NCBI GenBank assembly: GCA_003225495.1
Contig: QIAJ01000066.1
Coordinates: 7,964-59,154 of the forward strand
Origin: Acidobacteriota bacterium
GTDB taxonomy: Bacteria; Acidobacteriota; Terriglobia; Terriglobales; Acidobacteriaceae
DNA length: 51,191 bases
Direction of reading: 5' to 3'
The position numbers and the translations under genes are program-made. Under the pieces are notes generated by a model. It was not told where the DNA came from, searched no databases, and was given only the letters and a program-made list of their open reading frames with translations. Of this stretch, positions 1 to 51,191 are shown piece after piece. Position 1 is the first letter of the stretch. Each line of letters starts with the position of its first letter.

Positions 1-66
1 TTGCTGGATCAGATTCACAGGTTGGCGCCGGGAACTATGCATCTGGAGACTGCTCCGGCGAAGTGA
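1..66 (+). CDS. C-terminal end of an upstream gene (partial)
   Basis: An open frame enters from the left edge and stops with TGA at 64-66, giving about 21 residues (LLDQIHRLAPGTMHLETAPAK). It lies just upstream of the PD40 genes and on the same strand. The piece is too short to assign to a family, and it could be a chance open frame. Confidence 0.35.
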   Translation: MLDQIHRLAPGTMHLETAPAK

Positions 67-122
67 CGAAAAATCGTTCCGCCCGTCTATGACTTCTAGA
101 GCCCGCCTCCAGGAGTCATCCA

Positions 123-1129
123 ATGCGTCTTAGCCTTTCGTTGTTTGGCGTATCTGAGATTGTCGTAGCCCTCATAGTTTCTACTTCGTTCGCACATGCA
201 GCTCCTCACCCCGAAGCGCGCGTTGATCAACATCCCGCTTATGCAGTCACGGGACAAATATCGGAGCCGCGACTGTTTGCGGACGGAATCATCTCAACAG
301 TCGATGACGAAATCGGCGGGTCATTCAGCCCTGACGGAAGCGATTTCTATTTCACCAAGCTGGTTCCGTACACGACCTTTCCGCGTCTCGGAATCATGTG
401 CGTTTCACACTATGTAAACGACCATTGGAGCACTCCTGAAGCGCTGTCTTTCTCCGGCAAGAATCTAGACTATGCACCCCGCCTTGACTCGACCGGCAAA
501 CGAATGTTGTTTGCTTCTTCTCGTCCTTTGCCGGACGGCACCCACGGCGGCATCAGGATCTGGGAGGCGGAACGTACGGCGGCCTTGGGGAGAACCCCGT
601 CCCTTGCCTCCGCCTGTCAATCCCCCCGGAAGTCACTGGAGCGGACCTCCATCTGTCGCTGACGACGGGACCCTTTGTCAACGGACACTACAGCGAACCT
701 GAAAAGCTTGGGCCCGAGATCAACTCCGAGTTCAACGATGCCCAACCTTACGTCTCGCCCAACGGTAAGGTCCTCATCTTCGCGTCTACCGGATCGGGTG
801 AGCCGCCCTTCCACCGCCGTCCGAAAGAGATCATGGGAGGCGGCAAGCCTTACCCGCGTGGCGATCTCTATGTCAGCTTCGATCAGAACGGGAGGTGGAC
901 GCCTGCCCGTCACCTCGAACACCACATCAACACCGAAGCCGAAGAGGAATATCCGTTTCTCACGCCCGATGGAAAATACCTTTTCTTCAGCAGCGAGCGC
1001 AGCCCATTCACTGCGCCGGTCGCGCATCGCCTGAACTATGGCGATCTGCAATCCGGCCTGCACTCCACGCTTAACGGGCACGGAAACGTGTTCTTCATTG
1101 GAGTAGAAGCGCTGGAGTTACCGCAATGA
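123..1129 (+). pseudogene. Secreted PD40 (WD40-like beta-propeller) protein, broken by two frame changes
   Basis: The gene begins at ATG 123 behind an AGGAG (111-115) and encodes a signal peptide ending near AHA. The repeats resemble those of its downstream neighbour: FSPDGSDFYFTK, LDSTGKRMLFAS, VSPNGKVLIFAS, LTPDGKYLFFSS. PD40 blades form beta-propellers, usually periplasmic or outer-membrane associated. The reading frame changes twice. After RIWEAERTA (about 580-590) the homologous text (PWGEPRPLPPPVNPPGSHW) is one frame over. After ADDGTL (about 675) it resumes in the third frame with VNGHYSEPEKLGPEIN. At the second break roughly 20 residues present in the paralogue are missing, so it looks like an out-of-frame deletion. 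The last codons overlap the next gene's ATG (ATGA at 1126-1129). It is either a true pseudogene or sequence error. Confidence 0.8.
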
Positions 1130-2247
1130 AGATTCCATCCGAATATCTTTCGCTGGCCGCGATCTACATCTCGTTCCTGATTCCCGTGCATGCGCAACCG
1201 CAGCCCGATGCCAGCACGGTCACAACTCCGAAGCCCGAGATGATTGGCGAAGGTATCATCTCTACCCCCGACGATGAATTCGGCGGCTCGATTACCCCCG
1301 ACGGAAAGACCATCTACTACGACATCACAGTGCCCGCCCACTATCTGTACGTCATGTGCGAGTCGCATTTTGTCGATGGCAAATGGCAAAAGCCAGAGGT
1401 GCTCCCGTTTTCCGGCCTCTACCGCGACAGCGATCCGGTGCTCTCGCCGGACGGAAAGACTCTGATGTTTGCTTCCGACCGTCCGCGCAACGGGAAGGAT
1501 GAGCACAGGTTTTCCATCTGGGCAGCCACTCGTACTGGGCATGGCTGGAGCGATCCCAAGTTGATGGACGGCCCGATCAACAGCGCAGGCAGTGAGATCT
1601 TTGCCTCGCTTGCCAATGACGGCAACCTGTACTTCACGTCCGACCGCAACAATAAGGGGCAAGTGGATATCTTCCGTTCGCGACTGGTCGATGGAAAATA
1701 TCAGGCCGCCGAAGACCTCGGGCCCAACGTCAATGGAGAAGGCATCTGGAGTCTGGAAGCGCTGATCGCTCCCGATGAGAGTTACCTGCTGATTGGAAGT
1801 TTCGGCCGCCAGCCGGGCTTCGGAAATTCCGACCTCTACATCAGCTACAACGAGAATGGCGTTTGGACTAAGCCCAAGAACCTCGGACCGGTGATCAACA
1901 CGGCTGCCCGCGAGTACAGTCCGAGAATCAGCCCTGATGGCAAATGGCTGATCTATACCAGTGAGCAGGGCATGCAGACCGAAAAACGCGACCAGCCATT
2001 TACCAGCGAGGAATTCAGCAAGCGGGCCAATGGTCTGTTGGATGGGCACCCGACCCTAGGGGAAGACCCGAGCACATTTTGCATCGCCGACCCCCGTTGC
2101 TTGATCGATCAAGGCCGAAATAAAAACGGACAGCCTGGAGCCCCCCAAGACTGTCCTGATCTACCCTTCCGGTTAGAAGGGCAACCTGATAGAAAATTTA
2201 TCGGACGGAGATTGCGGCAGTGTTGCGGTTTTGTGAAAGTCCCGTGA
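1126..2247 (+). CDS. Secreted PD40 (WD40-like beta-propeller) protein
   Basis: The 373-residue product has a signal peptide (MKIPSEYLSLAAIYISFLIPVHA) followed by PD40-type blades: ITPDGKTIYYD, LSPDGKTLMFAS, LANDGNLYFTS, IAPDESYLLIG, ISPDGKWLIYTS. It is a tandem paralogue of the preceding broken gene, with overlapping stop and start (ATGA), so the two were probably translated together. PD40 propellers usually bind proteins or glycans in the periplasm; the ligand is unknown here. The C-terminus is odd. After SKRANGLLDGH (about 2045) the paralogue continues with a GNVFFI-type closing strand, but this protein runs into about 65 low-similarity, Cys/Pro-rich residues. The true end of the gene may therefore have been lost or rearranged. 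Confidence 0.75.
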   Translation: MKIPSEYLSLAAIYISFLIPVHAQPQPDASTVTTPKPEMIGEGIISTPDDEFGGSITPDGKTIYYDITVPAHYLYVMCESHFVDGKWQKPEVLPFSGLYRDSDPVLSPDGKTLMFASDRPRNGKDEHRFSIWAATRTGHGWSDPKLMDGPINSAGSEIFASLANDGNLYFTSDRNNKGQVDIFRSRLVDGKYQAAEDLGPNVNGEGIWSLEALIAPDESYLLIGSFGRQPGFGNSDLYISYNENGVWTKPKNLGPVINTAAREYSPRISPDGKWLIYTSEQGMQTEKRDQPFTSEEFSKRANGLLDGHPTLGEDPSTFCIADPRCLIDQGRNKNGQPGAPQDCPDLPFRLEGQPDRKFIGRRLRQCCGFVKVP

Positions 2248-2339
2248 ATTCGAAGAGGCCACAAAAGCCGCTGTGCCCGGGGTCACACCGGTACGTGACA
2301 CTGTCGCCGAAGCCCAGGCCGCAAGCACTGCTAATATTG

Positions 2340-2366
2340 AGCGAACGTTGATCCAGAACGTTCGCT
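2340..2366. promoter_or_regulatory. Perfect 10-bp inverted repeat upstream of hemL
   Basis: AGCGAACGTT and AACGTTCGCT flank a 7-base spacer (GATCCAG). The dyad ends 16 bases before the hemL ATG, just ahead of its AGGAAG ribosome site, so it lies in the hemL leader or promoter. It could be an operator or an RNA hairpin that affects translation. There is no U-tract, so a simple terminator is unlikely. Confidence 0.5.
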
Positions 2367-2382
2367 ATCGTAGGAAGCTTCT

Positions 2383-3681
2383 ATGGCGCACAAGACCGAC
2401 CAGTCCCGCAGACTTCACAAGCGCGCCGAGGAATTGATTCCGGGAGGCGTGAACTCTCCGGTGCGGGCTTTCCGATCCGTTGGAGGGGATCCTCTCTACA
2501 TAGTGCGCGGCGAGGGTTCTCACATCTGGGACGCTGACGGCAACAAATACGTAGACTACATCGGCTCCTGGGGACCGCTGATTCTGGGACATACGGCGCC
2601 GGCGGTCGTCGAAGCAGTAATTTCAGCAGCGCGAAATGGCACCAGCTTCGGGGCGTCCACTCCTGCCGAAGCCGACCTCGCCGAGCTGGTGATCTCTGCT
2701 TTTCCGCACATGCAAAAAGTTCGCTTCGTAAGTTCGGGCACTGAAGCGACCATGAGCGCGATCCGCCTGGCTCGGGCCTACACGAAGCGCAAATACATCG
2801 TGAAGTTCGAAGGCTGCTACCACGGGCATACTGATGCATTGCTGGTCAAAGCCGGATCGGGCGTTGCGACGCTGGGCATTCCCGGCTCGGCGGGCGTTCC
2901 CGAAGAATTCACGCAGCTCACACTTGCTTTGCCGTTCAACGACACCGAGGCTCTGGAGCAGGCTTTCAAGAAATTTCCTAATCAGATCGCATGCGTGATC
3001 GTCGAACCGGTGGTGGGAAACATGGGGTGCGTTCCCCCTGGCCGCGGTTATCTTGAAGCGCTACGCACTCTAACCAAGCAGGACAAAGCACTGTTGATTT
3101 TCGACGAGGTGATGACCGGCTTCCGCCTGGGCTTCGGCGGAGCGCAGGAGTTGTACGGCATTCAACCCGACGTCACGACGATGGGGAAGATCATCGGCGG
3201 TGGATTGCCGGTTGGCGGCTATGGAGGTGCGAGCGAGATCATGGATTTGGTCGCACCGCTTGGACCGATGTATCAGGCCGGTACGCTTTCGGGGAATCCG
3301 CTGGCGATGGCCGCGGGCTATGCGACCCTGCGCTATCTGCGCGACCACAAAGATATCTACGGCAAGCTCGATAAATTAGCGGCAGGAGTTGTTGCGGGAG
3401 TTGCGTCCGCCGCGAAAGACGCTGGCGTTACCATGTGCCACAACCGCGTCGGGTCAATGTTCACCTGGTTCTTCACGCCGGGCCCTGTCACGGATTGGAC
3501 CTCTGCCGCGAAGTCGGACAGCGAAGCCTTTGGACGCTTCTTCCGAGCGATGCTCGAAAACGGCGTTTATCTGCCGCCCTCACAGTTCGAGGCCGCATTC
3601 ATGAGCGCGGCGCACACCGAGCAGGATGTACAACAAACGATCGCGGCGGCGAAGCAAGCCTTTGCGATGGCGCATGCGTGA
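2383..3681 (+). CDS. hemL: Glutamate-1-semialdehyde 2,1-aminomutase
   Basis: This 432-residue PLP enzyme converts glutamate-1-semialdehyde to 5-aminolevulinate in the C5 route of tetrapyrrole synthesis, in the cytoplasm. The N-terminus has the family text [13 protein letters not shown]. Further hallmarks are the cofactor-binding [15 protein letters not shown] (about 117-131), the DEVMTGFR segment (241-248) and the Schiff-base lysine K269 in [14 protein letters not shown]. The length is normal. The start is ATG 2383 behind AGGAAG. The gene stands alone, and the next gene converges on it across a heptad-repeat region. Confidence 0.96.
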
Positions 3682-3683
3682 GA

Positions 3684-3808
3684 GAAGCTCTTAGCTCTTA
3701 GCTTTCAGCTCTTAGCAAACCTTCGCAGGGACAAGCTGTCGGGAACAACCAGACTCGTCGTCACGCAGATTATAGGCTGAGAGCCGACCGCTGAGAGCCG
3801 AGAGCTTT
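3684..3808. repeat. Heptad repeats in inverted pair between convergent genes
   Basis: The left block (3684-3716) is a run of 7-base units AGCTCTT, AGCTCTT, AGCTTTC, AGCTCTT. The right block (3776-3808) reads GCTGAGA, GCCGACC, GCTGAGA, GCCGAGA. Its reverse complement matches the left block at about 25 of 33 positions, and most differences would be G-U pairs in RNA. The two blocks could form a long imperfect hairpin between the 3' ends of hemL and the deacetylase. The last codons of the deacetylase lie inside the right block. Confidence 0.7.
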
Positions 3809-4510
3809 CTTCATCTCCGTCACGGTGAGGAACTCGAATCCCTGATCTTTGTACCTTCGGATCAAAGTGTCGGTCGCGATTACGGTCGAACCGCGATCCG
3901 CGCCCATAGCGCGATGACCGCCATCATGCAGAAGTATCACGTCTCCTCCGCGAATCTGTGCCATGACCTTTGTCTCGATCGTCGCTGGTGGCGGCGCCTT
4001 CCAGTCGTAGCCAGTCACGCTCCACATGATCGGATCGAGTCCGAGATCGCGCGCGATTCGAAGGGTCTGCGGGCGTCGTCCTCCGAAGGGCGGGCGAAAG
4101 AGATTCGAGTGTTTTCCTACGGCATCCGTCAATGCCGACCGGCACTCCACGAGTTCTGATCGTGTTTGTGACGCCGACTGGAAGATCAGCAAGGGATGCG
4201 TCATCGTGTGATTTCCAATGACGTGTCCTGCTCGCGCTACCTCACGTGCAATGTCGGGTCGCTCGCGGACGTAGCGGCCGATCATGAAAAACGTCGCGCG
4301 CACTCCGTGGCAATCCAGAACTTCCAGCAGCTTCATCGTATGCAGATCATTTGGCCCATCATCGTAAGTGAGCGCGATCTGCTTGCTTCCCCGGGCGAGT
4401 CCGGTAAATGTGCGTCCGTACCATTGTCCGGTCGGCGCCATGGACTGATAGCCAGCGGCCGATGCAGCCGCTGCGACCCCAAGTCCAAGGAGAGCTGAAA
4501 ACATTGGCAA
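3770..4510 (-). CDS. Polysaccharide deacetylase (NodB-type, CE4), exported
   Basis: The product (about 246 residues) removes N- or O-acetyl groups from a cell-wall or extracellular polysaccharide. The N-terminus is a hydrophobic, Ala-rich signal or anchor segment. The NodB domain shows the metal and catalytic motifs TYDDGP (48-53), H-T-M-T-H (101-105), RPPFGG (139-144) and LLHDGGH (193-199). The frame opens at a TTG (4510). The first ATG is two codons in (4504), and neither has a clear ribosome site. The last residues (GSQRSALSL) are encoded by an intergenic heptad repeat, so the natural C-terminus may once have been shorter. The substrate is not evident. Confidence 0.9.
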   Translation of the reverse strand: MPMFSALLGLGVAAAASAAGYQSMAPTGQWYGRTFTGLARGSKQIALTYDDGPNDLHTMKLLEVLDCHGVRATFFMIGRYVRERPDIAREVARAGHVIGNHTMTHPLLIFQSASQTRSELVECRSALTDAVGKHSNLFRPPFGGRRPQTLRIARDLGLDPIMWSVTGYDWKAPPPATIETKVMAQIRGGDVILLHDGGHRAMGADRGSTVIATDTLIRRYKDQGFEFLTVTEMKKALGSQRSALSL

Positions 4511-4530
4511 ATTGTAAATGGAATGTTGTT

Positions 4531-4619
4531 GGTCGTTTATCGCTCGTCGTTCGTCGGTGGGGAAGCGCTCTGATTGCCGGGGGATATTGTTAACGACGAG
4601 CGACTGACGACTCCTCGAC
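4531..4619. repeat. Heptad repeats, inverted pair, in divergent promoter region
   Basis: The left block reads GGTCGTT, TATCGCT, CGTCGTT, CGTCGGT (4531-4558). The right block reads AACGACG, AGCGACT, GACGACT, CCTCGAC (4592-4619). The 12-mer AACGACGAGCGA in the right block is exactly complementary to part of the left block, so a hairpin with a loop of about 40 bases is possible. The pair lies between the divergent deacetylase and kinase genes. Confidence 0.65.
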
Positions 4620-4681
4620 TGTTAACCTTTCTCACAATTGCGCACGCGCGCGAAGCCATATATTCTGACTCACGTCCTCCC

Positions 4682-5347
4682 ATGGCCAAGCTTTTCGAAT
4701 TGCCCCGATACATTGCAGTGGAAGGTCCCATACGCGTGGGAAAAAGCACGCTGGCGCAGGTCCTTGGGGAGCGGTTAGCGGCGCAGCGGGTCATCGAACC
4801 GGATGATAATCCGTTTCTCAAATCGTTCTACGAGGGAAATCCGGGAGCCGCGTTTCAGGCGCAGCTCGCTTTTCTGATCCGGCGGTTCGAACAGCTAAGC
4901 GCGCTCGATCTCGGCCCGCGCTCGAACAAGACCGTTGTGGCCGATTACATTTTTGAGAAAGACAAGCTCTTCGCCTGCCTCAACCTGAACGATCAGGAAC
5001 TGGATACGTACAACCGTTATTTCAACAATTTCCGCGAGCAGCTTCCGACGCCCGATCTCGTGATCTACCTGCAAGCCACGCCGGAAGTTTTAAAAAAGCG
5101 CCTGAAAAAGAAAAATGCTCCCGGCGAAAAAGCCATCAGCGAGGATTACCTGATGGAAGTCGTCAAAGCTTACGAGCACTTCTTCTTTCATTACACCCAG
5201 TCTGATCTGCTGATCGTAAATACCTCTCAGATCGACTTCGTCGATCGCAACGAGGACCTCCAGGAATTGCTGAAAAAAGTCTCTGCTCCTATCAAGGGCA
5301 CGCAATACTTTCTGCCGCTTGGGAGCCAGGATGCGGCCAGCGCCTAG
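4682..5347 (+). CDS. Deoxynucleoside kinase
   Basis: This 221-residue salvage kinase phosphorylates deoxynucleosides using ATP in the cytoplasm. The P-loop is GPIRVGKST (15-23). Other family signs are the substrate-site text VIEPDDNPFLKSFYEG, the DYIFEKDKLFA segment around the ERS/DRS position, DLVIYLQATPEVLKKRL before the lid, and the Arg/Lys-rich lid itself. The frame is open further upstream, but homology begins at ATG 4682 (MAKLFELPRYIAVEG), so I use that start. The gene precedes panB and panC on the same strand, separated by 200 bases containing another heptad repeat. Which deoxynucleoside is preferred cannot be told. Confidence 0.88.
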   Translation: MAKLFELPRYIAVEGPIRVGKSTLAQVLGERLAAQRVIEPDDNPFLKSFYEGNPGAAFQAQLAFLIRRFEQLSALDLGPRSNKTVVADYIFEKDKLFACLNLNDQELDTYNRYFNNFREQLPTPDLVIYLQATPEVLKKRLKKKNAPGEKAISEDYLMEVVKAYEHFFFHYTQSDLLIVNTSQIDFVDRNEDLQELLKKVSAPIKGTQYFLPLGSQDAASA

Positions 5348-5430
5348 AGATAGTTCTACCTTCGACTACTCCCCGGCTGCGCGACCAGACCTTTCGTAAG
5401 TGCTGACAGGACAGTTGCTTACACGTTATT

Positions 5431-5458
5431 AGTCGCTAATGACGAACGACTATCGACC
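5431..5458. repeat. Heptad repeat block
   Basis: Units AGTCGCT, AATGACG, AACGACT, ATCGACC follow one another at 7-base spacing. TAGTCG (5430-5435) and CGACTA (5447-5452) form a small inverted repeat. The block is of the same ACGACnn kind as the one at 4592 and lies between the kinase and panB. Confidence 0.5.
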
Positions 5459-5548
5459 AGCAATCTTCTTGCAGCTACAATACCTCCAGCATCATCCAAG
5501 ATGCGTACAGGCTCTATCCGGCTAGCCGGAGGGGCACTGGAGGACAAT

Positions 5549-6439
5549 GTGAGTCTCACGCCGATCGGCGGTCCCCGCCGCAAGATTACTTCTGCAACTC
5601 TTCGTGAAAAGAAGCTGCACCGCGATTCCATTACTTGCCTGACTGCCTACGACTACGCCACCGCGCGACTGGTGGACGAAGCCGGAATCGACGTCGTTCT
5701 TGTCGGCGATTCGCTGGCTATGACCATGCTTGGTTACGACAACACGCTGTCGGTCACGGTGGACGAAATGCTGCACCACGTACGGGCTGTCCATCGCGGG
5801 GTGAAGGATGCCTGGTTAGTCGCGGACATGCCCTACGGTTCGTATCACGAGACAGTGGAGGATGCCGTTCACAACGCCGCGCGCTTCGTAAAAGAAGGCG
5901 GGGTGGAGGCAGTCAAAATGGAAGGCGGAGAGAAACGCGTGGATGTGATCCGGCGCGTGATCGACGCGGAAATCCCCGTCGCCGGGCATATCGGACTGAC
6001 GCCGCAATCGGTCAATATGATGGGCGGCTACAAGGTGCAAGGCAAAACGCTGCAGGCGATCGAGCAACTCATGCGGGATGCAGTCGCGCTCGACCGCGCT
6101 GGAGTCGCTTGTATTTACCTCGAAGGCATTCCGCGCGAGGTCGCAACCATGATTACCGCCGAAGTGGAAACGCCTACCATCGGCATCGGTGCTGGCCCTG
6201 ACTGTGATGGCCAGGTCCTGGTGTTTCATGATCTGGTGAACCTGACATTTAATCCACCCGCCAAGTTCGTCCGGCGATATGGAGACGCGTCCGCGCTGAT
6301 CTCGCAGGCGGTCGAAGCTTTCAAGTCCGACGTAGCGCGCGGCCAGTTTCCCTCCGACGCGGAGTCTTATCATCTGCCCAAGGACACGCAGGTGGCGCTC
6401 GAAACGGTACTTCAACGCAAGCGGGCGATGCAGCGATAA
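5549..6439 (+). CDS. panB: 3-methyl-2-oxobutanoate hydroxymethyltransferase
   Basis: PanB transfers a hydroxymethyl group from methylene-tetrahydrofolate to alpha-ketoisovalerate to give ketopantoate, the first committed step of pantothenate and CoA synthesis. Family text runs throughout: ITCLTAYDYATARL, VVLVGDSLAM (metal Asp), LVADMPYGSY, VEAVKMEGG, IPVAGHIGLTPQ, ACIYLEGIP, TIGIGAGPDCDGQVLVFHDL. The frame is open to 5501, but GTG 5549 has a good GGAGG (5539-5543) and starts close to where homology begins (PRRKITSATL), giving 296 residues. A lipoprotein gene and panC follow closely, so a pan operon is likely. Confidence 0.95.
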   Translation: MSLTPIGGPRRKITSATLREKKLHRDSITCLTAYDYATARLVDEAGIDVVLVGDSLAMTMLGYDNTLSVTVDEMLHHVRAVHRGVKDAWLVADMPYGSYHETVEDAVHNAARFVKEGGVEAVKMEGGEKRVDVIRRVIDAEIPVAGHIGLTPQSVNMMGGYKVQGKTLQAIEQLMRDAVALDRAGVACIYLEGIPREVATMITAEVETPTIGIGAGPDCDGQVLVFHDLVNLTFNPPAKFVRRYGDASALISQAVEAFKSDVARGQFPSDAESYHLPKDTQVALETVLQRKRAMQR

Positions 6440-6461
6440 TACGGGCAGGAGACAAATCCCC

Positions 6462-6896
6462 TTGCGCACGGTCATCGCTCTAATCCTGCTGGGAACTTTA
6501 GCGGCATGTACTAAGCCCGAAGCCCCAGCTCCGCAACCTGCCCAGGAAGCGCCCCAGGAAACCGGCCTCGAACGTATTCCGGAGGCCGATCCATCGAAGT
6601 ACCCGAAGATGGACGAACTGGCGGGATGGAAGAACCCTCAACTGGTCGTCCGGGAGGATGGAATTGGGCTGGTCGATCTTGAGAATCGCGAGGTTCACAT
6701 TCTGACGCTGGAACAAATCCCGGCGGAACTCGTTTCCCTTCCGGAATCGGCGTGGCCGTATGGGCGCGTTGTCTTAGTCAGTCAGGCAACGCCGCCTGGC
6801 GCAACTGAGCAAACCAAGACGCGATTGCGGGAAAACCGCGGGCTGCTGATGGGAACTCTGAAAGCGCTGCAGGTTCGGCCTTACGCAGCTCCGTGA
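6462..6896 (+). CDS. Small predicted lipoprotein between panB and panC
   Basis: The 144-residue product starts at TTG 6462, with AGGAG about 11 bases upstream. It has a short hydrophobic signal ending in a lipobox (LGTLAAC), then a Pro/Ala/Gln-rich linker (APAPQPAQEAPQE). The roughly 90-residue globular part contains GWKNPQLVVREDGIGLVDLENREVHIL. I do not recognise the family. Its place inside the pan operon, 22 bases after panB and 16 before panC, suggests cotranscription but not necessarily a shared function. Confidence 0.7.
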   Translation: MRTVIALILLGTLAACTKPEAPAPQPAQEAPQETGLERIPEADPSKYPKMDELAGWKNPQLVVREDGIGLVDLENREVHILTLEQIPAELVSLPESAWPYGRVVLVSQATPPGATEQTKTRLRENRGLLMGTLKALQVRPYAAP

Positions 6897-6912
6897 TCAC
6901 GATGCTGAGTCT

Positions 6913-7764
6913 GTGAAGATCCTTTCCACGATTGCCGAAGTCCGCAGAACGCGCGAGGGAGACCACATGCGCGGCGGACGCGTTGGTTTCGTACCCACCA
7001 TGGGAGCGCTGCATGAGGGCCATCTCTCGCTGGTTCGCGCGGCCAAGGCGCAGTGCAATACGGTCGTCGTTTCTCTCTTCGTGAACCCTACTCAATTCGG
7101 CCCTACCGAAGATCTCGCCAGATATCCCAGGCCGTTCGAACGAGACCGCGACCTTCTGGAGAAAGAAGGCGTTGCGATTCTATTTGCGCCTTCTGTCGAA
7201 GAAATGTATCCAGCGGGAGAACTTACAAGGGTGAACGTCGAAGGTCTGAGCGAGAAGCTTGACGGGCGGTCGCGTCCGGGCCACTTTCGCGGAGTGATGA
7301 CGATCGTCTCAAAGCTGTTTCACATCATCGAGCCAGACGTGGCTTTCTTCGGACAAAAAGATGCTGCTCAGGCGGCGGTCATCCGCCGCATGGTACGCGA
7401 TCTTAATTTCCCTGTGGAGATTGTTATCTGCCCGATCGTCCGCGAGCCTGACGGTCTGGCGATGAGTTCTCGCAACGCCTACTTGAATCATGACGAGCGC
7501 CAGTCCGCCCTTGTGCTCCATCGGTCGTTAATGCGAGTGGAAGACGAATTTCGTGCCGGGGAGAAGAGCGTTGGAACACTGATCGCTTCCGCAGCCGAAG
7601 TTATCGCGCAAGAACCTCGGGTACGCCTCGATTATTTTGAGATCGTGGATCCCGATACTCTCGATCCTGTCCAGCAACTCGAGCACCCCGCGCTGGCAGC
7701 GGTCGCGGCCTACGTCGGCACCACGCGCCTGATCGACAACCTGATTCTCACCCCTAGGAAGTGA
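6913..7764 (+). CDS. panC: Pantothenate synthetase (pantoate--beta-alanine ligase)
   Basis: PanC joins pantoate and beta-alanine using ATP to form pantothenate. The 283-residue product carries VGFVPTMGALHEGHLSLV (the HIGH-like nucleotide motif), VVVSLFVNPTQFGP, DGRSRPGHFRGVMTIVSKLF, FGQKDAAQAAVIRRMV and the KMSKS-like MSSRNAYL. All are at usual positions and the length is normal. The start is GTG 6913; no strong ribosome site is visible. It completes the panB-lipoprotein-panC cluster; panD is not in the window. Confidence 0.95.
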   Translation: MKILSTIAEVRRTREGDHMRGGRVGFVPTMGALHEGHLSLVRAAKAQCNTVVVSLFVNPTQFGPTEDLARYPRPFERDRDLLEKEGVAILFAPSVEEMYPAGELTRVNVEGLSEKLDGRSRPGHFRGVMTIVSKLFHIIEPDVAFFGQKDAAQAAVIRRMVRDLNFPVEIVICPIVREPDGLAMSSRNAYLNHDERQSALVLHRSLMRVEDEFRAGEKSVGTLIASAAEVIAQEPRVRLDYFEIVDPDTLDPVQQLEHPALAAVAAYVGTTRLIDNLILTPRK

Positions 7765-7788
7765 CTCCGCTGTCGCGCTCTGCTACCG

Positions 7789-9302
7789 CTATTTCTTCAC
7801 GGTGGGGTACTGAATCCCGAGCTGTTCCAGATAGGTCTTGTACTTCGATGAATCGTAGTAGTACTTCCGCATTTCCGGACGGAACTTTTCCATCTTTTCC
7901 TTGTTCATTTCAATGGCGGGCTGATCATCGGCCGCAATCAGCGGCGTGTACTTCATCTCTTTCGTCTGCACGTCTTTGTAGTAGGTCCACGCATCGCGTA
8001 TCGTATCGGGCGACAGCATCAAATCGAGAGCTGTGAGCGCCTGCACCTTCGCTCCTGCCGTCGAACCTTTGTGAGCCAACGGAGTCGCCATGGCCACCGC
8101 ATCCGCCCAGCTATGGCCGGGAGTATGCGGAATGTTTGCGGGATATCTCAAGTACACCATGGGCACGACCCAGGAGATATCGCCAACGTCATCCGATCCG
8201 CCCTGCTCGGTTTCGGGGGTTGGAGGCTTCAATCCCTCGACCTTCTCTTTCAACCGTCCCATTTCGGCATGCCGACAGCTTCAATATTCTTCTGCTGCAC
8301 CTCTGCAATCACTTTGTTGAAGTGAGGCGGCCAGGCAGACCCGACAAGTTTTTTGGTGAATGTGGTGCCGGTCATCATGGCTGCCGCCTGCGCCATGGTG
8401 TCCCCGAGCTTGTAGGAGTCCAGAATGTGGGGGTAATCCAGCTCGCGGAAGTAGTACCAGACGCCGGCTTCCGAAGGAACAACGTTCGGCTGATCGCCGC
8501 CGTTAATGATTACGTAGTGCGATCTCTGTTGCAGCCGCATGTGCTCGCGCCGGAAATTCCAGCCGGTGTCCATCAACTCGACTGCGTCGAGCGCACTTCG
8601 TCCATCCCAGGGCGCGCCCGCGGCATGCGCCGCCTTCCCGTGAAAAAAGTACTGCACAGAGACCAGTCCCTGCGGAGCGAAGGTTTGTCCGTAGCCGGTA
8701 GCGAACTCGTCAGCTACATGCACTCCGAGAACGACGTCCACATCCTTGAACAAGCCTGCGCGGATCAGGAATGCTTTGGTCGCCACCAGTTCTTCCGCGA
8801 CTCCGGGGAAAATTTTGAGCGTGCCGCTAAGTTTATGTTCCTGCATCAAGTCTTTGAGCACCAGCGCGGCCGTTACATTCACGGCCATTCCGGAGTTGTG
8901 ACCCTCGCCGTGCCCCGGAGCGCCGTCAATCATCGGTTCGTGGTAAGCCACGCCCGGCTTCTGCGATGCGCGCGGAATGCAATCGATGTCGGTGATCAAG
9001 CCAATCACCGGCTTGCCGGACCCATAGGTCGCCGCCCATGCCGTGGGAATCCCGGCAACTCCTCGTTCCACTTTAAAACCGTTCTTCTCGAGGATGCCGG
9101 TCACATATTTTGATGTCTCGACCTCCTGGAACCCCAGTTCGGCGTAGCTGAAAATCTGGTCCACCATCTGCTGCACAAGTTGTTGCCGCGCGTCGACTTT
9201 TTCGAGCGCCTGTTTTTTGAGGGCATTGAGATTGTTCGCCTGACCAAAACTTAAGGCAGAAAGTAGAGAAATGATTACAGTGGCGCGGATCAACCGTCGC
9301 AT
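7789..9302 (-). pseudogene. Secreted M20-family amidohydrolase, split by a frame change
   Basis: Two adjoining minus-strand frames make one gene. The N-terminal part (9302-8250) has a signal peptide (MRRLIRATVIISLLSALSFGQA) and M20 metal-site text such as GLITDIDCIP and HGEGHN, with VAEELVA and LGVHVADE further on. The C-terminal part (8262-7789) holds GGSDDVGDISW and NIPHTPGHSWADA, typical of the AbgB/aminobenzoyl-glutamate-utilisation-like branch. At about 8250-8265 the frame ending in GMPKWDG meets the frame beginning RLKEKVEGLKPP. Homologues, as remembered, have some 20 more residues here, so an out-of-frame deletion is more likely than a single-base slip. If intact it would hydrolyse an amide in the periplasm. 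Confidence 0.8.
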
Positions 9303-9391
9303 GAATTCTCCTGGGCCGGAACTGAAATGAGCAGAACTGAAGTGAAACGATACGCGGAGTGAGAGTGTGAGTCTATAGCGGAGGTCTCGGT

Positions 9392-10015
9392 TTAGATCCT
9401 TGGTCCCGATACAAATCGGTTTCCCGCCAGCAGGAACCGCAATGGCATAGCCGCCGATTTCACAATCCCAATCCTGGGAGTGACCAGCACTCCTCGTACC
9501 CGATACCCGTCATCGCCGATTCGCAGATCCGACTTCGTGCTGACGAAGCTTTTTTCATTGTCGCGTTCTCGCGTGACGCCAAGGGCTTCCGCCATCCTGC
9601 CTGGGCCCGAAGAAATTTTCCTGAGATCCCCCGGGTTTCTCACTTCGACATCCCGCGCGGCGGCCATTTCCTCAATTCCAGCGATCGGCTCCAAGGCGCG
9701 AAACAGTACGCCTCCGGCAACGCCGTCCGGCAAACAGGAGACGTTCAAACAATAGTGATTGCCGTAGATGAAATAGACGTACGCCCTTCCTGGAGGCCCA
9801 AACAAAACCGCATTGCGAGCAGTCTTTCCGGCGAAGGAATGAGCCGCTTCGTCTTCGTCTCCGAGATACGCTTCGGTTTCGACAATCCGTCCGGCCAGCA
9901 CACCGCGCGGCGTCTTGCGGATCAGCAGCTTTCCCAGCAGCGCCCTCGCGACACGACGCGGATCACGATCGAAAAACTCCTCTTTCAACCAGACCACTCG
10001 ACCAATCGAGATCAT
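9392..10015 (-). CDS. DNA-3-methyladenine glycosylase (AAG/MPG type)
   Basis: The 207-residue base-excision enzyme removes 3-methyladenine and other alkylated purines from DNA. Family features are ALLGKLLIRKTPRG, the catalytic segment GRIVETEAYLGDEDEAAHSF (active-site Glu), GPPGRAYVYFIYGNHYCLNV (DNA-intercalating loop), VLFRALEP, SGPGRMAEALGV and the C-terminal TPRIGIVKSAAMPLRFLLAGNRFVS. The length is normal. It is divergent from the glycine-zipper gene, with a perfect palindrome in the shared upstream region. Confidence 0.93.
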   Translation of the reverse strand: MISIGRVVWLKEEFFDRDPRRVARALLGKLLIRKTPRGVLAGRIVETEAYLGDEDEAAHSFAGKTARNAVLFGPPGRAYVYFIYGNHYCLNVSCLPDGVAGGVLFRALEPIAGIEEMAAARDVEVRNPGDLRKISSGPGRMAEALGVTRERDNEKSFVSTKSDLRIGDDGYRVRGVLVTPRIGIVKSAAMPLRFLLAGNRFVSGPRI

Positions 10016-10050
10016 GCACCTCCGTCACTCGGAGCAACGAAAATCGTTGC

Positions 10051-10062
10051 CTACAATTGTAG
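10051..10062. promoter_or_regulatory. Perfect palindrome CTACAATTGTAG, BlaI/CopY-like operator candidate
   Basis: The 12-base perfect palindrome contains TACA-AT-TGTA, the core described for CopY/BlaI/MecI-type repressors (TACAnnTGTA). It lies in the divergent region, 36 bases before mpg and 72 before the glycine-zipper gene. A blaI gene is present at 35.5 kb of this window. Whether it binds here is unproven; a short palindrome can occur by chance. Confidence 0.4.
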
Positions 10063-10133
10063 AGTCAATCGCAGATAGGCCACACGGTTCGAACACTCGG
10101 GCCGGCGGCTTGCGATGGCAAAAGGGGCGTGTC

Positions 10134-10697
10134 ATGCTGCGCAGAATTCTATCGATTACAGCTCTATTGCTGGCGACGGCATTCGCCGTAGCCCAGAACA
10201 TTCCGGCGGGAACTCCCGTGACCATCCGCATCAGTTCGGCGATCAACTCCGGTACTGCTCAGGCCGGCCAGCCGTTCGAGGGATCACTTACAAGAAACCT
10301 GGTTGTCGGAGGAAAAACCATTGCTCCCGCAGGTAGCCAAGTGCACGGCAAGGTGACGCAGGCGAAGTCCAGCGGACGTCTGCATGCTCCCGGACAGTTG
10401 TCGCTTCGGCTGACGTCCATTCGAACTAACGGCCACTCGCTAGCGGTTTCGAGCAGCGCTTATCGTGCGGTTGGCAAGAGTCACGCTAAAAGCAATGTGA
10501 CCAAGATCGGCGGGGGCGCGGCAGCTGGTGCTCTGATCGGCGCAGTCGCAGGTGGAGGAAAAGGTGCTGCGATCGGCACCGTCGTTGGCGCGGGCGCCGG
10601 AACCGGCGTAGCAGCGGCAACCGGCAAGCAGGAAGCCGTGATCCCGGCAGAACATGCTATTACGTTCAGGATCAACAGCGTGGCAGCGCACAAGTAA
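10134..10697 (+). CDS. Secreted protein with C-terminal glycine zipper
   Basis: The 187-residue product starts at ATG 10134 (AGGGG nearby). It has a signal peptide (MLRRILSITALLLATAFAVAQ) and a beta-rich region with PAGTPVTIRISSAINSGT, GQPFEGSLTRNLVVGGKTIAPAGSQVHGKV, resembling domains in acidobacterial envelope proteins. Next is a Gly/Ala zipper (IGGGAAAGALIGAVAGGGKG onward) able to insert in or line a membrane, then a short beta tail (EHAITFRINSVAA). The function is unknown; envelope location is likely. A six-unit heptad repeat follows its stop codon. Confidence 0.8.
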   Translation: MLRRILSITALLLATAFAVAQNIPAGTPVTIRISSAINSGTAQAGQPFEGSLTRNLVVGGKTIAPAGSQVHGKVTQAKSSGRLHAPGQLSLRLTSIRTNGHSLAVSSSAYRAVGKSHAKSNVTKIGGGAAAGALIGAVAGGGKGAAIGTVVGAGAGTGVAAATGKQEAVIPAEHAITFRINSVAAHK

Positions 10698-10701
10698 GGA
10701 A

Positions 10702-10792
10702 GGTCAGAGGTCATTGGTCACGGGTCAGTGGTCACAGGTCACAGGGAAAATCCTGGTTTTCACCGGACCATTTGACCGCTACCCTTTGACCT
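10702..10792. repeat. Six GGTCAnn heptads plus inverted mate
   Basis: Six 7-base units follow in exact register: GGTCAGA, GGTCATT, GGTCACG, GGTCAGT, GGTCACA, GGTCACA (10702-10743). An inverted block (GGACCAT, TTGACCG, CTACCCT, TTGACCT; 10765-10792) gives GGTCAnn units on the other strand. The stop codon and last codons of the peroxiredoxin gene lie in the inverted block. This is the clearest of the heptad arrays in the window. Confidence 0.8.
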
Positions 10793-11246
10793 CGTTCTTC
10801 AAGTACTCCAGCACTTCGACTGCGTGTCCGGCCGCTTTCACGTTGTCGAAGATGTGCTTGATCTTGCCGTCCGGCGCTATGACGAATGTCATCCGGGAGA
10901 TGCCTTTGAAGATCTTCCCGTACATCGATTTGTCTTTGATCACGCCGAAGGCGCGGGCGACCTTCTTTTCGGGGTCAGCCAGCAGCGAATATGGCAGTTG
11001 ATACTTGTCCTGAAACTTTTTCTGTTTGGCGGAAGTATCTCCGGAAATCCCGAGCAATACTGCTCCCGTCCTCTTGATCTGGCTGTATGCGTCACGGAAC
11101 CCGGACGCTTCTTTCGTTCAACCAGGAGTGTCGGCTTTGGGATAGAAAAACAGCACCACTGTCTTGCCCCGAAAATCCTTCAAGGCAACTTCTTTGCCGT
11201 TCTCGTCCGTCGTACTGAAGTCGGGGGCTTTATCATTGACGTCCAT
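10779..11246 (-). CDS. bcp: Bcp/PrxQ-type peroxiredoxin, predicted selenoprotein (UGA = Sec)
   Basis: The 155-residue thioredoxin-fold peroxidase would reduce hydroperoxides in the cytoplasm. It starts at ATG 11246 behind GAGGAAAAG. The canonical text FRGKTVVLFFYPKADTPG leads to an in-frame TGA at 11120-11118 (residue 43), where the family has its peroxidatic cysteine (TPGCT). The frame then continues unbroken with TKEASGFRDAYSQIKRTGAVLLGISGD and a full C-terminal half. A SECIS-like hairpin follows the UGA, and selA is in this window, so I read the UGA as selenocysteine. The usual resolving Cys five residues later is Ser, and the protein has no Cys at all, implying a 1-Sec mechanism with an external thiol. 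An automated annotation would split it at 11118. A plain nonsense mutation is the alternative. The tail EVKG is encoded by a heptad repeat. Confidence 0.85.
11089..11108 (-). promoter_or_regulatory. Bacterial SECIS-like hairpin
   Basis: In the mRNA, 9 bases after the UGA, GCGUCCGGGUUCCGUGACGC folds as GCGUC-CGG, loop GUU, CCG-(bulged U)-GACGC: eight Watson-Crick pairs with one bulged U. The loop begins 17 bases after the UGA and its first base is G. Published bacterial SECIS models expect a loop about 16-37 bases downstream with a G in the first two loop positions, so it fits. SelB binding is inferred. Confidence 0.7.
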
Positions 11247-12543
11247 GGGATCTTTTCCTCGCCGCACTTGGTTATATCGCACCACGCTGGCCGCCGTCAC
11301 GCTGCTCATGTCGATTCAGGGGATGGCGCAAGGCACGGTCACGCAATATGGCCGCAAACCCGCCACGTCGAAAGGACCGCGCGCCATCGGACTGATCCAG
11401 CTTTTTCCGAATGGCAAAGCTCATCTGATTCCCGTCGCGATTTCGGTGGACGGCAAGTTCTTTGACGCCGGCTCCTACAAAGGCGCCCCCGTTCCGATGG
11501 CGCTCGACTTCGGAATTGTTTATGAAGGCTTCCGCGCAGGTGTTTCGCAAGGCATCTTCACCATCACTCAGCCGGGGCAGGCCAGCCATGTCTGGATGGC
11601 CGAAGGCACTTGGCTTCCCGCCGGAACCAAGGCGCCCGAAAAAGGCAAGAAGTACGAAACGCCCAATATCGAAGACAAAGATGCGCCGCCCCGGTTGCAC
11701 CGCGGCGACCCGAAGGCCGTCGACCCGCCGACCGGCGACAAGTCAACTCCGCCAGCGTCAGCGCCCGCCGCGGAAAAATCTCCTGCTTCTGCGCCCAAGC
11801 CGCAGGAATCCGCAAAAATCGAGGAGCCTGCACCGCCAATCGAAGATCCAAACCGGCCGATTCTGCGCCGGGGCAAGCCCGATCCGGCAGCTCGCCGCGA
11901 ACTTGTCAAGAATTTCGATGAGGAGGAGACTCCGGCAAAGTCACCCAAGGACCTTAAGGCCTCTCCAGGTTCGGTGCAAATAATCCCCGCAATTTCCGAT
12001 GCCGCCGGTCCGGAGCCGCGTGCTTACAACTTCTATCTCCGCCCCGGAGACGAAGCGGGTTATCGCGCCAAGGTGCTGGAACTGGCTGCCGCTGAATACA
12101 CGCGATCGATCGCGGCCATGCAGGGAAATCTGTCTGCGCGTCCACGAAAAGGCGCAGGCGCCGCGAAGCCACCCGCGCCGGCCTTCGACGACGTGAAGCT
12201 GAATATCTTCGACCTGTCCAACTCCAACGATGCAGTCCTCGTCTTCTCGGCGAAGATACGACCACATCCGTCCGCGGCTTCGGCGACGGCTGGCGAAGGC
12301 GAAGGGATCACGATGGTGGCGCGGGCAACCCTGGAAGGAGTGTTACGCCGGATTTTCTTCGTCCGCTCTGACGACCTTCATCTCGACGTCTCCGCTCGGA
12401 TGGAATTCATCGACGCCATCGACGCTGACGGCGACGGCCGCGGCGAATTGCTGTTCCGACGCACCACCGACGCCGGCACCAGTTTCGTCATTTACCGAGT
12501 AACGCCGGATCGGCTGTGGCCTTTGTATGAAGGAACACCGTAA
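11245..12543 (+). CDS. Secreted protein with Pro/Ala-rich linker, function unknown
   Basis: The ATG at 11245 gives 432 residues with a twin-arginine-like N-terminus and signal peptide (MGSFPRRTWLYRTTLAAVTL, cleavage near GMAQG). Residues about 35-140 form a beta-type domain (IGLIQLFPNGKAHLIPVAISVDGKF, FTITQPGQASHVWMAEGTWLPAG). A long Pro/Ala/Lys linker follows (about 160-260), then a C-terminal domain including FIDAIDADGDGRGELLFRR, an FG-GAP/EF-like Asp-rich element. I do not recognise the family. The start overlaps the peroxiredoxin start on the other strand (shared CATG), so each gene's upstream signals lie in the other's coding region. No ribosome site is seen for this start. Confidence 0.7.
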   Translation: MGSFPRRTWLYRTTLAAVTLLMSIQGMAQGTVTQYGRKPATSKGPRAIGLIQLFPNGKAHLIPVAISVDGKFFDAGSYKGAPVPMALDFGIVYEGFRAGVSQGIFTITQPGQASHVWMAEGTWLPAGTKAPEKGKKYETPNIEDKDAPPRLHRGDPKAVDPPTGDKSTPPASAPAAEKSPASAPKPQESAKIEEPAPPIEDPNRPILRRGKPDPAARRELVKNFDEEETPAKSPKDLKASPGSVQIIPAISDAAGPEPRAYNFYLRPGDEAGYRAKVLELAAAEYTRSIAAMQGNLSARPRKGAGAAKPPAPAFDDVKLNIFDLSNSNDAVLVFSAKIRPHPSAASATAGEGEGITMVARATLEGVLRRIFFVRSDDLHLDVSARMEFIDAIDADGDGRGELLFRRTTDAGTSFVIYRVTPDRLWPLYEGTP

Positions 12544-12571
12544 GACCAGGTCGCAGGTCGCAGGTCTTAGG
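12542..12571. repeat. Heptad repeat block at a gene 3' end
   Basis: AGGTCGC, AGGTCGC, AGGTCTT at 12548-12568 follow in 7-base register directly after the stop codon. AAGACC (12542-12547) pairs with GGTCTT (12563-12568), so a small hairpin is possible. The rest of the 180-base gap to the next gene shows nothing certain. Confidence 0.55.
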
Positions 12572-12722
12572 AAAATCTCTTGATTGACATGGCATGCCGG
12601 GTCTCCGCTGAGCCATTGGGCCAGGCTTTCTGCCCGCTGCGATCGCCGCCGAGACTTACGATTGACACCGAGGAACTAAAACCTGATTTACAATTTCCGC
12701 TTCTCCTTCGAGGTGATCCTTG

Positions 12723-13652
12723 ATGCGCATCACGCGTCGCATTGCAATGCTTGCGATTCTCAGCGGTAGCTTCTGTCTTGCCCAGGACAAAGACTTCAGC
12801 AAAGTTGAAATCAAAGTCACGAAGGTCGCCGGAACGGTCTACATGCTGCAGGGGGCGGGCGGCAACATTGGCGCTTCGGTTGGTGACGATGGCATCGTCG
12901 TCGTAGATGACCAGTACGCGCCGCTAGCCGATAAGATTCAGGCAGCTCTGAAGGGCATCACCGATCGGCCCGTGCGCTTCGTGATCAATACGCATTACCA
13001 CGAAGATCACACCGGCGGGAACGAGTTCTTTCAGAAACAAGCGCCGATCATCGCGCACGATAATGTCCGTAAGCGTCTTGCGGAAGGCGGCGCGGCGGGC
13101 AATGGCGGGTCCGTTCACTTCGAGCACAAACCGGCCGCCGCCGGAGTGCTTCCGATCATCACCTTTGACCACGACGTAACCGTGCACCTCAACGGAGAAG
13201 ACATTCGCGCCCTGCATTTTCCCGCCGGGCACACCGATGGCGATTCCGTAATTTATTTTCCCAAGTCAAACGTCGTGCACATGGGCGATGATTTCGTCAC
13301 TTACGGATTTCCGTTTATCGATGTGGACGGCGGGGGCAGCATCGACGGCATGATCGACGGCGTCGAGAAAGCGGTAGCACAGCTTCCGGCTGATGTGAAA
13401 GTCATTCCCGGCCACGGTCCGGTGTCCAATCTGGATGACGTCCGAGCCTACGTAAAGATGCTGAAAGACACACGCGCCGTTGTGGCCGATGGATTGGAAA
13501 AGAAGATGACCCTGGCGCAGATGAAAGAAAAGAAAATTCTCGATCCCTGGAAGAAATACTCCGGAGATTTTATTTCTGAAGACGCATTTCTCGAGACGCT
13601 CTACAACTCGCTAACCGGCCAGATGAATGGCAAGTTTATCAAGCACAATTAG
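12723..13652 (+). CDS. Secreted metallo-beta-lactamase-fold hydrolase
   Basis: The 309-residue product has a signal peptide (MRITRRIAMLAILSGSFCLA) and an MBL fold. The metal motif is NTHYHEDHTGGNE (HxHxDH), followed by FPAGHTDGDSVIYFP, HMGDDFV and VIPGHGPVSN as the later ligands. Such proteins bind one or two zinc ions and hydrolyse esters, thioesters or lactams. The text is closer to general periplasmic MBL hydrolases than to true beta-lactamases, and the substrate cannot be told. ATG 12723 follows a GAGGTGAT. A TTG just before it would add one residue. Confidence 0.9.
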   Translation: MRITRRIAMLAILSGSFCLAQDKDFSKVEIKVTKVAGTVYMLQGAGGNIGASVGDDGIVVVDDQYAPLADKIQAALKGITDRPVRFVINTHYHEDHTGGNEFFQKQAPIIAHDNVRKRLAEGGAAGNGGSVHFEHKPAAAGVLPIITFDHDVTVHLNGEDIRALHFPAGHTDGDSVIYFPKSNVVHMGDDFVTYGFPFIDVDGGGSIDGMIDGVEKAVAQLPADVKVIPGHGPVSNLDDVRAYVKMLKDTRAVVADGLEKKMTLAQMKEKKILDPWKKYSGDFISEDAFLETLYNSLTGQMNGKFIKHN

Positions 13653-13680
13653 CTTACGGTTAGGCTGCTGACCAGTACTT

Positions 13681-13699
13681 TCCTTCGCGCTGCGAAGGA
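13681..13699. other. Perfect 8-bp hairpin in intergenic region
   Basis: TCCTTCGC and GCGAAGGA flank GCT. It lies between the MBL and dienelactone hydrolase genes. There is no T-run, so termination is doubtful. The sequence resembles fragments of dispersed acidobacterial repeats (GCGAAGGAC), but I cannot confirm a family. Confidence 0.35.
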
Positions 13700-13768
13700 C
13701 CTGGTGTCTAGCACAGCACACCTGCTCGGGGTCCTGCTAACATGGTTGAAAACTTCGGAGCGACTCCC

Positions 13769-14509
13769 ATGAAACCACTCCTCCTCGGGTTGATTTTTAC
13801 CCTTTCCTTCACTGCTTTCGCCGCCGACGGCAAATCCGTCTCCTATAAATCGGGCGACGAAACCGTCAACGGGATGCTGTACACGCCTCCGGGTAAAGGA
13901 CCATTCCCGGCGCTCATCGTGATCCACGAATGGTGGGGACTGAATGACTGGGTGAAAGAACAGGCCTCCAAGTTCGCCGACCAGGGCTATGTTGCGCTCG
14001 CCGTCGATCTTTATCGCGGCAAAGTTGCCGACAATCCTGACATGGCGCACCAGTTGATGCGAGGTGTGCCTGAGGACCGCGCCAAGCGCGACTTGGGAGC
14101 CGCGTTCGACTATCTCGCGGTGCAGCCCAATGTGAAGAAGGATCGCATCGGTTCGGTGGGGTGGTGTATGGGCGGCGGATACTCGCTCGATGTTGCATTG
14201 CTCGAGCCAACGCTTGCCGCCGACGTCATCAACTACGGCCATCTCGCTACCGATACCGCGGATTTGAAGAAAATTAACGCTCCGATCCTTGGAAATTTCG
14301 GCGGGCAGGACCAGGGTATTCCTCCGGGGGACGTCAAGAAGTTCGGCGAGACGCTCGAGAAACTCGGCAAGAAAGTCGACATCAAGATTTATCCGGACGC
14401 GGGTCATGCCTTTGAAAATCCCAACAACAAACAGGGCTACCGTGCCGATGACGCTGCAGATGCATGGAAACGTACTCTCGATTTTTTGTCGGGCACTTTG
14501 AAGAAGTAA
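13769..14509 (+). CDS. Secreted dienelactone hydrolase family protein
   Basis: The 246-residue alpha/beta hydrolase has a signal peptide (MKPLLLGLIFTLSFTAFAA). The dienelactone-hydrolase pattern is seen in LIVIHEWWGLNDWVK (Glu that positions the nucleophile), VGWCMGGGYSL (nucleophile Cys) and the closing PDAGHAFENP (catalytic His), with the acid near NFGGQDQGIP. An ATG at 13742 would add nine residues; ATG 13769 has GGAG upstream and begins a clean signal peptide. Export and the missing pathway neighbours mean the substrate is open. Confidence 0.9.
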   Translation: MKPLLLGLIFTLSFTAFAADGKSVSYKSGDETVNGMLYTPPGKGPFPALIVIHEWWGLNDWVKEQASKFADQGYVALAVDLYRGKVADNPDMAHQLMRGVPEDRAKRDLGAAFDYLAVQPNVKKDRIGSVGWCMGGGYSLDVALLEPTLAADVINYGHLATDTADLKKINAPILGNFGGQDQGIPPGDVKKFGETLEKLGKKVDIKIYPDAGHAFENPNNKQGYRADDAADAWKRTLDFLSGTLKK

Positions 14510-14666
14510 GAAACGAAGTGTGTAAGCTCCCATAGCGCAGCTCTGTGGATAACGCAAGCCCATAAAGACATGCAGCATTTTGTGGGCAGGAATTTCTACT
14601 TGCCAGACGCAGTTACTCTGTTTACTATTCAGCAATCTTTGGCGTGGCTAAATCAGGCACGCACCT

Positions 14667-15014
14667 ATGAACATCGGCGAAACCATCCGAAACTACCGCC
14701 TTCAAAAAGGCATGTCGCAGGGCGACATTGAAAAGCGCACCGGGCTTTTGCGCTGCTATTTATCGCGGGTGGAAAACGGCCACACGATTCCGTCGCTCGA
14801 CACGCTCGCAAAAATCGCGGGCGCCATGGAGCTCGCCCTGTCGCAATTTTTTGCGGAAGGCAATTCCAACGGGCACAAGGGCCTGCCTCAGCTGTCCGAC
14901 GACGAAGTCCGCTTCCTGAGCCAGATCCGCCGCTATTCCGTCAGCCTGAACGACAGCGACCGCAAGCTGGTCCTGGCCATGGTCAAGAAAATGGCCGCCA
15001 GCGCCTCCAAGTAG
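14667..15014 (+). CDS. XRE-family HTH transcriptional regulator
   Basis: The 115-residue product opens with a Cro/C1-type helix-turn-helix (about residues 3-60: IGETIRNYRLQKGMSQGDIEKRTGLLRCYLSRVENG, then IPSLDTLAKIAGAMELALSQFF). A short helical tail (DEVRFLSQIRRYSVSLNDSDRKLVLAMVKKMA) probably serves for dimerisation. There is no ligand-binding domain. Its target is unknown; the upstream 157 bases may hold its own operator. A heptad repeat begins directly after the stop. Confidence 0.9.
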   Translation: MNIGETIRNYRLQKGMSQGDIEKRTGLLRCYLSRVENGHTIPSLDTLAKIAGAMELALSQFFAEGNSNGHKGLPQLSDDEVRFLSQIRRYSVSLNDSDRKLVLAMVKKMAASASK

Positions 15015-15015
15015 T

Positions 15016-15067
15016 TGTCAGCTTTCAGCGTTCAGCTGTCAGCCGAAACAAAGGTATTTTTGCTGAC
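15016..15067. repeat. Heptad repeat block
   Basis: TGTCAGC, TTTCAGC, GTTCAGC, TGTCAGC follow in exact 7-base register at 15016-15043. A short inverted counterpart (GCTGAC) lies at about 15062-15067. The array begins two bases after the XRE stop codon. Confidence 0.6.
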
Positions 15068-15169
15068 TGCTATGTGCAGCCAGGAGTGACTTTCGTACCA
15101 TGCCCGGCGTGTCCGCCGGGAACCTCGTCTCGCCTCGTGTTCCGGTCTATTCTGTGGTCGGGTCTATCC

Positions 15170-15790
15170 GTGACCATTGATGAGGAACTGAATCTCCTCG
15201 ATCAGCAGCTCCGCCGTTTGAAGATCGAGTACGAGATTTTTTTCAACAATCCGGCAAAGCGGCCTCCCTCCGACGTAGAGTGGAAGGTGACGAACCTCAT
15301 TCGCAAATTCAGCGACAGCGGCCGCATGAGCTTTTCCCAGCGTTACCGCTACAACGAAATGGCCCAACGCTATGCGATCCAGAGCGATCTCTGGCGTAAG
15401 AAAATGCGGATCCGTGAGGAGGGCTACCGCCGCCCGCAGGATGCCATACTTTCGGTGCAAGGCGTCCGGCCCACCAAGGAACACGAAACCAAACATCATC
15501 ACGCTTATGGCATCGGCCAACATCATGATGCCGCAGCGGAAAGCAAGCCGTTTTCGGTGCAATGGTCGGACGCGCAAGCCGAGCATTCAAAAGTGGAGTC
15601 CCTCTACAAGGCGCTTACTGAGGCCAAGCAGAAGTCGGGAGAAAAGGTTTCCGGCAGCCTTGATTCTTTTGCTGCCTTCGTCAAGAAGAAGACCGCCGAA
15701 ATCCGCAAACAACACAAGTGCGAGACTGTCGTCTATTCCGTCGAAACTCAGGGCGGACAGGTCAAATTAAAGGCCAAAGCAAAAACCTAG
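15170..15790 (+). CDS. Conserved hypothetical protein, helical, His-rich centre
   Basis: About 206 residues from GTG 15170; the frame is open to 15074, but the upstream residues look non-coding. The N-terminal half is alpha-helical (DEELNLLDQQLRRLKIEYEIFFNN, AKRPPSDVEWKVTNLIRKFS, SFSQRYRYNEMAQRYAI). A His-rich linker follows (KEHETKHHHAYGIGQHHDA), then a C-terminal helix pair (VESLYKALTEAKQKSGEKVS to KKKTAEIRKQHKCETVVYSVE). From memory it resembles the C-terminal domain of myxobacterial MXAN_5187-like proteins; I am not certain of that. No catalytic motif is seen. Confidence 0.65.
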   Translation: MTIDEELNLLDQQLRRLKIEYEIFFNNPAKRPPSDVEWKVTNLIRKFSDSGRMSFSQRYRYNEMAQRYAIQSDLWRKKMRIREEGYRRPQDAILSVQGVRPTKEHETKHHHAYGIGQHHDAAAESKPFSVQWSDAQAEHSKVESLYKALTEAKQKSGEKVSGSLDSFAAFVKKKTAEIRKQHKCETVVYSVETQGGQVKLKAKAKT

Positions 15791-15796
15791 AAATCA

Positions 15797-15895
15797 GTTC
15801 GTGGTTCCCATTCTCAGTTCTCAGTAAATTTTTTCTATCGAGAACCGCGCTATCTTTTCCCTATCCCTGTCTTGGTAAGCTGAGAACTGAGAACT
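15797..15895. repeat. Heptad repeats forming a perfect 14-bp inverted repeat
   Basis: The left block includes ATTCTCA and GTTCTCA (15810-15823). The right block is TGAGAAC twice (15881-15894). TTCTCAGTTCTCAG (15811-15824) and CTGAGAACTGAGAA (15880-15893) are exact complements, 55 bases apart. The pair lies between the hypothetical gene and purH. Confidence 0.65.
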
Positions 15896-15939
15896 CTTCC
15901 ACAAACTGTTAAAATTTCTCTTAACCTCCCGAGGCCCTA

Positions 15940-17496
15940 ATGTCCAAAATCCAGCGTGCCATCCTGAGCGTCACCGACAAATCCGGACTCACAGACTTTG
16001 CCCGCAAATTGGCCGGCATGGGCGTCGAACTCGTCTCGACAGGCGGCACCGCTAAGCTTCTCCGCGACTCCGGCATTGCCGTGAAAGATATTTCCGAACT
16101 CACCGGCTTCCCCGAAATGTTGGACGGCCGCGTCAAGACGCTGCATCCCAAGGTTCACGGCGGCATTCTGCACCGCCGTCAGGATTCAGCTCATCGCTCT
16201 GCCGTAGCCGAACACGACATTCCCGCGATCGATATGGTGGTGGTGAATCTCTACGCCTTCGAAAAGACCGCCGCCAAGCCTGGAGTCCACTTCGAAGAAC
16301 TGATCGAAAATATCGACATCGGCGGCCCCTCGATGATCCGCTCCGCCGCGAAGAATTTTCAGGACGTAGCGGTCGTGACTGCTCCAGCCGACTACGAATC
16401 GATCGCGGACGAAATGGCTCGCAATGCTGGGGCGCTTTCGTCCGAAACAAAGTGGCGTCTCGCTCAGAAAGCCTTTGCCACTACCGCCGCCTACGATTCC
16501 GCCATCGCGTCCACTCTCGAGCGGGTCGGCGTTAACGGCCACTTTGAACTGCACGCCGCTGAGGTCTTTCCGAAAACGCTACGTATGTCGTTTCAGAAAA
16601 CGATGGACCTGCGCTACGGAGAGAACCCGCACCAGAAGGCCGCGATGTATTCCGACGGCTCCGGCGTGGGCGTCGCCAATGCGCGCCAACTGCAAGGCAA
16701 GGAACTCTCCTACAACAACATCGTCGACCTGCAAGCGGCATGGGATCTCGCGCAGGATTTCGATGAGACGGTATGCGCCATCATCAAGCACACCAACCCA
16801 TGTGGCGTGGCAACCGGCAAAATTCTTGCCGAAGCTTATGTACGCGCTCTCGAATGTGACCCGGTCTCGGCCTTCGGAGGAGTGATCGGCGTGAACCGCC
16901 CGGTTGATGCTGCCGCCGCCGCGGAAATGTCGAAGCTTTTTCTGGAAGTCATCGCCGCTCCCGCATTCGACAGCGCGGCCAAGGAGATTTTCGCCAGCAA
17001 GAAAAATCTTCGCCTCGTCGAGGTCCCTGCCAGCCGGCAGAATTGGGTCCTGAAAAATATTTCCGGTGGAATGCTCGTGCAGGATGCTGATCTTCATCGC
17101 TTGAGCGATGCGGAACTAAAAGTTGTGACGAAACGTCCACCTACGCCCGAAGAAAAGCGCGCTCTGCTATTTGCCTGGAAGGTCTGCAAGCATGTGAAGT
17201 CGAATGCGATTCTTTACGCCCGCGATGGCCAAACCGTCGGCGTCGGCGCGGGACAAATGAGCCGCGTCGATGCCTGCAAAGTCGGCGCCATGAAAGCGCA
17301 ATTGCCGCTGAAAGGAACCGTCGCCGCTTCCGACGCTTTTTTCCCATTTCCCGACGGTGTCGAAGAAATTGCCAAAGCCGGCGCCACTGCCATCATTCAG
17401 CCCGGAGGCTCGGTGCGCGACCAGGAGGTCATCGAAGCCGCCGACCGGCTCGGCGTGGCTATGATTTTTACCGGAGTCCGCCACTTCCGCCATTAG
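15940..17496 (+). CDS. purH: Bifunctional AICAR formyltransferase / IMP cyclohydrolase
   Basis: PurH carries out the last two steps of purine synthesis, formylation of AICAR and ring closure to IMP. The N-terminal cyclohydrolase (MGS-like) domain shows [26 protein letters not shown] and [18 protein letters not shown]. The C-terminal transformylase domain (from about residue 200) shows [88 protein letters not shown] and [13 protein letters not shown]. At 518 residues the length is normal. The gene stands apart from other pur genes. Confidence 0.97.
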
Positions 17497-17508
17497 ATCG
17501 GGTCAACT

Positions 17509-17587
17509 GTAGAACGCAGCTTGCCGCGTCTCCGTTGGGAGCAGAATGGTTTGGGAGGTGCAAGACGGGGGCAAGCCCCGTCTCTAC
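17509..17587. repeat. Composite hairpin repeat bounded by GTAGA...TCTAC
   Basis: Two hairpin units lie head to head. The left one is GTAGAACGCAGCTTGCC then GCGTCT (17509-17531). The right one is AGACGGGG-GCAAG-CCCCGTCT, a perfect 8-bp stem, followed by CTAC (17563-17587). The ends are complementary (GTAGA/TCTAC). A second element of the same plan is at 37914-37974, so this looks like a dispersed REP/BIME-like repeat. The rest of the 255-base gap before the TPR gene shows nothing clear. Confidence 0.6.
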
Positions 17588-17751
17588 AACACATACGCGC
17601 ACAGCCAAGTGTCCCAAAGCCCCTGTACTTCCGTCTTTCGATCACAACCCGGCTTCTGACGCGCCAGAACGCCAGCCGAGGGTAGAATAGAAAGACCAAA
17701 CGTTGTGGACCGGCATCCAAAGGGTGTAAGGCTGCAATCTTAGGATATTTA

Positions 17752-19812
17752 ATGAAAAAACTGCTCTTGCTCTGCACTCTGCTCGCCCTCAACGGCTCTT
17801 TACTTCTCGCTCAGGACAAGGCCGCAAAACCGGCAGACCCCGCCCCCGCCGCCCGTAAGGCACCCGACCGTGCCGCCGCCTACTACCATTTCGCCCTTGC
17901 GCACATGTACGAGGAGCAAGTGGCGACCTACGGACGCAGCGAACTGGCCAACAAGGCCATCGAGGAATATCGTGCCGCGATCGACGCCGATCCTACGTCG
18001 GAGTACCTGACGTCCGGCCTGGCTGAGCTTTACGCCCGCACCGGACGCATTCGCGACGCGGTTGTCGAAGCCCAGGACATTCTCAAACGCGACGTTAACA
18101 ATCTCGAGGCCCGCCGCCTGCTCGGGCGCATTTACCTGCGCTCGCTCGGCGATATGCAGTCCGGCAACGGATCGCAAAGTGTCCTGAAACTCGCCATTGA
18201 GCAATACGAGCAGATCGTTAAGCTTCAGCCCGACAGCATGGACGATCATCTGCTTCTCGGCCGCCTGTACCGTCTGAACAACGATATGCAAAAGGCGGAA
18301 ACCGAATTTAAGATTGCGATCAAACTTCAGCCCGGATCCGAAGAGGCCGTGACGACGCTGGCGTATCTCTACAACGAGCTTGGAGACACCACGCGCGCCG
18401 CCCAAGTATTGAGTGCAGTGCCCGATGCTGCGCGGTCGGCGAAGCTTTACTCCGCGCTCGGCTACACCTACGAGCAGCAAAAGCAATATAAGAACGCGAT
18501 CGAATCATATCGCCACGCCATCGAGCTGGATCGCGACAACCTCGATGCCATCCGCGGCCTCGCGCAGAATCTGTTTAACGACGGCCAGACCGATGCGGCG
18601 CTCGAGCAATACAAAGTTATCGCCGATGCGAATCCCGAAGATGCGCAGACCTACGTCCGGATCGCCGAGATTTACCGCAAGCAAGGGAAGTACGACACCG
18701 CGCTCGACAACCTGAAAAAGGCTGAGACGATGGTGCAGGACTCGATTGAAGTCCCCTACAACATCTCAGCTATTTACCAGGCCGAGGGGCGGTTCGACGA
18801 GGCTGCGCAGGTCATGAAAGACCTGCTGAAGAAATCCGAGAAGGCCGATCCGGCCACCTACACCGCAGGTGAGAAGACCAATCGCGCAGTTTTCCTTGAG
18901 CGGCTGGGGACGATTTATCGCGACCAAGGAAACAACCAGGCCGCCATCGATGCCTTCCGCCAGGTGATCGCCCTCGGCGGTGATGACAACATCGAACGCG
19001 GCTACCAGCAGATTATCGATACCTGGCGAGAGGCCAAGGAGTGGCAGAAGGCGACCGAAGCCGCCAAGTAAGCCGTCCAGAAGCTGCCCAACAGCCGCGA
19101 CCTGAAGATGGTCTTGGCCGCGCAGCAGGCCGACATGGGCAACCCTGATCCGGCGCTCAAAGATGTGCAGGCGATGCTGAAAGGCGATGCCCAGGATCGC
19201 GGCGTCTACATCACGCTCGCGCAAATGAACACGCGACTCAAGCGCTACAACGACGCCGAACAGGATCTCGACAAGGCGGAAAAGCTTTCCATCAAGCAGG
19301 ATGACAAAGAGTACATCTGGTTTCTGCGGGGCTCCACTTTCGAGCGCCAGAAGCGTTTTGCCGAGGCCGAAGTACAGTTCAAGAAAGTAATCGCCAGCGA
19401 CCCGCAGCATGCCCAGGCCCTAAACTATCTCGGATACATGCTGGCCGACCAGAACAGCAAGCTTGACGAAGCTCTGGGATACATCAAGCGCGCCGTTGAC
19501 ATTGATCCGACCAACGGCGCTTATCTCGACTCCATCGGCTGGGCCTACTACCGTCTCGGGAAGTACGAAATGGCGGAAGAAAGCCTGGTCAAAGCTGCGC
19601 AGAAGATCAATACCGATCCCACCGTGCACGATCATCTCGGCGACCTCTACCAGAAAACCGGCCGCCTAAAGCTGGCTGCAACCCACTGGGAGCGCGCTCT
19701 GGTCGAATGGAATCGGACTATCGCCGCCGAAGTTGATCAGACCGACATTGCGCGCGTGCAGAAGAAACTGGATTCCGCGAAGGTAAAGCTGGCGAAGGAA
19801 GAAAAGCAGTAA
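17752..19812 (+). pseudogene. Exported TPR-repeat protein with an in-frame TAA stop
   Basis: The product has a signal peptide (MKKLLLLCTLLALNGSLLLA) and then tetratricopeptide repeats almost throughout: YHFALAHMYEEQ, YLTSGLAELYARTGRIRDAVVEA, HLLLGRLYRLNNDMQKAETEFKIAIKLQPGSEEAVTTLAYLY, YSALGYTYEQQKQYKNAIESYRHAIELD, LNYLGYMLADQNSKLDEALGYIKRAVDIDPTNGAYLDSIGWAYYRLG. TPR arrays serve as protein-binding scaffolds, often for secretion or envelope complexes. The frame is interrupted by a TAA at 19069-19071 (EAAK-stop-AVQKLPNSRD), after which the same frame continues 246 codons with intact TPRs. The full length would be 686 codons. One base change (GAA to TAA) would explain it. Two shorter proteins from 17752-19071 and about 19108-19812 could still be made. 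Confidence 0.8.
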
Positions 19813-19986
19813 GACACCGACTCAACCGCGGCCCTCACACACAGGATTAGCGGGGGTGGCTCTGTTCCATGGAGTCTGCGGTCGCAAATCGCATCATTCG
19901 CGCAGTGACCCCCCTCTTAAGTCACTCTGGGTGTGTACTCGTTTAATCCCGAACTCAAGCAGTAAACTGGCACCTGGGTACCCGTC

Positions 19987-21059
19987 CTGGCTAGAGACTC
20001 AAAGCTCGCCGACTATGCCGTCCACGTAGAAGACTCCTGCGTGACCGCATCGTCCATGCTCGCGCCTTCCGACGCCTGGAAGCGAAGACCCAGGTTTTCA
20101 CGCGCCGCTACTCCGACCATTTCCGGAACCGTCTTACTCACACCATCGAAGTCACGCAGATTTCGCGTACCATCGCCGCTCAACTCGGCCTCAACGACGA
20201 CCTCGCCGAGGCGCTGGCCCTGGTGCATGACATCGGGCACCCTCCCTTCGGCCACGCCGGAGAAAAAGCCCTCGACGCCGCCATGCGGAAACACGGACTC
20301 TCATTCGACCATAACCTGCACGCCCTCCGCATCGTGGAAGACTTCGAGGTGCAATATGCCGCCTTCCGCGGACTGAATCTGACTTTCGAAGTCCGGGAGG
20401 GAATCATCAAGCACTCCCACGACTACAAGCCTGAGGATCATCCGGAACTCGCCGAGTATCTTCTGGACCAGCGGCCGCCGCTCGAAGCCCAATTGATCGA
20501 TCTCACTGACGAGATCGGCTACAACACCGGCGATCTTGACGACGGCTATGAAGCCCGGCTGTTAACGGTGGAGCAAATCGTGAGCGGCGTCGAGATATTC
20601 GATCTCTGCTACCGGGAAGCGCAAGCTCTGTTCCCTACGGCGGCTGAAAAGCTTCTGTTCAATGAAGCCCTGAAGCGCGTCTTCGATATCCTGGTCGGCG
20701 ACCTGATCTCAAATACCCGTCACCGCGTGGAAAAGGCCGGTCTGCGATCGTTGGACGAAATCCGATGCCATCCCGAACGCCTGGCTGCATTTAGTCCATC
20801 CGTCGAAGAAGAGCGCCGCCAGCTCAAGAATTTCCTCTACGAAAATCTCTATTTCAGCCCTGCTCTGGAAGGAGAAAAAGATGACGCCGAGCGCATCATC
20901 GGAGAACTTTTCGCCCACTGGATGGAAGAGCCCGACGATCTCCCCCGTACATACCGCGAGAAATCAGCCCACGAGCCGCTGCCGCGCATTATCTGCGACT
21001 ACATTGCCGGCATGACCGACCCGTTTATCTATCAGCAATACGAGAAGTACTGCGACTAA
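19987..21059 (+). pseudogene. dgt: dGTPase-like dNTP triphosphohydrolase, damaged N-terminus
   Basis: HD-domain enzymes of this kind cleave dNTPs to nucleoside and triphosphate. From about 20040 the family text is intact: RDRIVHARAFRRLEAKTQVF, RLTHTIEVTQISRTIA, LALVHDIGHPPFGHAGE (HD metal site), DLTDEIGYNTGDLDDGY and LPRIICDYIAGMTDPF. The expected N-terminus appears in another frame just upstream (LARDSKLADYAVHVEDS, 19987-20037). The roughly 20 residues normally joining the two (RGR...Q) are missing, so an out-of-frame deletion at about 20035 is likely. No ATG, GTG or TTG precedes the first metal-binding His in the right frame, and the first standard start (GTG 20223) would lose it. I therefore treat it as broken, or as hit by a sequence error. 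Confidence 0.75.
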
Positions 21060-21141
21060 ACCGGGGGAAGGGCACTTTTGCCAGTCGTCTTTGTCGGTTT
21101 TGGGTCGTAAGAATCCGAACCGCTGACTGCCCGGCACCCGC

Positions 21142-22248
21142 TTACTTTCCGAAGGTTACCCTGTAAATCAATCCCGCCTGATCGTCGCTCACATACATCG
21201 ATCCATCCGGGCCGGACACAATCCCTGCCACGCGCCCATTCCGCCGACCTCTCTCGTCCTGCCATCCTGTAATGAAATCCTGCGCGCCACCTACGGGCTG
21301 TCCTTTATCGTTGAGCTTTACTCGGACGACCTTGTCGCCCGTGGGAACGCTGCGATTCCATGACCCATGTAAGGCGACAAAGATGTTGTTGCGATATTCC
21401 GCCGGGAAGACCGTTCCCTCGTAGAATTCCAGCCCCAGCGGCGCGGAGTGCGCCTGCATTTGAACTTTAGGTAGGATCACATCTTTGCAGCGATCGGCGG
21501 TAGTGTTGTTGAACGTGGTATCCGGGATACGATCGCCGTAACAATATGGCCAGCCAAAGTCACCGCCGTTTTGTCCCAGGTCGGCGATTATTTCCGGTGG
21601 CAGATCATCCCCCAGTCGGTCACGTCCATTGTTTGTGACCCATACGGTATCCGTCTTGGGATTTACGGCCATCCCCACGGCATTGCGCAGTCCCTTCGCG
21701 AAAATCTTCATCCCGCTGCCATCAGGATTGAACTCCATAACGGCTGCACGGCGAGGATCTTTCTCGACACACACGTTACAGCTTGACCCTGCCGAAATGT
21801 ACATCTTGGCTTTATGAAACAGCAGCGTGCGCGTCGAATGCCCTCCGCGTCCCGGCAGATCGGCCAGCAATTTCGGGTTCGACGCGCGCAGGTTAGTCTC
21901 ATCCCAATCGTAACTGCGCACCCTGTCTCGCTCGGCAACGTACAGCTTCCCGTGATAAAAACCGATCCCGTGCGGTTCAGTGAGGTTCTCAACTACCGCC
22001 ACCGATCGCTCCGCCTTGCCAGTATGTTTTGGATCTGGAAGAGCAACGACCTTGCCCTCCTCGGGTTCGCTCACGAGCAGAACGCCGCCCGGGCTGAACA
22101 CCATCATGCGAGCTGAATCCGCCTCGGCGAACACCGCTATCTGAAACCCATCAGGCAGTTTCAGGCGGCCGAGTTCTGAACCGTTCTTTTCCGCATGGGT
22201 GCAGGCTGCGAGTAGCAAAGGTAGAAGGATGGGTATGAGGCGACGCAT
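21142..22248 (-). CDS. PQQ-dependent sugar dehydrogenase-like lipoprotein (GSDH family)
   Basis: The 368-residue beta-propeller resembles soluble glucose and sorbosone dehydrogenases, which oxidise sugars in the periplasm using PQQ. I place the start at ATG 22248 because it begins a lipoprotein signal (MRRLIPILLPLLLAAC); the frame is open to 22371. Family text includes LKLPDGFQIAVFAE, LTEPHGIGFYHGKLYVAERD, GRGGHSTRTLLFH, KGLRNAVGMAVNPKTDTVWVTNNGRD, GQNGGDFGWPYCYGD, VALHGSWNRS and RVAGIVSGPDGSMYVSDDQAGLIYRV. The His and Arg positions of the propeller centre appear kept. Whether it binds PQQ or is a relative without activity cannot be told. Confidence 0.85.
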   Translation of the reverse strand: MRRLIPILLPLLLAACTHAEKNGSELGRLKLPDGFQIAVFAEADSARMMVFSPGGVLLVSEPEEGKVVALPDPKHTGKAERSVAVVENLTEPHGIGFYHGKLYVAERDRVRSYDWDETNLRASNPKLLADLPGRGGHSTRTLLFHKAKMYISAGSSCNVCVEKDPRRAAVMEFNPDGSGMKIFAKGLRNAVGMAVNPKTDTVWVTNNGRDRLGDDLPPEIIADLGQNGGDFGWPYCYGDRIPDTTFNNTTADRCKDVILPKVQMQAHSAPLGLEFYEGTVFPAEYRNNIFVALHGSWNRSVPTGDKVVRVKLNDKGQPVGGAQDFITGWQDERGRRNGRVAGIVSGPDGSMYVSDDQAGLIYRVTFGK

Positions 22249-22645
22249 GCTCACTGGATGAGCCGCACTCAGCGGAGGATGCATCCAGTGATGGTCAGCG
22301 GGTGGCAACGAGTTTCGTATTCGTCCCCTTCGGCTGAACCGAACTGCAGTTTTTATATCAATTGTCGCCAAAATTACCGCCGAGCCAGTGTTCCCCGACA
22401 GTGAAGAGACGCAGCGGAGTACAATGTAACTGAAACTAAAGCATTTGTAGTCCTACCCTGATCCGACCATTTGGCACGATACCTGTTCTTAGGGATGCGG
22501 GGCCGGTGGTAGGGCCGCTTCTGAGGCATCCAACGCGTCTTCGATGCCCTCTGAGATCCATCAAGGTTCGTAGGTTTAAAAGGACGCAACTTAAAGCGCC
22601 GCAAGGCGTCCGGAGTGATCGCACTCCACTTGGAGGAAGTTCAAC
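22249..22645. other. 397-base intergenic region with hairpins before ompA-like gene
   Basis: The gap is divergent between the sugar-dehydrogenase lipoprotein and the OmpA-like gene. Near its right end are two small stems: GGACGC...GCGTCC (about 22582-22612) and a perfect GGAGTG-ATCG-CACTCC hairpin (22612-22627). The GGAGG ribosome site (22632-22636) and the ATG at 22646 follow. This suggests a structured 5' leader. In the rest I see no gene, RNA or clear promoter. Confidence 0.4.
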
Positions 22646-23542
22646 ATGAATAACCGCATCGTCACCGCGCTGCTGCTGGCTGGAGCCATGACACTCCCCG
22701 CATATGCGCAGCAGAGTTCCAACTCCCAGACCCAGCCCGCGACCACGAGCGCGCCGTCCGACCAGGCAGCCGCTCCCAAGGCCGACAACGCGTCCGGCAA
22801 ACCTGCTTTGCAGCCGGATACGCACGAAGGTTTTTGGGGCAAGCTGAACCCCTTTGCCCGTAAGAAATACGTGCAGCGGCAGACTGCTCCGATCCGCGAT
22901 CGCATCAACGAACTGGACGAACTCACCGCCTCCAACAGCAAGGCCATCAAGGACACCGATGCCCGCGCGCAGCAGGGAATCCAGCTCGCTTCGGCCAAAG
23001 CCAACGAAGCCGATCAGCACGCGATCGATGCGGGCAATCGGGCGACCGCAGCGCAGCAGACCGCGCAGCAGGCTCATACGCGTCTGACGACGGTCGAGCA
23101 GGTTGTCACCAACATCGACCAGTATCAGGCGTCGACCCAGACTGAAATCCGTTTCAAGCCCGGCCAGACCCTCCTCAGCAAGAACGCCAAGGAAGCTCTT
23201 GATCAGATGGCGACTCCGCTGAAGAGCCAGCGCGGCTACATCATCGAAGTACAGGGCTTCTCGTCTGGTCACGGACAGACTGCCATCGGCAACTCGCAGA
23301 AGATGGCCGAGTCGGTTGTCCGCTACCTGGTACTCAACCACGAGATTCCGGTCTACCGGATCTATCTCGTCGGCATGGGCAACGCCCCGGTGCAAGCCGC
23401 CGCGACCGACACCAAGCCGCAGAAGCGAGTCTCCGGTGGGCGCGTCGAAATCAGCCTCCTGAAGAACAACCTGGAGCAGCTGGCTTCGTCGTCCACCACC
23501 CCTGCGCCCGCAACCACGGACCAACAGCAGCCTGCGAAGTAA
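22646..23542 (+). CDS. OmpA-like envelope protein
   Basis: The 298-residue product has a signal peptide (MNNRIVTALLLAGAMTLPAYA) and a Gln/Ser/Ala-rich low-complexity stretch. A short segment GFWGKLNPFARKKYVQRQ follows, then a coiled-coil-like Ala-rich region (about 95-150: ASNSKAIKDTDARAQQGIQL and following). A C-terminal OmpA-like domain completes it (EIRFKPGQTLLSKNAKEALDQ, YIIEVQGFSSGHG, NSQKMAESVVRYLVLNHEIPVYRIYLVGMGN, GGRVEISLL). Such domains bind peptidoglycan in the periplasm. There is no N-terminal beta-barrel, so it is soluble or anchored rather than a porin. A strong terminator follows, so it is probably transcribed alone. Confidence 0.85.
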   Translation: MNNRIVTALLLAGAMTLPAYAQQSSNSQTQPATTSAPSDQAAAPKADNASGKPALQPDTHEGFWGKLNPFARKKYVQRQTAPIRDRINELDELTASNSKAIKDTDARAQQGIQLASAKANEADQHAIDAGNRATAAQQTAQQAHTRLTTVEQVVTNIDQYQASTQTEIRFKPGQTLLSKNAKEALDQMATPLKSQRGYIIEVQGFSSGHGQTAIGNSQKMAESVVRYLVLNHEIPVYRIYLVGMGNAPVQAAATDTKPQKRVSGGRVEISLLKNNLEQLASSSTTPAPATTDQQQPAK

Positions 23543-23569
23543 CAACAACGGTACTTGCCCTTAGCGAAC

Positions 23570-23600
23570 AGCCTCCCGTGAAAACGGGAGGCTTTTTGTT
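23570..23600 (+). terminator. Intrinsic terminator after the OmpA-like gene
   Basis: A perfect 10-bp stem AGCCTCCCGT / ACGGGAGGCT has a GAAA tetraloop and is followed by TTTTTGTTT. It lies 28 bases after the stop codon and is a textbook rho-independent terminator on the plus strand. Confidence 0.92.
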
Positions 23601-23611
23601 TAGGGTGTGTG

Positions 23612-23641
23612 GGGTGGAACGGGCGCGCCCTCACCCGCCAA
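23612..23641. repeat. GC-rich hairpin repeat (GGGTGG...CCCTCACCCGCC)
   Basis: The text GGGTGGAACGGGCGCGCCCT then CACCCGCCA is closely related to GGGTGGGCGGGCGCCCTCGC then CCGCC at 43190-43213. It contains the self-complementary GGGCGCGCCC. It is a probable dispersed repeat between genes; its function is unknown. Confidence 0.45.
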
Positions 23642-23694
23642 GATGTCGCCTTGTGGATATTTCAAGACCAGCGAGATGCTAATCTGGCCTCACA

Positions 23695-24210
23695 ATGACG
23701 GAAGTGATTCAGTATACCCGCATCGATTCTCCCGTCGGACCGTTGCTACTCGCCCGCTCCGATCGCGGATTGCTCAAACTCGAATTCGACCGCGGCCAGC
23801 TCGCCGAAGGAGCCGGCCAAACCTGGCAAGAGTCGCTTGAGGCCCTCTCCCCGTGGCGACGCGAACTCGACGAATATTTTGGTGGCCATCGCGAAACTTT
23901 CTCGCTCCCGATCGATTTGAGGGGTACCACTTTCCAAGTGAAATGCTGGCACGCCTTGCTCGACATCCCGTACGGGCAAACCTGCAGCTATCGTGATATC
24001 GCCCATGCCATTGGACATCCGCAGGCCTTTCGCGCCGTGGGCATGTCGAACAATCGGAATCCCATTGCAATCGTCGTACCGTGTCATCGCGTAATTGCGT
24101 CCGACGGCTCGCTTTGCGGTTATGGCGGCGGACTCGACATCAAGCGCAAATTGCTCGATTTGGAGCATGCCAGTTTGCCCGCTTGTCTTCCGCTCGGAAT
24201 CGGCGCATAA
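23695..24210 (+). CDS. ogt: Methylated-DNA--[protein]-cysteine S-methyltransferase
   Basis: The 171-residue suicide protein moves the methyl group from O6-methylguanine in DNA to its own cysteine. The C-terminal domain shows GTTFQVKCWHALLDIPYGQT, SYRDIAHAIGHPQAFRAVGMSNNRNPIAIVVPCHRV with acceptor C130, then GYGGGLDIKRKLLDLE. There is no AdaA metal-binding domain, so it is the Ogt type. The following genes on the same strand are closely spaced, but their roles do not suggest a repair operon. An alkylation-repair glycosylase is 14 kb away. Confidence 0.94.
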   Translation: MTEVIQYTRIDSPVGPLLLARSDRGLLKLEFDRGQLAEGAGQTWQESLEALSPWRRELDEYFGGHRETFSLPIDLRGTTFQVKCWHALLDIPYGQTCSYRDIAHAIGHPQAFRAVGMSNNRNPIAIVVPCHRVIASDGSLCGYGGGLDIKRKLLDLEHASLPACLPLGIGA

Positions 24211-24236
24211 TCCGCCCACTTACTTGGGGTGGGCAC

Positions 24237-24695
24237 ATGCTGCCGCGGACCGACTATTCCGTGGTCGTTCCCGTCTCGGCGGAAGTGGCGTTTCGCGCGT
24301 TCAGTGATCTCGAACGGCTGCTTCACCGGGAACTCTACGAAGAAGCTTCGTGGATTGAGGGCAATCCCTGGGAAGTCGGCAGCCGCATCCGGTATATCGT
24401 GCGCAAGCCGGTCAAAGCCACCATCTCGGCAGTTGTCACTGCCTATGATCCGCCGCGTTATATTGCGCTGCTCAATCACGGGTTGGGCATTACGGCCGAA
24501 CAGCAAGTCACCTTTGCCGGTTCTCTTAGCGGAGACACCCGGGTCCGCATGGTCATGGAGTTCGTGGGAAAATCTCCCGAGCTGCCCGAAGAGGTGGTGC
24601 AGCAGGCTGTTACCCTCTACACGCACGACGCCCTCGACAGCATGGCCACACTCTGCAAGAAATGGAAAGGCGCTTCCTCATCCTCATTGGGCTAG
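24237..24695 (+). CDS. SRPBCC (START-like) domain protein
   Basis: About 152 residues from ATG 24237 behind GGGGTGG; the frame is open further upstream but overlaps ogt. The pattern fits the SRPBCC helix-grip fold: a starting strand DYSVVVPVSAEVAFRAFSDLE, mid strands VGSRIRYIVRKPVKATISAVVTAYDPPRYIALLNHG, and a long C-terminal helix EEVVQQAVTLYTHDALDSMATLCKKWK. This fold binds hydrophobic ligands or acts as a cyclase or lipid carrier. No catalytic residue can be named. Confidence 0.75.
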   Translation: MLPRTDYSVVVPVSAEVAFRAFSDLERLLHRELYEEASWIEGNPWEVGSRIRYIVRKPVKATISAVVTAYDPPRYIALLNHGLGITAEQQVTFAGSLSGDTRVRMVMEFVGKSPELPEEVVQQAVTLYTHDALDSMATLCKKWKGASSSSLG

Positions 24696-24726
24696 CGTGA
24701 CTAACTTTCCTGTACACTAGCCTGCC

Positions 24727-25530
24727 ATGCCACGCCAAACTGTCCTGGGCTTGTCCTTCTCCTTGTGCATGATTCTCGCGGCCACGCCGGTGGCATTTGC
24801 CCGCACGCAAACCGGATTTCTTGATCGGACCGTTACCGTTTCCGGCACCAGCTACCACTATCAGGTGTACGTTCCCGCCGATTTTTCAAAGAAGAAGCCC
24901 TGGCCCGTCATTCTGTTCCTCCATGGAGCGGGCGAACGGGGCGCCGATGGCTTGCTTCAGACCGATGTCGGAATCGCTCATGCCATTCGCCTGCACAGCG
25001 TGCGATTCCCTTTTATCATTGTGATGCCACAGTGTGGAGAAGGAAAAGTCTGGGTCGAGCCTGAGATGCAGGCGCAAGCATTGGCGGCTCTGGATTCATC
25101 CATCAAGGAATTTCACGGTGACCGCAATCGACTCTATCTCACCGGCCTTTCAATGGGTGGATTCGCCACATGGGACATCGCCGCGCGTAATCCTGGACGC
25201 TTCGCAGCGCTCGTCCCGATTTGCAGCGGCATCCGGCCGCAAAAAGAATGGCCGCAGTTGCGCGTGACCCTGGTGGACGATCCCAAATTCACCGATCCTT
25301 ACGGCGAGGTCGCGCGCCGCATCGGCAACACACCCGTTTGGATGTTCCACGGAGACGCCGACCCGGCAGTGCCAGTGGGCGAATCCCGCCACATGGCCGA
25401 GGCGCTCAAAACTACAAATGGAAAGTTTAAATACACCGAGTATCCGGGCGTTGGACATAATTCGTGGGATCAGGCCTATGCTGAGCCAGATCTTGTTCCC
25501 TGGCTGCTGGAGCAGTCTCTGAAGCACTGA
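24727..25530 (+). CDS. Secreted alpha/beta-hydrolase esterase
   Basis: The 267-residue product has a signal peptide (cleaved near PVAFA) and an esterase/PHB-depolymerase-like fold. Oxyanion text is PWPVILFLHGAGERG (about 58-72). The nucleophile elbow is YLTGLSMGGFATWD (S142). The acid is in WMFHGDADPAVPV, and the His in YPGVGHNSWDQAY. Such enzymes release feruloyl, acetyl or polyester groups outside the cytoplasm. It is followed after only 6 bases by an amino-acid permease, so the two are probably cotranscribed. Confidence 0.87.
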   Translation: MPRQTVLGLSFSLCMILAATPVAFARTQTGFLDRTVTVSGTSYHYQVYVPADFSKKKPWPVILFLHGAGERGADGLLQTDVGIAHAIRLHSVRFPFIIVMPQCGEGKVWVEPEMQAQALAALDSSIKEFHGDRNRLYLTGLSMGGFATWDIAARNPGRFAALVPICSGIRPQKEWPQLRVTLVDDPKFTDPYGEVARRIGNTPVWMFHGDADPAVPVGESRHMAEALKTTNGKFKYTEYPGVGHNSWDQAYAEPDLVPWLLEQSLKH

Positions 25531-25536
25531 CCTCTC

Positions 25537-26871
25537 ATGGCCAGTGTGTCCACGCCGGCGAAATCCAGTGTCCGCAAAGCCAGCCTTTTCTATTTCGTCT
25601 TCGTAATGTTTTCCTACACCACTGGGGGCCCTTTCGGCCTGGAATCGATGGTGACCACCAGCGGTCCGGGCATGACCTTGCTTTATTTGTTAGTCATTCC
25701 ATTCTTCTGGTGCATTCCCGTTTCATTGGTTTCAGCCGAACTGACTACTGCCATGCCGGTGGAAGGTGGTTTTTATCGATGGAGCCGCGCCGCGTTCGGG
25801 GATTTCTGGGGCTTTCTCGCGGGATGGTGGAACTGGTCGGCATCGTTTCTTCTCGGTGGATCCTATGCCGTCCTGTTCGCAGACTACCTGGCCGTTTATT
25901 TCCCGCATATCACCGGATGGAAACACTGGCTGGTCTCGTTCGCGCTGATCGCGTTGATTACGTGGGTCAATGTCCGCGGCATTCAGATGGTCGGGAAAGC
26001 TGCGACTGCGTTTGAAATCCTGATTTTCGTTCCCGTGATCGCAATGATCGTGCTCGGAATCGCAAAGTGGCATCACAATCCGTTCGTACCATTCGTTCCG
26101 CCGGACCGTCCATTTTCACAAGTATTCGGCGTCGGGCTTGCGCTGGGCCTATGGCTCTATTCGGGATACGAACAGCTCTCGACGGTCGCCGAGGAGGTCG
26201 AGAACCCGCAGCGTACTTACCCGCGAGCGCTCGCGCTGGTTGTCCCCTTGTCGATCGCCGCGTATTTCCTGCCGACTCTGGCGGCGCTTGCGTCCGCCGA
26301 TCACTGGCAGAGTTGGAAAGACGGCTACTTTTCGACGGCCGCCCTGGTAATCGGCGGCCCCTGGCTCGGTAGCCTCATGACAATCGCGGCTATGGTCAGC
26401 ACCATGGCGCTGTTGAACAGCACCGTGCTCACAACGACCCGCATGCCGTTCGCTTTAGCCGAAGATGGCTACCTGCCAAAGTTCCTGACCGCGAAGCATC
26501 CACGCTACGGAACCCCCTGGATAGCGATCCTGATCTCGGCGGCCATCTACGCATCGCTTGCGCTGCAGACGCTTGGTCAACTGATTAGCATCTACGTTTG
26601 GTGCCGCGCTGCCACCACCGTGATGACGGTGCTTTCCGCGTGGGGGCTGCGCCGGAAACGTCCCGACCTGCCGCGAGCCTTTCGTATTCCGGCCGGCGGT
26701 CTAGGTCTGGTTTATGTTATTGCGTTGCCGACGGTGATGACCGTTATCGCCCTGTACTTCAGCGATCCAGTTGCACTGCGTTGGGGACCGTGGGCCCTGG
26801 CGGTCGGGCCCATTGTTTACGGTGTGGTGAAGCTGTTCGCGAAACACGATGCGCGGCGACCCGCACCCTAG
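25537..26871 (+). CDS. APC-family amino-acid permease
   Basis: The 444-residue integral membrane protein has about 12 hydrophobic segments. Family text includes MFSYTTGGPFGLESMVTTSGPG (first helix with the Gly-rich break), SAELTTAMPVEGGFYRWSRAAFGDFWGFLAGWWNW, GLWLYSGYEQLSTVAEEVENPQRTYPRAL and ARMPFALAEDGYLP-like TTRMPFALAEDGYLPKFL. It is likely a cation-coupled importer or exchanger of an amino acid or amine; the substrate is unclear. The amidase downstream (65 bases) could supply or process related amides, but that is only a guess from position. Confidence 0.88.
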   Translation: MASVSTPAKSSVRKASLFYFVFVMFSYTTGGPFGLESMVTTSGPGMTLLYLLVIPFFWCIPVSLVSAELTTAMPVEGGFYRWSRAAFGDFWGFLAGWWNWSASFLLGGSYAVLFADYLAVYFPHITGWKHWLVSFALIALITWVNVRGIQMVGKAATAFEILIFVPVIAMIVLGIAKWHHNPFVPFVPPDRPFSQVFGVGLALGLWLYSGYEQLSTVAEEVENPQRTYPRALALVVPLSIAAYFLPTLAALASADHWQSWKDGYFSTAALVIGGPWLGSLMTIAAMVSTMALLNSTVLTTTRMPFALAEDGYLPKFLTAKHPRYGTPWIAILISAAIYASLALQTLGQLISIYVWCRAATTVMTVLSAWGLRRKRPDLPRAFRIPAGGLGLVYVIALPTVMTVIALYFSDPVALRWGPWALAVGPIVYGVVKLFAKHDARRPAP

Positions 26872-26936
26872 TTTTGCGGTAACGTAAAATTTGCGCGAAG
26901 GGAAATGCGCCTTCAGAGCAGCCGTACCAGGACGCG

Positions 26937-28289
26937 ATGCCCCACACCATCCGAGAACTAGGCCGCGAACTACGCGATCGAACAATCTCCCCGGTTGAAC
27001 TCACGCAAGAATGTCTTTTTCGTATCGAAAAACTCAATCCCGAGTTGAATGCCTTCATCACCGTGCTTGCCGAATCCGCTTTGGAGGATGCCCGCAGCGC
27101 CGAACAGGAAATCCAGCGCGGAAACTATCGCGGCCCGCTCCACGGAATTCCAATCGGATTGAAAGACATTATTGACACGGCCGGGGTCCGCACGACCGCC
27201 GCCAGCGCCCTCTTCAAAGACCGCATTCCCACCGAGGACGCCGAAGTAGTTCGCCGGCTGCGCGCCGCGGGAGCTATCATTCTCGGCAAGCAGAACTTGC
27301 ACGAGTTCGCTTACGGCGGCAGCTCGATGATCAGTTTCTTCGGCGAAGTGCGCAATCCCTGGGACACCACCCGCATCGCCGGCGGTTCCTCCGGAGGCTC
27401 CGCCGCGAGCGTGGCTGCTGGTTTAGGATTTGCCGCGATCGGCAGCGACACTGCCGGCTCTGTACGCCTGCCTGCTGCATATTGCGGTTTGGTAGGACTC
27501 AAGCCGACATATGGCCGCGTCAGCGCCCGTGGCGTGATTCCTCTTTCGTGGTCTTTGGATCACGTCGGCCCGATTACCAGTTCCGTCGATGACGCGGCTC
27601 TGCTGCTGCAAGTGCTGGCTGGATACGATGCAGACGATCCCGCCAGCGTCGACATGGCAGTCCCGGATTTCGTTGGTTCCCTTGGCCAGTTCCCGGAAAC
27701 GTTGCGCGTCGGAGTGCCACGGGCATTTTTCTTTGAGGACGTGCATGCCGAAGTCGCTGCCGCCATCGAAAGGGCAATCCAGGTTTTCCGCGAACTCCAC
27801 GCCGAGGTCCGCGACATGGTGCTTGAAGTCTCAACCGACCGGACACTTTCGAGCGCCGAATCCTACGCCTATCACGAAGCCTTTGTTGCCAAGTCGCCCG
27901 AGCTTTACCAGCCTGCGACCCTGTCGCGCATCAAGTCCGCCGCGAACACGTCAGCCGCGGCGGCGTTGCGCGCCCGCCGAGAACTGGAGGCTGCGCGGCA
28001 TTTCATCCGCGGAGTTTTCGAGGCAGTCGACGTCCTGCTGACGCCCACCGTTCCGATTCCGCCGCCAGGCGTCGGCGATCTAAAGGCGCACTCTGACAAC
28101 CTGCGGCCTGCCGAACTCCTTATGTTGCGCAATACGCGCCCGTTCAATGTCTGGGGAATTCCCGCAATCTCGATCCCGTGCGGGTTCACATCCGACAACG
28201 TTCCTATTGGGCTACAACTGGCCGCAGCTCCCTGGCGTGAAGATGTATTGCTGCAGGCAGCGCAAGCCTATGAGCAAGCTACGGATTAG
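26937..28289 (+). CDS. Amidase (GatA/amidase-signature family)
   Basis: The 450-residue amidase-signature enzyme has the Ser-Ser-Lys triad: K76 in IPIGLKDIIDTAG, cis-Ser in IAGGSSGGSAASVAAG (about S151-152) and nucleophile S175 in IGSDTAGSVRLPAAYCGLVGLKPTYGRVS. It hydrolyses a carboxamide to acid and ammonia. It could be GatA of the tRNA-dependent amidotransferase, but gatB and gatC are not near and the C-terminal part fits general amidases equally, so I leave out a symbol. Confidence 0.88.
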   Translation: MPHTIRELGRELRDRTISPVELTQECLFRIEKLNPELNAFITVLAESALEDARSAEQEIQRGNYRGPLHGIPIGLKDIIDTAGVRTTAASALFKDRIPTEDAEVVRRLRAAGAIILGKQNLHEFAYGGSSMISFFGEVRNPWDTTRIAGGSSGGSAASVAAGLGFAAIGSDTAGSVRLPAAYCGLVGLKPTYGRVSARGVIPLSWSLDHVGPITSSVDDAALLLQVLAGYDADDPASVDMAVPDFVGSLGQFPETLRVGVPRAFFFEDVHAEVAAAIERAIQVFRELHAEVRDMVLEVSTDRTLSSAESYAYHEAFVAKSPELYQPATLSRIKSAANTSAAAALRARRELEAARHFIRGVFEAVDVLLTPTVPIPPPGVGDLKAHSDNLRPAELLMLRNTRPFNVWGIPAISIPCGFTSDNVPIGLQLAAAPWREDVLLQAAQAYEQATD

Positions 28290-28402
28290 CACAAGCGAAC
28301 ACTGACCAAGCTGAGTTCCTAGACATTTTCTTGGAGGACTGCCGGGCTAATTTGGTAAGAGTTGTCATCGAGACAAAGCGAAGAACCTGTTTCCGACACG
28401 CG

Positions 28403-29644
28403 TTACGTGATTAGTGTGACTCTCTTCAACTTGCGCCCGAGGCGCAAGGTCATGGTTTTACCGGCTTGAAGAGGCACGATGGGAGAGCTTGTCTTTGCTC
28501 CATCGACGCTGACCGCTCCTTCTTTGACCTTGCGATCCGCCTCGCTCGTAGAGGAGGCGAACCCGGTCTGGACGAGAAGTTTAGCCAAACGCACGCCGGT
28601 ACCATCGCGGCCTGCGACCTCGCTGAAGGCAACGGATATTTCCTCAATGTGCTCCGGTAACCCATCCTTCTGAAACTGATTTGCCCAATCTTCGCCCGCC
28701 TTCGCCGCCGCGTCCGAGGAATGGAAATCCGCGACCACCGTCCGCGCCAATTCTTTCTTTAACGCCATCGGATGGGCCTTCCCACTCGCCGCATTGTCCT
28801 TCAGTTTAGCAATCTGCTCCGACGGCATATCCGTCAGCAGCTCATAGTACCGCCACATCATCTCGTCTGAGATCGACATCACTTTGCCGTACATTTCCAG
28901 CGGCGCCTCGTGAATTCCGATCGCATTCCCGAGCGACTTTGACATCTTGTTGACGCCGTCGAGCCCTTCCAGAATCGGCATCGTCAGGACGACCTGAGAC
29001 TCCTGCCCGTAGCCGCGCTGCATCTCGCGTCCGACCAGCAGATTGAATCTCTGGTCGGTGCCGCCCAATTCGACATCCGCTTCGAGCGCCACCGAGTCAT
29101 AGCCCTGGGCGAGCGGATACAGCAATTCATGCATCGCGATTGGCTTCTCCTCCTGAAATCGTTTATGAAAATCCTCGCGCTCCAGCATCTTCGAGATCGT
29201 GTACTTCGCCGCCAGACGAATGAAATCTTCGGCCGTGAATTTGGAAAACCAGCGACTGTTGAAATCGACGACGGTCTTCTGAGCATCGAGAATCTTGAAC
29301 ACCTGCGCTTTATAAGTCTCCGCGTTCTCCGCAATCTGCTCGCGAGACAGTGGCGGACGCGTCGCCGAGCGCCCCGTCGGATCGCCGATCATTCCGGTGA
29401 AGTCGCCGATCAGAAAGATGACGGTATGTCCCAGATCCTGAAAATGCTTGAGTTTGCGCAGCAGAACGGTGTGTCCCAGATGAAGATCGGGCGCGGTCGG
29501 ATCGAATCCCGCCTTCACCCGCAGCGGCTTGCCGGACTTGAGCGAGCGCTCCAGTTTTGAGCGCAGCTCGGATTCTTTAACAATCTCCGCCGCGCCCTTC
29601 TTGATGTAAGCCAGTTGCTCGTCAACCGGAGGAAAGGTAGCCAT
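28403..29644 (-). CDS. tyrS: Tyrosyl-tRNA synthetase
   Basis: TyrRS charges tRNA-Tyr. The 413-residue class I enzyme shows [23 protein letters not shown] (HLGH 55-58), [62 protein letters not shown] (KMSKS 233-237) and a C-terminal S4 RNA-binding domain ([32 protein letters not shown]). The HLGH and NKMSKS text is typical of the TyrZ-like bacterial subgroup. An imperfect dyad TCTCAAATGTTTGAGA lies 24 bases upstream (29668-29683). Confidence 0.95.
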
Positions 29645-29731
29645 GCGCTCCGATTATAGCGATGAGCTCTCAAATGTTTGAGATGTATGCGTCGCAGGTC
29701 GGACACTGCCTTTCTCTCACCCTGCGCGGCA

Positions 29732-30191
29732 TCATGGAGCCCCCCAGTACCCTCTTCCGCCTGATGCCAGCAGGTCGTACGGGACATCGCGAGGAATGTT
29801 GTAGCGCGCCATGATCTCCTGCATCTTGCCTTCGTCCTTGGCAAGGTCATCGCGATCGCTCTTTCGTCGGTCCTCCAGCCAGTGCTCGTAGGCCTTGTCG
29901 AACTTCTTCTGGTCGTCGGGTGAAAACTTTCCCTGAAACTGGCGGACATCGTAATGCTGCGAATATCCATTCGAAGTTGTGAGGGCGTCGAAAGGTGTAT
30001 CCGGCGGGATGTTGTAGCGCGCCATGATTTCTTCCATCTTGCGGGCGTGCTTGTCAATGTCGTGACGATCGTTCTTGTTATTGGCCTCCTGCCACTTCCC
30101 ATATTCTTCGTTGAATTCTTTCTGATCGTGGGAAGAGATCCGGCCCTGCCACTGTCCCGAGGACAGCCAGTATTCCCAAGTACCGTTTCAT
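29732..30191 (-). pseudogene. Small exported protein with two tandem repeats, signal region disrupted
   Basis: A strong start (GGAGG then ATGAAA at 30191) leads into a frame that soon stops. The conserved text lies in another frame: GTWEYWLSSGQWQGRISSHD, then two repeats of about 55 residues. Repeat 1 ends DKHARKMEEIMARYNIPPDTPFDAL, and repeat 2 ends AKDEGKMQEIMARYNIPRDVPYDLL. In the repeat frame a TGA lies just upstream of GTWEYW, so the piece that should encode the signal peptide seems to have been lost out of frame at about 30180-30190. The function of the (K/E)M-EIMARYNIP repeat is unknown to me. If the region 30037-29732 is translated from an internal start, 101 residues would result. 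Confidence 0.6.
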
Positions 30192-30356
30192 AACAACCTC
30201 CGGTCTAAGCGACGCGCCTATCTGATCATTGCCGAGTTTTAGAATTGTTTTGTGGCGCCAAGGTTGGCTGTGAGGACTCTGAGAATCGGGAGCCCTGTCG
30301 GTGGCAGACTCAGTCATTTCCTGTAGGAAGCGAGGAGCTGCAAGTCGGCAAGGGCT

Positions 30357-30938
30357 TTACCCGATCGTCAAAGCGATTTGCCGATAGAAGCTCAGTGCCG
30401 CATCCCCCTGTGCGATCTTCCGAGACCGGGTCATGGTCTGGAAAGCCTCGCCGGGATCGGATCTCTTCTCATGCTCGGCAATCACCACGCTCTTTGCATT
30501 GACCAACTCCGACTTCGCTAGCCCCGCCAGAGTCCGCTGATACTCATCTTGCGCTCGATAGGGTGGGTCCAAAAAAACAAAATCAGCTGTCACGCCCGAT
30601 CCCTCCAACTGCTCCAAACCATTTCCAACTTCGGCTTTTAAGATCCTGAATCCACTCCCGATCCCGAGCGATTTCAGGTTCTCGGCAATCAAATCAGTCG
30701 CAGCCTTCGACGACTCCAGAAAGTAGACCATCCGCGCTCCACGGCTGAGCGCTTCGATTCCCACTGCGCCCGTCCCCGCGTATAAGTCGAGCCATACCGA
30801 TTCCGCAAGCGCCTCCGGGTTGCCGGCGCACAGCACGTTAAACAGCGTCTCTCGCAGCCGATCGGCTGTCGGACGAACATCCATCCCCGGCAGGCTTTTC
30901 AGCAACCGTCGTCGGTATAGTCCGGAAATCACTCGCAT
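30357..30938 (-). CDS. rsmD: 16S rRNA (guanine-966-N2)-methyltransferase
   Basis: The 193-residue SAM-dependent enzyme methylates G966 of 16S rRNA during 30S assembly. It shows MRVISGLYRRRLLKS, VRPTADRLRETLFNVL, VWLDLYAGTGAVGIEALSRGA (SAM loop), VYFLESSKAATDLIAENLKSLG and the catalytic DPPY (124-127). The length is normal. The neighbours are unrelated (coaD, its frequent partner, is not here). Confidence 0.92.
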   Translation of the reverse strand: MRVISGLYRRRLLKSLPGMDVRPTADRLRETLFNVLCAGNPEALAESVWLDLYAGTGAVGIEALSRGARMVYFLESSKAATDLIAENLKSLGIGSGFRILKAEVGNGLEQLEGSGVTADFVFLDPPYRAQDEYQRTLAGLAKSELVNAKSVVIAEHEKRSDPGEAFQTMTRSRKIAQGDAALSFYRQIALTIG

Positions 30939-31045
30939 GAATTGTGTGTGGTTGCTCCGCCCGTTCCGGCCCTTTCGTGTCAGTCTTTAGAGCCGCCCGA
31001 GCTCCTCACGGCGTCTAACTAGATAGAATACTTGCAGGCGAATCT

Positions 31046-32167
31046 ATGCGCAGTTGGTCTATCCCGGCGGGACGGCTTTTCGGCGTTGAGATCCGCGTCC
31101 ACCTGACATTTTTCTTTCTCCTTTTCTTCATCTGGGGGATGGAGAAAGGCACGCAGGATCCGACCGCTGCATTGCGTGGCATCGCTCTGGTGGGAATTAT
31201 CTTTGGGAGTGTGAGCCTGCACGAATTGGGTCACGCATTGGTCGCTCACCGCGAAGGCGTTCCGGCCAAAGGGATTGTTCTTCTCCCTATCGGCGGAGTC
31301 ACCATTCTCGACGAAGCTCAGGCGATACCCGACTCTGTTACCGCATGGAAGCGCGACATCCGGATTGCAACGACTGGACCGCTGGTTAGTTTCTTCATAG
31401 CCGGGATATCGGCCCTGATTCTGCTCAGCGCCATTCCACACTTCCCAATTTTGAACCGCCCGCTGGTACATTCCGACTGGCTGCTCAGAAGCCTGGTCTG
31501 GTCGAATTTTTACCTCGGACTCTTTAACATTCTTCCGGCCTATCCCATGGACGGAGGCCGAGTTCTGCGTGCCCTATTCTCGCGTCAGATGGATCCCATC
31601 CAGGCCACCCAGCGCGCCGTGCGGATCGGCCACGTCTTCGTCTTTCTGTTCATGATGGTCGGCATCCTCGTGAGCAACTGGTGGCTGGTAATGATCGGAT
31701 GCCTTCTGTTTATGGCGGCTCAACTCGAGGAACGCTCGGCCGTCTTTCACTCGGTTCTGCAAAGCGTCCGACTGGAAGAAGTGATGCTCACCGATTTCGC
31801 GACTCTCTCTCCGGCTGACACGCTCGAAGACGCCCTCGACAAAGCGGTTCACACGCTGCAGGATGACTTCCCGGTCGTTCGCGGCAGCGATATGGTGGGC
31901 GTCATTTCGCGCCAGAAAATTCTCGATGCCCTGCGCTCCGACGGCAATGGCTATGTGCAAGCCGCCATGAACCGTCTCTTTGAGGTAGCCACCAAACAGG
32001 AGTCCCTGGCCTCTGCCTTTCGCAAGTTAGCCGCCCGCAACCTAAGCATCATTCCGGTCGTAGACGAGCAGCGCCTGGTTGGGATCATCACTCTCCAGAA
32101 CCTCATGCACTCAATGGCTCTCCTGGCTGAGAGTCGAAAACTGCGCAAAGGGGGATTAGACTCCTAG
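31046..32167 (+). CDS. Site-2-protease-like M50 metalloprotease with CBS domains
   Basis: The 373-residue membrane protein has N-terminal transmembrane segments with the zinc motif HELGH (59-63) and the second ligand in FNILPAYPMDGGRVLRAL (about 160-176). A C-terminal CBS pair follows (about 240-355: VMLTDFATLSPADTLEDALD, FPVVRGSDMVGVISRQKIL, SIIPVVDEQRLVGIITLQNLM). M50/CBS proteases cut membrane-embedded substrates and are tuned by nucleotides bound to the CBS pair. No obvious anti-sigma target is nearby. It converges on the TonB receptor gene. Confidence 0.92.
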   Translation: MRSWSIPAGRLFGVEIRVHLTFFFLLFFIWGMEKGTQDPTAALRGIALVGIIFGSVSLHELGHALVAHREGVPAKGIVLLPIGGVTILDEAQAIPDSVTAWKRDIRIATTGPLVSFFIAGISALILLSAIPHFPILNRPLVHSDWLLRSLVWSNFYLGLFNILPAYPMDGGRVLRALFSRQMDPIQATQRAVRIGHVFVFLFMMVGILVSNWWLVMIGCLLFMAAQLEERSAVFHSVLQSVRLEEVMLTDFATLSPADTLEDALDKAVHTLQDDFPVVRGSDMVGVISRQKILDALRSDGNGYVQAAMNRLFEVATKQESLASAFRKLAARNLSIIPVVDEQRLVGIITLQNLMHSMALLAESRKLRKGGLDS

Positions 32168-32258
32168 CCGGGCTCGACTCAAGAGCGTGAAAAACTATCC
32201 ACGACTGTGCGACGTAGTGTCTCAACATCTCGGGTGGTCACGCTCCATGTGTGGCGGG

Positions 32259-34445
32259 TTAAAAGTGGACTCTGAAGGTGCCTTCGACGCGCCGGTTGGT
32301 CATCAGGTAGAACTGGTCCGGGCCTAATTCGCTTTCTGCGACCGGGTCCCGTCGATTGCCAATGTTGCGCGCGTCGACCCGAATTTCCCAGCGTGATGTC
32401 CGGTACCCCGCGCTGAGATCGACTGTGGGAAAACCCTCCGCCTCGATTGTATTGGCGCGGTCCAGGAACCGGCTTCCGGTATAGTTCATGGACACACCGC
32501 CCAAAAGCCCGTGTGTTGGTGCGTAGTAAACGCTCACGGCTGCCAGGTTCAGCGGAGAGACTTCAATCCGCTTTCCGTCGAAGACCTCGACGTCGCCTCC
32601 ACCGTCTTCAGCCAGTTGAGAGAAGTGCGTAAACGTCGCATTGTGAAATGTGTAGTTCGCCCGGGCAATCAAATTGTGGGGAAGAAAGAATGAACCGCCC
32701 GTTTCGAATCCCTTGAATTGCTCCTCCCCTGCATTGGTCAATGCCGGCAATCCGCCGATAATCGTGGCAACGACGAGGTTTGAGAAATTCATGAAGAAGC
32801 CCGAGGCTTCCAACTCCATACGTCCGTTGAAGAGCCTGCCCTTGAGTCCTCCTTCAACGCTGCGGGATGTTTCCGGCTTCAGGATGGTTCTCACGTCGCC
32901 TTCCGCCTGGCCTCCAGTATCGTTTTGGCCGATGCCGAAGTCGATCGCTGCGGGTTTGAAGGTATCCCGGTAATTCACGTACAAATTCAGCGAATCCTGA
33001 TCATGCTGCCAGGCTGTGTAGATGGCCCCAACATTCGTTCCCGCGCGCACGTCGGTCTGTTTGTCAGATGAAAAGGTCCCCGCGCCCGGATCTGCATCGT
33101 CTCTGCTTTCGTGAGCAATATTCAGGCGGACGCCGGCATCGATGCGAAAGCGATCTACTGGACGCCATTCTATTGAAGCATAGGGACCAATGAAGTTTCG
33201 AAGATCGTGGATTGTGACATCGAGAATAGCGGGCTTGTCAATTTGAGTCGCTACGCTTCCGTCGAAGGGAGCCTCATAATCGAAATCAGCTCCCTTTGCA
33301 TTGCCAGTTCCATGCAAATACTCAGCGCCAAGAAGGAGCGTAACGGCTTTCGGAAGCTTCCAAGAGAAGTGGGAATCGACATAAAAGTCGGTCAGATGAA
33401 TCTTCTCCTTGAGGCCGTGAGCCTCGGCGTCCGGACCTGCGTCGGGGTCGAGGGGCGGGGTGAGGAAGCCGCGGAAGGCGTCCTGCCGGTTCTGCGAGAT
33501 TGAGGCGGTAGTCGACCACATCGCTCCGCCGACCTTGCGGTCGAATCCTCCCATTACGGTGAGGCGATGATCATCAAGAAACGCGCCCGCTGGATTCTGA
33601 TTGGCATCCACTGGAACCTCGGGCAACAGAGGATCCGACAAACCGCGAACGGCAGCTCCTCCCCCTTCGGCTCCGGGGGATTCTTCTCGCGGCCTCGGAC
33701 TTGGTGGATTCTGGTCGAGCCAATTCGCGTCTATGTTGAACCACACACGCTGATCATTGACGGGCTTTTTGCCGACCCGCAACAATGAATGGCCGCGACG
33801 GTACTCGGTTCGTTCATCGCGGAACCCCTCCCGTTCTCCATCCATTGAAAGGCGCGCGTTCCAGTTGCCTCCGAGAGGAATCGCGGTCGAGAAGGAGCCG
33901 CCACCGCTGCCGTAGCTGCCGCCATGGAGAGTTAGTGATCGACCCGCGGCAGCGGCATCTTTGTGGACGACCTGGATAACTCCCACAAACGACGTGGCTC
34001 CATACATAACGGGAGCGGGACCACGCAAAACTTCGATGCGGTCCAGGTCATTCAGATCAAGCGTCGTCAATGCGGGGTTGAAGGCGCCTCCCCATGGAAC
34101 TCCATCGACTACCAGGAGAAATGCGTCGAACTCCTTGAGTCCCCAAAAGGCGGGGACTGAACTGGCCGGGCCGGTATCGCCGCCCGGGGCGATCTCAACG
34201 CCGATGGCGGCCGACATTGCGGTCCGCAGATCGCGCGCGCCTCGCGCGATTAATTCCTCGCCTGTGAATACTTCAATCGGAGTGGGGACATCATGTGGAT
34301 CTTCCGGGAGGCGGGTTGCAGTGACTTCCACGCGCTCTTGCACGGTCGGTGCTTTCTGAGGCGGGGCAGATGGAGGAGGAGCACTTTGTGCCATCGCGCA
34401 TGAGGGAGTAATGATAAATAACGACAGGATTCGAAACGTGCTCAT
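32259..34445 (-). CDS. TonB-dependent outer-membrane receptor
   Basis: The 728-residue protein has a signal peptide (ends CAMAQ) and a Pro-rich stretch. A TonB-box-like EVTATR lies at the start of the plug (PIEVFTGEELIARGARDLRTAM, LDLNDLDRIEVLRGPAPVMYGATSFVGVIQVVHK), followed by a long beta-barrel with alternating strands ending in aromatic FRVHF, the usual outer-membrane C-terminus. It imports an unknown ligand such as a chelate or peptide using TonB energy. Upstream, 30 bases from the start, is a BlaI/MecI-like dyad, and the M56/BlaI pair lies next to it on the same strand. Repression by BlaI is therefore plausible. Confidence 0.92.
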   Translation of the reverse strand: MSTFRILSLFIITPSCAMAQSAPPPSAPPQKAPTVQERVEVTATRLPEDPHDVPTPIEVFTGEELIARGARDLRTAMSAAIGVEIAPGGDTGPASSVPAFWGLKEFDAFLLVVDGVPWGGAFNPALTTLDLNDLDRIEVLRGPAPVMYGATSFVGVIQVVHKDAAAAGRSLTLHGGSYGSGGGSFSTAIPLGGNWNARLSMDGEREGFRDERTEYRRGHSLLRVGKKPVNDQRVWFNIDANWLDQNPPSPRPREESPGAEGGGAAVRGLSDPLLPEVPVDANQNPAGAFLDDHRLTVMGGFDRKVGGAMWSTTASISQNRQDAFRGFLTPPLDPDAGPDAEAHGLKEKIHLTDFYVDSHFSWKLPKAVTLLLGAEYLHGTGNAKGADFDYEAPFDGSVATQIDKPAILDVTIHDLRNFIGPYASIEWRPVDRFRIDAGVRLNIAHESRDDADPGAGTFSSDKQTDVRAGTNVGAIYTAWQHDQDSLNLYVNYRDTFKPAAIDFGIGQNDTGGQAEGDVRTILKPETSRSVEGGLKGRLFNGRMELEASGFFMNFSNLVVATIIGGLPALTNAGEEQFKGFETGGSFFLPHNLIARANYTFHNATFTHFSQLAEDGGGDVEVFDGKRIEVSPLNLAAVSVYYAPTHGLLGGVSMNYTGSRFLDRANTIEAEGFPTVDLSAGYRTSRWEIRVDARNIGNRRDPVAESELGPDQFYLMTNRRVEGTFRVHF

Positions 34446-34475
34446 TAAATGGCAGCTTACAGATCAACAGGTTTC

Positions 34476-34492
34476 TACTACCAGCAGTAGTA
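34476..34492. promoter_or_regulatory. BlaI/MecI-like operator upstream of the TonB receptor
   Basis: TACTACCAGCAGTAGTA has perfect 6-base arms (TACTAC/GTAGTA) around 5 bases. The known staphylococcal MecI/BlaI site is TACTAC-ATAT-GTAGTA, with the same arms and a spacer one base shorter. It lies 30 bases before the receptor's ATG, where it would block transcription. BlaI is encoded about 1 kb away. No equal dyad is seen before blaI itself. Confidence 0.6.
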
Positions 34493-34555
34493 CTGCCTTC
34501 GGTGTGTCAACAGAGTAAGCGGGAAATGCAGAAGGTTGGGCCTGTAACGTAGCTT

Positions 34556-35494
34556 CTAACGGACCAGCCACTCGGTGATTCGATGAGTCTCAGTCAGCAC
34601 ATCCCCATAGACAGCGATAGTGCATAAAATCATCGCCAGCAGAGGGGGAAGGGCATAGCGCCAGCGAATCCGCACCGGGCGGGCGTTATTCTCGTTCCAT
34701 GACAGCAGGCGCTCCACGCGACCGCGGACGGAACTCGAGCCCCCAACAAGAGCCATGGTGAAAGCGGGATTGTTCGGAACCGGAATCAGCCGCGAGAGCT
34801 TGATCAACGCGGTAGCTAAGTCTAACGCTTCAGAAATACTCGTCACGGCTCCATCGTCTGCCGCCAGTTCCGCCGCATCCTGCCAGGCGTTTTCGAGGCC
34901 GGACATTCCGGGAAATGGGGAGCAGTGGAAGACCAGCTTCTTGAAGTTGTCATGCGATCGCATGTGGGCGATCTCATGCGCGACTGCAACTCGAAGTTCG
35001 TCGCGATTGAGCAACGCGACGGTTGCCTCCGAAACCAGCACTCTGGGAGAGTACACACCCACGAGTGTTAGCGGGGGAGTGCCACAGTGGGAGCGGAAGG
35101 TCGGCGCGATTATCCCCGCATCCAATGCATTCGCATCTTTCAACCAATCCGCAATCACGCGCGAGGCCCTCATCTGGGCTCCGGCCACGCGGAACGCGCC
35201 CAGTGCGAATAAGAGCAGGCAAGCGATGCCCAATACCAGGGGGACAAAAATGTCCTCATTGATAGAGCGCGGTTCGCGCAACACGAATGACGGCACGACC
35301 AACACCAGCATGACGAATGCGGATGCCAGTAATGGGAACACGCGGGCCCAGAACAATAAATTTGCATGTCGCTGCGCGGACGAAACACGCGAGAGCCGCA
35401 AATAGCGCCATGCCAACGCCACGATCAGAGACAGCAAGCAATACAGCAGCACGAAGAAGGTGAGCGAGACGGCGATGCCGCGCAGTAGAAACAT
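34556..35494 (-). CDS. M56-family (BlaR1-like) membrane metalloprotease without sensor domain
   Basis: The 312-residue product has three to four transmembrane segments and a cytosolic zinc-protease motif HEIAH (173-177) with a downstream AAELAADDGAV that supplies the third ligand. In BlaR1/MecR1 this domain cleaves the BlaI repressor after a penicillin-binding sensor is hit. Here the protein ends after one more membrane segment, with no transpeptidase-like sensor, so what triggers it is unknown. Its ATG overlaps the blaI stop (TAATG), so the pair is translationally coupled. Confidence 0.88.
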   Translation of the reverse strand: MFLLRGIAVSLTFFVLLYCLLSLIVALAWRYLRLSRVSSAQRHANLLFWARVFPLLASAFVMLVLVVPSFVLREPRSINEDIFVPLVLGIACLLLFALGAFRVAGAQMRASRVIADWLKDANALDAGIIAPTFRSHCGTPPLTLVGVYSPRVLVSEATVALLNRDELRVAVAHEIAHMRSHDNFKKLVFHCSPFPGMSGLENAWQDAAELAADDGAVTSISEALDLATALIKLSRLIPVPNNPAFTMALVGGSSSVRGRVERLLSWNENNARPVRIRWRYALPPLLAMILCTIAVYGDVLTETHRITEWLVR

Positions 35495-35949
35495 TATTCC
35501 TGCTCCGCCTTCTTGAGTTCACGTCGCTTGTGTTCGACCAATATCTGGAGCTCATCGAGTAATTGCGCGTCGTGCGTTCCGAGCGCTTCGACAAGATAGG
35601 AAAGAGGCAGGGAAGACGCATCTCCTGAGCCAAGCAGTTGCCGGATACCTTCGACCATTGCGACGCGACGCAATTCTTCCTGGGTCTGGCGCGGAGAATA
35701 ACGGAAAGCCCGTCCTTCTGCGACACGGTCCAGCAACCGCTTCTTGTAGAGACGGTCGAGCGTGGTCATGACGGTCGTGTAAGCCTGCGTGATCTTCTGA
35801 TCATCGAGCAGTTCGCGGACGGTAGCAGTGCCCCGCGACCAGAGCGCTTCCAAAACCTGCTGCTCGAATGGTCCCAGCTGCGGTCTGGACGGGATACCGA
35901 AAAATGGAAAGGCGTTCTTCACTCCACAATTCCCCAAAAGCCTCTGCAT
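35494..35949 (-). CDS. BlaI/MecI/CopY-family transcriptional repressor
   Basis: The product of up to 151 residues has the winged-helix pattern of BlaI: LGPFEQQVLEALWSRGTATVRELLDD, then AYTTVMTTLDRLYKKRLLDRVAEGRAFRYSP, followed by a helical dimerisation tail. BlaI dimers bind TACA/GTAGTA-type dyads and are removed by cleavage by the partner M56 protease, encoded next and overlapping. The start is unsure: ATG 35949, or GTG 35922 with GGGGAA upstream. Its likely target is the dyad before the TonB receptor. The signal is not evident, as the partner lacks a beta-lactam sensor. Confidence 0.9.
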   Translation of the reverse strand: MQRLLGNCGVKNAFPFFGIPSRPQLGPFEQQVLEALWSRGTATVRELLDDQKITQAYTTVMTTLDRLYKKRLLDRVAEGRAFRYSPRQTQEELRRVAMVEGIRQLLGSGDASSLPLSYLVEALGTHDAQLLDELQILVEHKRRELKKAEQE

Positions 35950-36024
35950 TATTGCAAATCCGGGCCAGGCGGTCTACCGCAAATACGGGCCACGCACGTT
36001 CAGTTCAGTCGAATCAGGCAGAAA

Positions 36025-36897
36025 CTACTTTCGCGCCTGAGCGACACGCGCAATTCCCTGCAGATCATTTGTAATTTTCACGTTGGACCAGTCAGAGAGC
36101 AGGCGCCGCACGCCATCCGCGATCGTCCCGCTGATCTCGAACACCAGCCAGCCGCCCGGACGGAGCCTTTCGCGAGCTTGCGGGATCAGCCTTTCAATGA
36201 CTTCGAGTCCGGTCGGCCCGGCAAATACGGCGTTTCTGGGCTCGAATTTCCGCACTTCGAGTTGGACTTCGTCTTCCTCGGATTGGCCAACGTAGGGGGG
36301 ATTGGAAACAACGAAGTCGAATTCACCGCGCGGTAATTCGCCCAGAAGATCAGCATTATGAAATTGGATGCGGCCAGAGAATTCATGCCGGGCTGTGTTG
36401 GCGCGCGAGACGTCCAGAGCATCGCCGGAAATATCGGTAGCATGAATCTCGGCTGCGGGAAGTTCCTTTGCAAGAGCCAGTGCAATCGCTCCGGATCCAG
36501 TGCCTACATCCACGATGTGTGTGGGAAAAACTCTTGAGCGCCGTTCTGGACTCTCCTCGGCAGCGCCCGTTCGCACCAGCTCCAGCACCGTCTCAACCAC
36601 ATGCTCCGTCTCCGGTCGCGGGATCAATACCGCCGGCGTCACGATCAGATCCAGTCCCCAGAATTCCTGATGCCCGGTTATGTACTGGGCCGGAACTCCG
36701 GTCGCACGGCGATCAATAGCCTGGTTGTAACGGTGCGTTTCGTCCGCTGTTAGTTCGCGTTCGGGATGGGCATACAAATAGGCGCGGTCGCAGTCAAGAG
36801 TAAACATGACCAGGAGCTCAGCATTCATGCGCGGGGAAGGAACGTTCTTCGCGGTCAGGCGAGCGGCAGCTGAGATTAGAGATTCGCGGAGCTGCAT
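36025..36897 (-). CDS. prmC: Peptide chain release factor N5-glutamine methyltransferase
   Basis: PrmC methylates the Gln of the GGQ loop in release factors 1 and 2. The 290-residue protein has an N-terminal helical substrate domain, LIPRPETEHVVE, the SAM loop IVDVGTGSGAIALALA (about 128-143), and the catalytic NPPY (199-202). It follows prfA by 16 bases on the same strand, the standard pairing with its own substrate gene. Confidence 0.95.
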   Translation of the reverse strand: MQLRESLISAAARLTAKNVPSPRMNAELLVMFTLDCDRAYLYAHPERELTADETHRYNQAIDRRATGVPAQYITGHQEFWGLDLIVTPAVLIPRPETEHVVETVLELVRTGAAEESPERRSRVFPTHIVDVGTGSGAIALALAKELPAAEIHATDISGDALDVSRANTARHEFSGRIQFHNADLLGELPRGEFDFVVSNPPYVGQSEEDEVQLEVRKFEPRNAVFAGPTGLEVIERLIPQARERLRPGGWLVFEISGTIADGVRRLLSDWSNVKITNDLQGIARVAQARK

Positions 36898-36913
36898 TGT
36901 TGCATCTCTCCGC

Positions 36914-37902
36914 TCAGACTACAGACGTCATTTCCTGCTTCAATTTCTCAGCTTGATAATGGGTCACCAGCGCATCAATAATCGGCTGAAGCTTTCCATC
37001 CATCACCTGGTCAAGCTGGTGGAGGGTGAAGCCGATGCGATGATCCGTAAGCCGGTTCTGCGGGAAGTTGTAAGTGCGGATCTTCTCGGAACGGTCTCCC
37101 GAGCCGACCATCTGCTTGCGTTCTTTAGCGAGGGCGTCCTGCTGTTTCTGCATCTCGACTTCATATGCGTGATGCGTACGGCGGAGTACGTCGTGTTTAC
37201 TGATTGGCCGCCGGGGCCGGACGAACAGAATGTGTCGATGCGTAAATCTTTGGCTTCGATCTTGACGTCGACATCTTCGGCTTCGGGCAGTACGGCAACT
37301 GTGATTGCCGAAGTATGGACGCGTCCCTGCTGCTCGGTTGCTGGCACGCGCTGGACGCGGTGTACGCCGCTCTCATACTTCAGTCGGGAGTAGACGCGAT
37401 CGCCCTCAATGAGCGCAATTACCTCCTTCAACCCGCCAACGCCCGACTCGGAGGTCGATAGCACTTCCACTTTCCACTTGTGCATCTCGGCGTAGCGGTT
37501 GTACATGCGAAAGACTTCCGCGACAAAGAGAGTTGACTCGTCGCCGCCGGTGCCGGCGCGGATTTCTAGAACCACGTTCTTTTCGTCGTTGGGATCTTTG
37601 GGCAGCAGCAGGACCTTCAATTCCTCTTGAACCGCCCCCACTCGCGGCTCGAGCTTCGCGAGTTCCTCTTCGGCGTAGGCACGCATGTCCAAGTCAGTCT
37701 CGGAGGCCAGCATAGCCTTGCTCTCGGAGATTCCACGCGTGAGATCCTTGTACTCGCGATACTTCTCGACGATTGGAGCAATTTCGCTATGCGCTTTGGC
37801 GGTCCTCTGGAACTTCGCCGAGTCGCTCATCGTCTCCGGCAAAGCCAGCGCCTGCGTCAGTTCTTCGTAGCGCGCTTCAGTTTGTTCTAGCCGTTCAAAC
37901 AT
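36914..37902 (-). pseudogene. prfA: Peptide chain release factor 1 with an internal out-of-frame deletion
   Basis: RF1 ends translation at UAA and UAG. The N-terminal 246 residues from ATG 37902 ([15 protein letters not shown]...) are normal through the catalytic GGQ in [21 protein letters not shown] second ATG three codons upstream, 37911, is possible. At about 37160-37170 the frame is lost. The family text resumes one frame over with [44 protein letters not shown] and a normal end at 36914. The two parts total about 329 residues against some 357-360 in the family. About 30 residues (normally IPTG...SCQDEKSQ...) are missing, out of frame. Since RF1 is normally essential and many genes here end in TAG, an assembly error or a second copy is likely. 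The gene lies between DUF1385 and prmC. Confidence 0.85.
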
Positions 37903-37913
37903 TGTTTTCATCC

Positions 37914-37974
37914 GTAGAGACGGCTCTTGCAGTGTCTCAGTTCGCGATGCAGACGCGGCAAACCGCATCTCTAC
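37914..37974. repeat. Composite hairpin repeat bounded by GTAGAGA...TCTCTAC
   Basis: Left unit GTAGAGACGGCTCTTGCAGT then GTCT and right unit AGACGCGGCAAACCGCATCT then CTAC face each other; the ends GTAGAGA (37914-37920) and TCTCTAC (37968-37974) are exact complements. The plan matches the element at 17509-17587. It sits immediately before the prfA start, so on the minus strand it would be part of the prfA leader. Confidence 0.6.
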
Positions 37975-38029
37975 ATCGTCATTTTAGGTGTATTAGGAAG
38001 TAAAGCGGAAGGTATTTGCGGGGGCACCG

Positions 38030-39088
38030 CTAGGCAATGACGAGTTCGCCGCCGCGCTGCTTTTCTAGCGCCATGGCTTCATCGAGAGCGACGATCGCGC
38101 ATTCCACCTGGCGGTCGTCGGGAGGCTGAGTTGTAATGCGTTGCAGCCAGAGGCCGGGAGTGGTCATTAACGCGAAGAGAGAGCCGCGATGTTTGGCAGC
38201 GAAGCGGATGATTTCGTAGGAGACTCCTGCGATCAAGGGAAGCAACGCGATGCGGATTCCGAAGCGAGCCCAGAAGGTGTGTACCGGGATCAGCATGTAG
38301 ACGATCATCGAGATAATCATCACCGTCATCAGGAAACTGGTTCCGCAGCGCGGATGAAATGTCGTGTATTTCTGAACTTCAGCAGAGTTGAGCGGATCTC
38401 CGTTCTCAAATGCGAAGACGGTCTTGTGTTCGGCGCCGTGATACTCATAAACCCGGCGGATATCCTTCCACAGCGAAACACCCCAAACGAACAGCAGGAA
38501 CATTCCGATCCGGATGAGGCCATCGACCAGGTTGAAAATAAACTGCTGTCCGAACACCGGATTGATTTTCTTCAGCTCGGTCGTCGCCAGAAGAGGGAGG
38601 AATTTATACATCACAACGAAGAATAAGATCGAAAAAACAATATTGATCCCGGCGATCCAGCCGCTGATTTCGACTTTCTTGCCGTCTTCCTTGGCGGGCA
38701 GCTCGTCGAGCGCCGCGTTCGCCGAAAAGCGTAGGGCGCGGAACCCCAGCGACATCGCGTGGCCAAGCGTCATCACGCCGCGGACGATGGGCCAGCCCAT
38801 CCATTTGTGTTTCTCAGACGGGCGATCGAGAGGCTCACTGTGAGTAACGATCTCCCCCGACGGCTTGCGAACGGCAATTCCCCAGGCATGCGGCGAGCGC
38901 ATCATCACACCCTCCATTACCGCCTGCCCCCCGACGAGGATTTCCTCGCCACTTTCGAGGGCTGGTAGTAGTTGAACCGCCGCCAGAAAACGTAGATTTT
39001 GCCGCCAACGCTGCATGGGTATTGGATGATCCTCGGGGAGGAACGACTCCTGAGCCAGAGTACCATAATTTGCCCCGACTTTCGGCAT
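38030..39088 (-). CDS. DUF1385 membrane protein
   Basis: About 352 residues from ATG 39088; a TTG at 39112 would add eight. The family text is strong: EEILVGGQAVMEGVMMRSPHAWGIAVRKPSGEIV, VRGVMTLGHAMSLGFRALRFSAN, RRVYEYHGAEHKTVFAFE, YTTFHPRCGTSFLM, PLIAGVSYEIIRFAAKHRGS. It has several transmembrane segments. DUF1385 proteins are commonly encoded next to prfA and prmC, as here; their role is not established. The many invariant His, Glu and Cys residues suggest metal binding or catalysis. Confidence 0.92.
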   Translation of the reverse strand: MPKVGANYGTLAQESFLPEDHPIPMQRWRQNLRFLAAVQLLPALESGEEILVGGQAVMEGVMMRSPHAWGIAVRKPSGEIVTHSEPLDRPSEKHKWMGWPIVRGVMTLGHAMSLGFRALRFSANAALDELPAKEDGKKVEISGWIAGINIVFSILFFVVMYKFLPLLATTELKKINPVFGQQFIFNLVDGLIRIGMFLLFVWGVSLWKDIRRVYEYHGAEHKTVFAFENGDPLNSAEVQKYTTFHPRCGTSFLMTVMIISMIVYMLIPVHTFWARFGIRIALLPLIAGVSYEIIRFAAKHRGSLFALMTTPGLWLQRITTQPPDDRQVECAIVALDEAMALEKQRGGELVIA

Positions 39089-39205
39089 TGGTAACCGACG
39101 CTGGGTAAGCAAAACTATTAGCAGTCAATAACTTGCTAGCGCTCAGACCTGACGATTTTCTCTTCCGCTATCGAAACCAAGGTCAGTCCAATCCCGTAGA
39201 ATCCA

Positions 39206-40987
39206 ATGACCATGCTCCGCTTCGCCCAAACCTGCGAGGCCATTGCGGCGACAACCAAGAAACTCGAGAAAACAGCCATCGTCGCGGATTACCTTCGCTC
39301 GCTTTCACCGAGCGAAGCTGCCGAGGCCGCAATTTTTCTTTCAGGACGACCGTTCGCCGCTTACCGCGAGACCACTCTCCAGGTCGGCGGATCGCTCCTC
39401 TGGAAGACGATTGCCGAACTATCGGGGAAACCGGAACAGGGATTGACCGCAAGCTACCGCCGCCACGGCGATTCCGGATCGGTGGCGGCCGAGGTCCTAC
39501 CCGAAAAACCGCAATCACTTCTTTCGCTCGTCAGCGTGCAACAGTCGTTTGAGCAGATCGCCTCCGCTCGTGGACCCGCGGCCAAAGGGCATTTGCTTCG
39601 TGAATTACTTCATCAAGCCACGCCGCTCGAAGCCAAATACATCGTCAAGATCATCAGCGGAGACCTGCGGATCGGACTGAAGGAAAGTCTGGTCGAAGAA
39701 GCCATTGCCAAGGCTTTCGACGCGCAACTTGACGATGTGAAGCGTGCCAACATGCTGCTCGGAGACATCGGAGAAACGCTGGTGCTGGCCTTGGCAGGTC
39801 GACTGGCGGAAGCGAAGATACGGCTCTTCAATGCGATTGATTTCATGCTCGCCAGTCCGGTGGAGTCCGCTCAGGAAGCGCTGAGCTATTTCGAAAATGC
39901 AGCAGTTGAAGATAAATACGATGGCATCCGTGCCCAGGCCCATATCAGCAAGGGCGAAGCGCATCTGTACTCGCGCACCCGCGACGAAATCACCGAATCC
40001 TTTCCGGAACTTCCGCCCGCCCTCGCCGGCCTTCCCGATGGCACGATACTGGACGGAGAAATCGTCGCCTGGAGCCCGCACGGCGCGGGCATCCCCACGC
40101 GCGAAGAACCCACGGTCGAAAGGAATCCAGGTGGTCCGGACGCCGCCCCAGTCACCAATTCCGGCTCCGCCACGCCCCGGGCTCTGCCCTTCAGCACCCT
40201 TCAGCAACGCCTCGGCCGTAAGAAGGTCAGCGAAAAAATGATGCGCGAGATTCCCGTCGCCTATCTAGTCTTCGACATCCTGTGCGCGGATGGAGATCTG
40301 CTGCTTGATCTTCCGCTTCGCGAACGCGCTCAGATTCTCGACAAGCTTCTCGCCGCACCCCGTGCCCAGCCCGCCATTCAGGCTCATGCACAATCGCAGT
40401 TTGCATTTCAAGGAGAGGAGCGTTCCTGCGCGCCAGTCCTGCGCGCACCGGTCTCAGCGGCTCACTCCCCCGACGACATCGAGGCACTCTTCACCGCCGC
40501 TCGCGCCCGCGGCAACGAAGGTCTGATGATCAAAGATCCCGAGTCGCGCTATACTCCCGGCCGCCGCGGCAAGTCATGGCTGAAACTCAAGCGCGAACTG
40601 GCCACCCTCGACGTCGTCGTCACCGCGGTCGAGTACGGCCATGGCAAGCGCATCGGAGTGCTCAGTGACTACACCTTTGCGGTATGGAACGGCGACCGCC
40701 TGGAGAATATCGGCAAGGCCTACTCCGGTTTGACCGACGCCGAAATCGCGGAGATGACGGAATGGTTTCTCGAACATGTCGTCCGCGATGAAGGGCTGCG
40801 ACTGCAGGTGGAACCGAAGATTGTTCTTGAGGTCGCATTCAACAACATGATGGAGTCCACGCGCCACGAGAGCGGGTACTCTCTTCGTTTTCCCCGTATT
40901 GTCCGCCTACGCCCCGACAAACTTCCCGAAGACGCAGACACCATCGAAACGGTGCGAAAGATTTACGAGCGGCAGCACACGGGATAA
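39206..40987 (+). CDS. ATP-dependent DNA ligase
   Basis: The 593-residue ligase seals nicks using ATP. It starts at ATG 39206 (second ATG 39212). The N-terminal DNA-binding domain carries LLRELLHQATPLEAKYIVKIISGDLRIGLKESLVEEAIAKAF, like archaeal LigI-type enzymes. The adenylation motif I is EDKYDGIRAQ (Lys nucleophile), motif III is LVFDILCADGDLLL, motif IV EGLMIKDPESRYTPGRRGKSWLKLKR, and the OB domain closes it. About 35 residues rich in Pro and Gly (GIPTREEPTVERNPGGPDAA and on) are inserted between GEIVAW and LQQRLGRK. Since ligA is also present, this is a second, repair-type ligase. Confidence 0.92.
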   Translation: MTMLRFAQTCEAIAATTKKLEKTAIVADYLRSLSPSEAAEAAIFLSGRPFAAYRETTLQVGGSLLWKTIAELSGKPEQGLTASYRRHGDSGSVAAEVLPEKPQSLLSLVSVQQSFEQIASARGPAAKGHLLRELLHQATPLEAKYIVKIISGDLRIGLKESLVEEAIAKAFDAQLDDVKRANMLLGDIGETLVLALAGRLAEAKIRLFNAIDFMLASPVESAQEALSYFENAAVEDKYDGIRAQAHISKGEAHLYSRTRDEITESFPELPPALAGLPDGTILDGEIVAWSPHGAGIPTREEPTVERNPGGPDAAPVTNSGSATPRALPFSTLQQRLGRKKVSEKMMREIPVAYLVFDILCADGDLLLDLPLRERAQILDKLLAAPRAQPAIQAHAQSQFAFQGEERSCAPVLRAPVSAAHSPDDIEALFTAARARGNEGLMIKDPESRYTPGRRGKSWLKLKRELATLDVVVTAVEYGHGKRIGVLSDYTFAVWNGDRLENIGKAYSGLTDAEIAEMTEWFLEHVVRDEGLRLQVEPKIVLEVAFNNMMESTRHESGYSLRFPRIVRLRPDKLPEDADTIETVRKIYERQHTG

Positions 40988-40999
40988 GACTCGCAGTTC

Positions 41000-41920
41000 T
41001 TAGGGCTGATGCGCTTCGCTCACGACCGCTACGCATCCGTGGGCGGTTTCGCAGGCTTCGTGCTCGAACTGGACCGTTGTGTGATGGATTTCGAAATCGC
41101 GTCCCAATCGGTCGTTGATCGCGCGCAGAATCGCATCGCTCTCAGATGTGGTGATGTCGGCAATTTTTACATGCGCCGAAAGAGCGTTGTTCTCCGACCC
41201 TATACACCAGACATGCAGATCGTGCACATCGCTCACGCCCGCGATCGATCGCATGGCGTGCTCGACTGCTACGAGACTGATACCGCGCGGAGTGCCTTCC
41301 AGCAAAATGTTCAGGGTTTCCCGCACGATGCCGGAGCTCGACCACAAGATCAGAGCGCCGATCCCGAACGATAGCGCTGAGTCAATCCAGTATTGCCCAG
41401 TCAACATGATCGCCCAGCCCCCGGCGATGACTGCAGCCGTCGAGACCGTGTCGCCAATCTCATGCAGAAACGCACTACGGACATTTACATCACGTCCGGC
41501 CCGCCACAGGAGCGTGGCTATTACGCCGTTCATCACTACGCCTGCCGCAGCCATCCCGATCATCGTTTCCGCGTTCACGTGCTCCGGATGGTGCCAGCGC
41601 CGGAAGGCTTCGTAAAAAATGAAAAAAGCGACAGCGATTAACGACAAAGCATTGACAAGTGCAGCCAGCACGCCGGCACGGCGATATCCGTAAGTCTTGG
41701 TCGCGCTCGGCGGACGGCCTTCCAGGTAAACTGCGACCAGCGACAGCAGGAGTGCGAGAAAGTCCGAAAGATTGTGCCCTGCTTCCGAGAGCAGTGCGAG
41801 GGAATGTGCTCGAAGGCCCGCTATGACTAGCAGCACAATGTAAAGCGCCGTCGCGACAAGCGAGATGCGCAGGACTCGCCCAGTTCGCTCGGAGTGGGCA
41901 TGGCCGGCGTGGGCGTGCAT
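41000..41920 (-). CDS. Cation diffusion facilitator (zinc/divalent metal efflux)
   Basis: The 306-residue six-helix transporter exchanges cytoplasmic zinc or similar metals for protons. A His-rich start (MHAHAGHAHSERTGR) precedes the helices. The metal site is formed by SEAGHNLSDFLALL in helix 2 and LHEIGDTVSTAAVI in helix 5. The cytosolic C-terminal domain (LVAVEHAMRSIAGVSDVHDLHVWCIGSENNALSAHV, HHTTVQFEHE) is typical of CzcD-like members. The gene converges on the ATP-dependent ligase gene with only 12 bases between stop codons. Confidence 0.92.
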   Translation of the reverse strand: MHAHAGHAHSERTGRVLRISLVATALYIVLLVIAGLRAHSLALLSEAGHNLSDFLALLLSLVAVYLEGRPPSATKTYGYRRAGVLAALVNALSLIAVAFFIFYEAFRRWHHPEHVNAETMIGMAAAGVVMNGVIATLLWRAGRDVNVRSAFLHEIGDTVSTAAVIAGGWAIMLTGQYWIDSALSFGIGALILWSSSGIVRETLNILLEGTPRGISLVAVEHAMRSIAGVSDVHDLHVWCIGSENNALSAHVKIADITTSESDAILRAINDRLGRDFEIHHTTVQFEHEACETAHGCVAVVSEAHQP

Positions 41921-42031
41921 ACTCTAAGTTTAAGGGCATGGAGAAGCATCATCAAGCCGCCGCCCCGCAAGGGCATGACTTTGGTCTTCAGATAAACTGT
42001 TGCGGTCTGCTACCGGGAACGGAGAAACGAT

Positions 42032-42595
42032 ATGCGAAGAGTGGCTTGTGGGTTTTTGCTGGTCATGGGCTGTTGGCTGGCCGCCGCCCAAGCCGCAGAG
42101 GTCGACTCCGATCGCTCGAGCATTACGGTTAAAGTGGAAAAATCGGGACTCTTTTCCGCCTTTGCTCACAATCACACCATTCGAGCGTCCATTGCCTCGG
42201 GCAAGCTTGATACGGAAAAACGTACCGCGGAGCTGGTCTTCAATACGAAAGAAATAAAAGTGCTCGACGAAGGCGTCAAGGATTCCGAGAAGGCCGAAAT
42301 CGAGCAGACGATGAAGAGCGATAAGGTGCTCGACATCCAGCGCTTTCCCGAGATCCGCTTCCAGTCAACTTCAATCGCGTTGCAGGACAGCGGGCATTAC
42401 CTGGTACGCGGCGGCCTTACGTTGCACGGAACGACGCGGCCCGTGGAATTTCCGGTAGCATTCACGAAAGGTCGTTACACAGGAGCAGTAAAGCTCAAGC
42501 AAACCGACTTCGGCATCACTCCAGTAAGCATCGCGGGCGGGGCCGTGAAAGTAAAAGATGTTATCGAAGCGGTTTTCGAAATTATTCTGAAATAG
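42032..42595 (+). CDS. YceI-family periplasmic protein
   Basis: The 187-residue product starts at ATG 42032 after GGAACGGAGAAACG and has a signal peptide (MRRVACGFLLVMGCWLAAAQA). It fits the YceI lipocalin-like barrel: SSITVKVEKSGLFSAFAHNHTI, KRTAELVFNTKEIKVLD, DIQRFPEIRFQSTSI, YLVRGGLTLHGTTRPVEFPV, LKQTDFGITPVSIAGGAVKVKD. YceI proteins bind polyisoprenoid or amphiphilic lipids in the periplasm. The specific ligand here is unknown. Confidence 0.9.
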   Translation: MRRVACGFLLVMGCWLAAAQAAEVDSDRSSITVKVEKSGLFSAFAHNHTIRASIASGKLDTEKRTAELVFNTKEIKVLDEGVKDSEKAEIEQTMKSDKVLDIQRFPEIRFQSTSIALQDSGHYLVRGGLTLHGTTRPVEFPVAFTKGRYTGAVKLKQTDFGITPVSIAGGAVKVKDVIEAVFEIILK

Positions 42596-42604
42596 CCCGT
42601 GTGG

Positions 42605-42624
42605 CGCGAACATTCATGTCCGCG
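42605..42624. repeat. Short hairpin (CGCGAACATTCATGTCCGCG)
   Basis: The arms pair at 8 of 9 positions around a TC centre. It lies between the YceI and DinB genes. It looks like a worn copy of a dispersed GTGGCGCG-type hairpin repeat. GTGGCGCG occurs again at 48673, but I cannot define the family from two copies. Confidence 0.35.
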
Positions 42625-42651
42625 TTACTCTCGCGAAAATTGGAGACTAGA

Positions 42652-43167
42652 ATGAAAACAAGTTGTTCGATCCTGCTCTTGTTTATTGCATCGGCCGCAT
42701 TCGCCCAAACCAAGAATCCAGTCAGCACGGCTCTCAAAGAAACTCTGACCGGCCGGCAGAAAAATGTCATTGCCGCCGTGGATGCAATGCCCGCCGACAA
42801 GTTCGGCTACAAACCAACAGCCGATCAGATGACATTCGGCCATCTGGTCACGCACATCGTCGAATCCAACAACCTGTTCTGCAGCAAGGTGGCTGGAGTG
42901 CCGGAGCCGAAAGCGGAAGCAGCCAAAGACTCCGACGCGAAAGACAAGCTGGCTGGGTCGCTCAAAGCTTCGTTTGACTTCTGCTCCGACGCCCTGTCGA
43001 AAATGGACGACTCGAAACTAGGCGAGACGACGGAAATTTTCGGTGGCCAGCAGATGACGCACGCGCGAATCGCGCTGATCCTTGCGAGCAGTTGGGCGGA
43101 CCACTATGCCGAAGCCGCGATGTACCTGCGCTTGAATGGCGTATTGCCGCCTTCGGCCAAGAAGTAG
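42652..43167 (+). CDS. Exported DinB-like four-helix protein
   Basis: The 171-residue product starts at ATG 42652 (GGAG upstream) and has a signal peptide (MKTSCSILLLFIASAAFA). The mature part fits the DinB/YfiT four-helix fold: TGRQKNVIAAVDAMPADKFGYKPTADQMTFGHLVTHIVESNN, with His residues on helices 2 and 4 (HLVTHIVE, SWADHYAEAAMYLRLNGVLPPS) that form the usual metal site. Such proteins are putative thiol-dependent or metal-dependent transferases; the substrate is unknown. The frame is open to 42601, but the signal peptide sets the start. Confidence 0.87.
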   Translation: MKTSCSILLLFIASAAFAQTKNPVSTALKETLTGRQKNVIAAVDAMPADKFGYKPTADQMTFGHLVTHIVESNNLFCSKVAGVPEPKAEAAKDSDAKDKLAGSLKASFDFCSDALSKMDDSKLGETTEIFGGQQMTHARIALILASSWADHYAEAAMYLRLNGVLPPSAKK

Positions 43168-43187
43168 CATAGAAGATAGAAATATGT

Positions 43188-43215
43188 TGGGTGGGCGGGC
43201 GCCCTCGCCCGCCAG
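43188..43215. repeat. GC-rich hairpin repeat (GGCGGGCG-CCCT-CGCCCGCC)
   Basis: A perfect 8-bp stem (43194-43201 with 43206-43213) and CCCT loop, preceded by GGGTGG. It is a near copy of the element at 23612. It sits between the convergent DinB and ligA genes, where it may help end transcription, although no T-run follows. Confidence 0.5.
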
Positions 43216-43220
43216 TCTCT

Positions 43221-45319
<2,099 letters not shown>

Positions 45320-45335
<16 letters not shown>

Positions 45336-45745
45336 TTCCGAATTCTCCCGCGACCCGAAACCCGCCGCCCCACGCTCGAGGGCGGCTTGCGCGTGCCTTC
45401 CAGTAATTCCTTCAGCACAACCGCATTGTTGTACTCTTCGTTACGCGATGCATACAGCAGCGTGAGTTTTTTCCCCGATTGCGCCAGTTCGTGCAGCTTC
45501 TCCAGCGCTCCGCTTGCTTCCGGTGAGACGAGCTCATTGAGATATCGTTTTCGGAAGAACCGCCACGCCTCGGGATTAGCATGGAACCACTGCCGCAGTT
45601 CGGTCGAAGGCGCGAGATCGCGCAGCCAGCGTTTGACGGCGGCGTCTTTCTTCGTCAGCCCGCGCGGCCACAACCGGTCGACGAGGACCCGGATACCATC
45701 CGAGGGTGTGGGGGTCTCGTAAACGCGTTTGACGGCAACCGACAT
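45320..45745 (-). CDS. DUF488 protein, YeaO type
   Basis: The 141-residue protein opens with VAVKRVYETPTPSDGIRVLVDRLWPRGLTKKDA, the signature of the short YeaO-like DUF488 branch, then WLRDLAPSTELRQWFHANPEAWRFFRKRYLNEL and KLTLLYASRNEEYNNAVVLKELL. The biochemical function is not established. A basic tail (GRRVSGRGRIRKAKKQ) follows, its end encoded by a heptad repeat. A second DUF488 gene of the other branch is 2 kb away. Confidence 0.88.
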
Positions 45746-45804
45746 GCCACCCGTATTATCCTACTTTCGAGGGCCGCAAAGACAAGCGCTGGCCCACGAC
45801 CATC

Positions 45805-46182
45805 ATGTCTTTCTTCAATCGTTTTGGTGCGCTCCTGATCGCGTCCGCAGCAGTCATCACTCTGCTGGCTTTGACTGGATGCGATATCGAGCGGCGCAAG
45901 TCAGACGCCGAACTCGGCCTCAATCCTCAGCAGGCAGAGGGCAGAAAGATTTACGACAACTATTGCGACCGCTGCCACGAGCCTTACTCCTCCCGCGGCA
46001 AGAAAGGTCCGCCGCTGAAGGGAATCTTCAAGCAGCAGTACTTACCGCTCAGCGGCCTACCCGCAAACGACGAGCGCGTCGGCGAGATCATAAAGTTTGG
46101 CCGCAGCAAGATGGAAGGGTTCGGACTCGTTCTGAGCGATCAGCAGATAAAAGATCTGCTCGCGTACCTGCACACGCTGTAG
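45805..46182 (+). CDS. Mono-haem cytochrome c lipoprotein
   Basis: The 125-residue product has a hydrophobic signal with a lipobox ending at C26 (LLALTGC). A class I cytochrome c domain follows: GRKIYDNYCDRCHEPY (haem-binding C54-D-R-C57-H58), GPPLKGIFKQQYLP, and the axial Met probably in GRSKMEGFGLVLSDQQIKDLLAYL. It is anchored to a membrane on the periplasmic side as an electron carrier. No oxidase or other redox partner gene is adjacent. It lies upstream of selA but 72 bases separate them. Confidence 0.9.
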   Translation: MSFFNRFGALLIASAAVITLLALTGCDIERRKSDAELGLNPQQAEGRKIYDNYCDRCHEPYSSRGKKGPPLKGIFKQQYLPLSGLPANDERVGEIIKFGRSKMEGFGLVLSDQQIKDLLAYLHTL

Positions 46183-46254
46183 GCTCGCGTTGCGCGGGCG
46201 GGCCCTTATCCGTGTGCCAGCTTCACCCGGCGGCATATGGGATAATTCCTGTTT

Positions 46255-47682
46255 GTGTCCGCAATCTCCAACCCGGCGCTCTTCCAAAAGCTCCCATCTA
46301 CCGATGAGCTTCTGCGCCAAGCCGAAATCCAGAAACTAGTGGAACGCGAAGGCCACTCGCAGGTTACAGAGAGCATCCGGCTCGTACTCGAACTTCTGCG
46401 GCAAGAAATAGCCAAAGGCCGCCTCGACGAGAAGTCACTAAACCTCGCACTGGACGGGCTCTCCGGCGCCATCGCCCGCCAGCTCCAACAGTCGCTCAGG
46501 TACTCCCTGCGCAGCCTGATCAACGCCACCGGTGTGATCCTTCATACCAATCTTGGACGCGCGCCTCTGGGAGCCTCCGCACTTCAGCATATCGGCGAAA
46601 CGGCAGTGGACTACTCCAACCTCGAGTTCGATCTCGATTCCGGCGAGCGCGGCAAGCGGGATATTCACGTCCAGCGGCTGTTTCAAAAACTGTTGGCTGA
46701 GAACGCTGGCAATGCCGAACATAATTCTGCTGTCGTTTCCACCATCGTCGTCAACAACAATGCCGCCGCCGTCCTTCTCGCGCTGAATTCGCTCGCCGAA
46801 GGCGGCGAGGTCATCGTCTCGCGTGGAGAATTAGTCGAAATCGGCGGATCTTTTCGCATTCCTGACGTGATGTCGAAGTCGCAAGCCACGCTGCGCGAAG
46901 TCGGCACCACCAACCGCACGCGCATTGCCGACTACGAGCGCGCCATCAGCGACCGGACCCGCGTATTGCTACGCGTGCACCGTTCGAATTTTGAAATCAC
47001 AGGATTCACAGAGCAGCCGTTATTGGAAGAACTGGTCGCGTTGGCCCGTCGCCGAAACATTCCACTGGTGGAAGACCTGGGCAGCGGAGCCCTGTTCGAT
47101 CTGCGCTCAGTCGGCATCACCGGCGAGCCCGGCGTTCTCGACAGCCTGCGCACAGGCGTGGACGTAGTCACTTACAGCGGCGACAAGTTGCTCGGCGGCC
47201 CTCAGGCCGGTCTGATTAGCGGCCGAGCCGATCTAGTCGCCCGCATGCGATCGAACTCGCTCTTTCGGGCGTTGCGCGTGGATAAACTAACGTATGCCGC
47301 TCTGGAGGCAACGCTGCTCGCTTATGTAAAAGACGACCACGACTCCGTGCCAGTTTTGCGCATGATGCGGCTGTCCAAAGATGAGATTTCGCGACGCGCC
47401 GAATTGCTAATCGCAAGAATCAGATCATCAAAACTGAAACTGGAATTAATCGACGGTGAATCCGTAATCGGCGGTGGCGCCGCGCCATCCGCAGTTTTGC
47501 CCACACGTCTCATCGCCATAGCCCATCCCGATCAAAGCGCCGACAGATTGTGCGCCCGCCTGCGCGCGTCCGCGACGCCGGTGATCGCCCGTGTCGAGGA
47601 AGGTAAAGTTCTGCTCGATCTCCGGACTGTATTTCCTGCCCAGGAAACAACCCTCACCGCTGCCCTCGCGTCCTTAGACTGA
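46255..47682 (+). CDS. selA: L-seryl-tRNA(Sec) selenium transferase
   Basis: SelA, a PLP enzyme, converts Ser-tRNA(Sec) to Sec-tRNA(Sec) using selenophosphate, the key step for inserting selenocysteine at UGA. The 475-residue product begins at GTG 46255. It shows LPSTDELLRQAEIQKLVEREGH, the conserved LINATGVILHTNLGRAPL, YSNLEFDLDSGERGKRDIHVQRL, VVNNNAAAVLLALNSLA, VIVSRGELVEIGGSFRIPDVM, the PLP lysine K311 in TYSGDKLLGGPQAG and VDKLTYAALEATLLAY. The presence of selA supports real UGA decoding in this organism and the selenoprotein reading of the peroxiredoxin at 11 kb. selB, selC and selD are not in the window. Confidence 0.96.
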   Translation: MSAISNPALFQKLPSTDELLRQAEIQKLVEREGHSQVTESIRLVLELLRQEIAKGRLDEKSLNLALDGLSGAIARQLQQSLRYSLRSLINATGVILHTNLGRAPLGASALQHIGETAVDYSNLEFDLDSGERGKRDIHVQRLFQKLLAENAGNAEHNSAVVSTIVVNNNAAAVLLALNSLAEGGEVIVSRGELVEIGGSFRIPDVMSKSQATLREVGTTNRTRIADYERAISDRTRVLLRVHRSNFEITGFTEQPLLEELVALARRRNIPLVEDLGSGALFDLRSVGITGEPGVLDSLRTGVDVVTYSGDKLLGGPQAGLISGRADLVARMRSNSLFRALRVDKLTYAALEATLLAYVKDDHDSVPVLRMMRLSKDEISRRAELLIARIRSSKLKLELIDGESVIGGGAAPSAVLPTRLIAIAHPDQSADRLCARLRASATPVIARVEEGKVLLDLRTVFPAQETTLTAALASLD

Positions 47683-47705
47683 GAACTGAGCATTGGGAAC
47701 TGCCC
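47678..47705. repeat. Heptad repeat block at the selA 3' end
   Basis: ACTGAGA, ACTGAGC, ATTGGGA, ACTGCCC follow in 7-base register. The selA stop codon (47680-47682) lies in the first unit, and the TTG start of the next gene follows the last. Confidence 0.45.
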
Positions 47706-48236
47706 TTGCCAACCTTCTACACGATCGGCCACTCCACCCGTTCGCTCGATGAATTCGTGTCCGCGCTCAAAGCTCATGCGATCGAAACACTAGTGGACAT
47801 CCGTGCCTTCCCGATGTCGTGCCGTCTTCACCATTTCAACCACGAATCGCTGGAAACAGAGCTGCCGAAGCAGGGAATCCGATACGTGTGGATGAAAGCT
47901 CTCGGCGGATATCGCAAGTCGATTCGTAATGATTCTCCTCACACTGCTCTCCGCAATGCCAGTTTTCGAAATTATGCGGACTACACGCTGACTCCTGAAT
48001 TTCGGGAAGCGATGACCGAGTTGTTGCAGCTTGCCACGCACTCGCGCACCGCTTACATGTGCGCGGAGCGAGTTTATTTTCATTGTCATCGCATGATCGT
48101 ATCGGACTGGCTTACGGCTCATGGCCACGAGGTACTTCACATCGATGCCGAAAAACCGGTTCGCCCCCACAAACTGACTGCCGAAGCCCGCGTCATCGAA
48201 GGGGAAATGATCTACCGCGGGGATCAACTTTTTTGA
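47706..48236 (+). CDS. DUF488 domain protein (long type)
   Basis: The 176-residue product begins at TTG 47706. It starts FYTIGHSTRSLDEFVSALKAHAIETLVDIRAFPMSCRLHHFNHESLETELPKQGIRYVWMKALGG, the signature of the longer DUF488 branch. Conserved Cys and His residues follow in AYMCAERVYFHCHRMIVSDWL. These suggest a metal or catalytic site, but no activity is established. It follows selA by 23 bases and may be cotranscribed with it. Confidence 0.88.
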   Translation: MPTFYTIGHSTRSLDEFVSALKAHAIETLVDIRAFPMSCRLHHFNHESLETELPKQGIRYVWMKALGGYRKSIRNDSPHTALRNASFRNYADYTLTPEFREAMTELLQLATHSRTAYMCAERVYFHCHRMIVSDWLTAHGHEVLHIDAEKPVRPHKLTAEARVIEGEMIYRGDQLF

Positions 48237-48250
48237 ACGAGCGCCCGCTT

Positions 48251-48280
48251 CCAATTGCCAATTACAAGGTACCGATTGAC
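48251..48280. repeat. Heptad repeat block
   Basis: CCAATTG, CCAATTA, CAAGGTA, CCGATTG occupy 48251-48278 in 7-base register, just before the acpS start. The block is degenerate but keeps the same period as the other arrays. Confidence 0.45.
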
Positions 48281-48290
48281 AATGGTCTCC

Positions 48291-48668
48291 ATGATTGTCG
48301 GCACGGGAGTGGACATCGCCGAAGTTCCGCGCATTCGAGAATCGATCGAGCGCTTCGGCGAGCGGTTTCTCCATCGCGTATACACTGAGGGCGAGATTCA
48401 GTACTGCGAGCGCAAAGCCAGCCGCTACGAAAGTTACGCCGCCCGCTTTGCTGCCAAGGAAGCCGGAATGAAGGCCCTGGGCACAGGTTGGAATCACGGC
48501 GTCCGCTGGCGCGATATCGAGGTTGTACGCCCGAAAGGGCAGAGACCAACCATCCAGTTCCACGGCCAGGCCGCAGTGTTCGCGGAGAAGTTGGGAACCA
48601 AAAACGTCGCACTCTCGATCACACACACGCGCGAGCAGGCACTGGCTCATGTCATTCTAGAAAATTGA
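48291..48668 (+). CDS. acpS: Holo-[acyl-carrier-protein] synthase
   Basis: AcpS attaches phosphopantetheine from CoA to acyl carrier protein. About 125 residues from ATG 48291 (MIVGTGVDIAEVPRIRESIERFGERFLHRVYTEGE); an ATG three codons earlier (48282) is possible and neither has a clear ribosome site. The metal and CoA motifs are the Asp in GVDIAE and the ARFAAKEAGMKALGTG segment. The C-terminal LSITHTREQALAHVILE is typical. It uses CoA, whose precursor is made by the pan genes at 5.5-7.8 kb. Confidence 0.92.
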   Translation: MIVGTGVDIAEVPRIRESIERFGERFLHRVYTEGEIQYCERKASRYESYAARFAAKEAGMKALGTGWNHGVRWRDIEVVRPKGQRPTIQFHGQAAVFAEKLGTKNVALSITHTREQALAHVILEN

Positions 48669-48756
48669 AGGCGTGGCGCGGACCTGCCCTCAGCGAAGTC
48701 GAAGTGCTCCGGCCCTCGTGATGTCGAGCATCTGCTATGCTGTCGCACTCAAACTC

Positions 48757-51180
48757 ATGGGAACGAAAATAATCTCCCCTACCCCTGCGCGAACCGACCC
48801 CTTTCTGCTTGCTGCCATTGCCCTCACAAGTTTTTCCGCCCTGCTGCTTGAACTGGCGCTCACTCGATTGTTCTCGGTGGTGCTTTTTTACCATTTTGCC
48901 TTCCTGGCAATATCAGTGGCATTGCTGGGTCTGGGCGCCGGCGGAGTGTTCGCATATCTGCGAAGAAATTGGTTAGCTCGCTTCGAGACTCGCCGGATGT
49001 CGGCAATTTTGTGCACCATCAATGCACTCAGCATTTTTCTGACTCTGGAAGTTGTGCTGCACGTTCCCGTTTCACTCGAGCTCTCCCGCTGGAATCTGCT
49101 TCGGCTCACGGCGATTTATCTCACGTCGACGGTCCCGTTCTTCTTTACCGGGCTGGTTTTCTCGGTCGTGTTCGCAAGAGAAACGCATCACGTCACCCGC
49201 CTTTATGGCGCCGACCTGCTCGGCGGAGCGCTGGCGTGTCTGGCAGTTGTTCCCTTGCTCAATGTAATTGGCGGACCCAACGCCATTCTGTTTGCGGCAT
49301 TTATCTCCGCCATTGCTGCATTGATCTGGAACGGCGTGCACTCGAAGCGCGGGCCATTCCCCTTCTTCAATCTGCAATGGGCTGTGCCCGTTCTTTTCTT
49401 GCTGCTAATCATCTTTAACCACTCCGGTCGATTTCTCGACGTCATTTACGCGAAGGGAGTATTGCGCGACCGCTCATGGGTTGAGTTCGCGAAGTGGAAT
49501 GCCATCTCTCGCATCGAGGTCGATAGTCAGGGGGGCGCGAAAGCCGTAGTCATCGACGCCGACGCTTCCACTTACATCATGAATGCCGACCCGAGCCATT
49601 GGCACGATAGCGATTGGGAGCAAAACCTGATGTCCGCGCCACCGGCACTCGCGAACGTCCTTCGTCCGCACGGAGAGTTTGCCATCATTGGACCTGGCGG
49701 AGGTCCCGACGTTCTGCGGGCGATCGCCAGCGGCAGCCCCAGCGTGACCGGTATCGAGATCAACCCCATCATCGCGAACACCGTGATGCGGGATCGCTAC
49801 GCCGATTATTCCCACCATCTCTACGAACGACCCGACGTCCATATTTATGTGACCGACGGCCGTTCATTTATTCGAAACTCGCAATCGAGATATGACGTCA
49901 TCCAGATGACCCTGGTCGACACCTGGGCCTCGACCGCCGCCGGGGCGTTCGCCCTGAGCGAGAACAGCCTCTACACGGCCGATGCCTTTCGTGAATATTT
50001 CCAGCACCTCAAGCCCGACGGCATGATCGCCATAACGCGCTGGGAGTTCCATCAGCCGCGGGAGGCGTTACGCGTGGTTTCCGTCGCCATGGAGGCCCTG
50101 CATCAGTTGGGAGTCGCGAATCCGGCGCGCAATTTCATCGTGGTCTCTGACGGGGCGCTCGATGAAGACGGCATTCCAGTCGTGGTTCTGGCCAAGAAAT
50201 CGCCGTTCTCCGCTGGAGAAGAAGCTGCTGTCATCGCCCATCTCGAAGAGTATGACGACCTCGCTCCCATCTATTTACCGTCCGCTCCCGGCAAGAATCC
50301 ATTTTCCGCGTTGATCGCGAGCAATGATCCCTGGGCCTTCGCGAGGGATTACGCGTACAACGTAGCTCCGGTCACGGATAATGCACCGTTTTTCTTCTTC
50401 ACTCTAAAAACTGCCAAGGCGCTGGGCGATGAAGGCGTCCGCGGAGGCATCGACTGGAAAGTCAATCTGGGTGTGGTCGTTCTCGGAATGGTGCTGCTCA
50501 TTTCACTGGCGGCAGTATTGTTTTTCTTGATCCTGCCCATGACCTTCGGCGTTCGAGCTCCGACCAGCGGGCGCGGAAAGCGTCGGGGAACCCAACTTCT
50601 GTATTTTGTCGCTGTCGGCCTGGGATTCATCCTGGTTGAGATTGCGTTCATCCAGCGATTCGTTCTCTTCCTGGGTCACCCCACCTACGCGTTGACGGTC
50701 GTCATCTTCCTGCTCTTGCTCTCCAGCGGTGGAGGAAGCCTCGTTTCGCGCCGGTGGCTCCGGGAACCCTCCCGCGTTTGGCTGCCTCTGTTACTGCTGA
50801 TTGCAGCGATCAGCGTTTATGTGCTGATTCTCCCGGGATTGCTGAATACCCTTGTCGGACTCCCATTTGCTGTGAAGGTCCTGATAAGCGGGCTGATTCT
50901 GATTCCGCTCGGACTTGCCATGGGGATGCCCTTCCCGACCGGATTACGGGCGCTCGGCGCTTCATCCGCGGAACCTCTCATCGAAGGCGCAGCCACCGGA
51001 AATGCTGTCGAGTGGGCCTGGGCGATGAACGCAGCTTCCAGCGTGCTGGGATCGGTGCTGGCCATGGTCATCGCCATCCACTGGGGACTGAATTTCACCC
51101 TGGCTTGCGGCGCCGTTGCTTACCTGATCGCGCTGGGACTGTCCCGTACACTTGTCCCCGCGGCGGCGGCCAATGCTTAA
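48757..51180 (+). CDS. Large membrane protein with a spermidine-synthase-like domain
   Basis: About 807 residues from ATG 48757; the frame is open to 48673. The N-terminal part (about 1-240) has six to eight transmembrane segments, starting FLLAAIALTSFSALLLELALTRLFSVVLFYHFAFLAISVALLGLGAGGVF. The middle part is a soluble Rossmann-like domain resembling spermidine synthase and related aminopropyl/methyltransferases (FAIIGPGGGPDVLRAIASGSPSVTGIEINPIIANTVM, VHIYVTDGRSFIRNSQSRYDVIQMTLVDTW). The C-terminal 270 residues have five to seven more membrane segments. The canonical polyamine-site aspartates cannot all be matched, so the activity is open; a membrane-bound methyl or aminopropyl transferase is possible. 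Confidence 0.85.
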   Translation: MGTKIISPTPARTDPFLLAAIALTSFSALLLELALTRLFSVVLFYHFAFLAISVALLGLGAGGVFAYLRRNWLARFETRRMSAILCTINALSIFLTLEVVLHVPVSLELSRWNLLRLTAIYLTSTVPFFFTGLVFSVVFARETHHVTRLYGADLLGGALACLAVVPLLNVIGGPNAILFAAFISAIAALIWNGVHSKRGPFPFFNLQWAVPVLFLLLIIFNHSGRFLDVIYAKGVLRDRSWVEFAKWNAISRIEVDSQGGAKAVVIDADASTYIMNADPSHWHDSDWEQNLMSAPPALANVLRPHGEFAIIGPGGGPDVLRAIASGSPSVTGIEINPIIANTVMRDRYADYSHHLYERPDVHIYVTDGRSFIRNSQSRYDVIQMTLVDTWASTAAGAFALSENSLYTADAFREYFQHLKPDGMIAITRWEFHQPREALRVVSVAMEALHQLGVANPARNFIVVSDGALDEDGIPVVVLAKKSPFSAGEEAAVIAHLEEYDDLAPIYLPSAPGKNPFSALIASNDPWAFARDYAYNVAPVTDNAPFFFFTLKTAKALGDEGVRGGIDWKVNLGVVVLGMVLLISLAAVLFFLILPMTFGVRAPTSGRGKRRGTQLLYFVAVGLGFILVEIAFIQRFVLFLGHPTYALTVVIFLLLLSSGGGSLVSRRWLREPSRVWLPLLLLIAAISVYVLILPGLLNTLVGLPFAVKVLISGLILIPLGLAMGMPFPTGLRALGASSAEPLIEGAATGNAVEWAWAMNAASSVLGSVLAMVIAIHWGLNFTLACGAVAYLIALGLSRTLVPAAAANA

Positions 51181-51191
51181 AATCCTGAAAT
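51173..51191 (+). CDS. Possible start of a downstream gene (partial)
   Basis: ATG 51173 overlaps the end of the preceding gene by 8 bases and opens a frame reading MLKILK to the window edge. Overlapping starts are common in this region, but only six codons are visible. Confidence 0.25.

Follow-up and report, generated by a model that had tools for sequence, protein, structure and literature searches.

The locus raises two questions: does the single TGA codon that interrupts a peroxiredoxin (Prx) reading frame specify selenocysteine (Sec), and, if it does, how would the resulting enzyme be regenerated? The frame lies on the minus strand of the window, by which we mean the whole stretch of 51,191 nucleotides that was analysed, and reads MDVNDKAPDF...YPKADTPG-TGA-TKEASGFRD...EVKG-TAG, with TGA codon 43 as its only break (Table 1).

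A Bcp/PrxQ reading frame with one in-frame TGA

The preliminary description of this DNA had proposed a Bcp/PrxQ frame with a lone TGA at the peroxidatic Cys and no further break, and the family models agree with it. Against NCBIfam NF006960, the model for Bcp-type thiol peroxidases, the window protein scores 161.3 bits (cut-off 140), and against PF00578 it scores 140.4 (cut-off 26). It carries the PxxxTxG(C/U) active site and the conserved Arg of Bcp/PrxQ proteins, P36, T40, G42, position 43 and R118 being invariant columns among 25 aligned sequences in which Sec was entered as C. T40-P-G-U43 also matches the T-x-x-U motif of the Sec-Prx of COG1225, the Bcp type itself being assigned through NF006960, not COG1225. 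The UGA is aligned with the redox Cys of homologues and the sequence on both its flanks is conserved, as is looked for in a selenoprotein gene. The structure predicted from the 25 aligned sequences has a mean pLDDT of 94.4, and among PDB sequences 5enu matches best (E 3.6e-34). If the standard code is applied, the sole open reading frame of at least 80 amino acids that reaches the gene's own stop is a 92-residue piece with a TTG start 3' of the TGA; ordinary gene calling would therefore shorten the gene, much as had been foreseen.

Table 1. Features of the peroxiredoxin locus and of the associated selenocysteine gene, in window positions
Feature	Position	Strand	Basis or remarks
bcp/prxQ-type peroxiredoxin gene	11246..10779	(-)	155 codons, one in-frame TGA, stop TAG
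TGA codon 43 in the peroxidatic place (TPG-U-T), most likely decoded as Sec	11120..11118	(-)	reading frame and homologue column
TCC codon, Ser48, in the place of the resolving Cys (+5) of most relatives	11105..11103	(-)	homologue alignment; lies in the hairpin stem
SECIS-like hairpin, GCGUCCGGGUUCCGUGACGC	11108..11089	(-)	8 bp with a single bulged U; the apical loop, GUU (11100..11098), begins 17 nt past the UGA
GAGG, possible ribosome-binding site, 10 bases 5' of the ATG	11257..11260	(-)	sequence inspection
selA, selenocysteine synthase	46255..47682	(+)	438 bits to PF03841, inside the window

At window 11244..11247, the start codon of bcp shares bases with the probable ATG of a divergently oriented gene, whose product begins with a signal-peptide-like MGSFPRRTWLY..., so that the leader of each gene would fall inside the coding sequence of the other. 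Of the 12 relatives displayed, 9 have CATG where bcp begins, judged on the bcp side only, and several show purine-rich stretches resembling the GAGG of the window. TATAAC lies about 25 bases before the window bcp start.

The Sec-Prx of COG1225 that carry the TxxU motif are a listed selenoprotein family (PMC9312934; PMC13188914), so the window gene adds a member to a known family. A 2016 survey reports 91 Sec-Prx proteins in 78 organisms (PMC5029168), and Cys-to-Sec events are counted for Prx in a table of PMC1794560. By 2006, four selenoproteins of three families were recorded in Acidobacteria (PMC1794560), and a 2025 test set includes an Acidobacteriota genome with three known selenoproteins (PMC12013277). 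The window protein resembles the COG1225 Sec-Prx in its Bcp type, its T40-P-G-U43 motif, its probable Sec at the peroxidatic position and its intragenic SECIS-like hairpin; for its own part, it contains no Cys at all. PrxU (NCBIfam NF040737) is likewise a Sec-type peroxiredoxin of the AhpC/TSA superfamily, but the window protein, with 49.8 bits where 270 are required, falls outside that equivalog. The model is presumably named after the Eubacterium acidaminophilum selenoprotein.

TGA, its hairpin and the selenocysteine machinery

The preliminary description had suggested aligning Bcp/PrxQ homologues at column 43. In 176 distinct homologues this column holds TGA in 71 and TGC or TGT in 105, with no third residue. 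The set merges two collections, with four duplicate rows removed and one locus (L211, which has Cys both in this column and at +5) left out; the duplicates are still present in the 180-row tree, the paired test, the 75-row codon tallies, the Sec rows of the synonymous-identity test and the underlying SECIS-scan table, whereas the counts out of 71 and 105 are free of them. A contig scan gave 16 TGA and 64 Cys forms among the best 80 of 304 relatives; with the window itself, the TGA rows number 17. The 64 Cys loci are 52–68% identical to the window protein, and the same-genus locus L104 is 81% identical. In genomes of the same family, a bcp match was found in 232 of 250, and 110 loci, including the window's own, were read among the 150 matches listed, giving 66 TGA and 44 Cys forms. 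All listed matches with an inner TGA were read except that of G074; outside the 110 stand 39 other listed matches and 82 unlisted ones, with no stop shown or themselves not shown. Because the listed rows were read selectively, the proportion 66 of 110 should not be taken as a prevalence, nor the Cys rows as a random draw.

SelB was found in 129 of the 250 family genomes and in 60 of the 66 with a TGA form. Five of the six TGA genomes with no SelB match have an above-cut-off tRNA-Sec, which in G223 barely passes (48.1 bits, cut-off 47); G192, the sixth, a metagenome-assembled genome (MAG) 65% complete, has neither. The host genome of the window, a draft in 261 contigs that is 91.6% complete, encodes a tRNA-Sec (65.9 bits, cut-off 47; ARAGORN SeC, anticodon tca), a SelB (365.9 bits to TIGR00475, with SelB winged-helix domains), and a SelD (365 bits to TIGR00476) with an in-frame TGA of its own in the stretch AAGUASKL; SelA, the remaining component of the set looked for, is encoded within the window itself, which the preliminary description had passed over. 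That description had set Cys-bearing relatives, together with a host genome lacking selB, selC or selD, against the Sec reading; here tRNA-Sec, SelB and SelD are all present.

Two further loci of the host genome have in-frame TGA codons. One (L095, G000:C58, 1369..1959, plus strand) is Prx-like, with a signal-like N-terminus, the TGA in FAFTGG-U-TAQ and a best family score below the cut-off, and is probably a second selenoprotein. The other (L099, G000:C88, 1357..2163, minus strand) is Prx/SelL-like, with hydrophobic N-terminal stretches and the TGA in GYW-U-PAC, and is a probable further selenoprotein.

We then compared the sequence 3' of the TGA with the published bSECIS model, which specifies an apical loop of 3–9 nt with G in the first two, a stem of 4–16 bp, a spacing of 16–37 nt and an energy of at most -7.5 (PMC13188914). 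The scan used this model as coded here, allowing one 1-nt bulge and taking the energy from the hairpin alone. The window hairpin, at -10.2 kcal/mol, fits it. Overall the model is matched by 65 of the 71 Sec forms (six fail) vs 6 of the 105 Cys forms. The codon for Gly at +6 is GGG in 60 of 65 Sec forms vs 8 of 69 Cys forms, counting those that have Gly there. Over 69 Sec rows, the ratio of observed to expected synonymous identity was 2.0 at codons +4 to +10 and 1.17 at the others; over 103 Cys rows, the corresponding values were 1.30 and 1.10. Five rows of genus g54 and L090 were set aside from the Sec rows, and L104 and L201 from the Cys rows. Synonymous sites at the hairpin are frozen in TGA forms only.

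The window hairpin by itself is not exceptional: it gave a p of about 0.10 against a synonymous-codon null and folding z-scores of -1.50, -0.23, -2.49 and -0.52 for four cuts, and is weak evidence when folded alone. Rfam at gathering thresholds gave zero matches in the window. The five forms of genus g54 (L180, L181, L183, L184 and L186) have TGA in the same column with other codons around it and lack the hairpin common to the rest; four of the five have a different, longer hairpin that fits the model, possibly a separate SECIS. A Cys form from an Armatimonadota MAG (L076, 6001..6447) shares its hairpin sequence with many Sec forms, so that such a hairpin can occur where no past use of Sec is visible.

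The UGA most likely encodes Sec43, as was first proposed, a reading to which the recurrence of TGA in 71 homologues, the SECIS-like hairpin and the frozen synonymous sites tied to TGA lend support.

The missing resolving cysteine and the reading of the UGA

The preliminary description had also passed over the want of a resolving Cys. A Cys at +5 is common, though not defining, in Bcp/PrxQ proteins; the window protein has Ser48 there, and no Cys anywhere. The position of the resolving Cys is itself inconsistent across four PrxQ structures (PMC5302317). Among the homologues, the +5 Cys is kept in 47 of 71 Sec forms and lost in 24 (14 Ser, 10 Arg); the Cys-type Bcp/PrxQ proteins (NF006960) of Terriglobia and other bacteria, which are full-length homologues of the window protein with Cys instead of Sec, retain it in 104 of 105, a single loss. 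Fifteen of the 71 Sec forms are free of Cys altogether, among them L121, of which just 80 residues are seen. The +5 codon is part of the hairpin stem, and its replacements are patterned: TCC (Ser) is paired with CGT (Arg) at +8 in 12 of 13 rows, CGT occurring in just 1 of the remaining 62 TGA rows (75 in all, duplicates included), and CGC (Arg) at +5 gives a stem that is shifted or has no bulge.

The link between Sec and loss of the resolving Cys is strong in raw counts, but is not significant once ancestry is controlled. On a quick tree of 180 rows with the trait columns masked, the minimum number of changes was 14 for the state of the resolving Cys and 14 for Sec/Cys, with weak forks leaving 70 of 176 open. 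Six supported independent pairs could be formed for loss of the resolving Cys with Sec, of which four to five were concordant and none or one opposite (median p 0.125). In addition, the aligned chain of 5enu, PrxQ-like and without Cys at +5 as is the window protein, has Leu at that position but Cys as its peroxidatic residue, so Cys-type proteins, too, can lack the +5 Cys. The Sec lineage appears able to do without its resolving Cys.

We conclude with high confidence, on comparative sequence evidence, that the gene makes a Bcp/PrxQ peroxiredoxin with Sec43, its UGA being read as Sec by means of SelB and the hairpin, with Sec chemistry, a likely reduction by external thiol and a seemingly dispensable +5 Cys. 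SelB carrying Sec-tRNA(Sec) would bind the hairpin just 3' of the UGA, both machinery and hairpin being present, and the UGA would then be read as Sec. The selenolate, by analogy with the family, would attack H2O2 or an organic peroxide in the pocket formed by P36-xxx-T40-xx-U43 and R118. Because the protein has no Cys, the usual intramolecular Cys–Cys step is impossible, and the selenenic acid would most likely be reduced directly by an external thiol, for example thioredoxin or another small thiol. We set this beside the presence in the host genome of a thioredoxin reductase (384.6 bits, cut-off 343.45) and the want of any match there to a single, E. coli-type, glutathione synthase model. 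The +5 codon, being in the SECIS stem, would meanwhile drift to those Ser and Arg codons that still form the hairpin, as comparison of the homologues suggests.

A partner protein might instead provide the resolving thiol, or the Sec form might act mainly as a sensor or relay, with no straight route from thioredoxin. The Cys-free protein would suit such a scheme, and eight further matches to the window Prx elsewhere in the host genome could include partners; no partner, however, was identified, the search extending to these eight matches, and the +5 Cys is kept in those 47 Sec relatives. We regard this alternative as possible, though the less likely.

If the TGA were a true stop, the gene would be either a recent nonsense pseudogene or the product of a sequencing or assembly error, and TGC or TGT is indeed one step from TGA, and the genome is a draft of 261 contigs. 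Yet the same-column TGA recurs in 71 of the 176 distinct homologues, including one in a genome assembled in one contig (G032), and the SECIS-like hairpin and frozen synonymous sites go with it. Moreover, dN/dS 3' of the TGA was 0.11–0.20 in all six pairs of the window with a near relative, rough values with dS near or above 1, and 0.07–0.11 in all five closer pairs among relatives; such low values indicate that the downstream sequence is translated and under purifying selection. A true stop is accordingly very improbable. Decoding as a residue other than Sec (Trp or Cys, through suppression or an altered code) would also account for a frame open past the UGA and is just as improbable, since TGA is an ordinary stop for 8 of the 36 mechanically picked window frames of at least 200 codons, tRNA-Sec, SelA, SelB and SelD are all in the genome, and the alternative residue in the column is Cys in 105 of 105.

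Probable exchange between Sec and Cys

Two Cys forms stand close to Sec forms and keep the hairpin. L104, from a genome (G028) of the window's own genus, has TGT and is the window's sister (support 99/96) in a DNA tree built after masking of the hairpin region. L201, from G139, has TGC and is placed among Sec forms, with Ser at +5 and hence no resolving Cys. Both genomes still carry SelB, and both loci look like Sec-to-Cys reversions. For L104, reversion is favoured because of its sister position and retained hairpin, but is not proven, because grouping all 11 Cys rows from the window's genus into a single clade lowers the log-likelihood by 17.5, and an AU test does not reject that topology (p 0.114). 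Documented Sec-to-Cys cases are described as rare, and primarily of FdhA and SelD, in a 2026 review (PMC13188914), and the table of the 2006 survey has none for Prx (PMC1794560).

Changes in the other direction may also have occurred. The Bcp of Anaeromyxobacter soli (L090, 6001..6447) has TGA in this column too, followed by a hairpin of another kind; Cys may have given way to Sec independently there. L173 and L154 are Sec forms that stand isolated and carry Arg at +5. L154 (G192) lies among Cys forms of its own genus, a placement that suggests local regain or transfer, or else repeated loss in sisters.

These comparisons can be drawn together in a proposal that we hold with as much doubt as conviction: Sec may free PrxQ of its resolving Cys, the +5 codon then following mainly the SECIS hairpin and drifting towards Ser or Arg, to give a Cys-free, single-Sec Prx reduced directly by outside thiol, and the same clade may also revert, leaving Cys enzymes with a SECIS remnant (L104 and L201). 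Among the openly accessible papers listed, titles and abstract openings give no account of a Cys-free Sec-PrxQ or of Prx reversion. If the proposal is true, one family would display both directions of Sec/Cys exchange, together with an RNA constraint that chooses an amino acid.

For annotation, the consequence is that standard procedures would truncate the window gene or miss it. For the enzyme, a Sec-Prx free of Cys makes the chemistry of the repair step worth testing. Finally, a single genus contains both Sec and Cys forms, some with the resolving Cys and some lacking it: a natural experiment that allows a direct test of whether a Sec enzyme can dispense with the resolving Cys and of how Sec reverts to Cys.
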